NCBI RefSeq assembly: GCF_034479555.1
Contig: NZ_CP140151.1
Coordinates: forward strand, 868,001 to 932,000
Direction of reading: 5' to 3'
Origin: Chromohalobacter canadensis
GTDB taxonomy: Bacteria > Pseudomonadota > Gammaproteobacteria > Pseudomonadales > Halomonadaceae
DNA length: 64,000 bases
Below are positions 1 through 64,000 of the stretch, one piece after another (position 1 is the first letter of the stretch; every line of letters begins with the position of its first letter). Position numbers and translations under genes: made by a program. The notes beneath the pieces were generated by a model. The model saw only the letters and a program-made list of their open reading frames with translations, did not search any database and had not been told where the DNA came from.

Positions 1-1
1 C

Positions 2-2032
2 TGGTCGGATCACGCGCTCGAGAAGCAAGGCCGGTTGACGCATCCCATGCGCTACAACGCCACTACCGACAAATACGATCCCATCGACTGGGACACGGCA
101 TTTCGCGAGATCGGCGAGCGCCTCAAAACCTACGATCCCCAGAAAGTCGAGCTTTATACCTCGGGGCGCACCTCCAACGAAGCGGCGTTTCTATGGCAGC
201 TTTATGGGCGCATGCTCGGCACGCACAATTTCCCGGATTGCTCCAACATGTGTCACGAGACGACCACCGTGGCGCTCCCTCAGAGCATCGGTGTGGGCAA
301 GGCCACCACTACGCTGGAGGATTTCGAGCACGCCGATGCGATTTTCATATTCGGCCAGAACGCCGGCACCAACAGCCCACGCATGATGGGCCTGCTCCAC
401 GAGGCGCGCCAGCGGAACGCCGAGGTCATCACCTTCAATCCGCTACGCGAGCGGGCGCTGGTCAAGTTCGCCAATCCGCAGACGCCCAAGGACATGCTCA
501 CCAACCACGGTGTGCCGATCAGCTCACAATACCATCAGGTGCGCATCGGCGGTGATATCGCCGCCATTCAAGGCATGTGTAAACGCATTCTCGAGGCCGA
601 TGACGCGGCACACGCCGAGGGCCACCAGGGGGTGATCGATCATGAGTTCATCAGTATGCACACCGCCGGTTTCGAAGCCTTCGCTACGCACTGCCGGGCG
701 TTGCCCTGGGAACGTCTCGAACGCCACAGTGGCCTCGAGCGCGCGGCCATGGAGGAAGCCGCCGAGGCATGGATGCGTGCCGAGCGCGTTATCTGCTGCT
801 GGGGCATGGGCATTACCCAGCACATACGCGGTGGCGACAACGTCCACCAGATTCTCAATCTGCTGTTGATGGGCGGACATATCGGTCGCCGGGGGGCCGG
901 CGCCTGCCCGGTACGCGGCCATTCCAACGTCCAGGGCGACCGCACGGTGGGCATTTTTCACAAGTCGGGCGAGGCCTTCCTGTCGAAGCTGGATGAGGTC
1001 TTCGGCATCGACTGCCGTCGCGAACACGGTCACGACGTGGCGCTTTGTTGCGAAGCCATTCTGCGCGACGAGGTCGACGCCTTCCTCGGCATGGGTGGCA
1101 ACTTCTTCCGCGCGATTTCGGATCAGGCGCGCGTCGCCGCACGCGTCAAACATATTCCGTTGACCGTGCAGATCGCCACCAAGCTTAACCGTAGCCATCT
1201 GCTCCACGGCAAGGCCGCTTACTTGCTGCCGCCTTTGGCGCGTACCGAGAAAGATGTCCAGGCCGGGGTCGAACAGACCATCACCATCGAGGACGGCATG
1301 TGCAACGTGCAAGGCTCGACCGGCGCACTGGAGCCAGCCTCACCGCATTTACGTTCGGAGATCGCCATCGTCGCCGGGCTAGCGCGGGCCACGCTCACCC
1401 CCAATCCCAAGGTCGATTGGGAGTGGTTATGCGAGGATTACGCACGCATTCGCGACAAGATCGAAGCCACGCAGCCCGAGACGTTTCGCGACTACAACCG
1501 CCGGCTCGACGCAGAAGGCGTGTTTCATCTCGATATCGCCGCGCGTGACCGTCTCTGGCACACCGACTCGGGTAAGGCTAATTTCCTGTTTCCCGGCGAC
1601 ATGCTCACCGAGGACGACTCTGCCCCCGACGACACGCACTTCCAACTGCTCTCGATCCGCGGCCACGACCAGTACAACACCACCGTATATTCATACGACG
1701 ACCGTTATCGTGACATTTATGGCACCCGCAGCGTGGTGATGATGAACCCCGCGGACATGGAGAAACACGGCTTCGAAGCGGGACATCGCGTTACGTTGAC
1801 CGCCGTCAGCGACGATGGCATCGAACGCCAGGTATCCGGTTTCAAGCTCATCGCCTATGATTTACCCGAGAACTGCCTGGGCGCGTACTACCCGGAAGTG
1901 AACGACCTGATTCCAGTCACCAACCGGGACCGCCAAAGCAATACCATCGCCGGAAAATCGATACCGGTCACCTTGTCGCTGATGTCGAGCGAGGAAGTCG
2001 AAAACGCCACGGGAATGCTCGCCACGAGTTAA
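2..2032 (+). CDS. Molybdopterin oxidoreductase, YdeP/FdhF-like alpha subunit (5' end outside window)
   Basis: The reading frame is open from the first bases of the window, so the N-terminus is missing; about 676 residues are visible, against roughly 760 in this family. The visible start reads like the family's 'GRLTHPMRYN' stretch, followed by NMCHETTTVAL and FGQNAGTNSPRMM, typical of the bis-MGD-binding fold of the YdeP-type oxidoreductases (TIGR01701-like). The C-terminal MopB domain is recognisable near 'IRGHDQYNTTVYSYDDRY'. The family is cytoplasmic; its physiological substrate is not well settled (YdeP is linked to acid resistance). A strong hairpin terminator follows, so it is not co-transcribed with the pab genes downstream. 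I am confident of the family and not of the substrate. Confidence 0.9.
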   Translation, partial: WSDHALEKQGRLTHPMRYNATTDKYDPIDWDTAFREIGERLKTYDPQKVELYTSGRTSNEAAFLWQLYGRMLGTHNFPDCSNMCHETTTVALPQSIGVGKATTTLEDFEHADAIFIFGQNAGTNSPRMMGLLHEARQRNAEVITFNPLRERALVKFANPQTPKDMLTNHGVPISSQYHQVRIGGDIAAIQGMCKRILEADDAAHAEGHQGVIDHEFISMHTAGFEAFATHCRALPWERLERHSGLERAAMEEAAEAWMRAERVICCWGMGITQHIRGGDNVHQILNLLLMGGHIGRRGAGACPVRGHSNVQGDRTVGIFHKSGEAFLSKLDEVFGIDCRREHGHDVALCCEAILRDEVDAFLGMGGNFFRAISDQARVAARVKHIPLTVQIATKLNRSHLLHGKAAYLLPPLARTEKDVQAGVEQTITIEDGMCNVQGSTGALEPASPHLRSEIAIVAGLARATLTPNPKVDWEWLCEDYARIRDKIEATQPETFRDYNRRLDAEGVFHLDIAARDRLWHTDSGKANFLFPGDMLTEDDSAPDDTHFQLLSIRGHDQYNTTVYSYDDRYRDIYGTRSVVMMNPADMEKHGFEAGHRVTLTAVSDDGIERQVSGFKLIAYDLPENCLGAYYPEVNDLIPVTNRDRQSNTIAGKSIPVTLSLMSSEEVENATGMLATS

Positions 2033-2093
2033 GCGCCCGTGAGTCCAGCGGCTACAACCGTCGGGCAGCAAGGATAGCCAGTACCTTGAGTCG

Positions 2094-2142
2094 TTCCGCC
2101 GTCGGAGAATCGCATTGCGGCCGACGGCGGAATGGTCTTTTT
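2094..2142 (+). terminator. Rho-independent terminator after the molybdopterin oxidoreductase
   Basis: A perfect 12-bp inverted repeat (TTCCGCCGTCGG at 2094-2105 and CCGACGGCGGAA at 2121-2132) has a 15-nt loop and is followed by TGGTCTTTTT. It isolates the upstream gene from the PABA genes. Confidence 0.8.
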
Positions 2143-2331
2143 AATCGGCACGCAGTATTTTTTTGCCACGCATTGTCTAGATTTATCACCCCACCCTTAA
2201 TGTAAATTTTAAATACACAATATTCTCTTATCACTAAACACATGGCCTAATAATACCAACATAACCATCATTGACATAAATACACGCACGCTCTTAAATA
2301 AAGACATAATTAATACTAGGGAGCAAGGGTG
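2143..2331 (+). promoter_or_regulatory. AT-rich leader/promoter region of the pab-aurF operon
   Basis: About 190 bases of markedly AT-rich DNA separate the terminator from the first pab gene, in strong contrast to the GC-rich surroundings. I see no open frame. TTGTCT (2173-2178) and TTAATG (2197-2202) are 18 bp apart and could be weak -35/-10 elements. The low GC also continues into the first few hundred bases of the next gene, which may point to acquisition or to a silencer (H-NS/MvaT-type) target. Confidence 0.4.
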
Positions 2332-4221
2332 ATGCGCAGCCTGAATAAACAACAAACAGACAGTGTTTTCATATTGCTTGAGAACACCCGTTGTTCGAGC
2401 GATCACCGTGCCTCGTTGTTGTTCGAAAACCCTGAATACGAGGTTATTTGTTACCGCAACGATGCATTGCAAGGCGCCTTGCGCGAGCTCGACGAGCTGC
2501 GTGAGCAAGGCTACTACGTCTGCGGCTATCTCGCCTACGAAGCGGGATACGCGCTTGCCGACAAGCCAGATTTCAAGTTTTGCAAGCGCACCAAAAGCGA
2601 TACCCCTCTCGTGCATTTCTATGCGTTTCGCGACGTGCGGCGTTTGTCGCAGCACCAAGCCAGCCGACTTCTCGAAGCACGCACGCCCGACACGACACCC
2701 GCGGCCATTCGCCACTTGGCGCTCAACGCGCCACGCGAAGAGTATCTCGATAATATCGGAAAAATAAAATCCTATATACGAGAAGGCGATACTTATCAAG
2801 TCAACTACACACTAAAATATCGTTTCGAATATCAAGGCGCGCCCGTCGCCCTGTATCGAAAACTCCGCAGCCGCCAGAAAGTCGAGTTCGGTGGATTGCT
2901 CAACTTTCCGGAGTATGCGGTGCTGTCATTATCGCCGGAACTCTTCCTGCGTAAACAAGGCACGGCGCTGGAATCCAAGCCCATGAAGGGCACTTTCCCA
3001 CGCGGCACATCGGCCGAAGCGGATGCCGAGATCCTCGACACGATGCGTCACGACACGAAAACACGCTCCGAGAACGTGATGATCGTTGATTTGCTGCGTA
3101 ACGATGTCAGCCGCGTCGCCTCGCCGGGCTCCGTGGCGGTCAAAAATCTGTTCGAGATACAGACTTTCGAGACGCTGCATCAGATGATTTCCACCGTGAC
3201 CGGTAAGATCGACACCAACGCCAGGATCGAACAGGTATTCCGCGAACTATTCCCCTGCGGCTCGATCACCGGCGCCCCCAAGATACGCACGATGCAGATC
3301 ATCGAAGAGCTGGAGCGCGAGCCGCGCGGCGTCTATACCGGCGCGATCGGTTACCTGACGCCGCACAACGATTTCTGCTTCAACGTGCCCATCCGCACCT
3401 GCATCGCGCATGCCGACGGCCATGCGGAGATGGGGGTTGGTGGCGGCGTGCTGCATGAGTCCAACCCTGAGGCCGAATACGAAGAATGCCTGCTCAAGGC
3501 GCGATTCCTGAGTGGGCTCAATCGGGACCTGCAACTCATAGAGACCATGCGTTACCAGGCGGATAGCGCCCATATCGAGCACCTCGAGAAACACCTGCAA
3601 CGGCTGTCACTCGCGGCACACGACCTGCACTTCGTCTACGCAGCCGCCAGCATCCGACTGGCGCTCGCCGAAGCCATCGACGGACTCGATCAAGACACAC
3701 GAGTGCGCCTTGCCCTGGCCCATGACGGCCAGTTCGATATTACCACCACATCGCTTGGACCCGAGGACGAAGCGCCATCTGCGGCGCGACTGGGCATCAG
3801 CGAACACCCCATCGACCAACACGCCTTCCTGCTGCATTACAAGACCACCGCACGCGATCTCTACGACAGCGAATATCGGCGACATCAGACTCAAGGCGAC
3901 TATGACGTCGCCTTCCTCAATCACGAAGGCCGGGTCACCGAGGCCAGTCGCCATAACCTGTTCATCGAGAAGGACGGCATGCTGCTGACGCCGCCGCTCG
4001 ACGAAGGCGTACTGCCCGGCATCGCCCGTGACACGCTCATCGAAGCGAGTTGCGAGCGCTGTTGCGAACGCCCGATCACGCCGCGGGATCTACTCGACGC
4101 CGACGCCATATGGCTGACCAACGCCGTGCGTGGCGTCATACCGGTCACGCTCAGCGATCAGGCCATACAAACCCTCACCGCCTGTGCGGGCCAGGAGGCT
4201 ACCTATGCTGTGTCTCATTGA
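2332..4221 (+). CDS. pabB: Aminodeoxychorismate synthase component I fused to aminodeoxychorismate lyase (PabB-PabC)
   Basis: The N-terminal ~400 residues are a chorismate-binding PabB domain, with the KPMKGTFPRG segment (the PIKGT-type active-site lysine region that separates ADC synthase from anthranilate synthase) and GSITGAPKIRTMQ. The C-terminal ~220 residues are a class IV aminotransferase/ADC lyase domain (LIETMRYQ, HYKTTARDLYD, VTEASRHNLFIEKDG, PGIARDTLIE). With the glutaminase subunit it should convert chorismate to p-aminobenzoate in one chain. I place the start at ATG 2332, 8 nt after GGGAG; a GTG lies immediately before it. The gene overlaps pabA by 17 bp. The stand-alone fusion together with an N-oxygenase suggests a dedicated specialised-metabolite set and not only folate supply. 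Confidence 0.9.
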   Translation: MRSLNKQQTDSVFILLENTRCSSDHRASLLFENPEYEVICYRNDALQGALRELDELREQGYYVCGYLAYEAGYALADKPDFKFCKRTKSDTPLVHFYAFRDVRRLSQHQASRLLEARTPDTTPAAIRHLALNAPREEYLDNIGKIKSYIREGDTYQVNYTLKYRFEYQGAPVALYRKLRSRQKVEFGGLLNFPEYAVLSLSPELFLRKQGTALESKPMKGTFPRGTSAEADAEILDTMRHDTKTRSENVMIVDLLRNDVSRVASPGSVAVKNLFEIQTFETLHQMISTVTGKIDTNARIEQVFRELFPCGSITGAPKIRTMQIIEELEREPRGVYTGAIGYLTPHNDFCFNVPIRTCIAHADGHAEMGVGGGVLHESNPEAEYEECLLKARFLSGLNRDLQLIETMRYQADSAHIEHLEKHLQRLSLAAHDLHFVYAAASIRLALAEAIDGLDQDTRVRLALAHDGQFDITTTSLGPEDEAPSAARLGISEHPIDQHAFLLHYKTTARDLYDSEYRRHQTQGDYDVAFLNHEGRVTEASRHNLFIEKDGMLLTPPLDEGVLPGIARDTLIEASCERCCERPITPRDLLDADAIWLTNAVRGVIPVTLSDQAIQTLTACAGQEATYAVSH

Positions 4222-4825
4222 TAACTACGATTCGTTCACCTACAACATCGTGTCCTACCTCAACCAACTCGGCGTCCAACCCTGGATCGTCAAGAACGAC
4301 GCGATGACGCTTGACCAACTGGCGAGCCACGATATCGAGGGCATCTTGATCTCGCCGGGGCCCTGCACGCCATCGCAGTCCGGCATTACGCTCGAGGTTA
4401 TCAAGGCCTACGCGGGCAAGGTCCCGATTCTGGGCATCTGCCTGGGTCACGAAGCGATCGCCGAGGCCTTCGGTGGGTATATCGAGCACGCTCGCGAGGT
4501 CATGCACGGCAAGGTATCGCACGTTCACCACGACGGACGTGGCGTATTCACCGGCGTCAGCCAACCGGTGCGCGTGACCCGTTACCACTCGCTAATCGTC
4601 ACCCGCCAACGCATGCCCGCGGATTTCGAGATCAGCGCCTGGACCTGTGACGCACAGGGCAATATCGAGGACGTCATGGGCATTCGGCATCGCGACCTGG
4701 ACATTGAAGGCGTGCAGTTTCATCCCGAGTCCATCCTCACCGAGCATGGCCACCTCATGCTGGCGAACTTTCTCCGCCGACTCGATCAACATCGCCCATC
4801 GCTAGGAAAAGCGGCCGGCTTCTAA
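4205..4825 (+). CDS. pabA: Aminodeoxychorismate/anthranilate synthase glutamine amidotransferase subunit
   Basis: This is a class I glutamine amidotransferase of ~206 residues that starts with the typical MLCLIDNYDSFTYN. The catalytic cysteine is in LGICLGHEA and the His/Glu pair is in QFHPESILTEHG. It supplies ammonia to the PabB half of the preceding protein. The start ATG lies inside the 3' end of pabB (17-bp overlap), so translation is probably coupled. Sequence alone does not separate PabA from TrpG, but the neighbour decides for PabA. It is followed after 25 bp by the AurF-like gene. Confidence 0.9.
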   Translation: MLCLIDNYDSFTYNIVSYLNQLGVQPWIVKNDAMTLDQLASHDIEGILISPGPCTPSQSGITLEVIKAYAGKVPILGICLGHEAIAEAFGGYIEHAREVMHGKVSHVHHDGRGVFTGVSQPVRVTRYHSLIVTRQRMPADFEISAWTCDAQGNIEDVMGIRHRDLDIEGVQFHPESILTEHGHLMLANFLRRLDQHRPSLGKAAGF

Positions 4826-4850
4826 GTAGATATTTTAGGGAAAGATCCAC

Positions 4851-5786
4851 ATGTACACCGGCACCGAAAACCCCACGACGGCGTATGAAAACGAGATACT
4901 CGCACGCCTCACCGAAAACTGGAATCAGCGCGTCGCGGTGCGCAAGGCGCGGCTCGATCTGAATGATTATTACGACACCACGGCGCCGGACTTCCCACCG
5001 TCGATGGTGCCCTTCTGGGACGACCCGCGTTTCCAAGCCATCGACGAAGCGGACAAGCGCCGTGTGCTCGCTGGCGCCTGGATCAACTACAACGAGAAGA
5101 CGATCTTCATCGAAGACAAGGTCATCAATCCCATGTGCTCGTTGCTGCTGCGCGATGCTCTGCCCGGCGTCGGCGATAGCGTGACCAAAAAAGCCATCGC
5201 CCAGACCCAGGTGGACGAGCAGTTCCACATTCTGATGTGTCTGGAGGTCTGCAACTGCGCGCGCCACCAGCACCGGCTACAAGACCTGCACATTCCCACG
5301 CCGCTGCTCGAGCAACGCATGGAGACAGCGCTTTCCAAGGCGGACAACGAACGCGAATTCGCCCTGATCCGGATGGCCTATGCCACCGTGGCCGAGATGA
5401 CCATCAACGTGTTCTTGAAACGTCTTTCGCAGGACCGCAGCATCCAGCCGCTCAACCGCCTGAACACCGAGCTCCACCGCCAGGACGAGGCCTCGCATGC
5501 CGCCATTTTCGGCGAGATTGCCCGCGCCGTTTACGAGCGCCTCGGGGCCGGACAGCAGGCCATCTTTCGCGCCCACCTGATGCGCGCCATCGACGACTTC
5601 ATCGAACTCGACGTGGGCTTCTGGCGCGCCATTCTCGACTATCTGGCGATTCCCGAACGCGAGAGCATACTCCACGACATGGCCGCAAAGCGCCGCACGA
5701 ACAGCTCACTTCGCGATTACAGCGCATTGGTCAAACTGTTGCGGCAGATCGGTATTCACGAGGGATCGAGCTTCGTTTTCCAATAA
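4851..5786 (+). CDS. AurF-like di-iron arylamine N-oxygenase
   Basis: This 311-residue protein belongs to the AurF/CmlI-type di-iron N-oxygenase family (PF11583), which oxidises arylamines to nitro compounds through hydroxylamine and nitroso stages. All seven iron ligands of AurF can be placed with matching spacing: E88, E123, H126 (VDEQFH), E182 (AEMTINVF), and H209, E213, H216 (LHRQDEASH). It is 25 bp behind pabA, preceded by AGGGAAAG, and the operon ends at a hairpin just downstream. The neighbours make p-aminobenzoate, so the likely substrate is PABA and the likely product p-nitrobenzoate or a coupled azoxy species. The substrate is inferred from context; the family assignment is firm. 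Confidence 0.88.
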   Translation: MYTGTENPTTAYENEILARLTENWNQRVAVRKARLDLNDYYDTTAPDFPPSMVPFWDDPRFQAIDEADKRRVLAGAWINYNEKTIFIEDKVINPMCSLLLRDALPGVGDSVTKKAIAQTQVDEQFHILMCLEVCNCARHQHRLQDLHIPTPLLEQRMETALSKADNEREFALIRMAYATVAEMTINVFLKRLSQDRSIQPLNRLNTELHRQDEASHAAIFGEIARAVYERLGAGQQAIFRAHLMRAIDDFIELDVGFWRAILDYLAIPERESILHDMAAKRRTNSSLRDYSALVKLLRQIGIHEGSSFVFQ

Positions 5787-5813
5787 CACGACATCGCGCG
5801 AACGGAGGCCACG

Positions 5814-5840
5814 CCTTGGCGCCCAATTCAAGCGCCAAGG
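5814..5840. terminator. Bidirectional hairpin between the AurF-like gene and cysI
   Basis: CCTTGGCGC (5814-5822) and GCGCCAAGG (5832-5840) form a perfect 9-bp stem with a 9-nt loop between two convergent genes. No long U-tract follows on either side. Confidence 0.6.
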
Positions 5841-5867
5841 ACAGTTAAAACAGGACTAGGCGCAAGC

Positions 5868-7598
5868 TCAGCGCGCGTGGAATTCGCGCCCGGCCAGAGT
5901 CGGCGCGATCACGCCCGCGCGCACCACGAAGTCGCCGAATGCCTCTCCCGCCTCGCGTTCGGCAGCATAGCGCTGAATCAACGGCGTGAGCTCCTCGAGA
6001 ATGGTCGCCTCATCGATGTTCTCGCGGTAGAGCTTGTTGAGGCGCTCGCCAGCGAAACCACCCCCCAGATAGAGGTTATAACGTCCCAAGGTCTTGCCCA
6101 CGAAGCCGATCTCCGCCAGATAGGGCCGCGCGCAGCCATTCGGACAGCCCGTCATGCGCACGATAATGGCGTCGTCGCCCAAGCCCGCGTCCTGCATGAT
6201 CGCCTCGAGCCGGTCGATGAGTGACGGCAGGTAACGCTCGCTTTCGGCCATCGCCAAGCCACAAGTGGGGAATGCCACACAAGCCATCGCGTGACGGCGC
6301 AGCGGCGTCGTCTCGAACGTCATCGCGTAATCCGCCAACAACGTGTCGATGGCCTCGCGACGCGCCTCGGGCACCTGAGTGATGATCAGATTCTGGTTGG
6401 TGGTCAGCACGATGTCGCCATCGTGCGCCTTGGCGATCTCGCGCATGCCCGACATGAGTTGTGCCCCTCCATCGACATCCGCCAGGCGGCCGTTCTGAAC
6501 GAACAATCCGTAGTGCCAAAGGCCATCCTCGCCTTGATACCAGCCCAGCCGGTCGCCGTTATGGGTGAGCGGCAATTCACGCGCTGGCGCAAGCGACTCG
6601 CCCAGGAACTCCTCGACTCGCTCGCGGAAACCGTCGACGCCCAGGGCCTCGACGGTATATTTGAGGCGCGCTTGCTTGCGATCGTGGCGATTGCCGTTAT
6701 CACGCTGCACGAGCATGATCGCTTCCGACACAGCTGCCGCGCGATCCGGCGTACAGTAGCCGACGATGTCGGAAAGCCGCGGGAAGGTCGCGGTCTCACC
6801 GTGCGTCATGCCCATGCCACCACCGATGCAGACATTGAAGCCCTTGAGCTCGCCCGCCTGTACGTCGGCGATAAAGCCGACATCGTGAGCGAACACATCG
6901 ACATCGTTCTCAGGCGGAATCGCCAGCGCGACCTTGAACTTGCGCGGCAGATAATGCCGCGTATAGAGCGGCTCGACCTCATCACCGGTTTCCTGAGGCC
7001 CACCCGCCACACGCTCCTCACCGAGGAAAATCTCGTGATAGGCCCGAGTGCTCGGCAGCAGGTGAGCGCTGATCTCGTGCGCGAGATCGTAGACCTGACG
7101 GTGCACCGGCGAGCGGTGCGGGTTGGCGGTGCAGATCACGTTACGATTGACGTCGCCACAGGCGGCGATGGTGTCCAGCATCGCTTTATCCAGTGCCTGC
7201 AAGTGGCCGCGCAGGTTTTCCTTGAACACCCCGTGATACTGAAAGGTCTGACGCGTAGTGATGCGCAGCGTGCCGTTGGCATAACGACTGGCGTTGTCGT
7301 CCAGCGTCAGCCACTGCTCAGGCGATACCCGCCCGCCGGGCAAGCGCAGGCGCACCATGAACGAATACAGCGGCTCCAGCTTGCGATGGCGACGGTCGTC
7401 ACGCACATCGCGGTCATCCTGCTGATAGAAGCCATGAAACTTGGTCAGCTGGGTATCCGCTTCATTGACCGCGCCGGTGGCCCGGTCGGCCAGGCTCTCC
7501 TCCAGGGTGCCATAAAGATAGTGGCTCTCGACCTTGAGCCGTTCGTTGGGGTGCAGCTCGTCGAGCGACACGTCACGCATCTTGGCGATGATATCCAT
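5868..7598 (-). CDS. cysI: Sulfite reductase (NADPH) hemoprotein beta subunit
   Basis: This 576-residue protein catalyses six-electron reduction of sulfite to sulfide in cysteine biosynthesis, as partner of CysJ. The siroheme/4Fe-4S ligands are visible as CVAFPTCGLA and TGCPNGCARPY (Cys-x5-Cys and Cys-x3-Cys). I start at MDIIAKMRDV, which is preceded by GAGGAGACCGAC, although the frame is open a further 30 codons upstream. It lies 10 bp downstream of cysJ on the same strand, so the pair forms one operon. Its 3' end faces the AurF-like gene with a shared hairpin between them. Confidence 0.95.
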   Translation of the reverse strand: MDIIAKMRDVSLDELHPNERLKVESHYLYGTLEESLADRATGAVNEADTQLTKFHGFYQQDDRDVRDDRRHRKLEPLYSFMVRLRLPGGRVSPEQWLTLDDNASRYANGTLRITTRQTFQYHGVFKENLRGHLQALDKAMLDTIAACGDVNRNVICTANPHRSPVHRQVYDLAHEISAHLLPSTRAYHEIFLGEERVAGGPQETGDEVEPLYTRHYLPRKFKVALAIPPENDVDVFAHDVGFIADVQAGELKGFNVCIGGGMGMTHGETATFPRLSDIVGYCTPDRAAAVSEAIMLVQRDNGNRHDRKQARLKYTVEALGVDGFRERVEEFLGESLAPARELPLTHNGDRLGWYQGEDGLWHYGLFVQNGRLADVDGGAQLMSGMREIAKAHDGDIVLTTNQNLIITQVPEARREAIDTLLADYAMTFETTPLRRHAMACVAFPTCGLAMAESERYLPSLIDRLEAIMQDAGLGDDAIIVRMTGCPNGCARPYLAEIGFVGKTLGRYNLYLGGGFAGERLNKLYRENIDEATILEELTPLIQRYAAEREAGEAFGDFVVRAGVIAPTLAGREFHAR

Positions 7599-7608
7599 GT
7601 CGGTCTCC

Positions 7609-9399
7609 TCAATAGACGTCGCGCTGATAGCGCTTTTGCTGCTGCAGATCACGCAGGTACTCGGCAGCGGCTTCCTCGTCGTATTCACCCTGCTCGCGAA
7701 TCACATCGAGCAAGGCCTGGTGGACGTCCGGCGCCATGCGTTCGGCATCGCCGCACACGAAGACATAGGCCCCGGCCTGTAGCCAATCATAGAGGGTGGC
7801 AGCCTGTTCGCGCAGGCGGTCCTGCACATAAACCTTGTCTTGTTGGTCGCGGGAAAACGCCACGTCCAGTCGCGATAGAAGCCCTGACTTGCGCCATTGC
7901 AGCCATTCGGCCTGATACAGGAAATCGCTACGCCGCCGCCGGTCGCCGAAGAACAGCCAGTTGTCACCGCTCGCGCCACGCGCTTCACGCTCCTGCATAA
8001 AGGCACGGAACGGCGCCACACCGGTGCCGGGGCCGATCATCACGATGGGCGTCGCGTCATCGTCGGGCAGTTTGAAGTGCTTATTATGGTCGATGTAGAT
8101 CGGTACTGAATCGCCGGGCTGCACGCGGTCGGCGAGATAGGTCGTCGCCACACCGCCGCGCGCGCGACCATGGGTTTCATAGCGCACCACCGCCACCGTG
8201 AGATGCACTTCGTCAGGGGCCGCCGCCTGACTCGAGGCAATCGAGTATAAGCGTGGCGGCAACTTGCGCAGCGCGCGAATGAAAGTGTCCGCCTCCAGCC
8301 CCTCGACCGGAAAATGCTCCAGCACATCGATGATATGCCGCCCCTGCAGCCATTCGCGCAGCTCGTCGCGCGATTCCTCGTCGAGCAGACGACGCAGCTC
8401 GGCATCGTCACTGATCTCGGCCCAGTGGTTGAGGAAGGGACGCGTCAAGGTGGTGACCTCGAAATCGTTGAGCAAGGCATCGCGCAGCTGACGCCCTTCC
8501 TCGAACGGTGCCTCGCCATCCAGTCGCAAGGCGGCCAGCAATTCATCGACATAAACAGGATCGTTCTGCGGCACGATACCCACGGCGTCGCCGGGATGAT
8601 ATTCCAGACCCGATTCCTCCAGGGACAGCTCGACATGCAACGTCTGCTTGTCGGAATCCTGGGTATTGAGCGGCTGCGACTCCAGCACTTCCGCCTGGAA
8701 GGGATGCGAACGCGAGTAGGTCGCGGCTGCGCCACCGGACGCACCCGACGCCGGCCCCGGCGCAGCACTCCCCGAGAGCGCGGCGAAAGCCTCGAGTGTC
8801 GCGTCGATCCATTGCGTGGCAGCCTCTTCGTAGTCGACATCAGCGTCGACCCGCGCACACAGGCGCTGCGAGCCCAGGGCCTCAAGCCGCGAATCAAGCA
8901 CCTTGCCGGACTCGCAGAAATATTCGTAGCTGGCATCGCCGAGTCCAAAGACGGCGAAGCGGTGGTCGTCACTCAAACGTGGCGCCTTGCGACCCGCCAG
9001 CAACTCGTAAAAGCCCAAGGCGCTATCCGGCGGGTCGCCATCGCCCTGAGTACTGACCACCGCCATCAGTCGAGTGGCCTGCTTGAGGTCTTGCTTACCG
9101 AAGGACGCCATATCCTTCAGCTCGACGTCGAGCCCCCAGGCACGCGCGCGCTCAGCCGCCTGCTCAGCCACGCCTTCGGCATTGCCGGTCTGGCTGCCGA
9201 ACAGCACGGTCAGCGGCTCACCGGGCGTCGAGGCCGGCGATTCAGAGACCGCCGGCGCGTCATGCGCATCAAGACCGGCCAGATACCCTTGCAGCCAGGC
9301 ACGCTGTCGGGCGTCCAGATCGGCCAGCGCGTCATTGAGCCGCCGCGCCTGATCGGCGCTGAGGGGGCTGTTCGATTCGGACAAGCGTCCTTGCGACAT
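7609..9399 (-). CDS. cysJ: Sulfite reductase (NADPH) flavoprotein alpha subunit
   Basis: This ~596-residue diflavin reductase passes electrons NADPH-FAD-FMN to CysI. Visible in order are the flavodoxin domain (LFGSQTGNAEGVAEQ), the FAD-binding region (PPRLYSIASSQ, GGVATTYL), the NADPH-binding region (MIGPGTGVAPFRAFMQ) and the C-terminal VFVCGDAERMAPDV. I prefer the start at MSQGRLS (9399), with AGAGG 6 nt upstream; an ATG four codons earlier (9411) is also possible. It is the first gene of cysJI and diverges from the dienelactone hydrolase gene. Confidence 0.95.
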   Translation of the reverse strand: MSQGRLSESNSPLSADQARRLNDALADLDARQRAWLQGYLAGLDAHDAPAVSESPASTPGEPLTVLFGSQTGNAEGVAEQAAERARAWGLDVELKDMASFGKQDLKQATRLMAVVSTQGDGDPPDSALGFYELLAGRKAPRLSDDHRFAVFGLGDASYEYFCESGKVLDSRLEALGSQRLCARVDADVDYEEAATQWIDATLEAFAALSGSAAPGPASGASGGAAATYSRSHPFQAEVLESQPLNTQDSDKQTLHVELSLEESGLEYHPGDAVGIVPQNDPVYVDELLAALRLDGEAPFEEGRQLRDALLNDFEVTTLTRPFLNHWAEISDDAELRRLLDEESRDELREWLQGRHIIDVLEHFPVEGLEADTFIRALRKLPPRLYSIASSQAAAPDEVHLTVAVVRYETHGRARGGVATTYLADRVQPGDSVPIYIDHNKHFKLPDDDATPIVMIGPGTGVAPFRAFMQEREARGASGDNWLFFGDRRRRSDFLYQAEWLQWRKSGLLSRLDVAFSRDQQDKVYVQDRLREQAATLYDWLQAGAYVFVCGDAERMAPDVHQALLDVIREQGEYDEEAAAEYLRDLQQQKRYQRDVY

Positions 9400-9440
9400 T
9401 GAACCTCTCATCGTTGCGTAAATGCTCGGAAAACGAAGAC

Positions 9441-9585
9441 CTCTAGACTAGCAAGTCTGAAAAGAATGAAAAATTCTAAAACGCGATCCTCATATTCTTT
9501 AAAGGACTAAAACACCCAGCCGCTCGCCTAGGCCATCGTTCGCCTGCGAACCGCCTAGCCTTCATGGTGTCAGCTCTCTAGACTA
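9441..9585. promoter_or_regulatory. Divergent promoter region with an 11-bp repeat
   Basis: The 226-bp gap between cysJ and the dienelactone hydrolase gene contains CTCTAGACTAG twice (9441-9451 and 9575-9585), one copy near each gene start, with an AT-rich stretch between. The repeats may be -10 regions of the two divergent promoters or a shared operator. This is positional inference only. Confidence 0.3.
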
Positions 9586-9625
9586 GGCCCATATCTTGAA
9601 CGCTTCATCCATCCAAGGAGACACC

Positions 9626-10336
9626 ATGAGCGATGCCGCCGTCACCCCCCAGTGGATCGATATCACGTCCCACGACGGTCAGACCTTCAAGGGCTATCTA
9701 GCCCTACCACCTGCCGGCAAGGGCCCCGGTATCGTGCTGATTCAGGAGATCTTCGGCGTCAATGCCCACATCCGCAGCGTTGCCGAACAATACGCCCAGG
9801 ACGGCTATGTAGTGCTCGCGCCGGATGTCTTCTGGCGTCAGGAGCCGGGCGTGGAGCTCACCTATGAAGGCGCCGACATGGACAAGGCCTTCAAGCTCGT
9901 CGGCGACATCGACTTCACGGTGGCCGTCAAGGATCTCGCCAGCACGACCCAGGCATTGCGCCAGCGAGCCGAATGCGAAGGCGACGTCACCGCCATCGGC
10001 TACTGCATGGGCGGCATCCTTGCCTATCTGGCGGCCATCGAGGCCGGCGTCGATCGTGCGGCGAGCTTCTACCCCGGCGGCATCCACAAGCATCTGGACA
10101 AGGCATCGCGTCTCGACGTACCGGTGCAGTTCCATTTCGCTGGCAACGACGGGCATATCCCCGCCGAGACCGTCGACCAAGTCCGCACCACCTTCGCCGA
10201 CCGCGACGACGTCACAATCAACGTCTACGACGGTGCCGATCACGGTTTCAACTGCTGGGCACGTAGCGCCTACCACCGTCACGCGGCTGCGCTTTCCCAT
10301 GGTCGCACCCTGGTCTTCCTCGAAGGCCAGGACTGA
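9626..10336 (+). CDS. Dienelactone hydrolase family protein
   Basis: This 236-residue alpha/beta hydrolase has the dienelactone hydrolase Cys-Asp-His triad in place: C127 in IGYCMGG, D175 in FAGNDGHIP and H206 in DGADHGFNC; E41 in QEIFGVN matches the glutamate that positions the cysteine in this family. The start is chosen at MSDAAVTP, behind AAGGAG. No aromatic degradation genes surround it, so its physiological substrate cannot be told; the family also includes detoxifying carboxylesterases. It is followed by a strong hairpin. Confidence 0.88.
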   Translation: MSDAAVTPQWIDITSHDGQTFKGYLALPPAGKGPGIVLIQEIFGVNAHIRSVAEQYAQDGYVVLAPDVFWRQEPGVELTYEGADMDKAFKLVGDIDFTVAVKDLASTTQALRQRAECEGDVTAIGYCMGGILAYLAAIEAGVDRAASFYPGGIHKHLDKASRLDVPVQFHFAGNDGHIPAETVDQVRTTFADRDDVTINVYDGADHGFNCWARSAYHRHAAALSHGRTLVFLEGQD

Positions 10337-10357
10337 CCTCGGCGAGGCCCACGATCC

Positions 10358-10385
10358 CGAGAAACCCTCGCCTGAGGGTTTCTCG
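10358..10385. terminator. Hairpin after the dienelactone hydrolase gene
   Basis: CGAGAAACCCTC (10358-10369) and GAGGGTTTCTCG (10374-10385) form a perfect 12-bp stem with a 4-nt loop. There is no clear T-tract after it. Confidence 0.65.
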
Positions 10386-10428
10386 TCACCAACGAACGGA
10401 CGCCCCGGCGTTTTCCATGGAGTCCCGC

Positions 10429-11112
10429 ATGTCATATCGCCTCTTTATCGCCAATAAGAACTACTCGTCCTGGTCCATGCGCGCATGGGTGGCACTCAAA
10501 GCGCTCGATATCCCCTTTGAAGAGGTACTGACACCATTCGAGGGCGCCGGCCTTCAAACGGCTTTTACATCGTTCTCGCCCACCGCCAAGGTGCCGTGCC
10601 TGCATGAGGGCGACAACGTGGTCTGGGACTCGTTGGCGATCATCGAGTATGTCGCCGAAGCCCACCCGGACCTCTGGCCTCAGTCACGAGCTGCTCGGGC
10701 CTGGGCACGTTGCGCTACCGCCGAAATGCATTCCGGCTTCCCGGCCTTACGTGACGAATGCTCCATGAACTGCTCGTTGCGGATTGAACTGGGCACGCCG
10801 AGCGAAGGGCTTCAACGGGACCTGAATCGGCTCGAGACCCTGTGGTGCGAAGGCTTGAAACGCTTCGGCGGCCCGTGGCTGGCGGGCGAACGTTTTACGG
10901 CCGTCGATGCTTTCTTCGCTCCGGTAGCAGTGCGCATTCACGGCTATGACCTGCCGCTCGGAGAAACAGCGCTAGCCTATGTGCAACGCCTACTCGAGCA
11001 CCCCAGCGTCGCTGACTGGATATCTCAGGGCATCGCCGAGCCCTGGGTCGACGAGCCCCATGAGCAGGACTGCCTACGCGGCCGGCGCGTCCTTGCAGAT
11101 CGCCGCGCATAA
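10429..11112 (+). CDS. Glutathione S-transferase family protein
   Basis: The 227-residue protein begins with a thioredoxin-fold GST N-domain (YRLFIANKNYSSWSMRAWVAL), whose Ser-Ser-Trp-Ser region takes the usual catalytic place, then the VPCLHEGD and ESLAIIEYVAE-like segment (here WDSLAIIEYVAE), and a helical C-domain. It resembles the YfcF-like branch. The start at 10429 follows GGAG by 6 nt; an ATG four codons upstream overlaps that Shine-Dalgarno. It sits alone between two longer gaps. Confidence 0.85.
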   Translation: MSYRLFIANKNYSSWSMRAWVALKALDIPFEEVLTPFEGAGLQTAFTSFSPTAKVPCLHEGDNVVWDSLAIIEYVAEAHPDLWPQSRAARAWARCATAEMHSGFPALRDECSMNCSLRIELGTPSEGLQRDLNRLETLWCEGLKRFGGPWLAGERFTAVDAFFAPVAVRIHGYDLPLGETALAYVQRLLEHPSVADWISQGIAEPWVDEPHEQDCLRGRRVLADRRA

Positions 11113-11394
11113 TCACCACGCTCCCGCACCGCTCACCGAGCGGTGCGCTCTTCCACCGCAGATCGATGATCGACGAACACCTTGTTTCATCATATAGAAC
11201 GCCTGTGTCACCGCCACCGCCCCGGACACGCCTGCTTCGCCACTTCCCATCTCAAAATATTAATTTAAAAACAACAAGTTAATAAATTACGAACCACCCC
11301 GAACATTACCTCGTAGGACACGAGGTCAATGAAGACATGCCCGCTCGGCACGGCGCCGCGAACCGGAACACGGCCGGCAACCTCATGAGATGGC

Positions 11395-11419
11395 TTCTCA
11401 TTTACATTTGTTCTCGTTT
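11395..11419. promoter_or_regulatory. Possible Fur box in the 383-bp leader of the iron-uptake operon
   Basis: The gap 11113-11495 has no convincing gene. It holds a very AT-rich patch (about 11250-11300) and, closer to the operon, TTCTCATTTACATTTGTTCT, whose reverse complement contains AAATGAGAA hexamer-like units reminiscent of a Fur box. The match is partial; the case rests mainly on the iron-siderophore transport genes that follow. Confidence 0.3.
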
Positions 11420-11495
11420 ACTATTCCACGCATTCGAGCACAGGACACCTGCATCCGGTATCGGTCTGCACGGTATTCACCATCAGGAGCCCCTC

Positions 11496-12413
11496 ATGAC
11501 ATCGCTACGACGCCTTTGCATGGCGGCGGCCGGCATCGCCGCGCTATCCGCGACACTCCCGACCTACGCCAAGTCCCTGGAGACCGCGTTCGGAACGGTG
11601 GAGGTCGATGACGATCCCACGCGTGTCGTCACGCTTTATACCAACGCGTTGGATACCGCACTGACGGCGGGCGTGACCCCATTGGGAGCGGTCGCTACCC
11701 GCGGCGGCGATGGTGTGGCACGTTACCTCACCGAGAAGGCCGGGGACATCGATATCGTCGGCACGCCGCGCGAGACCAACATCGAAGCCGTGGCGGCGCT
11801 TACGCCGGATGTCATCCTGGCCTCTCCGCAACTCCCCGAGGCCCAGTACGAACTGCTATCGCGCATCGCGCCGACCGTGGTGCCGGATGTCGAGCCCTAC
11901 CAAATGGATAGCTGGGAGAATGAGGCACGGATCTATGGCGAGGCACTCGGGCGCAGTGACGCCATCGATGACGCCATCGCCGAGGTCAATGCCAAGGCCG
12001 AGACGTTGAGCGAACGTCAGAACGGCTCTCCGAGCGCCAGCTTGATTCGCTGGATGCCGCAAGGCGCGCTCGTGATGGCGCCGCAAATCTTCTCCAACAC
12101 ACTACTCAGCAAAAGCGGTTTTGCGGTCGACGACGGCGGTACTGTCAAAGGGGGACGCCCACACAGCGATCCGCTAAGTCTCGAAAACCTCTCACGGATC
12201 GATAACGATTGGTTGTTCCTGGCCACGCTGAACGCCGAAGGTGACGAGGCTTACGCAGCGGCCAAGCAATCGCCGGCCTTCGAGCGTCTCGATGTCGTCC
12301 AGCGCGATCAGGTAGTCACCGTCGATGGCCAGTTGTGGACCAGTGCTACCGGGCCGATGGCGGCAACGGCAATCCTCGATGACCTCGCCTCCGCCATGGA
12401 TGCGGCCCAATGA
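11496..12413 (+). CDS. Fe3+-siderophore ABC transporter, periplasmic binding protein
   Basis: This 305-residue FecB/FhuD-type binding protein has an N-terminal Sec signal (about residues 1-26, ending near PTYAKS). The 'DDDPTRVVTLYTNALD' and 'ETNIEAVAALTPDVILAS' segments are typical of the helical-backbone siderophore-binding fold. The start ATG is 6 nt after AGGAG. It is the first gene of a four-gene importer (binding protein, two FecCD permeases, ATPase). The cargo siderophore is not predictable from the sequence, and no biosynthesis gene or TonB receptor is in the window. Confidence 0.9.
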   Translation: MTSLRRLCMAAAGIAALSATLPTYAKSLETAFGTVEVDDDPTRVVTLYTNALDTALTAGVTPLGAVATRGGDGVARYLTEKAGDIDIVGTPRETNIEAVAALTPDVILASPQLPEAQYELLSRIAPTVVPDVEPYQMDSWENEARIYGEALGRSDAIDDAIAEVNAKAETLSERQNGSPSASLIRWMPQGALVMAPQIFSNTLLSKSGFAVDDGGTVKGGRPHSDPLSLENLSRIDNDWLFLATLNAEGDEAYAAAKQSPAFERLDVVQRDQVVTVDGQLWTSATGPMAATAILDDLASAMDAAQ

Positions 12414-12457
12414 TTGCGTCCACGGATGCCTAAGCACTGGATAATGACGATGCCCCC

Positions 12458-13498
12458 ATGCGTGTCCTGACTCATTGCCTGTCATTCGGCAAGCCACGCT
12501 CATTGATCGGCCTGTGGCTTGGCTTGAGCGGACTGCTCATCGCCATTGCACTGTTGAGCTTGCTGTACGGGGCCGGTGATGTCGGCCCTGCACGCGCCTG
12601 GCAGGCACTGCAGGACTTGGGCGCCGCCGCTTCATACGATAGCGAGGCTCGTTTCGTGATCGCCGAGCTACGCGCCCCCCGGCTGTGGATCGGCCTGGTG
12701 GTGGGCGCCGCACTGGGTATCGCGGGCGCGTTACTGCAGGCCGTGACGCGCAACCCGCTGGCAGAACCTGGGCTGCTGGGCGTCAGCGCAGGGGCTGCCT
12801 TCGCCGTGACGTTGGCGATCCTGTGGGGCGCTGATACCGCCACACTACGCGTCTCGGTCGCCCAACTCGGCGCCCTGGGCGGTTGCCTCTGCGTACTTGC
12901 CGCCGCGCGCCTGCAAGGCATCGGCAACGACCCTGTCCGCCTCATCCTGGCCGGGGCCATTCTGTCGGGTCTTTTGCATTCGCTGTCGTCGCTGATCCTG
13001 CTCTACGATCAATACACGGCGGACGAAATCCGCTTCTGGGTGGTGGGCAGCCTCGCTGGCCGCCAACTCGACGACCTGGCGCCACTATTCCCCAGCCTGG
13101 GAGTGGCCGCATTACTGACCATCCTCCTCGCGCGCCCACTGGCAGCACTGGCGCTCGGTGAGCACGTCGCCATCGGGCTCGGGCATCACCCTCGCGTCGT
13201 GCGTCTGCTGGTAATCGTGGTCGTCGCCCTACTGGTGGGTGGTGCCACCGCCGCGGCCGGCCCGATCGCCTTCGTAGGGCTGGTAGTCCCCTTCGCCGCA
13301 CGCGCACTGGCCGGCCCCGACATTCGGCGCACGCTATGGTTATGCCTGCCGTTGGGCCCTATCGTCGTCGTCAGCGCGGATATCGTCTCGCGGCTCGTGG
13401 TGCCGCCTTCCGAACTCCCGCTGGGCGTGCTCACGGCGCTGATCGGTGCTCCGGTACTGATCGGCGTGGTACGTGGCCGCCGGCTGCCGACGTTCTAG
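12458..13498 (+). CDS. FecCD-family iron-siderophore permease (first)
   Basis: This 346-residue integral membrane protein has the FecCD/BtuC fold. It has multiple hydrophobic segments plus the family motifs 'ELRAPRLWIGLVVGAALGIA', 'LLQAVTRNPLAEPGLLGVSAGA' and, near the C-terminus, GPIAFVGLVVPFAAR. It lies 44 bp behind the binding-protein gene, and a second permease gene follows within ~50 bp, so the importer probably uses a heterodimeric channel. Confidence 0.92.
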   Translation: MRVLTHCLSFGKPRSLIGLWLGLSGLLIAIALLSLLYGAGDVGPARAWQALQDLGAAASYDSEARFVIAELRAPRLWIGLVVGAALGIAGALLQAVTRNPLAEPGLLGVSAGAAFAVTLAILWGADTATLRVSVAQLGALGGCLCVLAAARLQGIGNDPVRLILAGAILSGLLHSLSSLILLYDQYTADEIRFWVVGSLAGRQLDDLAPLFPSLGVAALLTILLARPLAALALGEHVAIGLGHHPRVVRLLVIVVVALLVGGATAAAGPIAFVGLVVPFAARALAGPDIRRTLWLCLPLGPIVVVSADIVSRLVVPPSELPLGVLTALIGAPVLIGVVRGRRLPTF

Positions 13499-13547
13499 GC
13501 CGTTTATGCCCGACTCTGTATCCACGACATCTTCCATGGGACACGCC

Positions 13548-14630
13548 ATGACGTCCCCCGTTGATACCCCGAACGCAGTGCGCCAGGACAAGTACTACCT
13601 CGCGTTGCCGCTGGGCCAGCGCGCCCCGCTGCGCGTGATCGTCGACAAGCGCAACCTGCTCGCCAACCTGCTGCTGTCGGGACTCCTGATACTGCTGGCA
13701 GGCGTCGCGCTGAATACCGGCAGCGCCGCATCGCTGTCACTGCCGGCGACACTGCGCGCCTTGCTAGGCGACGGCAGCCCCCTCGACACCTTCGTGATTC
13801 AAGAATTGCGCTTGCCTCGCATCGTTGCAGGTGTCGTCACCGGTGGCGCCTTTGCCCTGGCCGGCTGCCTGATGCAGACCGTGGCGCGCAACCGCCTGGC
13901 CACACCGGGTATCGTCGGCCTCGATAATGGCGCCACTGCCTTCGCCGTGGCCTCCGTGGTAGGCACCGGCATCAGCCTGGCGCCACCGGCCATGGCCCTG
14001 ACCGGCGCCGCCGTCGCCGCGGCACTCACCTTCGGTTTGACGGGCCGCATCGGCGTGCGCGGATATCGCTTTCTGGTCGCCGGCATCGGCGTAGGTGCCG
14101 TCTTTGGCGCCATCACCCAACTCATGCTGACGCGGGTCTCCATCGATGCCGCCAACGCCGCCTATCCGTGGACGGTGGGCAGCCTCAATGCCCGCCCCGA
14201 TCACGCGGTGCTGAGCCTGTCGCTGGCCCTGCTACCCGCGTTGCTGGCTGGCATATGGCTGACCCGCTCGCTCACCGTATTGCGGCTTTCCGACGCCGTC
14301 GCCATCAGTTTGGGCATCGCGGCGGGACGCTGTCGGATGGCCGCCCTGAGCGTCGCGGTGATTCTCACCGGGCTTGCTGTGGCAGTGGCGGGACCGGTGG
14401 GAATGGTGGCGTTGATCGGCCCGGAGTTTGCGCGTCAGCTCAGCGCCAAGAACACGGTACCCGTGGTCGGAGCGACCCTCGCCGGGGCGGTGGTCATGGT
14501 CGCCGCCGACCTGCTTGGGCGCGTGCTGCTCGCCCCCATCGAGATCCCGGTGGGGATCGTCACCGCCTTGATCGGTAGCCCACTTCTGCTGTGGATACTC
14601 TTGAACCCCAACGCCAGGACCGCGCCATGA
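13548..14630 (+). CDS. FecCD-family iron-siderophore permease (second)
   Basis: This is the second BtuC-fold permease of about 360 residues, with '[20 protein letters not shown]', '[20 protein letters not shown]' and [15 protein letters not shown]. Several in-frame starts exist (13506, 13536, 13548). I prefer 13548 (MTSPVDTP) because GGGA lies just upstream, but this is uncertain. The stop codon overlaps the start of the ATPase gene as ATGA, which indicates translational coupling. Confidence 0.9.
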
Positions 14631-15499
14631 AACACGATGCCACCGCCTGCGAGCGTGATACTGCCAAGTCTGACACCGCACCGGATATGACGGCGCCGGA
14701 TATGGCGACCCAGGGCTTGTCGCTGGCGTACGGCTCGGTCGCGGTCATCGAGGACCTCGACCTGCAACTGCCCGCTGGCCAGGTGACGGCCATCGTTGGC
14801 CCCAATGGCTGCGGCAAGTCGACACTGCTGGCCGGGCTGTCGCGGCTGCTCAAACCCCGGGGCGGCACGGTGCTGCTCAACGGTGCGGATATCCGACACC
14901 TGCCGACCCGCCAACTGGCCAAGCGGCTGGCACTATTGCCGCAGCAGCCGCATGCCCCCGAGGCATTGACCGTCGCCGAACTGATACGCTTCGGTCGGCA
15001 CCCGCATCAGAGCTGGCTGCGCCAATGGTCCCCCGAGGACAAACGTGTCGTCGATGAAGCACTCGGTATGACAGGGCTCACGCCGCTTGCCCAGCGTCCC
15101 GTCGACGCGCTTTCCGGGGGCCAGCGTCAACGCGCGTGGATCGCCATGGCCATCGCCCAACAGACCACGACGCTGCTGCTCGACGAGCCCACCTCGGCGC
15201 TCGATCTTGGCCACCAGGTCGAAGTCTACGAGCTCATCCAATCACTCGCCGCCTCGGGCAAGACCATCGTCATGGTCATCCACGACCTGGTCAGCGCGTG
15301 TCGCTACGCCGACCACCTGATTGCCATGCACCAAGGCCATGTCATCGCCGAGGGGCTGCCCGGCGAGACGGTCACACCAGAACTGGTCAGGCGTCTTTAC
15401 GGTGTCGAGTGCTCGCTGATCACGGACCCCGCCACGGGCGCGCCGCTGCTCACCAACGTTCGCCGCACGCGTGACGCCCTCGACGGCAGTGCGACCTAG
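14627..15499 (+). CDS. ABC transporter ATP-binding protein, FecE/FhuC-like
   Basis: This 290-residue ATPase has Walker [10 protein letters not shown], signature [10 protein letters not shown], Walker [13 protein letters not shown] and the H-loop IHDL. It energises the siderophore importer encoded directly upstream. The start is the ATG inside the ATGA overlap with the permease stop, so a further upstream in-frame ATG (14591) is rejected. It has a ~35-residue N-terminal extension rich in Asp/Thr, with a partly duplicated 'TAPDM' unit, before the ABC core. Confidence 0.92.
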
Positions 15500-15609
15500 C
15501 GGGCCGGTCGCCCTATCCCTGAAGCACGTCTCTGGCTACCATCACGCCATATCCGGCAGCGGGCGACAGGCCCGGTGCCATGTTTTTCGCCGTCAGCAAG
15601 GAAAACGCC

Positions 15610-16230
15610 ATGCGTGATACGTTTCACTTCTACGAGCCACGCCAAGGACACGAGCTGCCTCACGATCCCTTCAATGCCATCGTCGGACCGCGACCCATCG
15701 GCTGGGTTTCCTCCCAAGATCGCGACGGCCACTTGAACCTGGCGCCCTATAGCTTCTTCAACGCCTTCAATTACACCCCACCGATCGTGGGATTCTCCAG
15801 CATCGGCTACAAGGACAGCGTGCGTAACATCGAGGCTACGGGCGAGTTCTGCTGGCACCTCGCGACCCGAGCACTCGCCGAGCAGATGAACGCCAGTTGC
15901 GCGGCCGTGGCACCCGAGGTCGACGAATTCGAGCTGGCCGGCCTGACGCCACGTTCCTCCCAGGTCGTCGGCGTTCCGCATGTCGCCGAGGCGCGCGTCA
16001 CCTTCGAGTGCCGACTGAGCCAGGTGGTCCGACTGCAAGCTGCCGATGGGACATCGCTCGACACCTGGCTGGTGCTCGGCGAAGTCGTCGGCGTGCATAT
16101 CGACAAGCAGCTGCTTCACGAGGGCGTCTACCAAACCGCCGCAGCCCATCCCATCCTGCGTGGCGGCGGCCCCGCCGATTACTTCGAGATCAGCGCCGAG
16201 CAGAACTTCAAGATGGCTCGCCCGAAATAA
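15610..16230 (+). CDS. Flavin reductase-like (FMN-binding split barrel) protein
   Basis: The 206-residue protein belongs to the DIM6/NTAB flavin-reductase-like family (PF01613), with 'FNAIVGPRPIGWVSSQDRDG' and 'NLAPYSFFNAFNYTPPIVGF', the usual FMN contact region. The start ATG follows AAGGAA. It lies on the same strand ~110 bp behind the siderophore importer. A role in flavin-dependent ferric reduction is possible from that position but unproven; the family also includes oxygenase partners of unknown substrate. Confidence 0.82.
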   Translation: MRDTFHFYEPRQGHELPHDPFNAIVGPRPIGWVSSQDRDGHLNLAPYSFFNAFNYTPPIVGFSSIGYKDSVRNIEATGEFCWHLATRALAEQMNASCAAVAPEVDEFELAGLTPRSSQVVGVPHVAEARVTFECRLSQVVRLQAADGTSLDTWLVLGEVVGVHIDKQLLHEGVYQTAAAHPILRGGGPADYFEISAEQNFKMARPK

Positions 16231-16395
16231 CGACACCCTCGGCACCGGCGCTTGAATGCGAGCATGTGTCGACGCCCGTGTTGTCCCATACTTGTTGTTC
16301 CATACTGTCAGCGCCCCCGGCATTGCATGAGCGACGCAAAGGGGCGCAGATGGCAACCTTCCCGAAACGACCGTTAACCATGAAGGAGGCAGAAC

Positions 16396-16662
16396 ATGGC
16401 AGGCGGATGGTCGAAAGACGGCGCCGTCCAGGAGCAGATCGACAGCACCATCGAGGACGCCCTGGAACGCGCGCGTAGCGAGCTACCCAGCGGGGAAAGC
16501 CTCGGATACTGCGAAGAATGTGGCGACCTGATTCCACAGGCACGACGTGAAGCGATAAAGGGCGTGCGGTTGTGCATCGCATGTCAGAGCGAGCGCGACA
16601 AGCAGCGCACCACAGTCAGTGGATACAATCGACGCGGCAGCAAGGACAGCCAGTTGCGCTAG
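16396..16662 (+). CDS. DksA/TraR-type C4 zinc-finger protein, YbiI-like
   Basis: This 88-residue protein has an N-terminal helical segment and a C4 zinc finger made by C39, C42, C60 and C63 (YCEECG...LCIACQ), as in the short YbiI members of the DksA/TraR family. These lack the long coiled-coil of DksA, so a direct RNA polymerase secondary-channel role is unsure. It has a clear Shine-Dalgarno (AAGGAGG) and stands alone between two gaps. Confidence 0.85.
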   Translation: MAGGWSKDGAVQEQIDSTIEDALERARSELPSGESLGYCEECGDLIPQARREAIKGVRLCIACQSERDKQRTTVSGYNRRGSKDSQLR

Positions 16663-16946
16663 CCCCTTGTCTGACGCCCCCTTCTTGCACGTCTGAACCT
16701 ACCTGTGTGACGTCGAGCGGGGCGTGATATGCCACGTCTTGTTCGGGCGCTCAGCCGTTGCGGTCACACCGCTTTTCCTCCCCTTTGCCGATCACATTTC
16801 TCCTGCTTCCATCCGTTCAAACGGTGTCTTCCTCGCCGATCCAGGGCTGGCTGCAGCATGTACGAGTCCACTCTCCTCTCGACCTGTATCCCGGACTCCT
16901 CCAGGGAAGACTATCGTCGACCATGGCTTCACAAATCCATTTGAAG

Positions 16947-16962
16947 ATTGTATAAAATATAA
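16947..16962 (+). promoter_or_regulatory. Operator-like 16-mer upstream of the hydroxyproline epimerase
   Basis: ATTGTATAAAATATAA lies 30 bp before the epimerase start, at the end of a 329-bp gene-free stretch (16663-16991) in which I otherwise see nothing. The identical 16-mer occurs in reverse orientation at 20105-20120 before the oxidase gene, and a related sequence precedes the GntR gene. It fits the TTGTATAC-type sites of FCD-class GntR regulators. Confidence 0.6.
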
Positions 16963-16991
16963 AACCTAACAAGATCGATTGAAGGTGCCTT

Positions 16992-17927
16992 ATGAAACGC
17001 ATTCACGTCATCGACTCCCACACGGCGGGAGAGCCGACACGACTGGTCATGGAAGGCATACCGGCGCTTTCGGGTCGCACCATCGCCGAGAAATGCGATG
17101 ACTTCCGCGACAATCACGATGCATGGCGACGGGCCATCATGCTGGAACCGCGTGGGCACGACGTGCTCGTCGGTGCGCTGTACTGTGCGCCCGAGTCCCA
17201 CGATGCCAGTTGCGGGGCCATTTTCTTCAACAACAGCGGGTATCTCGGCATGTGCGGCCACGGCACCATCGGGCTGGTGGCATCACTCCATCATCTGGGG
17301 CAGATGACGCCGGGCTGCCACAAGATCGATACGCCGGCGGGCCCCATCAAAGCCATGCTTCACGACGACGGCGCCGTGACCGTGCGCAATGTCCTCTCCT
17401 ACCGTCATCGCCGCCAGGCCCCCGTCGAGGTGCCGGGATACGGCACCGTACACGGCGACATCGCCTGGGGCGGCAACTGGTTCTTTCTGGTCAGCGATCA
17501 CGGCATGACCATCGAACTTGGCAATGTCGAGGCTCTCACCGACTACACCTGGGCCATTCGTCAGGCACTGGAGGCCCAGTCGATCACCGGGGAAAACGGC
17601 GGCGTCATCGACCACATCGAGCTCTTCTGTGACGACCGCGAGGCCGACAGCCGAAACTTCGTGCTGTGTCCCGGCAAGGCCTATGACCGCTCGCCCTGCG
17701 GCACCGGCACCAGCGCCAAGCTCGCTTGTCTCGCCGCCGATGGCAGGCTGGCACCGGGGCAGACCTGGACACAGGCAAGCATCTGCGGAAGCCGCTTCGA
17801 GGCCTCCTATGAGTGGGAGGGCGATTGCATTCGTCCTTCGATCAAGGGGCGTGCCCATCTCAGCGCCGACGCCACGTTGCTGATCGATGAGCAGGATCCC
17901 TTCGCCTGGGGGATCGCAGGCCAGTGA
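16992..17927 (+). CDS. 4-hydroxyproline 2-epimerase (proline racemase family)
   Basis: The 311-residue protein has both catalytic cysteines of the family, C88 in MCGHGTIG and C236 in [12 protein letters not shown]. The two-Cys pattern with these motifs fits hydroxyproline 2-epimerase, which interconverts trans-4-hydroxy-L-proline and cis-4-hydroxy-D-proline; a trans-3-hydroxyproline dehydratase would have Thr at the second site. It opens a block with a hydroxypyrroline-carboxylate deaminase, a GntR regulator and a D-amino acid oxidase, which together make the standard catabolic route. Confidence 0.9.
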
Positions 17928-17987
17928 CGCCTGTCATTTCGACGACTCAGCGCCGGTCACCACGACCATGCCGCTGCGCTGAGCATC

Positions 17988-18000
17988 TTGCATGCAATAG
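17988..18000 (+). promoter_or_regulatory. Possible degenerate GntR site before the deaminase gene
   Basis: TTGCATGCAATAG contains a perfect 10-bp palindrome, TTGCATGCAA. It resembles the TTGTATACAA core of the other sites in this block and sits ~20 bp before the deaminase start. It is weaker than the other three. Confidence 0.3.
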
Positions 18001-18021
18001 ACCAACCTTCGAGGAACAACG

Positions 18022-18969
18022 ATGAACGATGCCATCTTTACCGGCTGCATTCCCGCACTGATGACGCCCTGCACCGCCGACCGCCAGCCAGATTTCGACG
18101 CTCTGGTCACCAAGGGCCGTGAACTGATCGAACTAGGAATGAGCGGCGTGGTGTACTGCGGCTCCATGGGCGACTGGCCACTGCTGAGCGAAGCACAACG
18201 TCAGGAAGGCGTCGCACGGCTGGTCGAGGCGGGCATCCCGACCATCGTCGGCACCGGTGCGGTCAACTCCAGGGAGGCCGTTTCCCATGCAGCGCATGCG
18301 GCCAAGGTCGGCGCTCATGGACTGATGGTCATTCCCCGCGTGCTGTCTCGCGGCACGTCCGCCACCGCGCAGAAGGCTCACTTCTCGGCCATTCTGGACG
18401 CTGCACCCAACCTGCCGGCCGTGATCTACAACAGTCCGCACTATGGCTTCGCCACCCGCGCCGACCTGTTCTTCGAATTGCGCGCCCAACACCCGAACTT
18501 GATCGGCTTCAAGGAGTTCGGCGGCGCCGATGACCTGCGTTACGCGGCGGAGCACATCACCTCACAGGATGATGACGTCACCCTGATGGTCGGTGTCGAC
18601 ACCACCGTCTACCACGGCTTCGTCAACTGCGGCGCAACGGGCGCCATCACCGGTATCGGAAACGCCTTGCCCCGTGAAGTATTGCATCTCGTCGCACTCA
18701 GCAAGAAAGCCGCCCAGGGGGACGTCGTCGCGCGCCGCCAGTCCAAGGAGCTCGAAGAAGCCCTCGGCGTGCTGTCCTCCTTCGACGAAGGCGCCGATTT
18801 GGTGCTTTATTACAAGCACCTGATGGTCCTCAACGGCGAAAAAGAGTACGCACTGCATTTCAACGAGACCGATGCACTCAGCGACGCCCAGCGACACTAT
18901 ATCGAAACCCAGTACGAGCTGTTCCGTACCTGGTACGCGAACTGGTCCGCCAGCCTGGGCAATACCTGA
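18022..18969 (+). CDS. Dihydrodipicolinate synthase-family enzyme, probable 1-pyrroline-4-hydroxy-2-carboxylate deaminase
   Basis: The 315-residue TIM-barrel aldolase of the DapA/NAL family has the Schiff-base lysine K164 (IGFKEFGG) and the tyrosine Y136 (AVIYNSPHYG). Within hydroxyproline pathways such members deaminate 1-pyrroline-4-hydroxy-2-carboxylate to 2-oxoglutarate semialdehyde. That role is inferred from the epimerase and oxidase neighbours. The final dehydrogenase of the route, 2-oxoglutarate semialdehyde dehydrogenase, is not in this window. Confidence 0.85.
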   Translation: MNDAIFTGCIPALMTPCTADRQPDFDALVTKGRELIELGMSGVVYCGSMGDWPLLSEAQRQEGVARLVEAGIPTIVGTGAVNSREAVSHAAHAAKVGAHGLMVIPRVLSRGTSATAQKAHFSAILDAAPNLPAVIYNSPHYGFATRADLFFELRAQHPNLIGFKEFGGADDLRYAAEHITSQDDDVTLMVGVDTTVYHGFVNCGATGAITGIGNALPREVLHLVALSKKAAQGDVVARRQSKELEEALGVLSSFDEGADLVLYYKHLMVLNGEKEYALHFNETDALSDAQRHYIETQYELFRTWYANWSASLGNT

Positions 18970-19146
18970 TGCAACGGCCAGTCTGACACGACACGCTGTC
19001 CAGCGGCACGCTGGCAGATTGCGCACTACCATACCGGGAGGTCCGTGACCTCCCGGCTCCCTTTCCTGGTGCCAGGGCCCGCTCCTTCTCGAAAGCATGG
19101 AGCGGTGTCGGTGCCGTCATGCCTCCACCTTGGACATTCACTTCAG

Positions 19147-19162
19147 TTTGTATACAGTATGC
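19147..19162 (+). promoter_or_regulatory. Operator-like site upstream of the GntR gene
   Basis: TTTGTATACAGTATGC matches the TTGTATA-AxTAT pattern of the sites at 16947 and 20105 and lies ~30 bp before the regulator's start, which fits autoregulation. Confidence 0.55.
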
Positions 19163-19190
19163 GAAATCCAATCTTCGGCAGAGGCCGGCC

Positions 19191-19862
19191 ATGGCGACTT
19201 ACAAGACACGGGCGCAATTCGTCGCGGACGACCTGCGCGAGCGTATACTGGGCGGGGAATTCAAGGGCGGTACCCAGCTTCGCCAGGACGCCTTGGCCAA
19301 GGACTATGACGTCAGCCGTATCCCTGTCCGCGAAGCCCTGCTGACCCTGGAATCCGAAGGTCTGGTCGAGTTTCACGCCCACCGGGGAGCCTTCACCACC
19401 GAGCTTTCCGTGGCCAAGATTCGCGAACTGTTCGATCTGCGCGTCCTGCTCGAGACCTACGTTCTGCGCCACGCCATCAATGGCCTCACCGACGCGGACC
19501 TGAAAAAAGCCGAAGACATTCTTCTCAAGTACGATGAGTCGCTGAACTCCGGCGGCGATATCGATAACTGGAGCGAGTACAACTTCGCCTTCCACCAAGC
19601 GCTGTACGCACCGGCAGATTTGCCTGAAACGCTCTCGCTGATCAGCCAGTTGAACACAAAGTCAGATCGCTACATTCGCATGCAACTGGTCTACACACAG
19701 GAAATCGAGAAGGCCGAACGAGAGCACCACGGCCTGCTCGAACTGGCCCGCCAACGCGATGCCGACAAGGCCTGCGAGTTGTTGAAGACGCATATACAGG
19801 AGGCCTGCGAAGGCATCGTCGCGCTGCTGGACGAACGAGCAAAGCAGATGGAAACCCTCTAG
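19191..19862 (+). CDS. GntR-family transcriptional regulator (FCD/FadR subfamily)
   Basis: The 223-residue protein has an N-terminal winged helix (LAKDYDVSRIPVREALLTLE) and an all-helical FCD effector domain (ELFDLRVLLETYVLRHAI, FHQALYAPA, EHHGLLELA). FCD members often bind small carboxylates or amino acids through a metal site. The start MATYKTR follows GAGG and the operator-like site. It is encoded among the hydroxyproline genes and is the obvious candidate to bind the three related sites there. Confidence 0.9.
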   Translation: MATYKTRAQFVADDLRERILGGEFKGGTQLRQDALAKDYDVSRIPVREALLTLESEGLVEFHAHRGAFTTELSVAKIRELFDLRVLLETYVLRHAINGLTDADLKKAEDILLKYDESLNSGGDIDNWSEYNFAFHQALYAPADLPETLSLISQLNTKSDRYIRMQLVYTQEIEKAEREHHGLLELARQRDADKACELLKTHIQEACEGIVALLDERAKQMETL

Positions 19863-20104
19863 CGCCCCTCTCCCTTCGACTTTCTTGTTCATGCCCCCGA
19901 GAGGCCTCCACCCTTGACCTTCCGCCGATGCGCCACCGGGCGCGTCGATGCTTGCGTTTTCTGATACCCCTCGCCTCCATCCGCCCCACGCAGCCAGACA
20001 CGCTTCAGCCTGCCTGTTACGCCACCTCCCCGCTGACGGCGTCGTATTCACGCATCGCGTCACGACTTTGGTCGACGCACTATTGAAGCCGGCATCGACA
20101 TATC

Positions 20105-20120
20105 TTATATTTTATACAAT
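20105..20120 (-). promoter_or_regulatory. Operator-like 16-mer upstream of the D-hydroxyproline oxidase gene
   Basis: This is the exact reverse complement of the 16-mer at 16947-16962 (on the + strand TTATATTTTATACAAT), about 40 bp before the oxidase start. The gap 19863-20158 holds no other visible feature. Confidence 0.6.
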
Positions 20121-20158
20121 CGACAAATACAAGACGCACCACCCGCGAGGAAATCTCC

Positions 20159-21481
20159 ATGGGCTCACAGGATCAGGCTGTCCACGATAATGCCGATCAA
20201 GCCGATGTCATCGTCATCGGCGCCGGCGTGATCGGTATCGCCAGCGCCCTCGCGCTGGGCCGAAGAGGCTTGAACGTGATGGTGGTAGACAAACAGGCGC
20301 CAGGCATGGGGGCCTCTTTCGGCAATGCGGGGCACATGGCCACCGAGCAGGTCTTTCCCATCGCCGATGCCTCGATCCTCAAACACCTGCCTGGCATGTT
20401 GATGAACCCCACGGGACCGCTACGCCTAGACTGGCGTTACCTTCCCAAGGCACTGCCCTGGTTTATCCGGCTACTGTCGAATCTACGCCCAGCACCTTAC
20501 CAGGCCAGCGTGAGCGGGCTTCGTGCACTCAACGAGGCGAGCCTCGACGCCTGGCGTCGGCTCCTCGACACGGTCGATGGCGCCCACCTGTTGAAGGAAG
20601 ACGGGTCCTTCATGGTCTACGAGCAGGAAAGCTCATTGGCCAACCTGCAGGCACTGCAGTCCAGCATGGCGGCGCAGGGGGTGCCGATCGAATCCTGGTC
20701 GGGAAACGCCATCCGCGATGTGGCGCCGCAACTTTCCGGATCGATTCGCGGCGGCCTGTTCTTCCCTTCGACCGGGCATGTCGTCGACCCGCTTTCGGTC
20801 GTGCAACGCCTGGTGGCCACCGCCAAGGCCGAGGGCGTCAAGTTCCGCCAGGACGAAGTCGTATCCGGCCACGTCCATTCCCATGGCGTTACGCTCGAGA
20901 CGACCGCTCTGGGGCGGCTCCATGGCCGCCAGGTGTTGGTGGCCTGCGGAGCCCACTCGGCGCCACTCACCGACCGCCTTACCGGTACCCGGGTGCCGCT
21001 GGATACCGAGCGCGGCTATCACCTGATGCTACCCGGCGAACAGTCGCGTCTGCCCACGGCGGTCACGTCGCTGGAGCGCCGTTTCATCATGACACCGATA
21101 TCGGACGGCCTTCGCCTGGCGGGCACCGTCGAATTCGCGGGTCTCAAACGACCGGCCAACATGGAAAGGGCCTGGCAGCTACATCGTTTGAGCCAAGGCC
21201 TTTTCAAGACGCCACTCGATACCACTGAAGCAACGCCCTGGATGGGTTTTCGTCCCTCTCTGCCTGATTCGCTGCCCGTCATCGATAGCGCGCAAGACGG
21301 CAGGGTACTGCTGGCGTTCGGGCATCACCATCTGGGGCTTACCCAGGCCGCGGTGACGGCCGAACTGGTGGCCGAGCTGGCAACGCAAGGAACGGCGGGC
21401 TCTGGCGCAACCCGGTGCGCTCCCCCTGCCTACGACCGAGCACTTCCCGAGCTGACACCCTATCGGCTCGATCGTTTTTAA
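20159..21481 (+). CDS. FAD-dependent D-amino acid oxidase/dehydrogenase, probable D-hydroxyproline dehydrogenase
   Basis: The 440-residue DAO-family flavoprotein has an N-terminal dinucleotide-binding motif (VIVIGAGVIGIASALALGRR) and a C-terminal FAD-contact region (VLLAFGHHHLGLTQA). It most resembles DadA-type single-subunit dehydrogenases. In this block it should oxidise cis-4-hydroxy-D-proline, made by the epimerase, to 1-pyrroline-4-hydroxy-2-carboxylate. The operator-like 16-mer sits directly upstream. The substrate is inferred from context. Confidence 0.87.
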   Translation: MGSQDQAVHDNADQADVIVIGAGVIGIASALALGRRGLNVMVVDKQAPGMGASFGNAGHMATEQVFPIADASILKHLPGMLMNPTGPLRLDWRYLPKALPWFIRLLSNLRPAPYQASVSGLRALNEASLDAWRRLLDTVDGAHLLKEDGSFMVYEQESSLANLQALQSSMAAQGVPIESWSGNAIRDVAPQLSGSIRGGLFFPSTGHVVDPLSVVQRLVATAKAEGVKFRQDEVVSGHVHSHGVTLETTALGRLHGRQVLVACGAHSAPLTDRLTGTRVPLDTERGYHLMLPGEQSRLPTAVTSLERRFIMTPISDGLRLAGTVEFAGLKRPANMERAWQLHRLSQGLFKTPLDTTEATPWMGFRPSLPDSLPVIDSAQDGRVLLAFGHHHLGLTQAAVTAELVAELATQGTAGSGATRCAPPAYDRALPELTPYRLDRF

Positions 21482-21524
21482 ACGCAATACATTCATCCAA
21501 GACAACAAGATCAAAGGAGACATC

Positions 21525-22967
21525 ATGTCCTCATCCCAAAGCCCCGCAAGGCTACCCAACATGATAGAGGTGCTTGGCGTCATGGTGGGCTTCATCGCCA
21601 TCATGTTCCTCAGCATCAACGTACTCGGCCTGCCCATTCAACTTGCGCTGTTCGGTTCCTGGTTTTTGGTCATGGCACTTGGCCTGAAACTCAAGATGTC
21701 CTACGCCGCCATGCAGGAAGGTCTCATCGACGGCATTCACAACGGCATGGAAGCGGTGCTGGTTCTAACTACCGTCGGCGCGCTGATCGGCACCTGGATC
21801 GCCGGAGGTATCGTGCCCAGCATCATCTATTACGGGCTGACGGTCATGAATCCGCAGATATTCCTGTTCGCCGCTTTCGTGATCTGCGCCCTGACCTCAC
21901 TATCCACCGGCACCTCCTTCGGTACCGCGGGCACCGCCGGCGTTGCCATGATGGGCATCGGTCATAGCTTCGGCATTCCGCTCCCGCTGGTGGCCGGCGC
22001 GGTTATCTCCGGTGCTTACGTCGGCGACAAGATGTCGCCACTGTCCGACACTACTGTGATGACCGCCTCGCTATGCAAGGTCAACCTGATTGACCACATC
22101 CGTTCCATGATGACGGTCAGCGCTCCCGCCATCCTGATCGCATCAATTCTGTTTCTGGTCGTTGGCTTCTACTATGTGAGCGGCGATGTGGACACCTCGC
22201 GCGCCACCGTCGCCATGGAAGCGCTGGAGGCCAACTTCACCATCAGCCCCTGGCTGCTGCTGCCGGCAGCGATCGTGATCGGGCTGCTGACCCGCCGCTA
22301 CCCGGCCATCCCGGTCATCACCTTCGGCGCCGTTCTAGGCAGTATCTGTGCCTGGTGGGCCCAAGGGATCGGCCCAATCGATGCCATTCGCATCGCCTAC
22401 GTAGGCAACGCCATGCAGTCCGACGTGGAATTCCTAAACACACTGCTCAACCGCGGCGGCATCGAGTCCATGCTCAGTGTCGTGGCACTGATCCTGTTTG
22501 CCTTGGGCCTCGGCGGCCTGATGAGCCAAGTCGGTATCCTCAAGACGATCAGCAATGGCTTTTTACGCTGGGCCAATAACCCGGGACGCTTGACGGTGTC
22601 GACCATGCTGGGTGGGTTCTTCGGCAACTTCTTCGGCGGCGCAGCCTACGTTTCGCTGATTACCGCCAGCACCATCACTGAGAAGAACTATGACGATCAG
22701 GGCGTGGATCGGCGAGTGCTCTCTCGCAATGCCGAAGCCGGCGGCACCATCACCACCCCCATGGTGCCCTGGACCGACGGCGGTGTCTTCATGGCCACCA
22801 CCCTCGGTGTCTCGACCATGGCCTATCTTCCCTTCCTCTGGTACCACATGCTGGTGATCGCGATCACGATCCTCTACGGCTACGCCAATATCGCCATCTG
22901 GAAAGCCCAGCCCAAGACCGAGGCACAAGACAACGCCAACACGCGGCAGAACTTCCAAACCTCATAG
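21525..22967 (+). CDS. NhaC-family transporter in the hydroxyproline block
   Basis: This 480-residue polytopic membrane protein has about a dozen hydrophobic segments and the NhaC-family motifs STGTSFGTAGTAGVAMMGIG, GAYVGDKMSPLSDTT and GGFFGNFFGGAAYVSL. NhaC members are usually named Na+/H+ antiporters, but relatives exchange organic acids or amino acids (for example MleN). Its position 43 bp behind the oxidase gene, and the absence of any other carrier in the block, suggest it may import hydroxyproline. It has a good Shine-Dalgarno (AAAGGAG), and a terminator follows. Confidence 0.85.
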   Translation: MSSSQSPARLPNMIEVLGVMVGFIAIMFLSINVLGLPIQLALFGSWFLVMALGLKLKMSYAAMQEGLIDGIHNGMEAVLVLTTVGALIGTWIAGGIVPSIIYYGLTVMNPQIFLFAAFVICALTSLSTGTSFGTAGTAGVAMMGIGHSFGIPLPLVAGAVISGAYVGDKMSPLSDTTVMTASLCKVNLIDHIRSMMTVSAPAILIASILFLVVGFYYVSGDVDTSRATVAMEALEANFTISPWLLLPAAIVIGLLTRRYPAIPVITFGAVLGSICAWWAQGIGPIDAIRIAYVGNAMQSDVEFLNTLLNRGGIESMLSVVALILFALGLGGLMSQVGILKTISNGFLRWANNPGRLTVSTMLGGFFGNFFGGAAYVSLITASTITEKNYDDQGVDRRVLSRNAEAGGTITTPMVPWTDGGVFMATTLGVSTMAYLPFLWYHMLVIAITILYGYANIAIWKAQPKTEAQDNANTRQNFQTS

Positions 22968-22996
22968 TACGGCGCCGATATTTCTATCGTCATCTT

Positions 22997-23023
22997 ACAA
23001 GCCCTGCCACGTGCAGGGCTTGT
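22997..23023 (+). terminator. Terminator of the hydroxyproline block
   Basis: ACAAGCCCTGC (22997-23007) and GCAGGGCTTGT (23013-23023) form a perfect 11-bp stem with a 5-nt loop, 30 bp after the NhaC-type gene. Confidence 0.7.
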
Positions 23024-23132
23024 CGGTAGTCGGCAAGAGGTAGCGTTTCCCCTCACACCGTTGCCTCATGGACCGCGTGCCCCGCGTGATACACTAGCGC
23101 TCACTTTCGTATCCGCAATGCAGGACGCCGCC

Positions 23133-24704
23133 ATGTCCCTCGACGATCTTCACCTCAATCTTCGCAACCTGACGCCCGAGGACTATCCGCAGCTCAAGAC
23201 GCTGATGGATCGTGTCTATCACGATCTCGGAGGCGCGTGGCCAAAGCGCACCATCGAGCGCTTGGTCAGCGAGTTCCCCGACGGTCAGATCGTCATCGAG
23301 GACGACAAGACACTGGTCGGCGTGGCCTTAACCGCCCGCGTCGACTATGAGGAGTTTTCCAACCCGCACCGCTACGACGACCTGATGGATCAGCGGGAGA
23401 TCATCCTCAACGCCCCCAAAGGCGACGCCATGTATGGCCTGGACGTGTTGATCGACCCGGCCTATCGCGGTTACCGGCTCGGCCGGCGCCTCTACGAAGC
23501 CCGCAAGGATCTGTGCAAATCGTTGAACATGCGGGCCATCCTCGCCGGCGGACGGATTCCCAACTATCACCAGCACGCCAGCGAAATGTCGCCGGCCGAG
23601 TATCTGGATCAGGTCTCGCGCAAGGAGATTCACGACCCCATCCTGTCCTTCCAGCTGGCCAATGACTTCCAGGTCAAGCGGCTGTTGCGCAAGTACCTGC
23701 CGGAGGATGAAAAATCCCAGGGCTATGCGACCTTGCTCGAGTGGAACAACATCCTTTTCGAGCCCGCCGAGTCGGTGCTCGACACACGCAAGACCCAGGT
23801 ACGCGTGGGGGCGGTGCAGTGGCAAATGCGTGAGTTTTCCTCGGTGGAAGCGGTCTTGCAGCAGGCCGAGTACTTTGTCGATGCGCTCTCGGACTACCAG
23901 AGCGACTTCGCGATCTTCCCGGAGCTCTTCAACGCGCCGCTGATGGGCCTGCAGGACCGCGCCGCTCAGCAGGATCAAATCGCCGCCATCCGCTTTCTGG
24001 CCAGCTTCACCGAGCACTTCAAGACCGAGCTGTCACGCATGGCGGTCTCCTACAACATCAACATCATCGCCGGCTCGATGATCGAGGAGCACGAGGACGG
24101 GCACCTCTACAACATCTCTTATCTCTTCCACCGCGACGGCGACATCGAAGCGCAGGCCAAACTGCACATCACTCCCCAGGAGCGCCGCGACTGGATCATC
24201 GAGGGAGGCGATGACCTGCGCGTCTTCGACACCGATGCCGGGCGGATCGGCATCCTGATCTGCTACGACGTCGAGTTCCCGGAGCTCTCGCGCCTGCTCG
24301 CGGATCAGGACATGGATATCCTCTTCGTCCCGTTCTGGACCGATACCAAGAACGGTTATCTGCGCGTGCGCCACTGCTCTCAAGCACGCGCCATCGAAAA
24401 CGAATGCTACGTGGTACTGTGCGGCAGCGTCGGCAACGTGCCGTCGATCGAGAACATGGAGATCCAGTACGCGCAGTCCTCGGTGTTCTCACCCTCGGAC
24501 TTCGCCTTTCCCCACGATGCGGTGCTAGCCGAAACTACCCCCAACACCGAGATGATCATGTTCTCGGATCTCGACCTGACCCGTCTCACAGTGGTGCGCA
24601 ACGAAGGCTCGGTCACCAACTTGAAGGACCGCCGCCAGGATCTGTTCGACCTGCGTTGGCGCGACTGGTCGTGGAAGTCCGGCTCGCGTCAGGAAGACAC
24701 CTGA
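23133..24704 (+). CDS. GNAT acetyltransferase-nitrilase superfamily fusion
   Basis: This 523-residue protein joins an N-terminal GNAT domain (~1-215; acetyl-CoA-binding region DVLIDPAYRGYRLGRRLYEAR) to a C-terminal carbon-nitrogen hydrolase domain (~222-500). The hydrolase triad is visible: E264 (FPELFN), K343 (KLHITPQE) and C377 (ILICYDVEFPE). The fusion is known in many bacteria, but its substrate is unknown. The start is placed at MSLDDLHL with AGGA upstream. It is followed closely by mtfA on the same strand. Confidence 0.88.
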   Translation: MSLDDLHLNLRNLTPEDYPQLKTLMDRVYHDLGGAWPKRTIERLVSEFPDGQIVIEDDKTLVGVALTARVDYEEFSNPHRYDDLMDQREIILNAPKGDAMYGLDVLIDPAYRGYRLGRRLYEARKDLCKSLNMRAILAGGRIPNYHQHASEMSPAEYLDQVSRKEIHDPILSFQLANDFQVKRLLRKYLPEDEKSQGYATLLEWNNILFEPAESVLDTRKTQVRVGAVQWQMREFSSVEAVLQQAEYFVDALSDYQSDFAIFPELFNAPLMGLQDRAAQQDQIAAIRFLASFTEHFKTELSRMAVSYNINIIAGSMIEEHEDGHLYNISYLFHRDGDIEAQAKLHITPQERRDWIIEGGDDLRVFDTDAGRIGILICYDVEFPELSRLLADQDMDILFVPFWTDTKNGYLRVRHCSQARAIENECYVVLCGSVGNVPSIENMEIQYAQSSVFSPSDFAFPHDAVLAETTPNTEMIMFSDLDLTRLTVVRNEGSVTNLKDRRQDLFDLRWRDWSWKSGSRQEDT

Positions 24705-24741
24705 GTCGATACGCTAGCGGAAGACGGCGAGGAGCCCGACC

Positions 24742-25515
24742 ATGAAATGGTGGAACGCCTGGCGCGGCGGGCGCCACCCCTTCCCCGCCGAGGCCTGGAC
24801 CGAAGGCCAGGCTCGGGTGCCACTATTGATGGCGCTCCCCGAAGACGATGCCCGACGCCTCGGAGAGCGCGCCTGGGCATTCCTGCGCCGCAAGCGGCTT
24901 TCGCTGTTCGACGACGAATTGTTCGACCTCCCCGCGCGGTTGGCGCTAATCGCCCAGGCTTGCCTGATGACGCTCTACTGGTCGGAAGACGACGCCCGCG
25001 AGGCCTTCGCCAACGTCCATGAGATTCTCGTACTGCCAGGGGCATTCCGCCGCAAGGTCGAAGAGATGGACGAGGCTGGCGTAGTGCATGAATATGAAGA
25101 CGAGCGCGTCGGCGAGACCTGGCACCAAGGCCCTATCGTCCTTGCCTTGTCGGATATTCAGGAAAGTGGCGGCTGGGGCGGTTTCAACGTCGTCATCCAT
25201 GAATTCGCCCACAAGCTGGACATGGGCAACTCGCTGGACGCCGACGGCTTTCCGCCCCTGCCGCGCGCTATCGATCCGCGTGACTGGCACCGCGTCTTCA
25301 CCGACGTGTGGGACGATCTACAGGCTCACCTCGAACGCGGCGAAGCACCGCCCATCGACGACTACGCCGCCACACACCCCGGCGAATGCTTCGCGGTCTG
25401 CTGCGAGTACTTCTTCACCGCCCCAGATGTCCTCGACGCCGCCTATCCTGAGCTATATGCACTGCTTGCTCGCTACTTCCGGCAGGACCCGCTGAGGCGT
25501 TACCCGTCGCACTGA
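24742..25515 (+). CDS. mtfA: MtfA-family zinc peptidase
   Basis: The 257-residue protein has the gluzincin-like motif HEFAHKLD (H153, E154, H157) with a downstream acidic ligand region (GECFAVCCEYFF), as in MtfA (formerly YeeI). In E. coli MtfA binds the repressor Mlc and so affects the glucose phosphotransferase system; whether that holds here is unknown. It lies 37 bp after the GNAT-nitrilase gene and converges on the DUF748 gene. Confidence 0.92.
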   Translation: MKWWNAWRGGRHPFPAEAWTEGQARVPLLMALPEDDARRLGERAWAFLRRKRLSLFDDELFDLPARLALIAQACLMTLYWSEDDAREAFANVHEILVLPGAFRRKVEEMDEAGVVHEYEDERVGETWHQGPIVLALSDIQESGGWGGFNVVIHEFAHKLDMGNSLDADGFPPLPRAIDPRDWHRVFTDVWDDLQAHLERGEAPPIDDYAATHPGECFAVCCEYFFTAPDVLDAAYPELYALLARYFRQDPLRRYPSH

Positions 25516-25519
25516 GTGC

Positions 25520-27334
25520 TCACTGGCGAGTGCGGGCACGCTCGTAGAGCGCGGAGCCATCCTCGCGGCTCTTGTCACTTCCGCCGCTGTCATTACTCTC
25601 ACCGCTACTGGTGCCTTCACCATTAGCGCTTGTATCGCCCGAGGAGCCGTCATCGCTGCCACCGACCACCTCGGAGAGCGTTTCGAGTGGCGATGAGACC
25701 AAATTTTCGAGCGCCTCGCGGATCGCCTGACCAGCGACACTGCCAAAATCAACCGATCCAGGGTCATCGAGTGGCAAACGCATGGGTATATCGAGCCTAA
25801 TGGTGCCGTCGTCACTCTTCAGGACACCGACCAGCGTCTTGAGGGGCAAGTCGGTGGCCGAGGCATCGACCTCCTCGCCAAGCTTGAGCCGATGCAGCAC
25901 GAGATGATTCTGCGCCTGCAGGCGGCCCTGATCGAGCCGGTAATCGAGATCTAGCGTCGCCTGGCCTCGCTCGACGGCATAGCCCCCGAACTCCCGCAAG
26001 TAGGGCGCCAAGGTCTTGAGGTCGAGGCGCTCGAAGTGCAAGTTCAGGTTGCCGTTCAGGGCGTCACCGAGCGGGTCAAAGGTGCCCTCGATGCGCAGCG
26101 GCGAGCCATCGGCCACCTTTCCCTCGAGCGATAACTGGCCGTCACCCGGTTGGTCGGAGTTGAGCTGTCGCCACTCGCCATTCAGCGCCGAAAAATCAAG
26201 CTCGAACGGGCGCGGCAGGTGACGGTCGCTGAAGGCCACCGCGCCACGCTCGATGGCTAGGGTGTCGAGCGCATAGCGCATGCCGCTGCCCTCGGAACCA
26301 CCAGTTCCATTGTTCGATGACGGCGGATGCCAGGCGGTAAGGTTAGTGTCGAGTCGTTCATCGATCGTCACATCGAGCCAGGGTGCCGCAAGCGACACCC
26401 GCTCGGCGGTCAATTCAGGCTCCGCGCTGGCGAACGTCAGTCCTTTCACGGCGAAGCGTTCAGCACGGGCGATGGTCTGATCCTTCTCAGGATCACGCAT
26501 CTCGAGCCCTTCGATCACGCCCTGACCGTTGACCTGTGTGCCGGCATCACTGGCGCGGCCCGCACGCAGTCGAATCTGCGCGCCAAGCGACCCTGCCGCC
26601 GGCTCGGCGCGAACGACGTATGCCAGATAGCCGGACAGCGTCGTCAGCGGCACTTGGTCCGCCTTGAGATCGACATCCACCGTCCACGGCGAGAAACCCA
26701 TCTCGCCCGCCCCCTTTAGCGTGCCGCCATTCCAGTCTGCCTGCCCCTGCAGAGAGAAGGGCCGATCATCGCTATTGTCATAATGGCGCGCTTCGAGATC
26801 GAGGCTTTTCAGGCTCAGCGTCAGCGGCTCATCGGGTCGTCGATTGATCCAGTCCAGCCGGCCATCGCTGACGTTGAGTTGGGCGATACGCAGTGGTGCC
26901 GACTCACCGCCCCCACCGTCACCGCCAAATAGTCGGGCCAGGTTCCACTCGCCTCCGGAGCGCCAGATCAGTTGCAGCCGCGGCGACTTTAACTCGATTC
27001 GCTCGAAGCGCCAGCCCGATTCGAAGAGCGAGTGCCAATCGAAGGTCGCCACTACCCGTTGGCTCGAGAAAACCGGTGTGTCGTTCTGGCCAGCAATACG
27101 TAGCCCGTCGAGGATTACCTGGTGGCGCCATGGGGTGAGGGTGACGTCGTCGATGGATACTTGGCGGCCGCTGCGATCGCTCAGCGTCTGGCTGAGGCGC
27201 TGGTCGATATACGCCGGTAACGCCCACAGCCAGGCGACCAGAAATAGCAGCACTAGCGCCGCCAGCACACTCAATCCTATGCCGAGGCGACGCTTGCGCA
27301 TCGGTGGCGCCATGCTGCGATGGGAGTGCGGCAT
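25520..27334 (-). CDS. DUF748 (AsmA-like) envelope protein
   Basis: This ~604-residue protein has a single N-terminal membrane anchor (about residues 17-42), then a long beta-rich region typical of DUF748/AsmA-like proteins (SIDDVTLTPWRHQVILDGL; FDWHSLFESGWRFERIELKSP). The C-terminus is a low-complexity Ser/Gly/Asp/Glu stretch (~40 residues). The family is thought to act in inter-membrane lipid transport or outer-membrane assembly, with weak functional evidence. An internal ATG at codon 12 is an alternative start. Its 3' end is 4 bp from that of mtfA. Confidence 0.85.
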   Translation of the reverse strand: MPHSHRSMAPPMRKRRLGIGLSVLAALVLLFLVAWLWALPAYIDQRLSQTLSDRSGRQVSIDDVTLTPWRHQVILDGLRIAGQNDTPVFSSQRVVATFDWHSLFESGWRFERIELKSPRLQLIWRSGGEWNLARLFGGDGGGGESAPLRIAQLNVSDGRLDWINRRPDEPLTLSLKSLDLEARHYDNSDDRPFSLQGQADWNGGTLKGAGEMGFSPWTVDVDLKADQVPLTTLSGYLAYVVRAEPAAGSLGAQIRLRAGRASDAGTQVNGQGVIEGLEMRDPEKDQTIARAERFAVKGLTFASAEPELTAERVSLAAPWLDVTIDERLDTNLTAWHPPSSNNGTGGSEGSGMRYALDTLAIERGAVAFSDRHLPRPFELDFSALNGEWRQLNSDQPGDGQLSLEGKVADGSPLRIEGTFDPLGDALNGNLNLHFERLDLKTLAPYLREFGGYAVERGQATLDLDYRLDQGRLQAQNHLVLHRLKLGEEVDASATDLPLKTLVGVLKSDDGTIRLDIPMRLPLDDPGSVDFGSVAGQAIREALENLVSSPLETLSEVVGGSDDGSSGDTSANGEGTSSGESNDSGGSDKSREDGSALYERARTRQ

Positions 27335-27535
27335 GTTAATTTTCCGTTTTGTCAGATCATGATGGATGAATACTCATCAGCGTGACATCGTCAGCGTGGG
27401 CCCGCCAGTCGCCGGCCAGGCTAGCCGCAACGCCGGCTTGTCGTTACAGTTAATTTAGAGCGCGTCGCGGCAGGAGCATCGCGGAACCAGAAAGGAATTG
27501 GCCCTTTCTGCGACTAACAGGGTATGTCAGCCATG

Positions 27536-27571
27536 TTGGCCCCATGTCGAATATTGGCCCTATTTCGAATA
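27536..27571. repeat. Two tandem 18-bp repeats upstream of the APH-like gene
   Basis: TTGGCCCCATGTCGAATA (27536-27553) is followed immediately by TTGGCCCTATTTCGAATA (27554-27571), 16 of 18 bases the same. A partial third copy (TTGGCCCTTTCTGCGA) starts at 27499. The array ends ~40 bp before the GTG start and could be an operator. Confidence 0.55.
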
Positions 27572-27609
27572 ATGCCAGTAGCTAACCCCCTCCTAGGAGT
27601 GTTTCTTTC

Positions 27610-28707
27610 GTGGTCGATTTTACGCCCTCATCGCTATTCTCTGTCGAACGTCTATCTCAATTGCACAAAGCGTTGATCGCCATCGACAACACAGTCGTTC
27701 ATCTCGCCGCGTTGCCGGATACCGGCCTAGCCCATGATCATGTTTGGATCTCTCGTGATACTGGCCCCGATTGGATAGCAAGACTGCCCAAACAGAGTCA
27801 GATGCAGCTCGATCCGGAGACAAATCTAGAGTATCAGGCGAACTGTTTTCGACGCGCTGCACAGAGCGGCCATACACCGGACCTCCACGCCATCCTGCCA
27901 ATCAGTGCCGATTTTCCCCGAGGCGGCCTTCTCGTTAGTGCCATCGAGGGTAGGCAGGCGCGACTACCTGACGACTTACCGGCAATCGGCGAGGCACTGG
28001 CGCATCTGCATGAGATCGCTGTGCCCCCGGTCGCTGCGCGCCCACCGCTGGAAAGTCCGCATTCGCCCTGGACCGCCATGCGCGATGAGGTTCTGGCCCA
28101 GGCTACCTATCTCGATGACGCGCCGATTGATGAGGGAACAAGGCGGCGGCTCGACAGCGAGCTGACACTCTTCAACGATGATCGTGAATTGGCCGAGCGT
28201 ATCGATGCCCAACGCTGCCTGATCAGTTTCGATGCGCATCCGGGTAACTTCCTGATCACCCCGGAGGGAAAGGCGGTACTGGTCGATCTGGAGAAGTGCC
28301 GTTACGGCCACCCCGGGCTGGATCTTGCCCATGCGTCGCTGTATACCTCCACGACCTGGGATCCGGCGAGCTACGCCGTCTTGGATACCGCCACCGTAGT
28401 GGACTTTTATCGCCACTGGTGGGCAACCCGGCACACCACCAATGAGGTGATGGATGTCGAGGCCTTGGTGGCCACGAGGCGCGCCATGTGGCTATGGTCG
28501 ACGACTTGGTGTGCCAAGTGGCTGACACTTTACCACCAAGAGCGGGATTCGCTGGCACAAGGCGAGGACTGGTCCGCTGCCTTGAGCGAGGACCGGCTGA
28601 TTGCACATGTAGAAGACCGGGCTCGACACTATTTGTCCTCGCCGGTCATCGAGCGAGTCAGCCATGACAATCACAGACTTGCCGACGAACTGGCCCAAGC
28701 GAAATAG
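27610..28707 (+). CDS. Aminoglycoside phosphotransferase/choline kinase-like protein
   Basis: The 365-residue protein has a eukaryotic-kinase-like APH fold, with a catalytic loop FDAHPGNF (D208, N213) and the metal-binding VDLEKC (D226). The start codon is GTG, behind AGGAG. It is not close to known aminoglycoside resistance enzymes by motif; such proteins phosphorylate varied small molecules such as sugars and choline. It is preceded by a tandem 18-bp repeat and convergent with the DUF302 gene. Substrate unknown. Confidence 0.8.
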   Translation: MVDFTPSSLFSVERLSQLHKALIAIDNTVVHLAALPDTGLAHDHVWISRDTGPDWIARLPKQSQMQLDPETNLEYQANCFRRAAQSGHTPDLHAILPISADFPRGGLLVSAIEGRQARLPDDLPAIGEALAHLHEIAVPPVAARPPLESPHSPWTAMRDEVLAQATYLDDAPIDEGTRRRLDSELTLFNDDRELAERIDAQRCLISFDAHPGNFLITPEGKAVLVDLEKCRYGHPGLDLAHASLYTSTTWDPASYAVLDTATVVDFYRHWWATRHTTNEVMDVEALVATRRAMWLWSTTWCAKWLTLYHQERDSLAQGEDWSAALSEDRLIAHVEDRARHYLSSPVIERVSHDNHRLADELAQAK

Positions 28708-28720
28708 ATAGTTATCTATT
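28703..28720. terminator. AT-rich palindrome between convergent genes
   Basis: AATAGATA-GT-TATCTATT is a perfect 8-bp palindrome overlapping the stop codon of the APH-like gene and facing the DUF302 gene. A terminator role is plausible but the stem is weak. Confidence 0.35.
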
Positions 28721-28730
28721 GAGACTCGTA

Positions 28731-29264
28731 TCATTCAGCCGCAGTTTGCGTGGGCACCCCCGCTATGGCCATATCAGCGATATCCATGAAGATGGCGTCG
28801 AGTTCTCGTGCCTTGTCGGCGAGTGCAGAGGCGCGTTTGTCATCGTCGAGATCGGCGACATAAGGCGCGAAGATCGCACTGGGCTTCTTCCAAGACAATG
28901 TCGCGGTGCCGTCTTGGTTTTCGGTCACGTAAAAGCGGATCGGTGCCTCGATCATCGCCGGTACGCTCAAGCGTAGAATATCGACCGCGAAGTCGTTGCG
29001 AAACACGCCCACCACCCGGTTACCGGGAATCTCCACACCGCGTTGGGCGGCTGCCTGAGTCGGTCCGACTTCGGTGACCACACCCATGTCATTGGCGTCG
29101 ACGGCCTGCTTGAGATGCTCGAGCAGCGCGCTGTAACGCTGTTCGGTGGGGATCACGTGCCAGTCCTTCTGCGGCCAATGGGTGTCGGCCATGGCGGGCG
29201 ATACCCAGGCTGCCAGCGTGAGCGCCAGGGCGAGGAAAAGGGACGTGGGAAGCGGGAGTTTCAT
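28731..29264 (-). CDS. Periplasmic DUF302 protein
   Basis: The 177-residue protein has a clear Sec signal (LFLALALTLAAWVSPAMA, cleavage about residue 26) followed by a DUF302 domain (SALLEHLKQAVDANDMGVV, NRVVGVFRNDFAVDILRL). The function of DUF302 is unknown; members are often found near thiol or metal stress genes. Its start overlaps the stop of the DinB-like gene by 4 bp (ATGA). It is therefore the last gene of the reverse-strand operon that contains the TTL-PqqD protein and the acidic repeat peptides. Confidence 0.85.
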   Translation of the reverse strand: MKLPLPTSLFLALALTLAAWVSPAMADTHWPQKDWHVIPTEQRYSALLEHLKQAVDANDMGVVTEVGPTQAAAQRGVEIPGNRVVGVFRNDFAVDILRLSVPAMIEAPIRFYVTENQDGTATLSWKKPSAIFAPYVADLDDDKRASALADKARELDAIFMDIADMAIAGVPTQTAAE

Positions 29265-29815
29265 GATGTCACCTCATGGTTTGATGGGCGGTTATTTTGC
29301 CAATGACGCTGTGTCGAGGGGTGTACGCCGAACGTCTCGGCGACCTCGATACCTTGAGTGTCGGCGAGTAAGGCGATGATCGCCATGTGATGAATGGCGT
29401 GACTGGTCAAGAAGACCAGTTCGCGCTCGACGCTGGTGTTCAAGGGCAACACGTGGTCGCCGGCTCGATATGCCAGTTGGCGACAGTGCGTGGCCGTATC
29501 GCGCTGCCCGAGTCGGGTCAGGCGCTCGCGCACGTGATGTAGATGCGCGAATGCGACGTCCGGGTGTCGCTCGATATCAGGGTCGCGCCGGCGATGCTCG
29601 TAGTTGATGGTGAAGGCCTGAGCCTCGTATCCCACGGCCAATAACGCCTCGTAGTGATCCAGGATATGTCGGACATGCTTGCCGATGGAGTGCCTGGCAT
29701 CCGCGCCATGTGGCGCGGTGTACTGAGCCGCCGGCAGCATTGCCACGAATGTCGCCAACTGTCGCAGGGTATCGGCGGCTTCCTCCAGCAAGGCATTCAA
29801 TGCAGGGGTGGACAT
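29261..29815 (-). CDS. DinB-like four-helix protein
   Basis: This 184-residue protein of the DinB/YfiT-like fold has histidines at the expected metal positions (HSIGKHVRHILDHYEALL near residues 42-59, and TSHAIHHMAIIALL near 138-151). Members are metal-dependent thiol S-transferases or uncharacterised enzymes. It lies 71 bp behind the acidic repeat peptide gene and overlaps the DUF302 gene by 4 bp, so it is probably co-transcribed with the putative peptide system. Confidence 0.8.
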   Translation of the reverse strand: MSTPALNALLEEAADTLRQLATFVAMLPAAQYTAPHGADARHSIGKHVRHILDHYEALLAVGYEAQAFTINYEHRRRDPDIERHPDVAFAHLHHVRERLTRLGQRDTATHCRQLAYRAGDHVLPLNTSVERELVFLTSHAIHHMAIIALLADTQGIEVAETFGVHPSTQRHWQNNRPSNHEVTS

Positions 29816-29886
29816 GACGCATACTCCCGTTGGGGCAAGTCAGGGCGCGAGGCCGTAGACGACCACGCGCCCTGTGGTGAGGGATG

Positions 29887-30150
29887 TCAGGCGCTACCTT
29901 CGGCTTCTCCTTCGGCTTCTCCTTCGGCTTCTCCTTCCCCCTCTCCTTCGCCTTCTGCCTCGCCCTCGGCGTTCGCCATGAGCGGGGCACCGCCTTGCAG
30001 CGATGTGTAGCCGCCGGCACCCACGGCATCGTCAGCGACGGCCTGAGCGGCGAGCGGAGCGGACATCAGCAGTAGCATGGGTGTCGTGTAGAGCACCTGC
30101 CGGCTCAGTCGCCCCATCAGGGTATAACGCTTGCTTTCATGTAGTGTCAT
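29887..30150 (-). CDS. Small acidic Glu-Gly/Ala repeat protein, candidate modified peptide (87 aa)
   Basis: I do not know a family for this protein. Residues 1-38 form a basic then hydrophobic leader ([18 protein letters not shown], then a signal-like stretch ending LAAQAVA). Residues 61-87 are a tail in which Glu alternates strictly with Ala or Gly, 12 Glu in 27 residues, ending EGSA. The tail resembles eukaryotic tubulin C-terminal tails (EGEGEEE-type). The start ATG has AGGAG 8 nt upstream, so it is a real gene. It is a paralog of the next upstream protein: both share T-L-[LM]-x2-L-S-R-x3-Y-[ST]-x-P-x-L. Encoded with a TTL-PqqD enzyme and DoxX, it is a plausible substrate peptide. Confidence 0.75.
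29896..29970 (-). repeat. 12-nt tandem repeats coding the Glu-Gly/Ala tail
   Basis: On the + strand the unit is approximately TTCGGCTTCTCC, repeated with variants; read on the - strand it encodes Gly-Glu-Ala-Glu. Confidence 0.85.
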
Positions 30151-30220
30151 GATTTCACTCCTTTTTCCTGCAGTGATTGACGGTGCAAGGCACCGCCGTC
30201 TAAGAGGCCTTGACGCGTCG

Positions 30221-30556
30221 TCAACCGGCCTCGGAACTCGCTTCGGCTTCGGCTTCGGGGTTGGCTTCGGCTTCGGGGTTGGCTTCGGCCTCTGCTTCGG
30301 CTTCAGGGTTGGCTTCGGCTTCGGGGTTGGCTTCGGCCTCTGCTTCGGCTTCAGGGCTGGCCTCTGCTTCGGGACCGGCTTCCGCCTCGGGGCTGGCCTC
30401 GGCCGAGGCGAACATGTAGTACCCCGAGGGAGTGGCCAGGTCAGAGTAGATCGCATGCACGGCTGATCCGCCGACCAACACGGCGAGTGCCGGGACGCTG
30501 TAGGCGATACCGCGTGACAGGGTATCGAGCAGGGTGCGACGTGAGTGCAGGGTCAT
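30221..30556 (-). CDS. Small acidic Pro-Glu-Ala repeat protein, candidate modified peptide (111 aa)
   Basis: The N-terminus ([20 protein letters not shown], then a hydrophobic [15 protein letters not shown]) aligns with that of the neighbouring 87-residue protein. Residues 51-111 are built from PEAEAxx units (Glu alternating with Ala, Pro, Gly, Ser or Asn), without Cys or Lys. There is no recognised domain. It is the second gene after DoxX in the reverse-strand operon. A shared leader with divergent repetitive acidic cores is what one expects of a precursor-peptide pair. It could alternatively be a simple low-complexity envelope protein. Confidence 0.72.
30227..30400 (-). repeat. Tandem repeats coding the PEAEA tail
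   Basis: On the + strand, near-identical units such as TTCGGCTTCGGGGTTGGC recur about every 18-30 nt. They encode Asn-Pro-Glu-Ala-Glu-Ala on the - strand, with the reading frame fully kept. Confidence 0.85.
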
Positions 30557-30599
30557 GAGGTATGCTCCGTTGTGACTCGCCAGGATGATGATGATCGGT

Positions 30600-31028
30600 T
30601 CAGCTATGATTGCCCCTGGCCATCATGAACAGGGCGATCAGTATCAGCGTGACCTGAAACATCATGCCGCCGAGCGGGTGGCTGGCGGTGGCCATGAAGT
30701 GCCACTGGCCCCAGTGCTCCATGAAGATCGCGCCCAGCAGAATCGGCACTGCAAACAGGGCGCCGACACGGGTGATGGCATCGCCCACGGGCCCGGCTAT
30801 CAGCCCACCGAGCAGAATCAGCGCACCGGTAGAAATCTCGCCCAGGGCGACGGCCAGGGCGATGACCCAGGGCAGCGCCATGATCTGGGCAAAGCCCTCG
30901 ATGCCGGCGCCCGCGAACTTGTCGACGCCGGTGTACAAGAAGACGCTTGCCATGGCCGCACGCAGCAGCCAATGCGCCCATGAAGCGCGGGGGAGAGAGG
31001 CGGAAGCTTTCAGTGCTGACGTCATCAT
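30600..31028 (-). CDS. DoxX-family membrane protein
   Basis: The 142-residue protein has four hydrophobic segments and the DoxX signature (LLRAAMASVFLYTGVDKF; ALGEISTGALILLGG). I start at 31028, 9 nt after AGGAG. DoxX proteins are membrane components of unclear biochemical role; a DoxX protein is a regular partner of copper-binding bufferin RiPP loci. Here it lies between the TTL-PqqD gene (59 bp upstream) and the two small repeat proteins. Confidence 0.87.
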   Translation of the reverse strand: MMTSALKASASLPRASWAHWLLRAAMASVFLYTGVDKFAGAGIEGFAQIMALPWVIALAVALGEISTGALILLGGLIAGPVGDAITRVGALFAVPILLGAIFMEHWGQWHFMATASHPLGGMMFQVTLILIALFMMARGNHS

Positions 31029-31087
31029 GTGTCGGTTCTCCTGGTGGACGATGTGGTAACGCCGGGCGCGGAGCGCCGGCGTGGGCT

Positions 31088-33424
31088 TCACGATCCGGTC
31101 GATAGGGCATGCGGTGTGGCGTCTTCCAGGCGTTCTCTCGCCAGTTCCGGCGCGTCGCTGGGCAACGAGAACCTCGGCAGCGCCGCAAGCCAGTCGAGCA
31201 AGGCGTTGACGTCGTGCCCGTCGGGGGGACGCCTGTCGGCATACCGAGATGCCGGTAGCAGCGTTGCAAGAAGCGTCAGCGGGGTCGGCGCGGGCGCGTC
31301 GCCATTACAGAGCGCGGCCCCGACGATGTGCAGCTCGGTCGATGGGCTGGGCGAGGGAGCGATGAGTCGTCCTCCGGGGGCGGCCAAGGGAAGTGCCAGC
31401 ATGTGGACTCGGTCGCCTGCCTGACGGTGCCAGGCCAGGCCACGCATCAGGCGGTAGCCGAGCGGCTCGACCAGGGCGCGCAGTGGTTGCCAGTCGTCAT
31501 CGGCCATGGCCACGAGAACAGCCGCATCGGGCGTATCGGGATGAACCAGGAGCGCGGTGTCGATCATCATCTGACCTTCGGCGAGTGCGCGTCGGCCGAG
31601 CGTGTCGACCAGGCGGGGGCCGAGCTCGGCGAGGCCGAGATGAGAGGCTACCCGCTCTGTGCCGATCATGATGGCGTAGCCACTGGGCTCCTGGATCAGC
31701 TCGAGGCGTGGCAACGGGTCGCCCTGGGCGGATTCCAGCGGTGTGAGCGCCCCCGCCAGTCGCTCTCGTGCTGCCTGACTATCGCTGCGCAAGTCCCAAT
31801 GGCAGCCCGCGATGGCAAGGTAGGTCGGTACCAGGGTGGTCGTCTTCGCGGGCGCCGTCTTCACGTGCGTCGCGACTGTGGACGATGTGCCTGCGTCCGG
31901 GTGGGTCGCTAGTTGTTGCAAAAGCCCCTGGCGGCACCAAGCCTCCAGGCATTGCCAGACGTGGCGCTCCAGAGCATCGCGATCGGGCGGAGTGTGGCCG
32001 ACCTGGCTGGCCTGATACAAATGATCGGCGATGGTATTTGGGGGTTCGCCCTCGCTTGCCAGCAGCCAGATCAGGGCGGCACTGTCGTTGAGCGCGAGCA
32101 AACTTCCGCGCTGCGTGTCGTACAGCACCAGGCTGTCGTTATCGATCAGCTCGCAGACCTGGCCACGTTGCAGCTGGGGCTCGGCCGGTGCTGGGTCATC
32201 GAGCGCGCCGGCCAGTCGCCAGTCCAGGCGGCTGGGCAGGGTGAAGAACGTCAGGTAGTCAGCGGGCGTCGCGCTTGGGTAAAGACGCAGAAAATCCCCT
32301 GCGCGTGACAGTTCGCGTTGGGCATCGTCGCGCAAGGTCTGGGGGGAGTCGTCGTTGGTCGGTGTCTCCTGAGCGTCGATATCCACCAGTTCGACCATGT
32401 CCTCGACCAGGCGCCGCTTGATGGCTTCCTCCAGCGGTCCGCCGCTGTCGGGGCCGGCGCAAACGCCCAACGAGGGGCTCAGGTTGCATTCCAGAACCCA
32501 GGGCTTGAGGTAGGCGTCGACCAGGCAATCGATACCCAGCAATTCATAGCCGCCGCGACTATCGATATCGTCCTCGGCACAGCGCTGGCGAAAACTGTCC
32601 ACGGCTGCAATGACGGTGAGCGTCAACTGGTCGTGGAGGCGTTCGAACAAGGCGTCGTCATCATGCCCTTGTTCGCGAAGCCACGCGCGGTAGCGATCCA
32701 AGTCGATGAACTCGACGGGTACCTCTGCATCGGTGTTGTGGGCGTTGATGTCGGGGTTGGTGAGATGGCTATAGAGGTTGCCGGTATCGTCGTGATCGTA
32801 GGGGGCTGACGCCAGCTTGGCGAAGCCCTGCCGATACACGTAGAGACGCAGAGGATCGAGCGATGCAAGCAGCACGTAAAGGCGCAGGACGTATTTGTGC
32901 CCGCGGATGGTGTGCGGCTCGTCGAGATACTCCTGGACCAGCCAGTTGGCGTGCCGGGGCGCGTCGGCGGCATCGTCGAGCAGGCGGATGCCCTTGCCCT
33001 TGGAGGCATTGGAAGGCTTGAGGATCCAGCGCCGTGCCGGATTGGCCAGGGCGGCTTCCTGCAAGGCATGATAATCGTCAGGCATCAGATAGGCGCGCGG
33101 GAAGAAGTCGAGTCGCGCAACCTGTGACGCATGCGGGCCGAAGCGCTCGCCCATTCGCTCACGTAGTGTCGCCAGCGATTGATACAGCCTGCTTTTCAGC
33201 GTCAGCGCATTGTTGCCGGGCAGATGATTGAGCCTGTGCCTCGGCGTCAGCTTGCGAAACTGCGCCATCTCGGGGGTGCCTGTGAACCAGCCCGCTTGCC
33301 AGTCCTCGGCACTGCCCGCTCGCCAGCCGCGGGCTTCGAGTGCCTCGCGGAAGAAACGGTCCTGCTCGTCGGCGCGTTTGCCTCCCAGCCAATAGCGACG
33401 CGCTTGAGACGATGGGTTGGTCAT
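31088..33424 (-). CDS. Tubulin-tyrosine-ligase-like ATP-grasp protein with PqqD-like and possibly degenerate HprK-related domains
   Basis: This 778-residue protein has three parts. Residues ~90-350 form a TTL-family ATP-grasp domain with all hallmark motifs: WILKPSNASKGKGI (K136), VQEYLDEPHTIRGHKYVLRL (K177, R181), HLTNPDIN (220-227) and LLGIDCLVD...KPWVLECNLSPSLG (D299, E312, N314). Residues ~420-505 match PqqD-like chaperones (LVLYDTQRGSLLALNDSAAL), which bind leader peptides in RiPP systems. Residues ~530-690 weakly resemble HprK-related kinases of PqqD systems but lack a GxxGxGKS P-loop. I start at MTNPSSQA; the open frame continues upstream without a better start. It heads a six-gene operon with the two acidic repeat peptides. 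Predicted role: ATP-dependent amino acid ligation on those tails. Confidence 0.85.
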   Translation of the reverse strand: MTNPSSQARRYWLGGKRADEQDRFFREALEARGWRAGSAEDWQAGWFTGTPEMAQFRKLTPRHRLNHLPGNNALTLKSRLYQSLATLRERMGERFGPHASQVARLDFFPRAYLMPDDYHALQEAALANPARRWILKPSNASKGKGIRLLDDAADAPRHANWLVQEYLDEPHTIRGHKYVLRLYVLLASLDPLRLYVYRQGFAKLASAPYDHDDTGNLYSHLTNPDINAHNTDAEVPVEFIDLDRYRAWLREQGHDDDALFERLHDQLTLTVIAAVDSFRQRCAEDDIDSRGGYELLGIDCLVDAYLKPWVLECNLSPSLGVCAGPDSGGPLEEAIKRRLVEDMVELVDIDAQETPTNDDSPQTLRDDAQRELSRAGDFLRLYPSATPADYLTFFTLPSRLDWRLAGALDDPAPAEPQLQRGQVCELIDNDSLVLYDTQRGSLLALNDSAALIWLLASEGEPPNTIADHLYQASQVGHTPPDRDALERHVWQCLEAWCRQGLLQQLATHPDAGTSSTVATHVKTAPAKTTTLVPTYLAIAGCHWDLRSDSQAARERLAGALTPLESAQGDPLPRLELIQEPSGYAIMIGTERVASHLGLAELGPRLVDTLGRRALAEGQMMIDTALLVHPDTPDAAVLVAMADDDWQPLRALVEPLGYRLMRGLAWHRQAGDRVHMLALPLAAPGGRLIAPSPSPSTELHIVGAALCNGDAPAPTPLTLLATLLPASRYADRRPPDGHDVNALLDWLAALPRFSLPSDAPELARERLEDATPHALSTGS

Positions 33425-33622
33425 GTCTCTGTCCCCGTATTGATGTTGTGATATCCCTTGAGTCGCGAATTGGTGAGTATCCTTACAGAATTCCCGCCGC
33501 GTATTGGCGGTAAAGGGAGCCGGTGGACGGAGACGGCATGTAGGCTGAAGAATCGGCGGCGTGCTTTGTAAGGAATATCGCCGTGCCACGACCAAGGCGG
33601 TGATCAATCGAGGGAGAGAGAC

Positions 33623-34828
33623 ATGACGTTTTCGCGAGGCTTGCTGGTAACGGCGTTGTCGCTGTTGCCGACCATGGGGCAAGCATACGAGCTGTCCGAC
33701 TGGGAATCGGTGACCGAGGCGGCCCGGGGACAGACCGTGTACTGGAATGCCTGGGGCGGCGATCCGCGAACCAACGCTTATATCGACTGGGCGGCCGAGC
33801 AGGTCGACGAGCGCTACGGGATCGACCTCGAGCATGTCAAGGTGGGTGATACCGGCGAGGCAGTGACCCGCGTAGTGGCCGAGAAAGCAGCGGGTAACGA
33901 CGATCAGGGCGCGGTCGATCTGATCTGGCTCAACGGCGAGAATTTCGCCGCCATGAAGGACAACGACCTACTTTATGGCCCCTGGGCCGAGCAGCTGCCC
34001 CATTTTCCGCTGACCGCGCCCGAGCAGAACCCCGAGGTGCGCGAGGACTTCACCCTGCCGGTCGAGGGCTACGAAGCGCCCTGGGGGCGTGCGCAGATCA
34101 CCTTCTATTACGACAGCGCGCGTGTCGATGAGCCGCCGCGCAGCATATCCGCGCTGCTCGACTGGGCCCAGGCGCATCCGGGGCGATTCACCTATCCCCA
34201 GCCGCCGGCCTTTCTGGGCACGACCTTCCTCAAGCAGGCACTGCTGGCCTTGACCGAGCACCGTGAGGCGCTTTATGCACCGGTCGACGAGGCCGATTTC
34301 GAGTCCGTCACCGCACCGCTGTGGGACTACCTGGACCGCTTGCATCCCTCTCTGTGGCGCGAGGGCGAGCGCTTCCCCGCGGGCGGGCCACAGATGCGTC
34401 AGCTGATGGGCGACGGGGCGTTGAGCCTGGCGTTCACCTTTACCCCCTCCGCCCCGGCCGCCGCGGTCCTCGATTATCAACTGCCACCGACCACGCGCAG
34501 TTACATCCTCGACGATGGCACGCTGGGCAACGTGCATTTCGTCGCCATTCCCTTCAATGCCCAGCACAAGGCCGGCGCCTTGACGGTCGCCAACTTCTTG
34601 CTCTCGCCCGAGGCCCAGGCCCGCAAGCAGGACCTTTCGCTGTGGGGCGATGCCACGGTGTTGGACATGTCGCGCCTGAACTCCGAGCAGCGTGAGGCGT
34701 TCGCGCGCGATGGCCGGGCCGCCGAGAGCCTGCCGCCGCCCTCCTTGGGCGAGACGCTGCGCGAACCCCATCCCTCCTGGATCGAGCCGCTCGAGAAGGC
34801 CTGGCGGCAGCGTTACGGCGCGCAATGA
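33623..34828 (+). CDS. ynjB: YnjB-type ABC transporter substrate-binding protein
   Basis: The 401-residue protein has a signal peptide (about residues 1-21, ending GQA) and an extracellular binding-protein fold typical of YnjB (TVYWNAWGGDPRTNAYIDW; DLIWLNGENFAAMK). Its stop overlaps the start of the permease gene (ATGA). It diverges from the TTL-PqqD gene across 198 bp in which I see no gene. The E. coli ynjBCD substrate is not firmly known; none can be assigned here. Confidence 0.88.
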   Translation: MTFSRGLLVTALSLLPTMGQAYELSDWESVTEAARGQTVYWNAWGGDPRTNAYIDWAAEQVDERYGIDLEHVKVGDTGEAVTRVVAEKAAGNDDQGAVDLIWLNGENFAAMKDNDLLYGPWAEQLPHFPLTAPEQNPEVREDFTLPVEGYEAPWGRAQITFYYDSARVDEPPRSISALLDWAQAHPGRFTYPQPPAFLGTTFLKQALLALTEHREALYAPVDEADFESVTAPLWDYLDRLHPSLWREGERFPAGGPQMRQLMGDGALSLAFTFTPSAPAAAVLDYQLPPTTRSYILDDGTLGNVHFVAIPFNAQHKAGALTVANFLLSPEAQARKQDLSLWGDATVLDMSRLNSEQREAFARDGRAAESLPPPSLGETLREPHPSWIEPLEKAWRQRYGAQ

Positions 34829-36537
34829 CATCGGCCGTTGCCTATCGGCTCGTCGTCGGTGTCCTGCCCTGGCTGACCATCGCCTTGCTCAGCGTGCCAG
34901 TGGTCGCCGGTGTGCTGGGGGCGCTGGCACCGGCGTTCGGCTGGTTGCCGGCACTCGGCGGTGAGCGCCTGACCCTGGCGCCCTGGCGGCAGCTCTTCGC
35001 GGTGCCGGGAATCGTCGACATGGCACGGCTCAGCCTGGTGACCGGGCTGGTCAGCGCGGCGTTGTCACTGGGTCTGGTGGTACTGTTCCTGGGCAGTTTC
35101 CTGCATACGGCGCTGTATCGGCGCATCCAGCGCTGGCTGTCACCGCTGCTGGCGGTGCCCCACGCGGCGGCGGCGATCGGCCTGGCGTTCCTGCTGGCGC
35201 CGTCGGGATGGGCGGCGCGGGGAATCTCGCCCTGGCTGAGCGGCTGGGCCTACCCGCCGGATTATGCGTTTCCCGGCGATGCCTGGGGGCTTTCGTTGAT
35301 CCTGGGGCTGGTCGTCAAGGAGGTGCCCTTCCTGCTGCTGATGAGCCTGGCGGCCCTGGTGCAATGCCAGGCCGGCGAGCGCCTGCGCGTGGCACGCAGT
35401 CTGGGCTATCGTCCGCTGACGGCCTTTCTCAAGGGTGTCATGCCCGGGCTCTACCCCTTGCTGCGGTTGCCCCTCTACGCGGTGATCGCCTTTGCCACCT
35501 CGACGGTGGACGTAGCCATGATCCTGGGCCCCACGACGCCTTCCACGCTGGCGGTGTCGGTGGTCGGCTGGCTCAACGATCCCGCGCTGTCGATGCGCTT
35601 CATGGCCTCGGCGGGGGCGATGCTGCAACTGCTGCTGACGCTGGCTGCCTTGTTGATATGGTGGGCACTGGAGCGATTGGTGGCGCGCGCCAGCCGGGGC
35701 TGGTGCCGGGACGGGCGGCGCCAGTGCGGTGATCGCTGGCTGGCCGGTATGGCCTGGCTGGCCATGCGCACCGTGCTGGGCCTGATGATGGCCGCGCTGG
35801 CGGGACTGGCGCTGTGGTCGGTGGCCGGGTACTGGCCGTTCCCGGCGTTCCTTCCCTGGCCGCCGACCGCGCACAACTGGCTGAACGCGGCCGATGATCT
35901 GGCTGCCCCGGTGTGGCAGTCGCTCGGCGTCGCGCTCGCCGCGACCCTGGTCTCCGTGGTGCTGGTGCTAGGCGCGCTGGAGGCGGAGACCCAGCGCCGC
36001 CGGCCGATGCGCCCCTGGGCGCAACTGATCCTGTACCTGCCGCTACTGGTGCCATCGGTGGCGTTTCTGTTCGGGCTGGTCATGATGCAGGCGCAAATGG
36101 GCGTCCGGCCCGGCCTGGGTGCGGTCATCATCGGGCACGCAGTGTTCGTGCTGCCTTATGTCTTCCTGTCGCTGGCGGAAAGCTATCGACGCCTGGACCC
36201 GCGCTGGGGCCAGCAGGCGAGCAGCCTCGGTGCCGGCCCCTGGCGGATCTTCTGGCGCGTGCGTCTGCCACTATTATTGACACCGGTACTGACCGCAGCG
36301 GCGGTGGGCTTCGCGGTGAGCATCGGCCAGTATCTGCCAACGCTGCTGCTAGGTGCCGGGCGCGTGGTCACGGTGACCACCGAGGCGGTCAGCCTGGCGA
36401 GCGGTGGAGACCGCCGGCTGACGGCCATTTACGCCCTGCTGCAACTGTTGCTGCCGGCGCTGGGCTTCATGCTGGCGATGCTGGTGCCGCGTTACGTGTT
36501 TCGACGGCGGCGCGGTCTGCTGCCAGGTGCCGACTGA
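34825..36537 (+). CDS. ynjC: YnjC-type ABC transporter permease (fused double permease)
   Basis: This 570-residue permease contains two BPD-transp domains in one chain, each ending in an EAA-like loop (AGERLRVARSLGYRPLTAFLK near residue 190, and QQASSLGAGPWRIFWRVRLP near 470), as in YnjC. It has about twelve hydrophobic segments. It begins within the ATGA overlap with ynjB and is followed after 16 bp by the ATPase gene. Confidence 0.9.
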   Translation: MTSAVAYRLVVGVLPWLTIALLSVPVVAGVLGALAPAFGWLPALGGERLTLAPWRQLFAVPGIVDMARLSLVTGLVSAALSLGLVVLFLGSFLHTALYRRIQRWLSPLLAVPHAAAAIGLAFLLAPSGWAARGISPWLSGWAYPPDYAFPGDAWGLSLILGLVVKEVPFLLLMSLAALVQCQAGERLRVARSLGYRPLTAFLKGVMPGLYPLLRLPLYAVIAFATSTVDVAMILGPTTPSTLAVSVVGWLNDPALSMRFMASAGAMLQLLLTLAALLIWWALERLVARASRGWCRDGRRQCGDRWLAGMAWLAMRTVLGLMMAALAGLALWSVAGYWPFPAFLPWPPTAHNWLNAADDLAAPVWQSLGVALAATLVSVVLVLGALEAETQRRRPMRPWAQLILYLPLLVPSVAFLFGLVMMQAQMGVRPGLGAVIIGHAVFVLPYVFLSLAESYRRLDPRWGQQASSLGAGPWRIFWRVRLPLLLTPVLTAAAVGFAVSIGQYLPTLLLGAGRVVTVTTEAVSLASGGDRRLTAIYALLQLLLPALGFMLAMLVPRYVFRRRRGLLPGAD

Positions 36538-36553
36538 CGAAAGGACTCATGCC

Positions 36554-37228
36554 ATGGCGTCATTGATTCTCGACGACATCGTCATTCATCAGGGGCAGCA
36601 ACGTCTGCTGAGCCTGGACACGGCGGTCGCCCCCGGCGAGGTGCTGACCGTCATGGGGCCCTCCGGCGTCGGCAAGTCCACCTTGCTGGCGTTCATCGCG
36701 GGGTTTTTGAGCCCGGCGTTCCAGGCGCAAGGGCGCGTGCTGCTCGAGGAGACGCGAATCGATACGCTACCCGCCGAGCAGCGCCATGTGGGGCTACTCT
36801 TTCAGGATCCGCTGCTGTTTCCGCATCTCGATGTGGCCGGCAACCTGGCCTTCGGCATGGTGCGTGAAGGGACGCGTCGGCAACGCCGCGCGCGAATCCA
36901 TGACGCCCTGTCGTCGGTGGGGCTGGAGGCGTTCGCGGGGCGCGATCCGTCGACGCTCTCCGGCGGACAGAAGGCGCGAGTGGCCCTGTTGCGGGTGCTG
37001 TTGTCGCAGCCGCGCGCGATCCTGCTCGACGAGCCGTTCTCCAAGCTGGATGCCGCCCGGCGCGACGAAATCCGCCACTGGGTCTTCGCGCGTGTGCGGG
37101 ATCACCGCCTCCCGACGTTGATGGTGACCCACGACGAAGCCGACGCCCGGGCGGCCGGCGGGCGTATCCTGTGGTTGACCGAACGAGGCACCGTCATGGG
37201 GCCCACCGATCAGGAGGAACGTGCATGA
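36554..37228 (+). CDS. ynjD: YnjD-type ABC transporter ATP-binding protein
   Basis: The 224-residue ATPase has Walker A GPSGVGKST, signature LSGGQKARVALLR, Walker B AILLDEPFSKLD and H-loop VTHDEAD. I start at MASLILDDI with AAGGA upstream. The stop overlaps the DUF3047 start (ATGA), so that protein is probably made together with the transporter. Confidence 0.92.
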   Translation: MASLILDDIVIHQGQQRLLSLDTAVAPGEVLTVMGPSGVGKSTLLAFIAGFLSPAFQAQGRVLLEETRIDTLPAEQRHVGLLFQDPLLFPHLDVAGNLAFGMVREGTRRQRRARIHDALSSVGLEAFAGRDPSTLSGGQKARVALLRVLLSQPRAILLDEPFSKLDAARRDEIRHWVFARVRDHRLPTLMVTHDEADARAAGGRILWLTERGTVMGPTDQEERA

Positions 37229-37893
37229 CGACGCATCGCTGGGTGGGATGGGCGCTGGTCCTGGGCGGCTTGGCGCTCTCGACAGGCGCCTCGGCCGCCG
37301 ACATCGCGTTTTCCGCCCGGGACATGGCGGCGTGGGAGACGCGTTCCTTCGAGGGACAGACGCGTTACGCAGTGGTCAGCGACAACGGCGCCGAGGTGCT
37401 CGAGGCCAGCGCTCAGGGCCAGGCTTCCGCCAAGTACCTGGAGCGCGAGATCGATCTGGATGAGACCCCTTATCTGCATTGGTGCTGGAAGGTGGATGCC
37501 CGCTACACGGGGCTCGACGAGCGCACCCAGGCCGGCGACGACTATCCCGCCCGGCTCTACGTGGCACGCAAGACGGGCCTGCTGCCGTGGCAGGTGCAAT
37601 CGGTGAACTACGTATGGTCCTCCAATCAAGCCGTCGGGGCGCGCTGGCCAAATGCCTTCACCGACCGGGCGATGCTGCTGGCCCTTCAGGGGGAGCAGTC
37701 ACCGGTCGGCGAATGGCGGGCGGAAGTGCGCGACGTGAGCGCCGATTACCAGGCGCTATTCGGCGAGAACGTCAGCGAGATCGACGGCGTGGCGTTGATG
37801 AGCGATGGCGACAACGCGGGCGGCGACGCCACCGCCTGGTATTACGGCGTCGGCTTCTCCGACTCGCCGACGCCCCCGAATTGTCCAAGGTGA
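37225..37893 (+). CDS. Periplasmic DUF3047 protein
   Basis: The 222-residue protein has an N-terminal signal (to about residue 24, ASA) and a DUF3047 domain (PYLHWCWKVDARY, VNYVWSSNQAVGARWPNAFT, WYYGVGFSDSPTP), a beta-sandwich of unknown role. It starts inside the ynjD stop with AGGAGG 8 nt ahead. Coupling to ynjBCD suggests a periplasmic partner of that transporter. Confidence 0.85.
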   Translation: MTTHRWVGWALVLGGLALSTGASAADIAFSARDMAAWETRSFEGQTRYAVVSDNGAEVLEASAQGQASAKYLEREIDLDETPYLHWCWKVDARYTGLDERTQAGDDYPARLYVARKTGLLPWQVQSVNYVWSSNQAVGARWPNAFTDRAMLLALQGEQSPVGEWRAEVRDVSADYQALFGENVSEIDGVALMSDGDNAGGDATAWYYGVGFSDSPTPPNCPR

Positions 37894-37911
37894 ACCAGAG
37901 GAGACAGCAGC

Positions 37912-38259
37912 ATGCTGACAATGATACGGCGGTTGTTGGGGGATAAAGACATGCCTGAGCGGTCTCCACAAGCTCAGGAAGAGGCCGATCGTGAAGCACG
38001 CAAGCTGGCCCTCTACCATTTCGAGGGATGCCCTTTCTGCTGGAAGGTCAGGCGTGCTCTGACCAAGTTGCGTGTCGATATCACGATGCATGACATCCGC
38101 AAGGATCCCGCTGCCAGAGCGCAATTGGTGGCCGGCGGTGGCAAACAGACCGTGCCGTGCCTGCGGATCGACGAAGGCGGGACGACCACCTGGCTTTATG
38201 AGTCCAGCGATATCGTCGAGCATTTGAAGCATCGATTTGCCGTGTCACCGTCCGCATGA
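37912..38259 (+). CDS. Glutaredoxin-family protein
   Basis: This 115-residue protein has a ~30-residue N-terminal extension and a glutaredoxin/GST-N-like fold with the redox motif CPFC (residues 40-43), cis-Pro region TVPCL and a C-terminal ESSDIVEHLK. It is 18 bp behind the DUF3047 gene and overlaps the next gene by 4 bp, so it belongs to the same transcriptional run. Confidence 0.88.
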   Translation: MLTMIRRLLGDKDMPERSPQAQEEADREARKLALYHFEGCPFCWKVRRALTKLRVDITMHDIRKDPAARAQLVAGGGKQTVPCLRIDEGGTTTWLYESSDIVEHLKHRFAVSPSA

Positions 38260-38972
38260 GCGAGGCCATGTCACGAGAAAGCCCGGCAACGCCATGGTTG
38301 AGCGTCATCGTGCCGGTGGTGAACGAAGCCGCGACGATCCAGGCCTGCCTGACTGCCTTGTCGCCGTTGAGGGACCGCGGCGTCGAGATCGTGGTCGTCG
38401 ACGGCGGCAGCGACGACGAGACCGCCGCGCTAGCGCATCCCCTGGCGAATCGGGTGCTGGTCAGCGCGCGCGGTCGTGCCCGGCAGATGAATCACGGCGG
38501 CCGGGAGAGTCGCGGCGACTGCCTGGTCTTCGTACATGCCGACACGCGCCTGCCAGATCGCGCCGACCGGTTGATCGACGTAGCGCTGAAGGGGCCGACG
38601 TGTTGGGGGCGCTTCGACGTCGAGATCGAGCGCGGGTTCGCGCTGGCGGGGCTGGTCGGCTGGAGCATGAACCGGCGCTCGCGCCTCACCGGCATCGCCA
38701 CGGGTGACCAGGCGATCTTCATGACCCGCGACGCGTTCGAACGCGTCGGCGGTTTCCCCGACCAGCCGCTGATGGAAGACATCGAAATCAGCCGGCGCCT
38801 GCGTCGTCTGTCCGCGCCGGCTTGCCTCGCCCAACGAGTGACCACGTCCGCGCGGCGCTGGCAGCAGCACGGCCCGTTACGCACCATCGCCACGATGTGG
38901 TGGCTGCGCCTGCGCTACTGGTGCGGTGTATCGCCCTGGACCCTGGCGGGGGAGTACACCGATGTCCGCTGA
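38256..38972 (+). CDS. Family 2 glycosyltransferase of the TIGR04283 ('arsenosugar') type
   Basis: The 238-residue protein is a GT-A glycosyltransferase (SVIVPVVNEAATIQACL; VVVDGGSDDET; FVHADTRLP; GDQAIFMTRDAFERVGGFP). It matches the short TIGR04283 type, which was named from co-occurrence with arsenosugar genes in some bacteria. No ArsM methyltransferase is visible here, so an arsenic role is doubtful. It overlaps the next gene by 11 bp. Confidence 0.85.
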   Translation: MSEAMSRESPATPWLSVIVPVVNEAATIQACLTALSPLRDRGVEIVVVDGGSDDETAALAHPLANRVLVSARGRARQMNHGGRESRGDCLVFVHADTRLPDRADRLIDVALKGPTCWGRFDVEIERGFALAGLVGWSMNRRSRLTGIATGDQAIFMTRDAFERVGGFPDQPLMEDIEISRRLRRLSAPACLAQRVTTSARRWQQHGPLRTIATMWWLRLRYWCGVSPWTLAGEYTDVR

Positions 38973-39594
38973 CGCGATGATCTCCGGCGCCGAGGTGACG
39001 CTGCTGGTGTTCGCCAAGGCGCCGATCCCCGGCAAGGTCAAGACCCGGCTGATGCCGGCACTCGATGCCGAGCAGGCGCGCGACGTGCATGTCGCACTGC
39101 TCGAACGCACGCTCGAGGTGGCCTGCCAGACCTTTCCCGCCGCACGGGTACAGCTATGGGCGGGGCTGGCACCGCGCCATCCGCTGCTCGAAGCGCTGGC
39201 GGCGCGACATGGCATCGCGCTGCATGCCCAGCCATCGGGGGATCTCGGTCAGCGGATGCACGCCGCCTTGTCCGCCCAGCGCGGCCCGGCGCTTCTGATC
39301 GGCAGTGACTGCCCGGTGCTGACGTCGGCGCTATTGGCGCGCTGCGTGCGGGCGCTGAACGCTCACGATCTGGTGATGCTGCCCGCCGAGGACGGCGGTT
39401 ATGCATTGATCGGGGGCCATCGGCTCCCCGCCCGGCTGTTCACGGACATGGCCTGGGGCGGCAGCGAGGTGGCGGCGCAGACGCACGCAAGGGCACGAGA
39501 ACTGGGCCTTCGCGTGGCCTGCCCCGGTACGGTGTGGGACCTCGACACCCCGCGCGATCTCGAGCGCTGGCGCATGTTGGACAGCGCGACATGA
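38962..39594 (+). CDS. TIGR04282/DUF2064-type nucleotidyl/glycosyltransferase-like protein
   Basis: The 210-residue protein has a nucleotidyl-transferase-like fold (LLVFAKAPIPGKVKTRLMP; LIGSDCPVL; MLPAEDGGYALIGG). It is the regular partner of TIGR04283 proteins, and here the two genes overlap. I start at MSADAMIS (38962), inside the previous gene; another Met follows at codon 6. Substrate unknown. Confidence 0.85.
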   Translation: MSADAMISGAEVTLLVFAKAPIPGKVKTRLMPALDAEQARDVHVALLERTLEVACQTFPAARVQLWAGLAPRHPLLEALAARHGIALHAQPSGDLGQRMHAALSAQRGPALLIGSDCPVLTSALLARCVRALNAHDLVMLPAEDGGYALIGGHRLPARLFTDMAWGGSEVAAQTHARARELGLRVACPGTVWDLDTPRDLERWRMLDSAT

Positions 39595-39715
39595 ATGCTC
39601 GCCCGGGTGTGTGGTGGACGACGCGTTTTGTTGCCATGATGGATGCGGATCGGTTTGGAGCAGGATGCCACCAAGCCATGATGGCCGAATGACAGCCCGC
39701 AGAAGGGGAAAGGAA

Positions 39716-41857
39716 GTGAAACATTATCGCGTGGTGATTCTCGGCGTGGTCCTGGTGGCGATCATTGCTTTCTTCGCGGGTGGCTTCGACGATTACCTGA
39801 CCCTCGAGTCCATCAAGTCGCTGCAAGGGCGTTTCGATCGATGGTTCGCCGATGCGCCCTGGCTCGTCGCCGGCGGCTTCTTCCTCGTCTATGTGCTGGT
39901 CGCCGCGCTCTCGCTGCCCGGCGCCGCCTTTCTGACGCTGCTGGGGGGCGCCCTATTCGGCCTGGGCTGGGGTTTCTTGATCATCTCCTTTGCCAGCACG
40001 ATTGGTGCCACTCTGGCGTTTCTAGTCTCCCGAACCCTGTTTCGGGAACTGATCGAACGTCGCTTCGCGCGGCAGATCGAGACGATCAACCGGGGCATCG
40101 AGCGCGACGGGGCGTTGTATCTGTTCAGCCTGCGGCTGGTGCCGATCTTCCCGTTCTTCGTGGTCAATCTGGCCATGGGCCTGACCCGGCTGCGCACCTC
40201 GGTGTTCTATGTCGCCAGCCAGATCGGCATGATTCCGGGCACGCTGGTCTACGTGAACGCCGGCCAGCAACTCGGCGAACTGCAATCGCTGGGTGGCGTC
40301 GTGTCGCCGTCGCTGCTGCTTTCCTTCGCCCTGCTGGGCGTCTTCCCGCTGATCGCACGTTGGGTCGTCGACGGGCTGCAACGCCGCAAGCGCTATCGGG
40401 GGCATACCAAGCCTCGGCGCTTCGATGTCGACATCCTGGTGATCGGCGGCGGCTCGGCGGGGCTGGTGACCAGCTACATCGCCAGTGCGGTGCGGGCGAC
40501 GGTCGCGCTCGTCGAACGCGGCGCCATGGGGGGCGACTGTCTCAATACCGGGTGCGTGCCTTCCAAGGCGCTGATTCGCGCCGCGCGGGCCGCCCAGAAC
40601 GTGCGCGATGCCGAGCGACTGGGTGTGCACGCAGGAGCGCCGCGTATCGACTTCGGCGAGGTCATGGGCCACGTGCGACGTGTCATCGAGGAGGTGGCAC
40701 CCCATGACAGTGAGGAACGCTATACCGGGCTGGGCGTCGAGGTGAAACGCGGCACGGCGCGGCTGCTGTCACCGTGGACGGTGGATATCGACGGCCAGCC
40801 GCTGACGGCGCGGCACATCGTCATCGCCACCGGCGCCACGCCCAAGGTGCCGCCGATTCCGGGCATCGAGCAGGTCGACGTGCTGACTTCCGAGAACCTG
40901 TGGACGCTGACCGAACAGCCGCGCCGCCTGGTGGTGCTGGGCGGTGGCGCGATCGGCTGCGAGCTCGGCCAGAGCTTCGCGCGCCTGGGTAGCCAGGTCA
41001 CGCTGGTCGAGGGCGCCGAGCAGCTGCTGGGGCGCGAGGATGACGAAGTCGGCGAACTCGTCGCCGGCCTGCTCGCCGAGGAAGGCCTCGAGATCATGAC
41101 TCGTACCCGGGCGCTGTCGGTGACGGTCGAGAACGGCGAGAATCAGCTCCTCGTCGAGGCGGCCGACGGTCGCCAGACGCGTATTCCCTTCGATCGCCTG
41201 TTGGTCAGCGTCGGTCGTCAGGCCAACGTCGAAGGGCTCGGGTTGGAAGCGCTGGGGATCGCCACTCGCGACAACGGGACCCTGGAGGTCAACGAGCAGC
41301 TACAGACCAAGCTGCCCAACATCTGGGCCTGCGGCGATGTCGCCGGTCCTTACCAGTTGACCCACGCCGCCGCGCACCAGGCCTGGCATGCCGCCGTCAA
41401 CGCCCTGTTCGGCGAGTTCAAGCGCTTCAAGGTCGACTACCGCATCATGCCCGCGGTGACGTACCTGCAACCCGAAGTGGCACGCGTGGGGCTCAACGAG
41501 CGTGAGGCCAAGGCCCAGGGCATCGCTTACGAGGTCACCCGCTACGACATGGCTGAGAGCGACCGGGCCATCGCCGAGCGCGCCACCACCGGCTTCGTCA
41601 AGATCCTCACCGTGCCCGGCAAGGACCGCATCCTCGGCGCCACACTGGTCGGCGAAAACGCCGGTGAATGGCTGGCGGAGGTGACGCTGGCCATGAAGCA
41701 CAACATCGGGCTCAACAAGTTGCTCGGCACGGTTCACCCCTATCCGACCCTCTCGGAAGCCGTCAAAGGCACCGCCGGGGTATGGAAGAACGCCCACAAG
41801 CCCGAGCGCCTGCTCGGCTGGCTGGCGCGCTATTTCCGGTGGCGGCGCGGCGGCTGA
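39716..41857 (+). CDS. TVP38/TMEM64 membrane domain fused to a FAD disulfide oxidoreductase
   Basis: This ~713-residue protein combines an N-terminal TVP38/TMEM64 (SNARE-associated/DedA-like) membrane domain (~1-215, with SLPGAAFLTLLGGALFG and RLVPIFPFFVVNLAMGL) with a mercuric-reductase/dihydrolipoamide-dehydrogenase-like flavoprotein (~235-710). The latter has GGGSAGLVTSY, redox motif GGDCLNTGCVPSKAL, an NAD-binding GGGAIGCELGQSF, and a C-terminal dimerisation domain ending GTVHPYPTLSEAV. I prefer a GTG start at 39716, with AAGGGGA upstream; an ATG at 39689 in the same frame has none. It closes the ynj-DUF3047-glutaredoxin-glycosyltransferase run. Substrate unknown. Confidence 0.85.
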   Translation: MKHYRVVILGVVLVAIIAFFAGGFDDYLTLESIKSLQGRFDRWFADAPWLVAGGFFLVYVLVAALSLPGAAFLTLLGGALFGLGWGFLIISFASTIGATLAFLVSRTLFRELIERRFARQIETINRGIERDGALYLFSLRLVPIFPFFVVNLAMGLTRLRTSVFYVASQIGMIPGTLVYVNAGQQLGELQSLGGVVSPSLLLSFALLGVFPLIARWVVDGLQRRKRYRGHTKPRRFDVDILVIGGGSAGLVTSYIASAVRATVALVERGAMGGDCLNTGCVPSKALIRAARAAQNVRDAERLGVHAGAPRIDFGEVMGHVRRVIEEVAPHDSEERYTGLGVEVKRGTARLLSPWTVDIDGQPLTARHIVIATGATPKVPPIPGIEQVDVLTSENLWTLTEQPRRLVVLGGGAIGCELGQSFARLGSQVTLVEGAEQLLGREDDEVGELVAGLLAEEGLEIMTRTRALSVTVENGENQLLVEAADGRQTRIPFDRLLVSVGRQANVEGLGLEALGIATRDNGTLEVNEQLQTKLPNIWACGDVAGPYQLTHAAAHQAWHAAVNALFGEFKRFKVDYRIMPAVTYLQPEVARVGLNEREAKAQGIAYEVTRYDMAESDRAIAERATTGFVKILTVPGKDRILGATLVGENAGEWLAEVTLAMKHNIGLNKLLGTVHPYPTLSEAVKGTAGVWKNAHKPERLLGWLARYFRWRRGG

Positions 41858-41873
41858 GCGCGCCTCGTCACGC

Positions 41874-42554
41874 TCACCTCACCAGGCGCTCGGCGAGTTC
41901 GTCGAGATCGCTCACCGTCATGTCGGGCTCATCGCCCCAGGGATCGAAGGGCGCCTCCGCACTGCGGCGTACCCAGGCCGCGTGCAAGCCGGCGTACTTG
42001 GCCCCGATGATGTCGAAGGGATTGCTGGAAATCAGCCAGGTATCGGCGGCCTTCGACTCGGTGCATTGACGCAGATAGGCGTATACGGCGGGGTCGGGCT
42101 TGAAGCGTTTGATGTCGTCGACGCTGACGATGGCGTCGAACCGCTCGCGGATACCCGCCTGGGCCAGCAATCCCGTCACCGCTTCATGCGTACCATTGGA
42201 AAACGCCACGCAGCGCATGCCGGCATCGCTCAAGCGTGCCAACCCCTCGGCGACATCGGAAAACGCCGGGAGACGTCCATAAAGGGCCATCAGCCGATCC
42301 TTGGCGACTTCCGAAAGCTGGTTGCCCATGGCACGGTCAGTGAATTCCAAGGCATCACGCGTGCAATCGGCAAAGCTCGAGTAAGCGCCCATCAACGAGC
42401 GGCGAAAGGCGAATTCGAGCTGCTTGTCCCGCCAACGCTGCGAAAAGGCCAGCGCCTTTTCGGCATCGCCCAGTTCCGTGTTCAATGCCTCTACCACGCC
42501 GTGGGTGTCGATCAAGGTGCCATAGACATCGAAAGCCAATACACGCTTATTCAT
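41874..42554 (-). CDS. Haloacid dehalogenase, type II
   Basis: The 226-residue HAD-superfamily hydrolase has nucleophile region FDVYGTLID (Asp9), motif II AFSNGTH, motif III lysine in KRFKPDP and motif IV SSNPFDIIGAK, the pattern of L-2-haloacid dehalogenases. Single-gene context gives no substrate, and many such annotated enzymes act on other compounds. Its 3' end converges on the TVP38 fusion gene. Confidence 0.87.
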   Translation of the reverse strand: MNKRVLAFDVYGTLIDTHGVVEALNTELGDAEKALAFSQRWRDKQLEFAFRRSLMGAYSSFADCTRDALEFTDRAMGNQLSEVAKDRLMALYGRLPAFSDVAEGLARLSDAGMRCVAFSNGTHEAVTGLLAQAGIRERFDAIVSVDDIKRFKPDPAVYAYLRQCTESKAADTWLISSNPFDIIGAKYAGLHAAWVRRSAEAPFDPWGDEPDMTVSDLDELAERLVR

Positions 42555-42753
42555 ACGTCGTCCTTATCACGCTTGTCTCAGTGGGTGATGCGAAACCCCA
42601 ACCCCTCTCAGATTGGTCGTTTTTGCGAGTCACGACAAGCGGATTGACGCCCAGAAACATGACAGCGCGGCCGCATCGACGCACAATGGAGGACGATTCG
42701 CTGGCAGTGCTGTCGGCATGTACGGACCCGGTCAACGAGGCAACGAATTTCCC

Positions 42754-43701
42754 ATGGCATTCAAGGTATACGTAGACGGTCAGGAAGGCACCACTGGGCT
42801 GCGGCTGCTGGATTATCTCGAGGCACGCAAGGATATCGAACTACTGCGCATCGACAGCGACAAGCGCAAGGATGCTACCGAACGCGCCCGTCTGCTCAAC
42901 GCCGCCGATGTGGCCTTTCTATGCCTGCCCGATGCGGCTTCTCGCGAGGCCGCGGCGCTGCTCAAGAATCCCGATACCTGCCTGATCGACGCCAGCACGG
43001 CCTTTCGCACCGATGCCGAGTGGACCTATGGCCTCCCCGAACTGACGCCGGGCCAGCGTGACGCCATTCGCGCCAGCAAGCGCATCGCCAATCCAGGCTG
43101 CCATGCCAGTGCCTTCATCATGCTTACGCGACCGCTAGTCGAAGCCGGCCTGCTGCCCGCCGACACGCCGCTGGCAGCGCATTCGATCACCGGTTACAGT
43201 GGCGGCGGCAAGAAGCTGATCGCCGAGTACGAAGCCGACCACGACGGCCGTCTGGCCGCACCGCGTCACTACGCCATGGGGCTGACCCACAAGCACTTGC
43301 CGGAGATGCGTGTGCACGGCGGGCTCGAGCGGACACCGGTTTTCCAGCCGATCGTCGGCCCCTTCCTCAAGGGTCTCTCGGTGACGATTCCCCTGCACGT
43401 CGACCAGCTTAGCCCCGGGGCCACCGCCGAGGCGCTGCGCCAAGCCTACGCCGATCACTACGCAGGCGAGACCTTCGTCCGCGTCATGCCCCTCGAGGAC
43501 CCCGCCAATCTCGATGGTGGCTTCTTCGAAGTACAGGGCTGCAACGACACCAACCGCGTCGACCTGTTCGTGTTCGGCAACCATGAACACGTCTCCCTCG
43601 TCGCCCGGTTGGACAACCTTGGCAAGGGGGCCGCCGGTGCCGCCGTACAGAGCATGAATCTGCATCTCGGCGTGGACGAGGCCAGCGGCCTCTCGGCATA
43701 A
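42754..43701 (+). CDS. argC: N-acetyl-gamma-glutamyl-phosphate reductase (type 2)
   Basis: The 315-residue NADPH-dependent reductase of arginine biosynthesis is of the shorter type-2 ArgC form. It starts [15 protein letters not shown], a nucleotide-binding region, with catalytic cysteine in [10 protein letters not shown] (about residue 116) and [12 protein letters not shown]. The ORF is open far upstream, but the family start is clear. No other arg genes lie nearby. Confidence 0.95.
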
Positions 43702-43787
43702 GCACCGGGGCTCGGTCCATGACCGACCATGCTCCTATGGAAGCCGCTTGCCGTGAGCGAACGGTGTGGCCAGGGTCACGACGTTAA

Positions 43788-45092
43788 TCAGAGGCTCTCC
43801 TTGGCAAGACGGAAACCGGAAAATGCCCAGCGGGCATGAGGTGGGAAGAAGTTGCGATAGGTGGCGCGGATGTGGTCGGCCGGCGTCGCACAGCAGCCGC
43901 CTCGCAACACCATCTGGCCGGACATGAACTTGCCGTTATATTCCCCCAGGCTGCCCGGCAACTTGCGAAATCCCGGATAGGGGCGATAGGCGCTGCCCGT
44001 CCACTCCCAGACATCACCGAACATCTGTCCCAGCACACCTGTGGACCCGGCGGCGGAGACCGGCTGCAGATGATCTTGTTCGACGAAGTTCCCCTGAATG
44101 GCGGCATCATGAGCCACTGTCTCCCACTCAGCCTCGGTGGGTAGGCGGGCACCGGCCCACTGCGCATAGGCATCGGCTTCATAGAAGCTGACATGGCAGA
44201 CCGGTGCGTTCATGTCGACCGGCACCAGGCCGCCCAGGGTGTAGTGGTGCCAGATACCATCGCGCTCGACCCAATAGAGCGGCGCCTGCCAGCCTTCAGC
44301 CTTGACCGTGTCCCAGCCGTCCGACAGCCAATGGTCGGGCTTGTCGTATCCGCCCGCCTGCATGAAATCGAGAAACTCGCCGTTGGTCACCGGACGGTCG
44401 GCGATCTGGAATGCCTCGACGAACTGGCGGTGGCGCCCCATCTCGTTGTCGTAGGCAAACCCCTCTTCGGTGTCGTCATGGCCGATGTACTGAACGCCGG
44501 CCGGATAGGCATGCCAGCCGAGCGTCTCTACCGCATGCGCAGGTGTTGGCGCCAGGTCGTCCCGGTAGGCCGGGCACAAGGGGTTCTGGGCCAAGATGTG
44601 CTTGATATCCATCAGCAGCAGCTCCTGGTGCTGCTGTTCGTGCGGTAGCCCCAACGCCAGGCGGCGAAGGATCTCCTGAACGTGCGCTTGCGGTGGATCG
44701 CTGAGCAGCGCTTCCATGGCCCGGTCGATGTGAGCGCGATAGCGATAGACATCGTCCACGGTCGGCCGCGAGATCATACCGCGTCCGGGCCGGGGGAACG
44801 GGGTACCGTGTGTCACGTAATAGGAATTGAAGAGATGATCGTACGCGGGATCGAGGGGCTGGTAGGCGGGATGAAACGGTTTCAGAATGAAGGCTTCGAA
44901 GAACCAGCTGACATGAGCGATGTGCCATTTCGGAGGGCTGACATCCGGCATGCTCTGCACCATGTAATCTTCCTTGTGCAGAGGCGCGCAAATGGCCTCG
45001 GTGGCGGCACGGATCCGCTGGTACGCGCGCAACCATTCCTTGATATGCAGGCTATCTGGCGTTTCGATCGTCGAACCTTGAGCGGGTGACAT
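43788..45092 (-). CDS. egtB: Ergothioneine biosynthesis protein EgtB-like sulfoxide synthase
   Basis: The 434-residue protein has an N-terminal DinB-like domain with the iron facial triad HEQQHQE (His-x3-His-x-Glu, near residue 155) and an upstream His in KWHIAHVSWFFE, followed by a formylglycine-generating-enzyme-like C-terminal domain (GDVWEWTGSAYRPYPGF; RGGCCATP; RNFFPP). It should oxidatively couple a thiol to trimethylhistidine. The start is chosen at MSPAQGST with AGGAG 7 nt upstream. The EgtD methyltransferase partner is not adjacent or elsewhere in the window. It lies 63 bp behind the complex I-like operon. Confidence 0.9.
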   Translation of the reverse strand: MSPAQGSTIETPDSLHIKEWLRAYQRIRAATEAICAPLHKEDYMVQSMPDVSPPKWHIAHVSWFFEAFILKPFHPAYQPLDPAYDHLFNSYYVTHGTPFPRPGRGMISRPTVDDVYRYRAHIDRAMEALLSDPPQAHVQEILRRLALGLPHEQQHQELLLMDIKHILAQNPLCPAYRDDLAPTPAHAVETLGWHAYPAGVQYIGHDDTEEGFAYDNEMGRHRQFVEAFQIADRPVTNGEFLDFMQAGGYDKPDHWLSDGWDTVKAEGWQAPLYWVERDGIWHHYTLGGLVPVDMNAPVCHVSFYEADAYAQWAGARLPTEAEWETVAHDAAIQGNFVEQDHLQPVSAAGSTGVLGQMFGDVWEWTGSAYRPYPGFRKLPGSLGEYNGKFMSGQMVLRGGCCATPADHIRATYRNFFPPHARWAFSGFRLAKESL

Positions 45093-45155
45093 GGACGACT
45101 CCTTTCTCAGTATCACTCCATTGACGTGGATCCGGCGGGCCAGGCCCGCCGGGGC

Positions 45156-46565
45156 CTACAGGGCAAAGCGTATCGAGCCTGTGAATAACGAGAGCGCTTC
45201 CGCGCCGAGCCCTCCGACGATCAGCAGCAAGCCCGCCACGGCCATCGCGGAGCGCGCCCACTGGCCCGACAGCAAATGCACGGCGGACTGGCGGCTGCCG
45301 AACATCATCGGCGCGACGATGCGCAGGTAATAGAACAGCGAGACGACGGTGTTGATCACCGCCACGAGCGCCAGCCAGGCGTAACCGCCCTCGAGGGTGA
45401 CGCGAAACAGCATCAGCTTGCCGAAGAAGCCGACCAGCGGCGGGATACCCACCAGGGACAACAGCGACACGATCAGTATCGTTGCCGCGATCGGTGCGTG
45501 TCGGGCCAATCCTCGATAATCGTCCAGTGCGGTACGTCCCCGCAGGTGCGTGACCACGGCGAAGGCGGCCAGGTTGGCGATGGCATAGCTCGCCAGGAAG
45601 AACACCAGCGCCGGCAGGGCCTGGTCGCTGACACCCAGCACCACGATGGCCATCAGGGCATATCCGGATTGGGAAACCGATGACCAGCCCAGCAGGCGAC
45701 GCACGTCCGTCTGGCGCAACGCCGCCACGTTGCCCAGCGTCATGGTGGCGACGGAGATCGATGCCACGATCGCTCGCCAGGCGACATCCGGCGGCAACAG
45801 GGAAACGAAGCGAGCCAGCGCTACCGCGGCGCCGATCTTGGGAATGACGGTCAGGAAGGCTGCCGCCGGTACCGGTGAACCCTGCGCCACGTCCGGCATC
45901 CAGGCGTGAGCCGGAAACGCCGCCAGCTTGAAGGTCAGCCCCAGCACCACGCAGGCCGTGGCGATGGTCAGTGCCAGGCGGTCGCTGTCCGTGGCAAGCG
46001 CCTGGGCGATGTCCGGATACCCGGTACTGCCGGTCAGGCCGAACAGCACCACCACTCCGATCGTCAACAACGTATTGGTCAAGGCGCCGATCAGGAAATA
46101 CTTCATCCCGGCCTCCAGCGCGGGCGCCCAGCCACGGTGATAGGCGGCCAGCGGGTAACTCGCCACCGAGGACAGCAGCACGCCCAGCACCAGCTCCATG
46201 GTATCGCTGGCCGATGCCATCATGATGACGCCCAGCAGAGCGAACAGCACCAGCGCATAGTACTCGCCATGGCGGCGATCGGTCCGCATCCATTCAGGCG
46301 ACATCGCGACGACCAGCGCACCGGCGATCAGCACGACCAGCTTGCTGGCGAGCGCCACGCCATCCAGGGCCCAGACACCGGAAAACGTCAGCCGCGGCGT
46401 CCCGCCCCATTGCGCGACGGTCAGCCCCGCACCGAGGCCGATGGCGAGCAGGGCCAGCACGGCTGCCCAGTGATGCTGCCGCTGACGGACGAAGCTGGCG
46501 AACAGGACAATCGCCACGGCACCCAGCGTCAGGCTGATTTCCGGCAATACGTCACCGATAGGCAT
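45156..46565 (-). CDS. nuoN: NuoN-like antiporter-type subunit of a divergent complex I-like operon
   Basis: The 469-residue proton-translocating-type membrane protein has the conserved lysine region LTFKLAAFPAHAWMPDVAQG. In TM5, where NuoN usually has LGLELxSL, the sequence reads LGVLLSSVASY, so the ionisable glutamate appears replaced by Leu. The start is the ATG that shares one base with the nuoM stop (TGATG). It is the last subunit gene of the operon. Function as a proton or sodium translocator is inferred from family. Confidence 0.88.
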   Translation of the reverse strand: MPIGDVLPEISLTLGAVAIVLFASFVRQRQHHWAAVLALLAIGLGAGLTVAQWGGTPRLTFSGVWALDGVALASKLVVLIAGALVVAMSPEWMRTDRRHGEYYALVLFALLGVIMMASASDTMELVLGVLLSSVASYPLAAYHRGWAPALEAGMKYFLIGALTNTLLTIGVVVLFGLTGSTGYPDIAQALATDSDRLALTIATACVVLGLTFKLAAFPAHAWMPDVAQGSPVPAAAFLTVIPKIGAAVALARFVSLLPPDVAWRAIVASISVATMTLGNVAALRQTDVRRLLGWSSVSQSGYALMAIVVLGVSDQALPALVFFLASYAIANLAAFAVVTHLRGRTALDDYRGLARHAPIAATILIVSLLSLVGIPPLVGFFGKLMLFRVTLEGGYAWLALVAVINTVVSLFYYLRIVAPMMFGSRQSAVHLLSGQWARSAMAVAGLLLIVGGLGAEALSLFTGSIRFAL

Positions 46566-48052
46566 CAGCGGCCTCCTACCAGCAGTGCCGCCGATGCTTC
46601 GACCAGGGTCAGCAGAAACGCCGGCGCCACGCCGATGATCACGAAGCCTGCCGACAGCACCGCGAGCACGCCCCACTCGATGGGACGCAGATCCTCGAAC
46701 TGCGCCCAGCGCTCCGGCATCGCCCCGAAGAACACCTTCTGCAGCATCTGCAGAAACAGCGCCGCCGTCACCAGGATGCCCAGCACACCGATGACGGCGA
46801 GCCATGGATAGACACCGAAGGTGCCGGCAAAGATATGGAACTCCGCCACGAAACCGGCCAGGCCGGGCAGGCCCAGGCTGGCAAAGGAGGCGAGCACGGC
46901 GAAGGCGGTCAGCCACGGGGCCTGACGCAGCAGACCACCGTAGCTGTCCAGGTCATACTCCTCGGTACGCTGCCAGAACGAGCCGCAGATGAGGAACAGC
47001 GCCCCGGTAATCAGGCCGTGCGCCACCATTTCCACCGTGGCCCCCACCAGGGCCAGCTCGCGGGCATATCCGGTATCCTGGATCAGGGCGCCGGCCACCG
47101 CGATCCCCAGCACCGTGTAGCCCATGTGATTGATCGACGTGTAGGCAATGCGCCGCTTCAGGTTGCGCTGGCCGAGCGCCACGAAGGCCCCGTAGAGAAT
47201 CGATGCGACCGCGAACAGCGCAATGACCAGGGCATGGCGAGAGAATGTCTCCGCCATCATGGCGAACGGAATGCGGATGATCCCGTAGGTGCCCATCTTG
47301 AGCAGCACCCCGGCGAGAATCGCCGAGACCGGCCCCGGGGCATCGACATGCGCCTGGGGCAGCCAGGTATGCACGGGCACCATCGGGGTCTTGATGGCGA
47401 AGCCGAGCATGAGGGCGAGGAACACCAGTGCAGCCGTCATGCCCGCACCCGCCAGCGGTTGCTGCTCGATGAGCACGCGCATGTCGAAGGTATGCGGCTC
47501 GACCGACTGATAGAGCCCGATGATCGCCAGCAGCAGCAACAGCGAGCCGCAGAAGGTGTACAGAAAGAACTTGAACGCGGCGAGCTGCGCCTGACCATGC
47601 CCCCAGCGGCCGATCAGGAAGAACATCCCCACCAGGCTCAGGTCGAAAAAGACATAGAAGAGCAGCAGGTCCAGCGCCAGGAAGACACCCAGAGACACGG
47701 ACTGCAGAAAGAGCATCCAGGCATAGTACTGGCGAGGCTGATGCTTCGTGTCCACGGGGTAGGCGATGCTGGCCGAGAAGACCAGGGCACTCATCGTCGC
47801 GACAGCCAGGGCAATGCCATCCACGCCCAGCCTGTAGCCCATGCCCAGGCTGGGTACCCAGGGCACTTCCTCGACGAACTGGAATAGCGCGCCTTGCGGA
47901 TCGAACTGTCGCCACGCCCAGATCAGCAACAGCACCGGCAACACCGAAACCGCGATGGCACACCGGCGAGCCGTGGTCTCGGTCCAACGGCTTGAAACGG
48001 CGAGTGCGAGGGCCCCCAGCATGGGAAGCCCCAGGGCTGCAGTCAAAATCAA
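46565..48052 (-). CDS. nuoM: NuoM-like antiporter-type subunit
   Basis: The 495-residue protein has the NuoM core (KTPMVPVHTWLPQAHVDAPGPVSAILAGVLLKMG). The TM5 motif is FFDLSLVGMFFLIG where FELxLIPM is usual, so the key Glu is Asp. I assign a TTG start at 48052, overlapping the nuoL stop as TTGA, because AGGAG lies 7 nt upstream and no ATG fits the family N-terminus (LILTAALGLPMLGALAL). It is tightly coupled to both neighbours. Confidence 0.88.
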   Translation of the reverse strand: MILTAALGLPMLGALALAVSSRWTETTARRCAIAVSVLPVLLLIWAWRQFDPQGALFQFVEEVPWVPSLGMGYRLGVDGIALAVATMSALVFSASIAYPVDTKHQPRQYYAWMLFLQSVSLGVFLALDLLLFYVFFDLSLVGMFFLIGRWGHGQAQLAAFKFFLYTFCGSLLLLLAIIGLYQSVEPHTFDMRVLIEQQPLAGAGMTAALVFLALMLGFAIKTPMVPVHTWLPQAHVDAPGPVSAILAGVLLKMGTYGIIRIPFAMMAETFSRHALVIALFAVASILYGAFVALGQRNLKRRIAYTSINHMGYTVLGIAVAGALIQDTGYARELALVGATVEMVAHGLITGALFLICGSFWQRTEEYDLDSYGGLLRQAPWLTAFAVLASFASLGLPGLAGFVAEFHIFAGTFGVYPWLAVIGVLGILVTAALFLQMLQKVFFGAMPERWAQFEDLRPIEWGVLAVLSAGFVIIGVAPAFLLTLVEASAALLVGGR

Positions 48053-49935
48053 AGGAGCGCTCCTATGCTCAGGATGATCAGGATCGCGGCGAGTCCGGCC
48101 GCGATACCGGTGTAGTAGTGATGCATCTGCCCGGTATGCGCCCGACGTGCCACTTGTCCCGCCCAGTCGATGCCCTTCGCGAGCTGGTTCGTGGCACCAT
48201 CGAACGCGCCTTCGCCACGCCGTTCTCCCAGCCTGGCCAGCCACGCACCAAAGCGGGCACTGCCCCGGATCCCGGCATCCACGGCGCGATCGTCGAAGCG
48301 TGCCAGGCCATGGCTGAACATCAGCATGGCCTCCGCGCCACGTGCTGCCAGCATCGGCAGGCCCAGCCAGTCCGCCATAGCGGTATGCGTTTCGCTCTGC
48401 TGACTCGACACCTCACGACGCACCGCCCAGGCACCCAGGCCAATGCCCAGCGCCACCAGCAGTAGCGACAGGATGAGTTCCCACGGCCTGGTCCCGGGAA
48501 AGTGCACGGACAGCAAATCGGCGAGGCCATTTCCGATACCGGGCCACCAGAGTAGCGACAGTGCCAATGTGCCTGCCGCCAGCAGATAGAGCGCGACGGC
48601 TTCCGCCCAGGAGTGGCCGGGCCGGGAGACAGCCTCGCTCATGCGGTCATGCCGCCCCCGCCCGAACGCCAGCAGTTGAAAGCGCGTGGCGTACAGCGCA
48701 CTGAGCCCTGCCGCCACGGCGACGATCACGGCCAGCCAGGACGCCTGATGGCCGGCGGCCGTGACGATCTTCTCCTTGCTCCACGCCGCACTCAGCGGAA
48801 CGACGCCCGCCAGCGCCAGGCTGGCCACCATGCTGGCTGCCGCGACGCCAGGAAGCAGGCGACCCAGACGCATCGCCGTCAGCGAATAGCTGTCGACATA
48901 GCGTTCGGCGATGCCGGCGGCCAGGAACAGCGCCGCTTTGGTGAATGCATGCGTGACGAAGTGCACCAGGGCGATGCCGGGAAAGCCCGCCCCTGCCGCC
49001 AGCCACATCAGGCCATACTGGGCCGATGTCGAGGCGGCCAGCAGCTTCTTGGCATGGCCCTGAAGACAGGCCACCAGTCCCCCTGCCAGGGCAGTGGTCA
49101 GCCCCAGCGTGATGGCGACCGGCGCAAACCAGGCGACGGCGGAGAGTTCCGCATGCAGCCGGACCACCAGGTAGATCCCCGCCGCGACCATGGTCGCCGC
49201 ATGGAGCAATGCCGACACCGGTGTCGGCCCGGACATGGCGGCAAACAGCCAGGGAGAGAACGGCACCTGGGCGGATTTCGCGGCGGCGGCCAGCACGACG
49301 CCGGCAACGAACACGTCCAGCCGCCACCCATCGAGTTGAGCCAGGTCTGCAAAGGCAAACGAGCCCGTGCCGGCGAACGCTGCCGCCGCGGCGATGTACA
49401 GTCCCAGATCCCCGAAGCGAGTGACCAGGAACGCCCAGGTGGCATCCCGCAGGTTGCCGGCCTTCTGCCATTCATGGGCGATCAGCGCCCACGAGCATGC
49501 CCCGACCAGTTCCCAGGCGATCAGCAGGGTGACGAAATCCTCGGCCAGGACGAGCAGTTCCATCGCGCCGAAGAACGCCGTCAGCAGCGCCACCAGTCCG
49601 ACGGGAGGGCGCACCGTCTCTCTGCCACTGACCGGCGATGCTTCATGGTAGGCGCTGTAGACGATGATCGGCGCGGCGATCAGTGGCACAACGATGGCGA
49701 ACACGGCGCTCGCGGATGTCATCCCGAGCGACAGAACGACTCGGGAACTCCAGCGATAGGTGCCGCTCCAGTCCGCCGTGACCGCGATGCTCACGAGCAG
49801 CAAGGTAGCGACCGTGATCGCCACCCCCGCCAGGGTCAGCACGGCACGGCCCCTGTCGTCGCCCGGCCAGCGCTTGCCGACCCCATGGATGACGAGGGCC
49901 GCCAGCAGCGGCAAGAGAGGAACGGACCACAGCAT
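48049..49935 (-). CDS. nuoL: NuoL-like antiporter-type subunit
   Basis: The 628-residue protein keeps the expected ionisable residues: Glu in LLIAWELVGACSWALI and Lys in AAAAKSAQVPFSPWLFAAMSGPTPVSALLHA. It has a C-terminal extension of the length seen in NuoL, with the amphipathic segment and final transmembrane helix that normally braces the membrane arm. Its start shares one base with the nuoK stop. It ends IILSIGALL, and the Shine-Dalgarno for nuoM is contained in that codon run. Confidence 0.9.
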   Translation of the reverse strand: MLWSVPLLPLLAALVIHGVGKRWPGDDRGRAVLTLAGVAITVATLLLVSIAVTADWSGTYRWSSRVVLSLGMTSASAVFAIVVPLIAAPIIVYSAYHEASPVSGRETVRPPVGLVALLTAFFGAMELLVLAEDFVTLLIAWELVGACSWALIAHEWQKAGNLRDATWAFLVTRFGDLGLYIAAAAAFAGTGSFAFADLAQLDGWRLDVFVAGVVLAAAAKSAQVPFSPWLFAAMSGPTPVSALLHAATMVAAGIYLVVRLHAELSAVAWFAPVAITLGLTTALAGGLVACLQGHAKKLLAASTSAQYGLMWLAAGAGFPGIALVHFVTHAFTKAALFLAAGIAERYVDSYSLTAMRLGRLLPGVAAASMVASLALAGVVPLSAAWSKEKIVTAAGHQASWLAVIVAVAAGLSALYATRFQLLAFGRGRHDRMSEAVSRPGHSWAEAVALYLLAAGTLALSLLWWPGIGNGLADLLSVHFPGTRPWELILSLLLVALGIGLGAWAVRREVSSQQSETHTAMADWLGLPMLAARGAEAMLMFSHGLARFDDRAVDAGIRGSARFGAWLARLGERRGEGAFDGATNQLAKGIDWAGQVARRAHTGQMHHYYTGIAAGLAAILIILSIGALL

Positions 49936-50240
49936 CAGTGTTTCAGCCCGGTCAGCGATTCGGTCATGTCGGCCTGTTTACCGCGGAAGACCGCGACCAC
50001 CAGGGCGAACCCCATCGCCATCTCGATGGCCATCACGGCCATGACGATGATCGTCAGCAGTTGGCCTTCCGGTGCTCCGGCCCCGCTGAAGGCCCAGAAC
50101 GCCACCGCCGCCAGCATGACACCGTTGAGGATCAGCTCCAGTCCCATCATCAGCATCACGAACGACTGCTGGGAAAGCGCGCCATAGATCCCGATACCGA
50201 TCAGTGCCGCTGCCAATAGCAAAAGTGTGGTGAGTGTCAT
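49935..50240 (-). CDS. nuoK: NuoK-like subunit
   Basis: The 101-residue protein has three transmembrane segments. Both conserved membrane glutamates of NuoK are present, E35 in GLELILNGV and E72 in MAIEMAMGF. This contrasts with the altered residues in the NuoM- and NuoN-like proteins of the same operon. It lies 27 bp behind nuoJ and shares a base with nuoL. Confidence 0.92.
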   Translation of the reverse strand: MTLTTLLLLAAALIGIGIYGALSQQSFVMLMMGLELILNGVMLAAVAFWAFSGAGAPEGQLLTIIVMAVMAIEMAMGFALVVAVFRGKQADMTESLTGLKH

Positions 50241-50267
50241 GCAAGCCTCCCTGCCTGGCTGTCCCGC

Positions 50268-50903
50268 TCAGTGGTGATGGTGATGATGGTGATGCTCGCC
50301 CTCGCCCGCTTCGTCCTCCTCGGGCTTGCCTGCCGGGTCGCCGCCCGGTTCCAGCCCCGGCGGCATCGAGCCCTCCGCCGCCGCGCCATAGCGCCCGCGA
50401 TGGCTCGACAGCACCACCACGCCGATCATGGTGGTCAGCAGCACGAGACCCGCCGATTCGAAAATCAGCATCGAATCACCGAGCATTTCGTTGCCCAGTG
50501 ATCTGACGGGCTCGAGGCCTGCCGGCACCGGCTGATCGGGAAAGGTCGCCAACAGGGCCATGGCGCCCAGTACCAGAAAACCGGCGACGCCGGCCCCGAT
50601 GGCGATACGTTCTTGATGGACCATGTTCATGGGATTCAGGCCGGCCGGGTTCATCATGAACATGACCATGAACAGCGCCATGACCGTCATTTCCACGGCC
50701 ATCATGAAGAACATGGCAACGCCCAGGTATTCCGCCGCCAACAGGATCATGATCACGCCCACGGCGATGAACGACACCAGCAGAAAGAAGGAGGCCCGTA
50801 CCATCGAATCGGTGCGAAACACGCGCCACCCGGTGACCACCGCCAGCGTGGCCAGCAGCAGAAACGCGATATCGACACCGAGGCCGTGATTCATGCTCTC
50901 CAT
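50268..50903 (-). CDS. nuoJ: NuoJ-like subunit with a native octahistidine C-terminus
   Basis: The 211-residue protein has about five transmembrane segments, with a NuoJ-like TM3 region (LLAAEYLGVAMFFMMAVEMTVMA). The C-terminal extension (~40 residues) is rich in Pro, Gly and Glu and ends GEGE followed by eight consecutive His before the stop. I start at 50903, overlapping the nuoH stop as TGATG; an ATG three codons on (50894) is also possible. The His run is in natural sequence context with mixed CAT/CAC codons. Confidence 0.88.
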   Translation of the reverse strand: MESMNHGLGVDIAFLLLATLAVVTGWRVFRTDSMVRASFFLLVSFIAVGVIMILLAAEYLGVAMFFMMAVEMTVMALFMVMFMMNPAGLNPMNMVHQERIAIGAGVAGFLVLGAMALLATFPDQPVPAGLEPVRSLGNEMLGDSMLIFESAGLVLLTTMIGVVVLSSHRGRYGAAAEGSMPPGLEPGGDPAGKPEEDEAGEGEHHHHHHHH

Positions 50904-51826
50904 CACAACAGCGCTCCTATCCCGGCCCATACCAGATCGATGAACGACAGCGGCAGCAACACGACCCACATCAAGGTGACGCAGCGCTCCGGCGCCAGTC
51001 GCGGCAGTAGCCGCCCGAGCAACAGCAGCACGCTCAATACCGCCAGCATCTTGAGGGACATCCATAACAGGCCGGGCAGCCAGGGCCCCAGCCAGCCCCC
51101 CAGGAAGGCAGTCGCTGCCACGCCGCTGAACGCGACCAGCATGGCCGCCCGGGCCATGTCCCAGACCAGCCGTGGCGGCCCCGAGATCTCCGCGGCCGTG
51201 CCGCCGGCAAGATCCGTCGAATCGGCCAAGTTCAGCGGCCCCCAGAAGGTCATGCCCAGGCCGACGATGAGAAACAGCGGCAGGCCCAGCGGCTGGCGGA
51301 TGACATTCCACAGACCTTCCTGCGAAGCCACCACCTGGGTGAACTGCAGCGATTCGGCCGGCAATGCCACGCCGATCAGCACGAACATGCTGATCAGGAT
51401 GTAGGAGAGCCCCAGCGCCACGTACCGGTACCCGCCGATCAAGGCCAGTAACGAATTCGCCGACCAGCCATGCAAGAAGATGACGACGGTCGCCAGCGCT
51501 TCCACGCTGCCCCACAGCACCACGCTGGTGACCAGATCCGTGGCAACCAGCGATGCCGACCATGGCACCACCGCCAGCCCGCCCGCCGCCAATGCCAGAT
51601 ACAGGGCCGGTGCCAGCCGCCAGGCCCGCCAATCCGGCGCTTCGGTGGCATTGGCGTGCTGGGTCAGCAACCAGGCACCGCGCGCCATCGGCGCCAGCCA
51701 GATACCTCCGGCCTGGGGGGTGCCAAGCGCGCTGGCAACCAGGCGATCGAGCACGGCAACGGCATAACCGCCGACAACCAGCATGAAGATCACCATGAGA
51801 ACCGGCAGAAACAGCTCGCTAAACAT
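50903..51826 (-). CDS. nuoH: NuoH-like subunit, divergent
   Basis: The 307-residue protein has about eight hydrophobic segments and aligns with NuoH/HyfC in length and order. The quinone-chamber signature is eroded: the usual ERKxxGxxQxRxGPN region reads LDRLVASALGTPQAGGIWLAP, and the usual R-PFDLPEAE-ELVAGYxTEY loop reads WGPLNLADSTDLAGGTAAEI, with far fewer acidic residues. It overlaps the upstream B/D-like gene by 8 bp. A quinone-reducing role is therefore doubtful. Confidence 0.82.
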   Translation of the reverse strand: MFSELFLPVLMVIFMLVVGGYAVAVLDRLVASALGTPQAGGIWLAPMARGAWLLTQHANATEAPDWRAWRLAPALYLALAAGGLAVVPWSASLVATDLVTSVVLWGSVEALATVVIFLHGWSANSLLALIGGYRYVALGLSYILISMFVLIGVALPAESLQFTQVVASQEGLWNVIRQPLGLPLFLIVGLGMTFWGPLNLADSTDLAGGTAAEISGPPRLVWDMARAAMLVAFSGVAATAFLGGWLGPWLPGLLWMSLKMLAVLSVLLLLGRLLPRLAPERCVTLMWVVLLPLSFIDLVWAGIGALL

Positions 51827-53129
51827 CGTTCCCGGTACCTCCCCGTACCGCCCGGGACTCGCCGGATGGCCGTGTGCCGACAGGTTGATCGGCCAACCCC
51901 GCGACATCCAGACTGGCGACCGTCGCCAGGGCATCGCCCCACTCCAGCCCGGGTAACAGCTCGTCGAAGAGCGCGCTCGCATCCGCCGGCCGCCGCGCCG
52001 ACCAGGGGCCCCGCGGTGTCTCGACGCTGCCTGTCCGCTCCGTGTGTACCCTGTCGCGTTCGGCCAGACGGGCCAGATGAAGGGATTGGTCGATTTCGTC
52101 CAGAAGCTGCCGCCAGCGAGCATGGGTATCGCCCGCGGTCTGACAGACGGGGGAGAATCCCAGTCGTCGATAGCCGGCATCCTCCGCGCGCAGATCATCA
52201 TCCAGTCCGGCAGCTCGGGCGGCGGGCCCGCCGATCATACGTGCCTGCTCGGGTCCGAGCACGCCGCCGCCCGCCGTCAGGCGAAAGAAGCCGCGACGTG
52301 ATAGTGCGCGCCGCAACCCATCGAGGGTACTCGACGCCGACAATCCATGCGCCAGACGCAAGGTCCGCAGGCTCACGTTCTCCAGGCCCGCCAGGTGCAA
52401 GGCATGGAACAGCCGGTGGAGGTGATGGCGAGCCCGGGCAAGCTCGACCTCCGCAATGGGGACGGGGCGCTGGCGAGCGTCGAAAAACACCTCGTCGAGA
52501 GGCTGTGGATACGGCGTCAGCTGCGTTTGCCATGTCTGCACGAGATCCCCCTGCAGGGTGATCTCCGCCGCCATGCCGGGCGGAAATGCGAAGAAGAACG
52601 GCCCCAGCCGGAACGTCAGTGAATCCAGCGTCAACCCGTCGCGAATGTCATTCTCCATGTTCATGGCCATGGGCCGCCCGTAGGGCACCCCGCCCATCAT
52701 GCCTTCGCCGCCCTGGCCGAAATCGCCCTCGCCTTCCCAGGGGTTGGGTGGCTCGTCCGGCAAAAGACGATGGGCACTGCCGCGGCGACCTTCCATCAGT
52801 TCGCGATGCGCCGTGACCAGTGCACCGGGCAGGTCGTCGAGATCGTCGATACGGGCCACGCGTTCCAGATGCGGCCAGGGTTCGCTGCGAAACCACAGCG
52901 TCGTGAAAGGGTATGGCAATTGGTCATGCACCCGGCGCAGGGGCTCGAAACGGTCGGCCGGAACCTCCCCCGCCACCAGCAAGACACTGGCATGACGCGG
53001 CGAGTCGACCAGTTCGATTCGCGGCGATAACGCAAGGTGCTGAAGCACGCCATCCCCCTGCTTGCCCAGCACGGGAAATACGGGAACGCGGCCACGCACG
53101 GCGAACTTGTGCAGCCAGTTCACTGCCAC
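51819..53129 (-). CDS. NuoB/NuoD-like fusion lacking Fe-S cysteines
   Basis: The 436-residue protein has an N-terminal part (1-110) that reads like NuoB/HycG (VNWLHKFAVRG; SPRHASVLLVAGEVPADRF; PLRRVHDQLPYPF) but without the CC and other cluster N2 cysteines; the whole protein has one Cys. A Gly/Met/Pro-rich linker (~125-160) leads to a part resembling NuoD/hydrogenase large subunits (DGLTLDSLTFRLGPFFFAFPPG; ITLQGDLVQ; LHRLFHALHLAGLENVSLRT). The start is GTG 53129, 10 bp inside nuoA; GTG 53123 is an alternative. The assignment is by motif and gene position; function is unknown. Confidence 0.7.
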   Translation of the reverse strand: MAVNWLHKFAVRGRVPVFPVLGKQGDGVLQHLALSPRIELVDSPRHASVLLVAGEVPADRFEPLRRVHDQLPYPFTTLWFRSEPWPHLERVARIDDLDDLPGALVTAHRELMEGRRGSAHRLLPDEPPNPWEGEGDFGQGGEGMMGGVPYGRPMAMNMENDIRDGLTLDSLTFRLGPFFFAFPPGMAAEITLQGDLVQTWQTQLTPYPQPLDEVFFDARQRPVPIAEVELARARHHLHRLFHALHLAGLENVSLRTLRLAHGLSASSTLDGLRRALSRRGFFRLTAGGGVLGPEQARMIGGPAARAAGLDDDLRAEDAGYRRLGFSPVCQTAGDTHARWRQLLDEIDQSLHLARLAERDRVHTERTGSVETPRGPWSARRPADASALFDELLPGLEWGDALATVASLDVAGLADQPVGTRPSGESRAVRGGTGNDV

Positions 53130-53467
53130 TTGAACACCCCCTCACGCCAGGCATAGATGATGCCCACCGACAGGATGGCGAGAAACATGCCCATCTCCAT
53201 CATGGCCTTCATGCCCTTCTCGACGAACACGACCGCCCATGGGTACATGAACATCATCTCCATCTCGAAGGCGATCAACAGCAGCGTCATGGAGTAGTAG
53301 CGAACGTGGTAGCGGTTCCAGGCGTGGCTGTCGGGCGTCCCCCCGCCCAGAAACGGCGCGCGCTGAGACCAACTGGGCCGCGGCTGGTGACGCATGGGCA
53401 ACCACTGCATCAGCAGCCCGGCGCCCAGTGCAAGAATCAGAATGATTAGAAGGGCGAACAGCTCCAT
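53120..53467 (-). CDS. nuoA: NuoA-like subunit
   Basis: The 115-residue protein has three transmembrane segments and the NuoA core RYYSMTLLLIAFEMEMMFMYPWAVVF, with the conserved acidic residues before PWA. The YxCGxxP motif that usually precedes it is replaced by PFLGGGTPDS, so the conserved cysteine is absent. I start at MELFALL, preceded by GAGGGA. It is the first gene of the complex I-like operon; the upstream 220 bp contains no gene. Confidence 0.85.
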   Translation of the reverse strand: MELFALLIILILALGAGLLMQWLPMRHQPRPSWSQRAPFLGGGTPDSHAWNRYHVRYYSMTLLLIAFEMEMMFMYPWAVVFVEKGMKAMMEMGMFLAILSVGIIYAWREGVFKWQ

Positions 53468-53686
53468 GCGAATCCCTCGCGTTGCTGACTCAAACGAATC
53501 TTGGCCATACCTTGGCCTTGCACTTTCGCACACTCAATTTCAAAGACTAGATAGCGGTCCTGAACGCCACCTGCCAACATGCGACAGCTCCTTGTCCGTG
53601 TTGAGGTAACGTCTATCCCCTATGTATAGGGAAGGATCGCGGACGACTCAACCTGCATCCAGCCCCCAGGTTAAACAATGGCATCG

Positions 53687-54682
53687 TTATCTCGGCGGTC
53701 CCGCCGGATAGCCGGATCGGGTCTCGGTGCCGACCGATGCGGTAACGGACGGCATGCAGGCGGGCGTGGCGCGCCAGACGCACACCCCCGCCACGCCCAC
53801 GCACAACATGCCCACCGCCGTGGCCACATCCGGCGTCTCGCTGAACAGCCACCATCCCCAACCGGCCGCGAAGATGAGATACGTGTAATCGAAAATGCCG
53901 ATCAAGGCAGACGGGGCCATTTGATAAGCCTTGGCCACCGTGCTGCTGGCCAGCACGAAGAGTATCGCCAGTCCCGCCAGTAGCCACCAGGCTTCGGCTG
54001 GAAGCGAACGCCAGGGCGCCGTCAGGAAGGTCGGCGTGGTGCCATCGGCCGGTAGCTGCCCGTGCAGCGTCATCCATAGACAGCCCACCGCCCCCAGACA
54101 CAGAAAGCCCAGATTCAGCGCCCCGGAAAGCACCAACGGCGCTTCGTCGCGGCAATGAACACGCGTCACCACGCAGGCCAGCGCATAACACACCGCCGCC
54201 AGCAGCGGCAGTGCCACCATGGGCGTGAAATGCATAGTCCCCGGGCGCAATATCAGCACCACGCCGGCAAAGCCCAAGACGATCCCCAACCAGCCTCCTG
54301 TCGAGAGCCGCTCGCCGGCCAACCAGGCAGCGAACAAGGCAATGAACAGCGGCGAGGTGTACAGCGCCACCGCCGCCATGGAGAGCGTCAACGTCGGAAG
54401 CGCCGCATAGAAGGTCAACCACATCGCCATCAACAAACCGGTTCTGACCAGCACCCAGCGGCGTAGCAGCGCTCGTCCCAGACGCATCACGCCACGTCTT
54501 CCGAGCAGCAACCCCAAAAGCGGCGACGCCAAAAGCGCACGCAGCACGTACAGCTGCCAAACACCCACGTCATCGCTGATATACTTAACCAGAGCGTCGG
54601 CCATCGAGAGGCAGAAGACCGAGGCGACAATACAACCGATGCCTTGCCATTCTGAGGTTTGTGCCCCAATTATCGGCTTCAT
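53687..54682 (-). CDS. EamA/DMT-family exporter
   Basis: The 331-residue membrane protein has ten predicted transmembrane segments in two EamA repeats (GIGCIVASVFCLSMADALVK; ALYTSPLFIALFAAWLAGERL; ALIGIFDYTYLIFAAGWGWW). It is divergently transcribed from a LysR-type regulator 104 bp away, a common arrangement in which the regulator controls the exporter. Substrate unknown. Confidence 0.87.
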   Translation of the reverse strand: MKPIIGAQTSEWQGIGCIVASVFCLSMADALVKYISDDVGVWQLYVLRALLASPLLGLLLGRRGVMRLGRALLRRWVLVRTGLLMAMWLTFYAALPTLTLSMAAVALYTSPLFIALFAAWLAGERLSTGGWLGIVLGFAGVVLILRPGTMHFTPMVALPLLAAVCYALACVVTRVHCRDEAPLVLSGALNLGFLCLGAVGCLWMTLHGQLPADGTTPTFLTAPWRSLPAEAWWLLAGLAILFVLASSTVAKAYQMAPSALIGIFDYTYLIFAAGWGWWLFSETPDVATAVGMLCVGVAGVCVWRATPACMPSVTASVGTETRSGYPAGPPR

Positions 54683-54786
54683 GAACGTTCTCCCTGAGCA
54701 AGAAGCCGCTCAAGAGTGCGCGCCCCAGGCATGCACGACAAACGAGTTATACGTCACTTTCCATGAGCTGTGATTATGGATCGCAT

Positions 54787-55716
54787 ATGAACCGACTAGG
54801 CAAGGCCTTGCCCCCGCTCGCCAGCCTGATGCCCTTCGAAGCCGCCGCGCGCCTGGAAAGCTTTTCCCGCGCCGCCGACGAGCTGCATCTCACCCAGGCC
54901 GCCGTCAGCCGCCAGATTCGCGCCCTGGAGGAAAACCTCGGCGTATCGTTATTCGAGCGTCGCAACCGGGGTGTCTTCCTCACCGCTGCCGGCCGCGAGT
55001 TTGGGCGCGCGGTGAGTACCGCTCTGGAGAACGTCGCCACGCATGCCAATACCTTGCGAGAGGAAGTGCATGACGGAGTGGTAGTGCTTTTCTGCCAGCT
55101 CTGCGAAGCCTTCTACTGGGTCATGCCGCGCCTCGCCGCGTTCAACCGGCAACACCCGGAAATCGAGGTACGCCTGGTGACCTCGACACGCCCCGTGGTC
55201 GAGCATCACGACTATTTCGACGTCGCGCTGCAGACGAGTGGGCGCCCCAGCGGCAGCCACGCGCTGTCCTTCACCGCATCCGACGAGATTTTCCCCATCT
55301 GCAGTCCCGACTATCTCGCCGCACAGCGCCACCCCATCACGCTGGCAAACCTCATCGAGCACCGTTTACTGCACCATAGAGCCGACGCACCGGACTGGTT
55401 CGAGTGGGATAGTTGGCTACGCGCCATGGGGAATTTCGTGCCTACCCTAGGAAACGGCATGATTTTCGATAGCTATCCACTGGTCCTCCAATCGGCGCTT
55501 GCCGGGCACGGTATCGCCCTGGGCTGGCGACGCACGGCCGAGCGCCTAGTGCAAAACGGCCAGCTCGTGCGCCCGGTCGATGCATCGTTACCGCTCAGCG
55601 ACGCGCTCTCGGTGTATACACGACAAGGGGCTCAATCGCGGGTGGAAACCCTGGCACTGCTGGACTGGCTGCAGCACGAATTCCATGCCGATCATGGCGG
55701 TGAGAGCGCCTTTTAA
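54787..55716 (+). CDS. LysR-family transcriptional regulator (GcvA-like)
   Basis: The 309-residue LTTR has an N-terminal helix-turn-helix (LESFSRAADELHLTQAAVSRQIRALEENLG, residues ~24-53) and a periplasmic-binding-protein-like effector domain. The 'PPLASLMPFEAAARLESFSRAA' opening is typical of the GcvA/AmpR-like branch. I start at 54787; an ATG eight codons upstream lacks a ribosome-binding site. The likely target is the divergent EamA gene. Confidence 0.87.
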   Translation: MNRLGKALPPLASLMPFEAAARLESFSRAADELHLTQAAVSRQIRALEENLGVSLFERRNRGVFLTAAGREFGRAVSTALENVATHANTLREEVHDGVVVLFCQLCEAFYWVMPRLAAFNRQHPEIEVRLVTSTRPVVEHHDYFDVALQTSGRPSGSHALSFTASDEIFPICSPDYLAAQRHPITLANLIEHRLLHHRADAPDWFEWDSWLRAMGNFVPTLGNGMIFDSYPLVLQSALAGHGIALGWRRTAERLVQNGQLVRPVDASLPLSDALSVYTRQGAQSRVETLALLDWLQHEFHADHGGESAF

Positions 55717-55725
55717 GGTGGGGTA

Positions 55726-56058
55726 TTACAACAAAGCGACGATCACCACGCCGACCGTGCCGCCGGTGAGGATCAGCGCCAGCAGCGCCCAGAGGCCATC
55801 GTTGGCCATCAGCGACAAGCCGAACATCATCAAGGCAAGCCCCGCGCCATTGGCCGAGAAAGGCACCACTTCCATCAGTGGCATCGCCAGGGCAATGAGA
55901 AAGCAGAAAAGCGCCACGAGATAGGTGCCAGCACGTTGGAAGGCCTTACCGCTCAAGCCGACACCTTGCGGTTGCCTTTGAGCAAGGACGATACCGATCG
56001 CACCGAAAATGATCGAAAGCAACTTCGGCGACGGCGAGACCTCGTATAGTGCCCTCAT
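55726..56058 (-). CDS. Short ExoD-like membrane protein
   Basis: The 110-residue protein has three hydrophobic segments. The C-terminal half (LIALAMPLMEVVPFSANGAG; LALMMFGLSLMANDGLWALL) matches the end of ExoD-family proteins. The first half (SPKLLSIIFGAIGIVLAQRQ) looks like the middle of ExoD, and the usual N-terminal half is absent, so the protein is about half the family length (~200). The start ATG follows GAGGGGAGTG. The long open frame upstream is antisense to hemN and is not part of it. Either a short paralog or a decayed gene. Confidence 0.55.
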   Translation of the reverse strand: MRALYEVSPSPKLLSIIFGAIGIVLAQRQPQGVGLSGKAFQRAGTYLVALFCFLIALAMPLMEVVPFSANGAGLALMMFGLSLMANDGLWALLALILTGGTVGVVIVALL

Positions 56059-56082
56059 CACTCCCCCTCGGATAGCAGGATC

Positions 56083-57471
56083 ATGAACCAAACGCAGGTC
56101 TTCGACCGTGCCCTGGTCAGCAAGTACGACTTCCCCGGGCCACGCTATACGTCCTACCCGACCGCACCGCAGTTCCATGAATCCTTCGCGAAGGACGACT
56201 ACCGGCAAGCCATCGAGACGAGCAACGGCGACCCGTTGCCCAAGCCATTGTCGGTCTATGTCCATATCCCGTTCTGCATGAGCCTGTGCTACTACTGCGC
56301 CTGCAACAAAATCATTACCCGGAAGGCCGAGAAAGCCGCCGAGTACCTTGATTACCTGCAGCGCGAGATCGCCCTGCAGGCCGAACTGTTCGACGCCGAC
56401 CGTCGGCTGACCCAGCTCCACCTGGGCGGCGGCACGCCGACCTACTTCACCGACGAGCAGCTCGCCGAGCTGATGGGCGCCTTGCGCCAGGCTTTTCGCT
56501 TCGATACCCGTAGTGCGCATGAGTTTTCCGTGGAAGTAGACCCGCGCACGGTCACGCCCGAACGGCTTCACGGCCTGCGGCAACTGGGCTTCAACCGCCT
56601 GAGCTTCGGGCTGCAGGATTTCGACCCGGACGTGCAGGCCGCCGTCAATCGCATCCAGAGCGAAGCCCAGGTCCGCGCTCTGGTCGAGGCGGCTCGCGAG
56701 GCCGATTTCGATTCGATCAGCGTCGACCTGATCTATGGCCTGCCACTGCAGACCGTGGAGAGCTTCGACGCCACGCTGAGCAAGGCCATCGACATCCGCC
56801 CGGACCGCATCGCCTCCTACAGCTATGCTCACCTGCCCAGCAGGTTCAAGGCGCAACGCTTGATTCGCCCCGAGCACATGCCGCCGCCGGAGCGCAAGCT
56901 GGAACTGCTTGAGCTGACCATCCAGCGCCTGACCGCCGCGGGTTACATCTACATCGGGATGGATCACTTCGCGCTGCCCGATGACGAACTCGCCCAGGCC
57001 CGCCAAAACGGCACCTTGCAACGCAACTTCCAGGGCTACTCCACGCATGCCGACTGCGACTTGATCGGCCTGGGTATCTCCGCCATCGGCAAGGTGGCCG
57101 ACAGCTACAGCCAGAATGCCAAGACGCTTTCCCGATACTATGCTTGCCTCGATGCCGACCGCCTGCCGGTCGAGCGCGGCTACCGACTCGATGACGATGA
57201 CCGCCTGCGCCGTGATGTGATCATGGCCCTGATGTGCCATGGCCGTATCGACATGGCACATTGCGAATGCCGCTACGATATCGAATTCGCTCGCTACTTC
57301 GCCGATTCGCTGGATCAGCTTTCCGGGCATATCGCCGATGGCCTGGTGGCGATAGAGGAAGGCACGGTGAGGCTATTGCCCCAGGGGAAACTGATGATGC
57401 GCAGCGTAGCCATGGCCTTCGACGCCTACTTGGGCGAGGGCCAGCGCGGCCTGTTTTCGAGAACCGTGTGA
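56083..57471 (+). CDS. hemN: Oxygen-independent coproporphyrinogen III oxidase
   Basis: The 462-residue radical-SAM enzyme decarboxylates coproporphyrinogen III to protoporphyrinogen IX under low oxygen. The cluster motif is C65-x3-C69-x2-C72 (PFCMSLCYYCAC). GGGTPTYF and the C-terminal HemN domain (YSTHADCDLIGLGISAIG) are present, and the length is normal. It is encoded near nirK, nnrS and an FNR-type regulator, consistent with anaerobic heme supply. A second, cysteine-less paralog is encoded at 61982-63283. Confidence 0.95.
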   Translation: MNQTQVFDRALVSKYDFPGPRYTSYPTAPQFHESFAKDDYRQAIETSNGDPLPKPLSVYVHIPFCMSLCYYCACNKIITRKAEKAAEYLDYLQREIALQAELFDADRRLTQLHLGGGTPTYFTDEQLAELMGALRQAFRFDTRSAHEFSVEVDPRTVTPERLHGLRQLGFNRLSFGLQDFDPDVQAAVNRIQSEAQVRALVEAAREADFDSISVDLIYGLPLQTVESFDATLSKAIDIRPDRIASYSYAHLPSRFKAQRLIRPEHMPPPERKLELLELTIQRLTAAGYIYIGMDHFALPDDELAQARQNGTLQRNFQGYSTHADCDLIGLGISAIGKVADSYSQNAKTLSRYYACLDADRLPVERGYRLDDDDRLRRDVIMALMCHGRIDMAHCECRYDIEFARYFADSLDQLSGHIADGLVAIEEGTVRLLPQGKLMMRSVAMAFDAYLGEGQRGLFSRTV

Positions 57472-57474
57472 CAC

Positions 57475-57948
57475 ATGGAATACTACTTTCTGGCCCGGGT
57501 CGTGCATGTGCTGGCCGTCGTGCTATGGATCGGCGGCGTAGCGATGGTGACCACCGTCCTGCTACCGGCAGTGAAGCGCTTCAAAAGCGATACGGAGCGC
57601 GTGGCATTCTTCGAGAAAGTGGAAGCACGCTTTGCCTGGCAGGCACGCATCACCACCTTGCTGGCGGGACTCAGCGGTTTCTACATGCTGGATGTCGTCG
57701 GCTGGCAGCGCCTGACGATGATCGAGTACTGGTGGATTCACGCCATGATCGTGGTGTGGCTGATTTTCACGCTGATGCTGTTCGTGTTCGAGCCGCTATT
57801 CCTGCACCGCTGGCTCCATGCACGCGCCGAACGCGCCCCCGGATCCACGTTTCGGCTCGTCCAGGGGCTGCACTGGTTCCTGCTCGTCATCAGCCTGATT
57901 ACGATCGCGGGGGCGGTGGCAGGTAGCCACGGCTGGTTCTGGATATGA
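57475..57948 (+). CDS. Four-helix integral membrane protein, CopD-like
   Basis: The 157-residue protein has four hydrophobic segments and spaced histidines in or near helices (ARVVHVLAVVLWIGG; WWIHAMIVVW; GLHWFLLVISL), reminiscent of CopD/DUF2269-type or heme-binding membrane proteins. It starts 3 bp after the hemN stop, so it is coupled to hemN. Together with nnrS next door, a role in heme or nitrogen-oxide metabolism is possible. I do not recognise a precise family. Confidence 0.7.
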   Translation: MEYYFLARVVHVLAVVLWIGGVAMVTTVLLPAVKRFKSDTERVAFFEKVEARFAWQARITTLLAGLSGFYMLDVVGWQRLTMIEYWWIHAMIVVWLIFTLMLFVFEPLFLHRWLHARAERAPGSTFRLVQGLHWFLLVISLITIAGAVAGSHGWFWI

Positions 57949-57992
57949 ACATCCCAGACGGCAATGGGTTTCACCATATTCCGAGCTTGCAT

Positions 57993-59240
57993 TCAGCCGG
58001 GGCGCCCGTCAGCGCGTGGTCGGCTCAGGATCGGCCAGTAGATAAGCACGAAAAGTAGAAAAGCAACCACCCAGGCCACTGCCGAGACGGTGAGCGCAGG
58101 ATAGGCCAGTTGCGGCACGAAGGCCCCAATCACTCGCACCGCCCCCGCAGTGATGACAGCGATATAGATCCATATCGCCAAACGCGGCAGACGCATTGGC
58201 CGCCCCGTATGCCCCACCGCTACACGGGTCATCACGCCCAGTATCAAGGTACCGCCTGCTCCGGCCCCCATCGCGTGCATCCAGACACTGGGAGATAGCG
58301 CCAACCAAGGCGTCATCGCCTTGAGAAGCAGGGCAACGACAATCCAGGCCATGGCAAAGTGAAGAATCCATATGAGGGGCTCCCCCGAGGCCTTCCAACC
58401 CCGCCAAGCATGGAGTCGCCAACCATTGACGAGTGCGGCGAACAATGCCATGAGGCTGGTTAGCACGGAAAACGGCATCGCCAAGTCGACCGGCAGTATA
58501 GCGACCATACTCCAGAAGGCCGCACGATCCAGCGCCTCCGAGCGTCTCACCTGGGTGGGGTCCTTGCCCTGCATGCGTAGCCAGTTGGCAGTGAACGCCG
58601 GTGTGATCCGACCGCCGATTACGACCATGAGCGTGGCAATCAGATCCAGCGCCAGGATTTCACCCAGCCGTCCCCCGCCAAGCCAGAGCCCACTGAACCC
58701 CAGGTGCATCAACAGGTTGGCTCCGGTGAGCAGGGAAAGCAGCGCAACCAGCACCAGATTGCGGTAATTGCCATGCCGCAGCAGTACTCGCGCGACATAG
58801 GCCGCCATTGCCGGCAGGAAGGCCAGGTCGATCGCCGCGACCAGCCACAGCGGCAGCCAGCCCGACAGCCACATTGCCGCCCGCCCCGCTGTCCATAGCA
58901 GAATCAACGCCAGCAGGCCGCCACTCTTCAGAGGCGACGCTCCCGTCCAGTTGCACATCGCGGTGAGCAGGAAGCCCGCGATGGCCGCCGGCACCATGCC
59001 GAAGAGCAGTTCGTGCGCATGCCACTGGATTGGATTCACGCCCAGCGGTAGGGGCAGCCCGCCGAACAGGAAGGCGACCCATGCCGCCACCAGGCCCGCC
59101 GCGTAGAGCGCGGTGAGCAGGAAGAAAGGCCGGAACGCAAAGGCGAGCAGCACGGGGCCGTCGTCATGGCGGAGGCTGGTCGTGTCATTCATGGCCCGGA
59201 TGCTCCCGATTGAAATGATTGGCGTGGCCGTATCAGGCAT
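57993..59240 (-). CDS. nnrS: NnrS-family heme/Cu membrane protein
   Basis: The 415-residue polytopic protein (about twelve helices) has NnrS hallmarks: AFAFRPFFLLTALYA, NPIQWHAHELLFGMVPAAIAGFLLTA and VMTRVAVGHTGRPM. NnrS is linked to nitric oxide tolerance and denitrification. I keep the start at 59240 because GGGGGAG lies 7 nt upstream; another ATG at 59192 (MNDTTSL) has a weaker site. It converges on the CopD-like gene. Confidence 0.9.
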   Translation of the reverse strand: MPDTATPIISIGSIRAMNDTTSLRHDDGPVLLAFAFRPFFLLTALYAAGLVAAWVAFLFGGLPLPLGVNPIQWHAHELLFGMVPAAIAGFLLTAMCNWTGASPLKSGGLLALILLWTAGRAAMWLSGWLPLWLVAAIDLAFLPAMAAYVARVLLRHGNYRNLVLVALLSLLTGANLLMHLGFSGLWLGGGRLGEILALDLIATLMVVIGGRITPAFTANWLRMQGKDPTQVRRSEALDRAAFWSMVAILPVDLAMPFSVLTSLMALFAALVNGWRLHAWRGWKASGEPLIWILHFAMAWIVVALLLKAMTPWLALSPSVWMHAMGAGAGGTLILGVMTRVAVGHTGRPMRLPRLAIWIYIAVITAGAVRVIGAFVPQLAYPALTVSAVAWVVAFLLFVLIYWPILSRPRADGRPG

Positions 59241-59332
59241 TGGATGTCTCCCCCTCCCCGGACATGCCTTCGAATAGCACAGGATGAAGCCATGGAAAGC
59301 TCAGCGTTTCGTCTGCGTCTCCAAACCCGCGA

Positions 59333-59587
59333 GTAGCCACCCGCCGGAAAGCGCGCCCTGACGGCGGGCTTGTCCGCTACGGCAACCAGCGCCCGGGTAT
59401 GTCCGAGCAGCGCTTGCAGGAACAGCTGCAATTCAATGCGCGCCAGGGGCGCCCCCAGGCAGACATGAACACCGCCGCCATACAACAGATTCAGATCTGG
59501 ATCGCGATCCAGCCGGAACTCATCCGGATCGCCGAATACCGCCTCGTCTCGATTGGCCGAGCCCCACAGCAGGGTAAGGCCATCAGA
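59333..59587 (-). pseudogene. Cytochrome P450 C-terminal remnant
   Basis: On the reverse strand the translation reads GSANRDEAVFGDPDEFRLDR, then YGGGVHVCLGAPLARIEL, which is the P450 heme-binding signature (FGxGxHxCxGxxLA) with its normal upstream region. An in-frame stop lies just before it (TGA at 59588-59590) and the I-helix and rest of the P450 are absent, so only ~85 residues remain. The continuing frame after 59333 is not P450-like. This is a decayed gene fragment next to nnrS. Confidence 0.75.
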
Positions 59588-59609
59588 TCAGAACGAGCGC
59601 GCAGGAGCC

Positions 59610-59623
59610 TTGACTTTAGTCAG
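59610..59623. promoter_or_regulatory. FNR/ANR-like box in a gene-free stretch
   Basis: TTGACTTTAGTCAG matches 9 of 10 positions of the TTGAC-N4-GTCAA palindrome. It lies in the 59588-59973 gap, which otherwise has no convincing gene. The target is unclear: nnrS is on one side, beyond the P450 remnant, and the SirB2 gene on the other. Confidence 0.4.
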
Positions 59624-59973
59624 GGCAAGTCATGCGATACCGTCCCGCGCGTTGACTACCCCATCCATCCTGTCGTCTCCGGGGCAGGCCGGGATGACTG
59701 GGCACAATGATCGCGACGCGCCAACCGCTCCAGTCATTTGCCCAGGCGACCCTGCTGCGCCAGCCCTTCCTCTAGCCCCAGGGTCAAGATGATGTCAAGA
59801 TCCTCGACCATCAGCGAGATGCGACGCCCCTCGAGGGTGTCGAACCGCCGTCGGCCCGTTCGAGGGCGTGACGTATGGCTTGCCACTCCACTGGCTGCGC
59901 GCCATGCTGTCGTGCAACGCTCCCCCCCTGACATGACATGCTGGAAGGCGGCCATTTCCTGGTGGAGGTCCGC

Positions 59974-60363
59974 GTGGACTATTCCCTGATCAAGCAACTC
60001 CACATCACCGCCGCTGCTCTCAGTCTGGCGCTATTCAGCCTGCGCGCCTGGTGGTCGGTAAGGGAGTCGCCGCGACGTCGGCAGCGCTGGGTGAAGGTGT
60101 TGCCGCATCTAATCGATACGGTACTGCTGGCGGCGGGTATCACACTGATGGTCATGTCGAAAGCCTGGCCTACCCAGCAACCGTGGCTGGCGGCCAAGCT
60201 GATCGGCCTGGTGGCCTACATCGTCGTTGGCACCCTGGCCATCAAGCGCGGCAGGACAGCGACCCTTCGCGCCGTGGCGTCACTCGTAGCCATCGTCATC
60301 TTCCTGTACATCGTCGGCGCGGCGATGAACCACCATCCACTTTCCTGGCTGGCAGGTGTCTGA
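59974..60363 (+). CDS. SirB2-family membrane protein
   Basis: The 129-residue protein has four hydrophobic segments and the SirB2 pattern (LIKQLHITAAALSLALFSLR; LPHLIDTVLLAAGITLM; NHHPLSW). The start is GTG 59974, with GGAGG 5 nt upstream; the open frame begins 12 codons earlier without a site. Function of SirB2 proteins is unknown. Confidence 0.8.
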   Translation: MDYSLIKQLHITAAALSLALFSLRAWWSVRESPRRRQRWVKVLPHLIDTVLLAAGITLMVMSKAWPTQQPWLAAKLIGLVAYIVVGTLAIKRGRTATLRAVASLVAIVIFLYIVGAAMNHHPLSWLAGV

Positions 60364-60430
60364 GACTTCGTCGCCATGCCGACGCCGGCGCCCCTCGCGA
60401 ACACGCGGTCGAACCCTCGAAGCGGGCTCC

Positions 60431-60444
60431 TTGAGACGAATCAA
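60431..60444. promoter_or_regulatory. FNR/ANR-like box upstream of nirK
   Basis: TTGAGACGAATCAA matches 9 of 10 positions of TTGAT-N4-ATCAA and lies 73 bp before the nirK start, a fitting position for activation around -41.5. Confidence 0.55.
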
Positions 60445-60517
60445 TAATGGGCGCCCTTCGCGATGCTAACGTGGAGCGTATTTCAAGATTGTCCCAGCAG
60501 GGCAAGGATAAGACCTC

Positions 60518-61903
60518 ATGAATAGAGTTCCCCGTCGGTTGATTGCTGGCATGCTTGTGCTGTTGACCGGACTGGCGTGCGCAACCGGCTTCGCGTCGTC
60601 CGAGGGCGAGTCGGTTCCCGGCGATGCGACGCCGGACGTGAGCTACACGCTGCGTACCGCGCTCACTGACGGCCGATTGGCATTCGTCGGCGCCACCGGC
60701 TCCATAAAGGGGCAGGTCAATCCCGACCTGAACGCTCCCGAGGGCGCCATCGTCCGGATCAAGCTGATCAATGGGGACGGAGTCATCCACGACATCGTGG
60801 TACCCGAGTTCGGTGCCGATTCGGGAAAGATCAGCACCCGGGGGGCGGCGGCCACGATCGTCTTCAAGGCCGACAGGAACGGGACCTTCACGTACTACTG
60901 CTCGCTGCCCGGCCACAAGGCGATGGGTATGCTCGGCCGCCTTGTCGTTGGCGAAGCACGGGAAGCGTTGGCTGACGACACGGGCACCATCGCGCAGGAC
61001 CCCACGGCGGTGGGCCAGCCGGTCGGCACGCGCGCGCCTCGGCATGTCACGCTTGACCTGGAAACCAGCGAGGTCGTCGGCCGGCTTGCCGATGGCTCCA
61101 GCTACAGCTACTGGACCTTCGATGGCAAGGTGCCCGGCCCCCTGCTGCGTGTGCGGGTCGGCGACCGGGTGACCGTCAACCTGAGCAACGACGAGCGCAG
61201 CGAACATGTTCATTCGATCGACCTGCATGCCGCCACCGGCCCCGGCGGCGGCGCAGCGGTCACGCAGGTTGCCCCGGGTCAAACCAGGCACTTTACCTTC
61301 AAGGCCCTGGCACCGGGGCTCTATGTCTATCACTGCGCCACGCCGATGGTCGCTCAGCATATCGCCAACGGCATGTACGGCATGATCCTGGTCGAGCCCG
61401 AAGGCGGTCTGCCGCCGGTGGACAGGGAGTTCTATGTCATGCAGGGCGAGCTCTACACCCGCGAACGCCACGGCAGCCCAGGACTACAGGAGCTATCGCT
61501 CGACAAGCTGCTCGACGAGCGTCCCGAGTATTTCACGTTCAACGGCGCGGTGGGCGCCCTGACCGAAACCCACGAGCTGCAAGCCCAGGTCGGCGATACC
61601 GTGCGCATCTTCTTCGGCGTCGGCGGCCCCAACGCGACATCGAGCTTTCATGTGATCGGCGAGACATTCGACAGGGTTTACAGCCAGGGGTCGTTGACCA
61701 GCCCGCCATTGACCGACGTGCAGACCACGACGGTCGCCCCGGGCGGCGCCGTCATGGTCGAATTCAAGGTCGACTACCCGGGCAGGTACAAGCTTGTCGA
61801 TCACGCTCTGGCCCGGGTCGAGAAAGGCCTCGTGGGCTTTCTGACGGTGCACGGCGACAGCAACGACGAGATCTTCCAGGCCCCGCACGATCTCGCGCAT
61901 TGA
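60518..61903 (+). CDS. nirK: Copper nitrite reductase with an N-terminal cupredoxin domain
   Basis: The 461-residue periplasmic protein has a signal peptide (to ~residue 26). A type-1 copper cupredoxin domain (~40-145) has ligands H91, C128, H133 and M138. The NirK core follows: type-1 ligands H232, H272-adjacent C273, H281, M286; type-2 ligands H237, H272 and a later His in SSFHVIG; catalytic Asp D235. NirK reduces nitrite to nitric oxide. The N-terminal fused cupredoxin, as known from Hyphomicrobium-type NirK, probably acts as a tethered electron donor. An FNR-like box lies upstream. Confidence 0.92.
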   Translation: MNRVPRRLIAGMLVLLTGLACATGFASSEGESVPGDATPDVSYTLRTALTDGRLAFVGATGSIKGQVNPDLNAPEGAIVRIKLINGDGVIHDIVVPEFGADSGKISTRGAAATIVFKADRNGTFTYYCSLPGHKAMGMLGRLVVGEAREALADDTGTIAQDPTAVGQPVGTRAPRHVTLDLETSEVVGRLADGSSYSYWTFDGKVPGPLLRVRVGDRVTVNLSNDERSEHVHSIDLHAATGPGGGAAVTQVAPGQTRHFTFKALAPGLYVYHCATPMVAQHIANGMYGMILVEPEGGLPPVDREFYVMQGELYTRERHGSPGLQELSLDKLLDERPEYFTFNGAVGALTETHELQAQVGDTVRIFFGVGGPNATSSFHVIGETFDRVYSQGSLTSPPLTDVQTTTVAPGGAVMVEFKVDYPGRYKLVDHALARVEKGLVGFLTVHGDSNDEIFQAPHDLAH

Positions 61904-61981
61904 GGGCCGATCATCGACTGCCGGCAGATCCCTCTCCAGGACGACGGCACAATCTGCACCATAGCAACTTATTGGCGCCGA

Positions 61982-63283
61982 TCAGATCATCTGCAAGTAT
62001 CGGGGCCGCGGATCGCCGAAGGCGCCGTCGAAGATCATGGCGAGACGGTTCGTCAGCAACCGTCCCGATGGCGTCAGCGTCATGCTATCGCGTCGGATAT
62101 CGACCAGGCCATCGCCGGCCATCTCCTGCAGGGCCTGCAACTCCGGCGCAAAATAGTTGCGGAATACGATGCGATGACGTTTCTCGATAGTCGCATAACG
62201 TACGCTGCCCCTTGCCATGAGGTGCTGGATGACATCGTTCCTCACCCGATCATCGGCGTTCAGCTCATAGCCCCGGCAGACGGCCAGCTCACCGGCATCC
62301 AGGCGGGCGTGATAGTCCGACAGTTCCCGTGCATTCTGGTAGTACCCATCGGCGACATGGCTGATCGCACCGGCCCCGAGCCCGATACAGTCGGTCTCAT
62401 GCTCGAGTTCATCGCGACACGCGCTGATCGACGAGTCGTTTGCCAGTAGAAAGCGCCCCGTGCCTGCATGCTCGTACCCCTCCCGGGCCAGTCGCTCCAC
62501 GCCCTGTGCAAGGAGGCCCAGGGTGGCATGGCGCATGGGCGTGCCGCTCTGATCGCCGGCTGCCGAAGCGCCGGGAAACCCTGGCCAGGCGACTGTGCAG
62601 CGGCCTGCTTCGCGAGACAGACTGATACGCTCTGGGCGCAGGCATACCAGGCCTTCGAGCAGTGCCGAGAAACCCGCTGACGTCCGCCCAGGCAGTCGCA
62701 GCCCCAGCTCGACAGTGGGCGGGTGAAGATAAGCGGGGCGAGCCGTGGATTTGATCTCGAGCAAGCGATCCACCGCCGAGGCCCTGGCGCCCTGCATATC
62801 GATAGCGAGCCGGTTGAAGCCCAGGGCAATCAGATCGGTCAGGCGCTGCGGTGACAGACCGTTCGGACCGATGCGCAGCGCAAAGACCCTGTCGCGGCTG
62901 CGCTTCAGCCCGAAATGGCGATGCAGCTCGGTAAGCAGGCCGGCCAACTGGTCGTCGTCAAGACGCCTCACTCCACCCCCGGCCAGAACAAGCCGCTCGA
63001 TTCGACGATCGTCATCGAACAGGCTTCCCTGAATTGCCATTTCACGCTTGAGACAAGCCAGGTAACGAGTCGCCCCGTCGGCCTCGTGCCCCAACCCGGC
63101 GGGCACATGAACATGGACCGTCAATGGCTTGGGGATGGGGTCTTCGTTGCTGCCATGCGCCGCCAGCCGGTAATCGGCTACCGTGAGCTTTTCAGGAAAG
63201 CGGACCAGGCCGGGAAAGATCCCGTAGTCCGGAGCCGGCCGATCATGCTTGTCCAGGAGAACGGGATCGAGGGAGCGGGTCAT
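61982..63283 (-). CDS. HemN-like protein without radical-SAM cysteines
   Basis: The 433-residue protein is collinear with HemN over its length (DPIPKPLTVHVHVPAG; ERLVLAGGGVRRLDDDQL; NRLAIDMQGA; ETDCIGLGAGAISHVADGYYQNA). Where HemN has PFC-x3-C-x2-C, this protein has PAGLGHEADGATRY, with the motif deleted (about 15 residues shorter). It cannot bind the usual [4Fe-4S] cluster. It keeps a full reading frame, so it may have a heme/porphyrin-binding role. An FNR-like box lies 60 bp upstream; nirK and an FNR-family gene flank it. Confidence 0.82.
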   Translation of the reverse strand: MTRSLDPVLLDKHDRPAPDYGIFPGLVRFPEKLTVADYRLAAHGSNEDPIPKPLTVHVHVPAGLGHEADGATRYLACLKREMAIQGSLFDDDRRIERLVLAGGGVRRLDDDQLAGLLTELHRHFGLKRSRDRVFALRIGPNGLSPQRLTDLIALGFNRLAIDMQGARASAVDRLLEIKSTARPAYLHPPTVELGLRLPGRTSAGFSALLEGLVCLRPERISLSREAGRCTVAWPGFPGASAAGDQSGTPMRHATLGLLAQGVERLAREGYEHAGTGRFLLANDSSISACRDELEHETDCIGLGAGAISHVADGYYQNARELSDYHARLDAGELAVCRGYELNADDRVRNDVIQHLMARGSVRYATIEKRHRIVFRNYFAPELQALQEMAGDGLVDIRRDSMTLTPSGRLLTNRLAMIFDGAFGDPRPRYLQMI

Positions 63284-63342
63284 TTAGATTACCAGAGCGA
63301 GTATATCCAGACTCACTCTAGCGCCCGCTGCGGGCGGCCAGG

Positions 63343-63356
63343 TTGACTGAAGTCAC
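63343..63356. promoter_or_regulatory. FNR/ANR-like box upstream of the HemN-like gene
   Basis: TTGACTGAAGTCAC matches 9 of 10 positions of TTGAC-N4-GTCAA and lies ~60 bp upstream of the start of the cysteine-less HemN paralog, just after the end of the FNR-family gene. Confidence 0.5.
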
Positions 63357-63384
63357 GCCGTCACGCGATGCATCCCGCTCGCGC

Positions 63385-64000
63385 TCAGGCCCGCGCCACC
63401 TGCGAGCCTTCCGCGCCGAAGGCCAGTGCCCGCATCGCACCGCTATCGACGATCTCGATCTCCTTTCCGGCGATGCCGACCAGGCCCTGCTCCTCCAGGC
63501 GGCGGAAGGTGCGACTCATGGTCTCGGGCACCAGGCCCAGGTAGTTGCCCAGGTCGAGGCGCGACATCGGCAGGCGAAAGCGCAGCGCCGAGAGACCCCG
63601 TTCGGCGAAGCGCTCCGAGAACTTGAGCAGCACGACGGCCAGGCGCTGTTCGGCGGAACGACGCGAGAGTAGATGATTGGTGCTCTGCTCGGCGAGCAGT
63701 TCGCGGCTCATGATGCGCATCAGCCGATGCTGCAGGGACGGCGTGTGATCGCTCAGGGTTTCCAGTTCGGCGTAGGGAATCTCGCAGATGCTGGCCGTTT
63801 CCAGGGCGATCGCGCTCGACGGGTGATCCCGCGAGACGATGGCATCCAGGCCGATGACTTCACCCGGCAGATGAAACCCCGAGATATGTTCGTCGCCATT
63901 GGCCATCAGGGTCGAGGTCTTCACGGCCCCGGTGCGCACCGCGTAGATCGAGTTGAACCGCTGCCCGGCCTGGAACAGATAGTCACCCCGGGACACCGGC
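63385..64000 (-). CDS. CRP/FNR-family regulator, ANR-like (N-terminus outside window)
   Basis: The visible part of ~204 residues begins in the cyclic-nucleotide-binding-like fold (SRGDYLFQAGQRFNSIYAVR; GFHLPGEVIGLDAI) and continues to the dimer helix and the helix-turn-helix (MSRLDLGNYLGLVPETMSRTFRRLE). The recognition helix ETMSRTFRRL is FNR/ANR-type and would read TTGAT/ATCAA sites. The N-terminal [4Fe-4S] cysteines, if present, lie beyond the window edge. Three matching boxes occur in the last 4.5 kb of the window, near nirK, the HemN-like gene and the P450 remnant. Confidence 0.9.
   Translation of the reverse strand, partial: PVSRGDYLFQAGQRFNSIYAVRTGAVKTSTLMANGDEHISGFHLPGEVIGLDAIVSRDHPSSAIALETASICEIPYAELETLSDHTPSLQHRLMRIMSRELLAEQSTNHLLSRRSAEQRLAVVLLKFSERFAERGLSALRFRLPMSRLDLGNYLGLVPETMSRTFRRLEEQGLVGIAGKEIEIVDSGAMRALAFGAEGSQVARA

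Follow-up and report, generated by a model that had tools for sequence, protein, structure and literature searches.

The TTL-PqqD protein encoded in the window (the whole 64,000-nucleotide stretch of DNA analysed, from a Chromohalobacter canadensis genome of 3.6 Mb in a single contig) is best explained as the enzyme of a leader-guided, RiPP-like system that modifies acidic repeat tails, and we consider this explanation probable. The initial annotation had proposed a bacterial system of this kind, and the proposal is now supported by the co-occurrence of the two parts, by the predicted fold of the PqqD part and by the likeness of the ligase to TTLL6. We are highly confident that the ligase pairs with the repeat tails and think it very probable that it performs amino-acid ligation; glutamate as the added residue, in gamma linkage, is modestly favoured. 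The minus strand carries, in order, genes for the TTL-PqqD ligase, DoxX, peptide 1, peptide 2, a DinB-like protein and DUF302, and these six genes form one apparent operon. The features are as follows.

31088..33424, minus strand: TTL-PqqD ligase, 778 amino acids (ATG at 33424, stop at 31088), with TTLL-type ATP-grasp, PqqD/RRE and HprK/PEPCK-like parts
32243..33409, minus strand: TTLL-like catalytic region of the ligase, residues 6-394
31913..32173, minus strand: PqqD/RRE domain of the ligase, residues ~418-504
31106..31858, minus strand: C-terminal domain of the ligase, residues ~523-773, HprK/PEPCK-like in its predicted fold
30600..31028, minus strand: DoxX-family membrane protein, immediately upstream of peptide 1 (Pfam DoxX, 33.2 bits)
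30221..30556, minus strand: peptide 1 precursor, 111 amino acids, leader/signal and then an E-A/P/N repeat tail
30452..30556, minus strand: leader and Sec-like signal of peptide 1, residues 1-35, ending in AVHA (from the alignment of leaders)
29887..30150, minus strand: peptide 2 precursor, 87 amino acids, leader of the peptide 1 type and then an E-G/A repeat tail
29261..29815, minus strand: DinB-superfamily protein, a recurrent partner (Pfam DinB)
28731..29264, minus strand: DUF302 protein, a partner less constant than DinB (Pfam DUF302)

The DoxX gene between the ligase and peptide 1 is absent from the initial annotation. The ATG of peptide 2 is preceded by AAGGAG, and the DUF302 protein has, by eye, a signal-like N-terminal segment.

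The 778-residue protein had been described as a TTL enzyme with a PqqD-like peptide-binding domain, and both parts are borne out by Pfam matches above cut-off: TTL at residues 63-345 (182.2 bits, cut-off 20.1) and PqqD at residues 432-502 (25 bits, cut-off 23.4). The TTL profile matches 58/58 aligned ligase homologues. The ligase has the TTLL catalytic fold; its closest solved homologues are TTLL-family amino-acid ligases, and it is TTLL6-like by sequence as well as by predicted fold. The predicted structure gives the PqqD part a leader-binding fold, closest to leader-bound B1 proteins, which agrees with the peptide-binding role first assigned to it, and the ligase thus carries the PqqD-type RRE domain of RRE-dependent RiPP systems. 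Among the homologues listed, PqqD falls below Pfam reporting in about half, 57 of 120 carrying it by hand count. No P-loop was seen by eye in the HprK/PEPCK-like C-terminal domain. By a simple hydropathy scan, the ligase is devoid of signal and membrane segments and should therefore be cytoplasmic.

The two small proteins with alternating-Glu C-terminal tails are likewise present as reported. In the tail of peptide 1, Glu mostly alternates with Ala, but also with Pro, Asn and Ser; in that of peptide 2 it alternates with Gly/Ala, and a single Ser and no Lys or Thr are found. A leader profile built from 16 leaders, all from ligase-linked peptides, retrieved 90 related small proteins at E<=0.001 from a database of 5.8 billion proteins, and those listed with an organism name all belong to Halomonadaceae genera or Marinobacter. 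By regular expressions, an LLxxLxR-type motif occurs in 90/90 of these relatives, [YHCA]xxP in 89/90, a hydrophobic core in 88/90 and an AxA-like site (laxly defined) after the core in 90/90. The leader, as judged from its sequence, appears to double as a Sec-like signal peptide. A precursor with a conserved leader and a variable core is encoded with the enzyme, as in RRE-dependent RiPP systems. The tails of the 90 relatives, which were chosen without regard to alternation, contain 32% Glu; a Glu-Glu spacing of 2 accounts for 68% in these peptides versus 22% in shuffles, and at least four alternating units are present in 75 of the 89 peptides of sufficient length. In 48 tails picked by a script that selects alternating runs, Glu is encoded by GAA (385) and GAG (170), and all four Ala and all four Gly codons are in use. 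This mixture of codons indicates that the repeat recurs as protein and not as a DNA microsatellite.

Many Marinobacter tails have Lys at the alternating positions, and it is absent from the tails of the window. The Marinobacter pattern would suit a graspetide-like crosslinking, whereby the ATP-grasp enzyme would link the Glu side chains of a tail to Lys, Ser or Thr within the peptide rather than add free amino acids; lactam and lactone links are indeed formed by ATP-grasp enzymes in graspetides (PMC8939145). We consider this improbable, given the composition of the peptide 2 tail and the TTLL-family ligases that are the nearest solved homologues of the enzyme; moreover, the graspetide survey mentions neither "TTL" nor "tubulin" in its main text (PMC8939145).

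A SoxA/TsdA-type cytochrome c is encoded ~1 to 20 kb from the ligase in many genomes. Its N-terminus consists of a peptide-type leader followed by a peptide-type Glu repeat, which forms an internal linker, and at one locus (L011) no other leader-bearing gene was found. This c-type cytochrome is a likely third substrate of the ligase. A cytochrome-domain search of the 151 genomes of the window's family gave 28 matches. The ligase genomes have 14 cytochromes with Glu-repeat linkers and one with an NPCA repeat (G008); the ligase-free genomes have nine with an NPCA repeat, one with a Glu repeat (G118, where no ligase was detected) and three that are not readable for linker type, two being truncated (G020, G117) and one a remnant (G081). 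The cytochrome of G020, a ligase-free genome, passes from the first leader residues directly to the cytochrome domain, a pattern suggestive of loss of signal and linker. A DUF6969-related gene lies immediately downstream of the cytochrome in 10/10 NPCA-type loci fetched and is absent from this position in L245, the sole Glu-type locus fetched alongside them; each repeat type therefore has its own companion.

Eight residues that we take to be those of the ATP/Mg site (K136, Q164, K177, R181, N223, D299, E312 and N314) are kept in 58/58 homologues. The Asp of the KxDxR motif of TTLL6 and TTLL7 is replaced by Val179 in all 58, and the added residue may therefore not be Glu. According to a review, Q180 and H362 of TTLL6 set elongation versus initiation, and an Arg in place of Q180 makes a bond to the acceptor Glu and promotes addition in gamma linkage (PMC7970040). 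In our alignment these positions correspond to K142 and L315 of the ligase; of the 58 homologues, 32 have Lys and 26 have Arg at position 142, and all have Leu at position 315. The engineered TTLL6 of PDB 6vzq, whose sequence reads Ala179, Arg180 and Ile362, matches the ligase with 133 bits, and wild-type TTLL6 slightly lower, with 129.4 bits. The initiase-like pair K/R142 and L315 would favour gamma-linked addition to internal Glu. TTLL7, also an initiator, has the non-basic Met at the Q180 position, and the basic-residue signature of initiases is thus not absolute.

This pair also argues against ligation at the C-terminus, in which the alpha-carboxylate at the end of the peptide would receive an amino acid or chain, as with TTL (Tyr) or TTLL11 (Glu chains on the main chain). 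TTLL11 and TTLL6 are described as extending main chains (PMC12366701), and Gly ends most of the peptides (60/89). Nevertheless, the Glu repeat of the cytochrome is an internal linker, unusable by a C-terminal reaction, and we regard such ligation as quite unlikely.

Absence of the repeat peptides from related genomes with the ligase had been named as grounds for giving up the pairing; the two were found together in most cases. In the window's family, the ligase is present in 25/151 genomes and the leader in 25/151, and the two occur together in 24 of the 26 genomes that have at least one of them; of the other two genomes, one has a truncated ligase and no leader (G021) and one a leader without the ligase (G118). 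In the Marinobacter family, the ligase is present in 29/151 genomes and the leader in 28/151, both parts occurring in 27 of the 30 genomes with either. Where the ligase occurs alone, in two genomes of this family, it is a fragment (alignments of 65 and 95 residues, one interrupted by stops), and the leader-only genome has a weak ligase match (E 0.007) with two stops. A third family has both parts in 3/3 genomes, two of its leaders being part of the leader profile. Among 369 genomes of the class, four have a strong ligase match, and precisely these four have leader matches at E<1e-20; the other nine leader matches are weak, with E values from 1.8e-4 to 0.0099, and no leader was found in eight genomes whose TTL matches are weaker. 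Fisher values for co-occurrence give the scale only and overstate independence, because the genes are adjacent, the lineages related and the profile derived from ligase-linked peptides. Some leader genes lie outside the ligase operon, one ~26 kb off (G080) and cytochromes up to ~20 kb.

That the acidic tails act unmodified, as metal buffer or flexible charged linker, while the ligase has another substrate and the genes travel together, is very unlikely: adjacency by itself yields co-inheritance, and the Glu-repeat cytochrome of G118 has no detected ligase, but the near-exclusive co-occurrence in two families includes leader genes outside the ligase operon, the leader motif in 90/90 exceeds plain signal-peptide needs, a PqqD/RRE-type domain is fused to the ligase, and the cytochrome linker type shifts with ligase presence. 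Against leader-guided tail modification itself stand G118, the ligase-bearing G008 with its NPCA cytochrome and, in some species, Lys at alternating tail positions.

The neighbours were compared at 40 ligase loci, the window included, after removal of duplicates and of two distant TTL loci. DinB is directly downstream in 36/40 (in L107 as a weak match) and ~3.5-3.8 kb upstream in 2/40; it was not found in the remaining 2/40, one of which reaches a contig edge. Its His47, 50, 54, 139, 142 and 143 are invariant in 31/31 aligned proteins. DoxX is encoded at 10/40 loci, with a leader-bearing peptide directly after it in 10/10; L101 and L103 have a separate group of ECF sigma, DoxX, peptide and zf-HC2 anti-sigma. 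ECF sigma with zf-HC2 anti-sigma occurs at 18/40 loci and a thioredoxin-like protein at 3/40, and rhodanese, AhpD/CMD-type and TetR genes are frequent. By association, these partners together with DinB point to an envelope redox or metal-stress setting; that the exported tail serves such a role is a tentative suggestion.

Under leader-guided modification, the cytoplasmic TTL-PqqD enzyme would grip the LLxxLxR...YxxP leader through its PqqD/RRE domain, on the small precursors and also on the related c-type cytochrome of other species. The TTLL-type ATP-grasp domain would ligate amino acids, most likely glutamate via gamma-linkages, onto Glu side chains of the alternating tail, with branches likely started at alternate residues. 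The product would be exported by the Sec machinery and its leader removed by signal peptidase, and the polyanionic tail in the envelope would act as a metal or redox partner, alongside DoxX, DinB, rhodanese and ECF sigma/anti-sigma. We give even chances to a fuller version, whereby a leader-guided TTLL-type initiase would branch Glu or another amino acid at every second tail residue, yielding brush-like polyanions in the envelope, and the Cys-repeat module of the cytochrome with DUF6969 would be the functional substitute in ligase-free genomes.

With eukaryotic TTLL glutamylases (TTLL6, TTLL7 and TTLL11), a group that also includes TTLL4/5, the ligase has in common the catalytic fold and the ATP/Mg-site residues, and acidic Glu-rich tails are the presumed acceptors here as well. 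It bears initiase-like residues at the positions of TTLL6 Q180 and H362. It differs in being bacterial, in its fusion to a PqqD/RRE and an HprK-like domain and in the Val that replaces the KxDxR Asp; exported peptides and a cytochrome take the place of tubulin as its presumed substrates. Lasso peptides and other RRE-dependent RiPPs resemble the present system in the PqqD-type domain, the conserved leader before a variable core and the enzyme encoded beside it, whereas the core here is a repeat of variable length and the leader is also Sec-like. No RiPP class that uses a TTL ligase was found in the literature searched, nor was an earlier description of a TTL-PqqD system with acidic repeats, in line with the claim of novelty made at the outset. 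The logic is RiPP-like; the modifying enzyme and the type of substrate were not found described in that setting.

Bufferins and other MNIO-modified peptides show that precursors with Sec signal peptides can be modified, and they too have a DoxX partner and nearby ECF sigma and anti-sigma (PMC12452194). In contrast to bufferins, the cores here are based on Glu rather than Cys (Cys beyond residue 48 occurs in 1/90 leader-related peptides, which lack the Cys motifs of bufferin cores), the enzyme is a ligase, and the anti-sigma is zf-HC2, not NrsF. No MNIO enzyme was found among 14 neighbour proteins scanned with Pfam. To our knowledge, RimK and RloC lie outside the TTL family and have no RRE. Like the ligase, both are ATP-grasp, glutamate-ligase-like bacterial proteins; RimK glutamylates RpsF, and the activity of RloC is putative (PMC12239564). 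RimK differs in its substrate, a cytoplasmic ribosomal protein that it extends at the C-terminus.

Glutamylation of tubulin tails is treated as eukaryotic. RpsF and a Legionella target were given in 2025 as the only known polyglutamylated bacterial proteins (PMC12239564). Should the fuller version with branched tails be true, bacteria own a tubulin-code-like chemistry, the RiPP class would be new, and no bacterial TTLL system of this kind would have been known before. A TTLL dedicated to leader-bearing substrates in bacteria would add a RiPP class, provide a small, tractable model of branch-initiating TTLL chemistry and bear on the origin of eukaryotic TTLLs. More speculatively, exported acidic tails of this type might be acted on by exported poly-Glu-cutting retropepsins such as those described in Pseudomonas (PMC12239564). 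Source names for the ligase protein include "tubulin polyglutamylase TTLL5", "PqqD family peptide modification chaperone" and "amylase".

Two sets of genes near the ligase, and the C-terminal domain of the ligase itself, lie in the window as follows.

29261-29815, minus strand: DinB-family gene, a very constant neighbour of the ligase and the peptides
31106-31858, minus strand: C-terminal domain of the ligase, with a predicted HprK/PEPCK-like fold
33623-37228, divergent from the ligase and adjoining it: ABC-transporter genes (substrate-binding protein, permease and ATPase)

The DinB-family gene lies immediately downstream in 36 of 40 ligase loci, one of these matches being weak, and six histidines are invariant across the 31 aligned proteins. 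Inspection by eye of the C-terminal domain of the ligase revealed no visible P-loop.

Orthologues of the cytochrome that lie outside the Glu-repeat system (loci L235-L244) have NPCA-type cysteine repeats, preceded by a signal peptide of the ordinary kind. A DUF6969-related gene lies directly 3' of the cytochrome gene in all ten of these loci and is absent from L245, the single Glu-type cytochrome locus compared with them. The NPCA repeats may constitute a second repeat module, based on Cys, to which the DUF6969-related gene belongs as a dedicated partner. Several NPCA cytochromes have nearby relatives of the window's ABC-transporter genes, which are ynjBCD-like. In a ligase-free genome (G020, locus L232), the cytochrome lacks both the signal and the Glu linker, and its domain is joined directly to the first leader residues.

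A small separate cluster downstream of the ligase in L101 and L103 encodes an ECF sigma factor, DoxX, a leader peptide and a zf-HC2 anti-sigma factor, and resembles the gene sets of the MNIO-modified bufferins.
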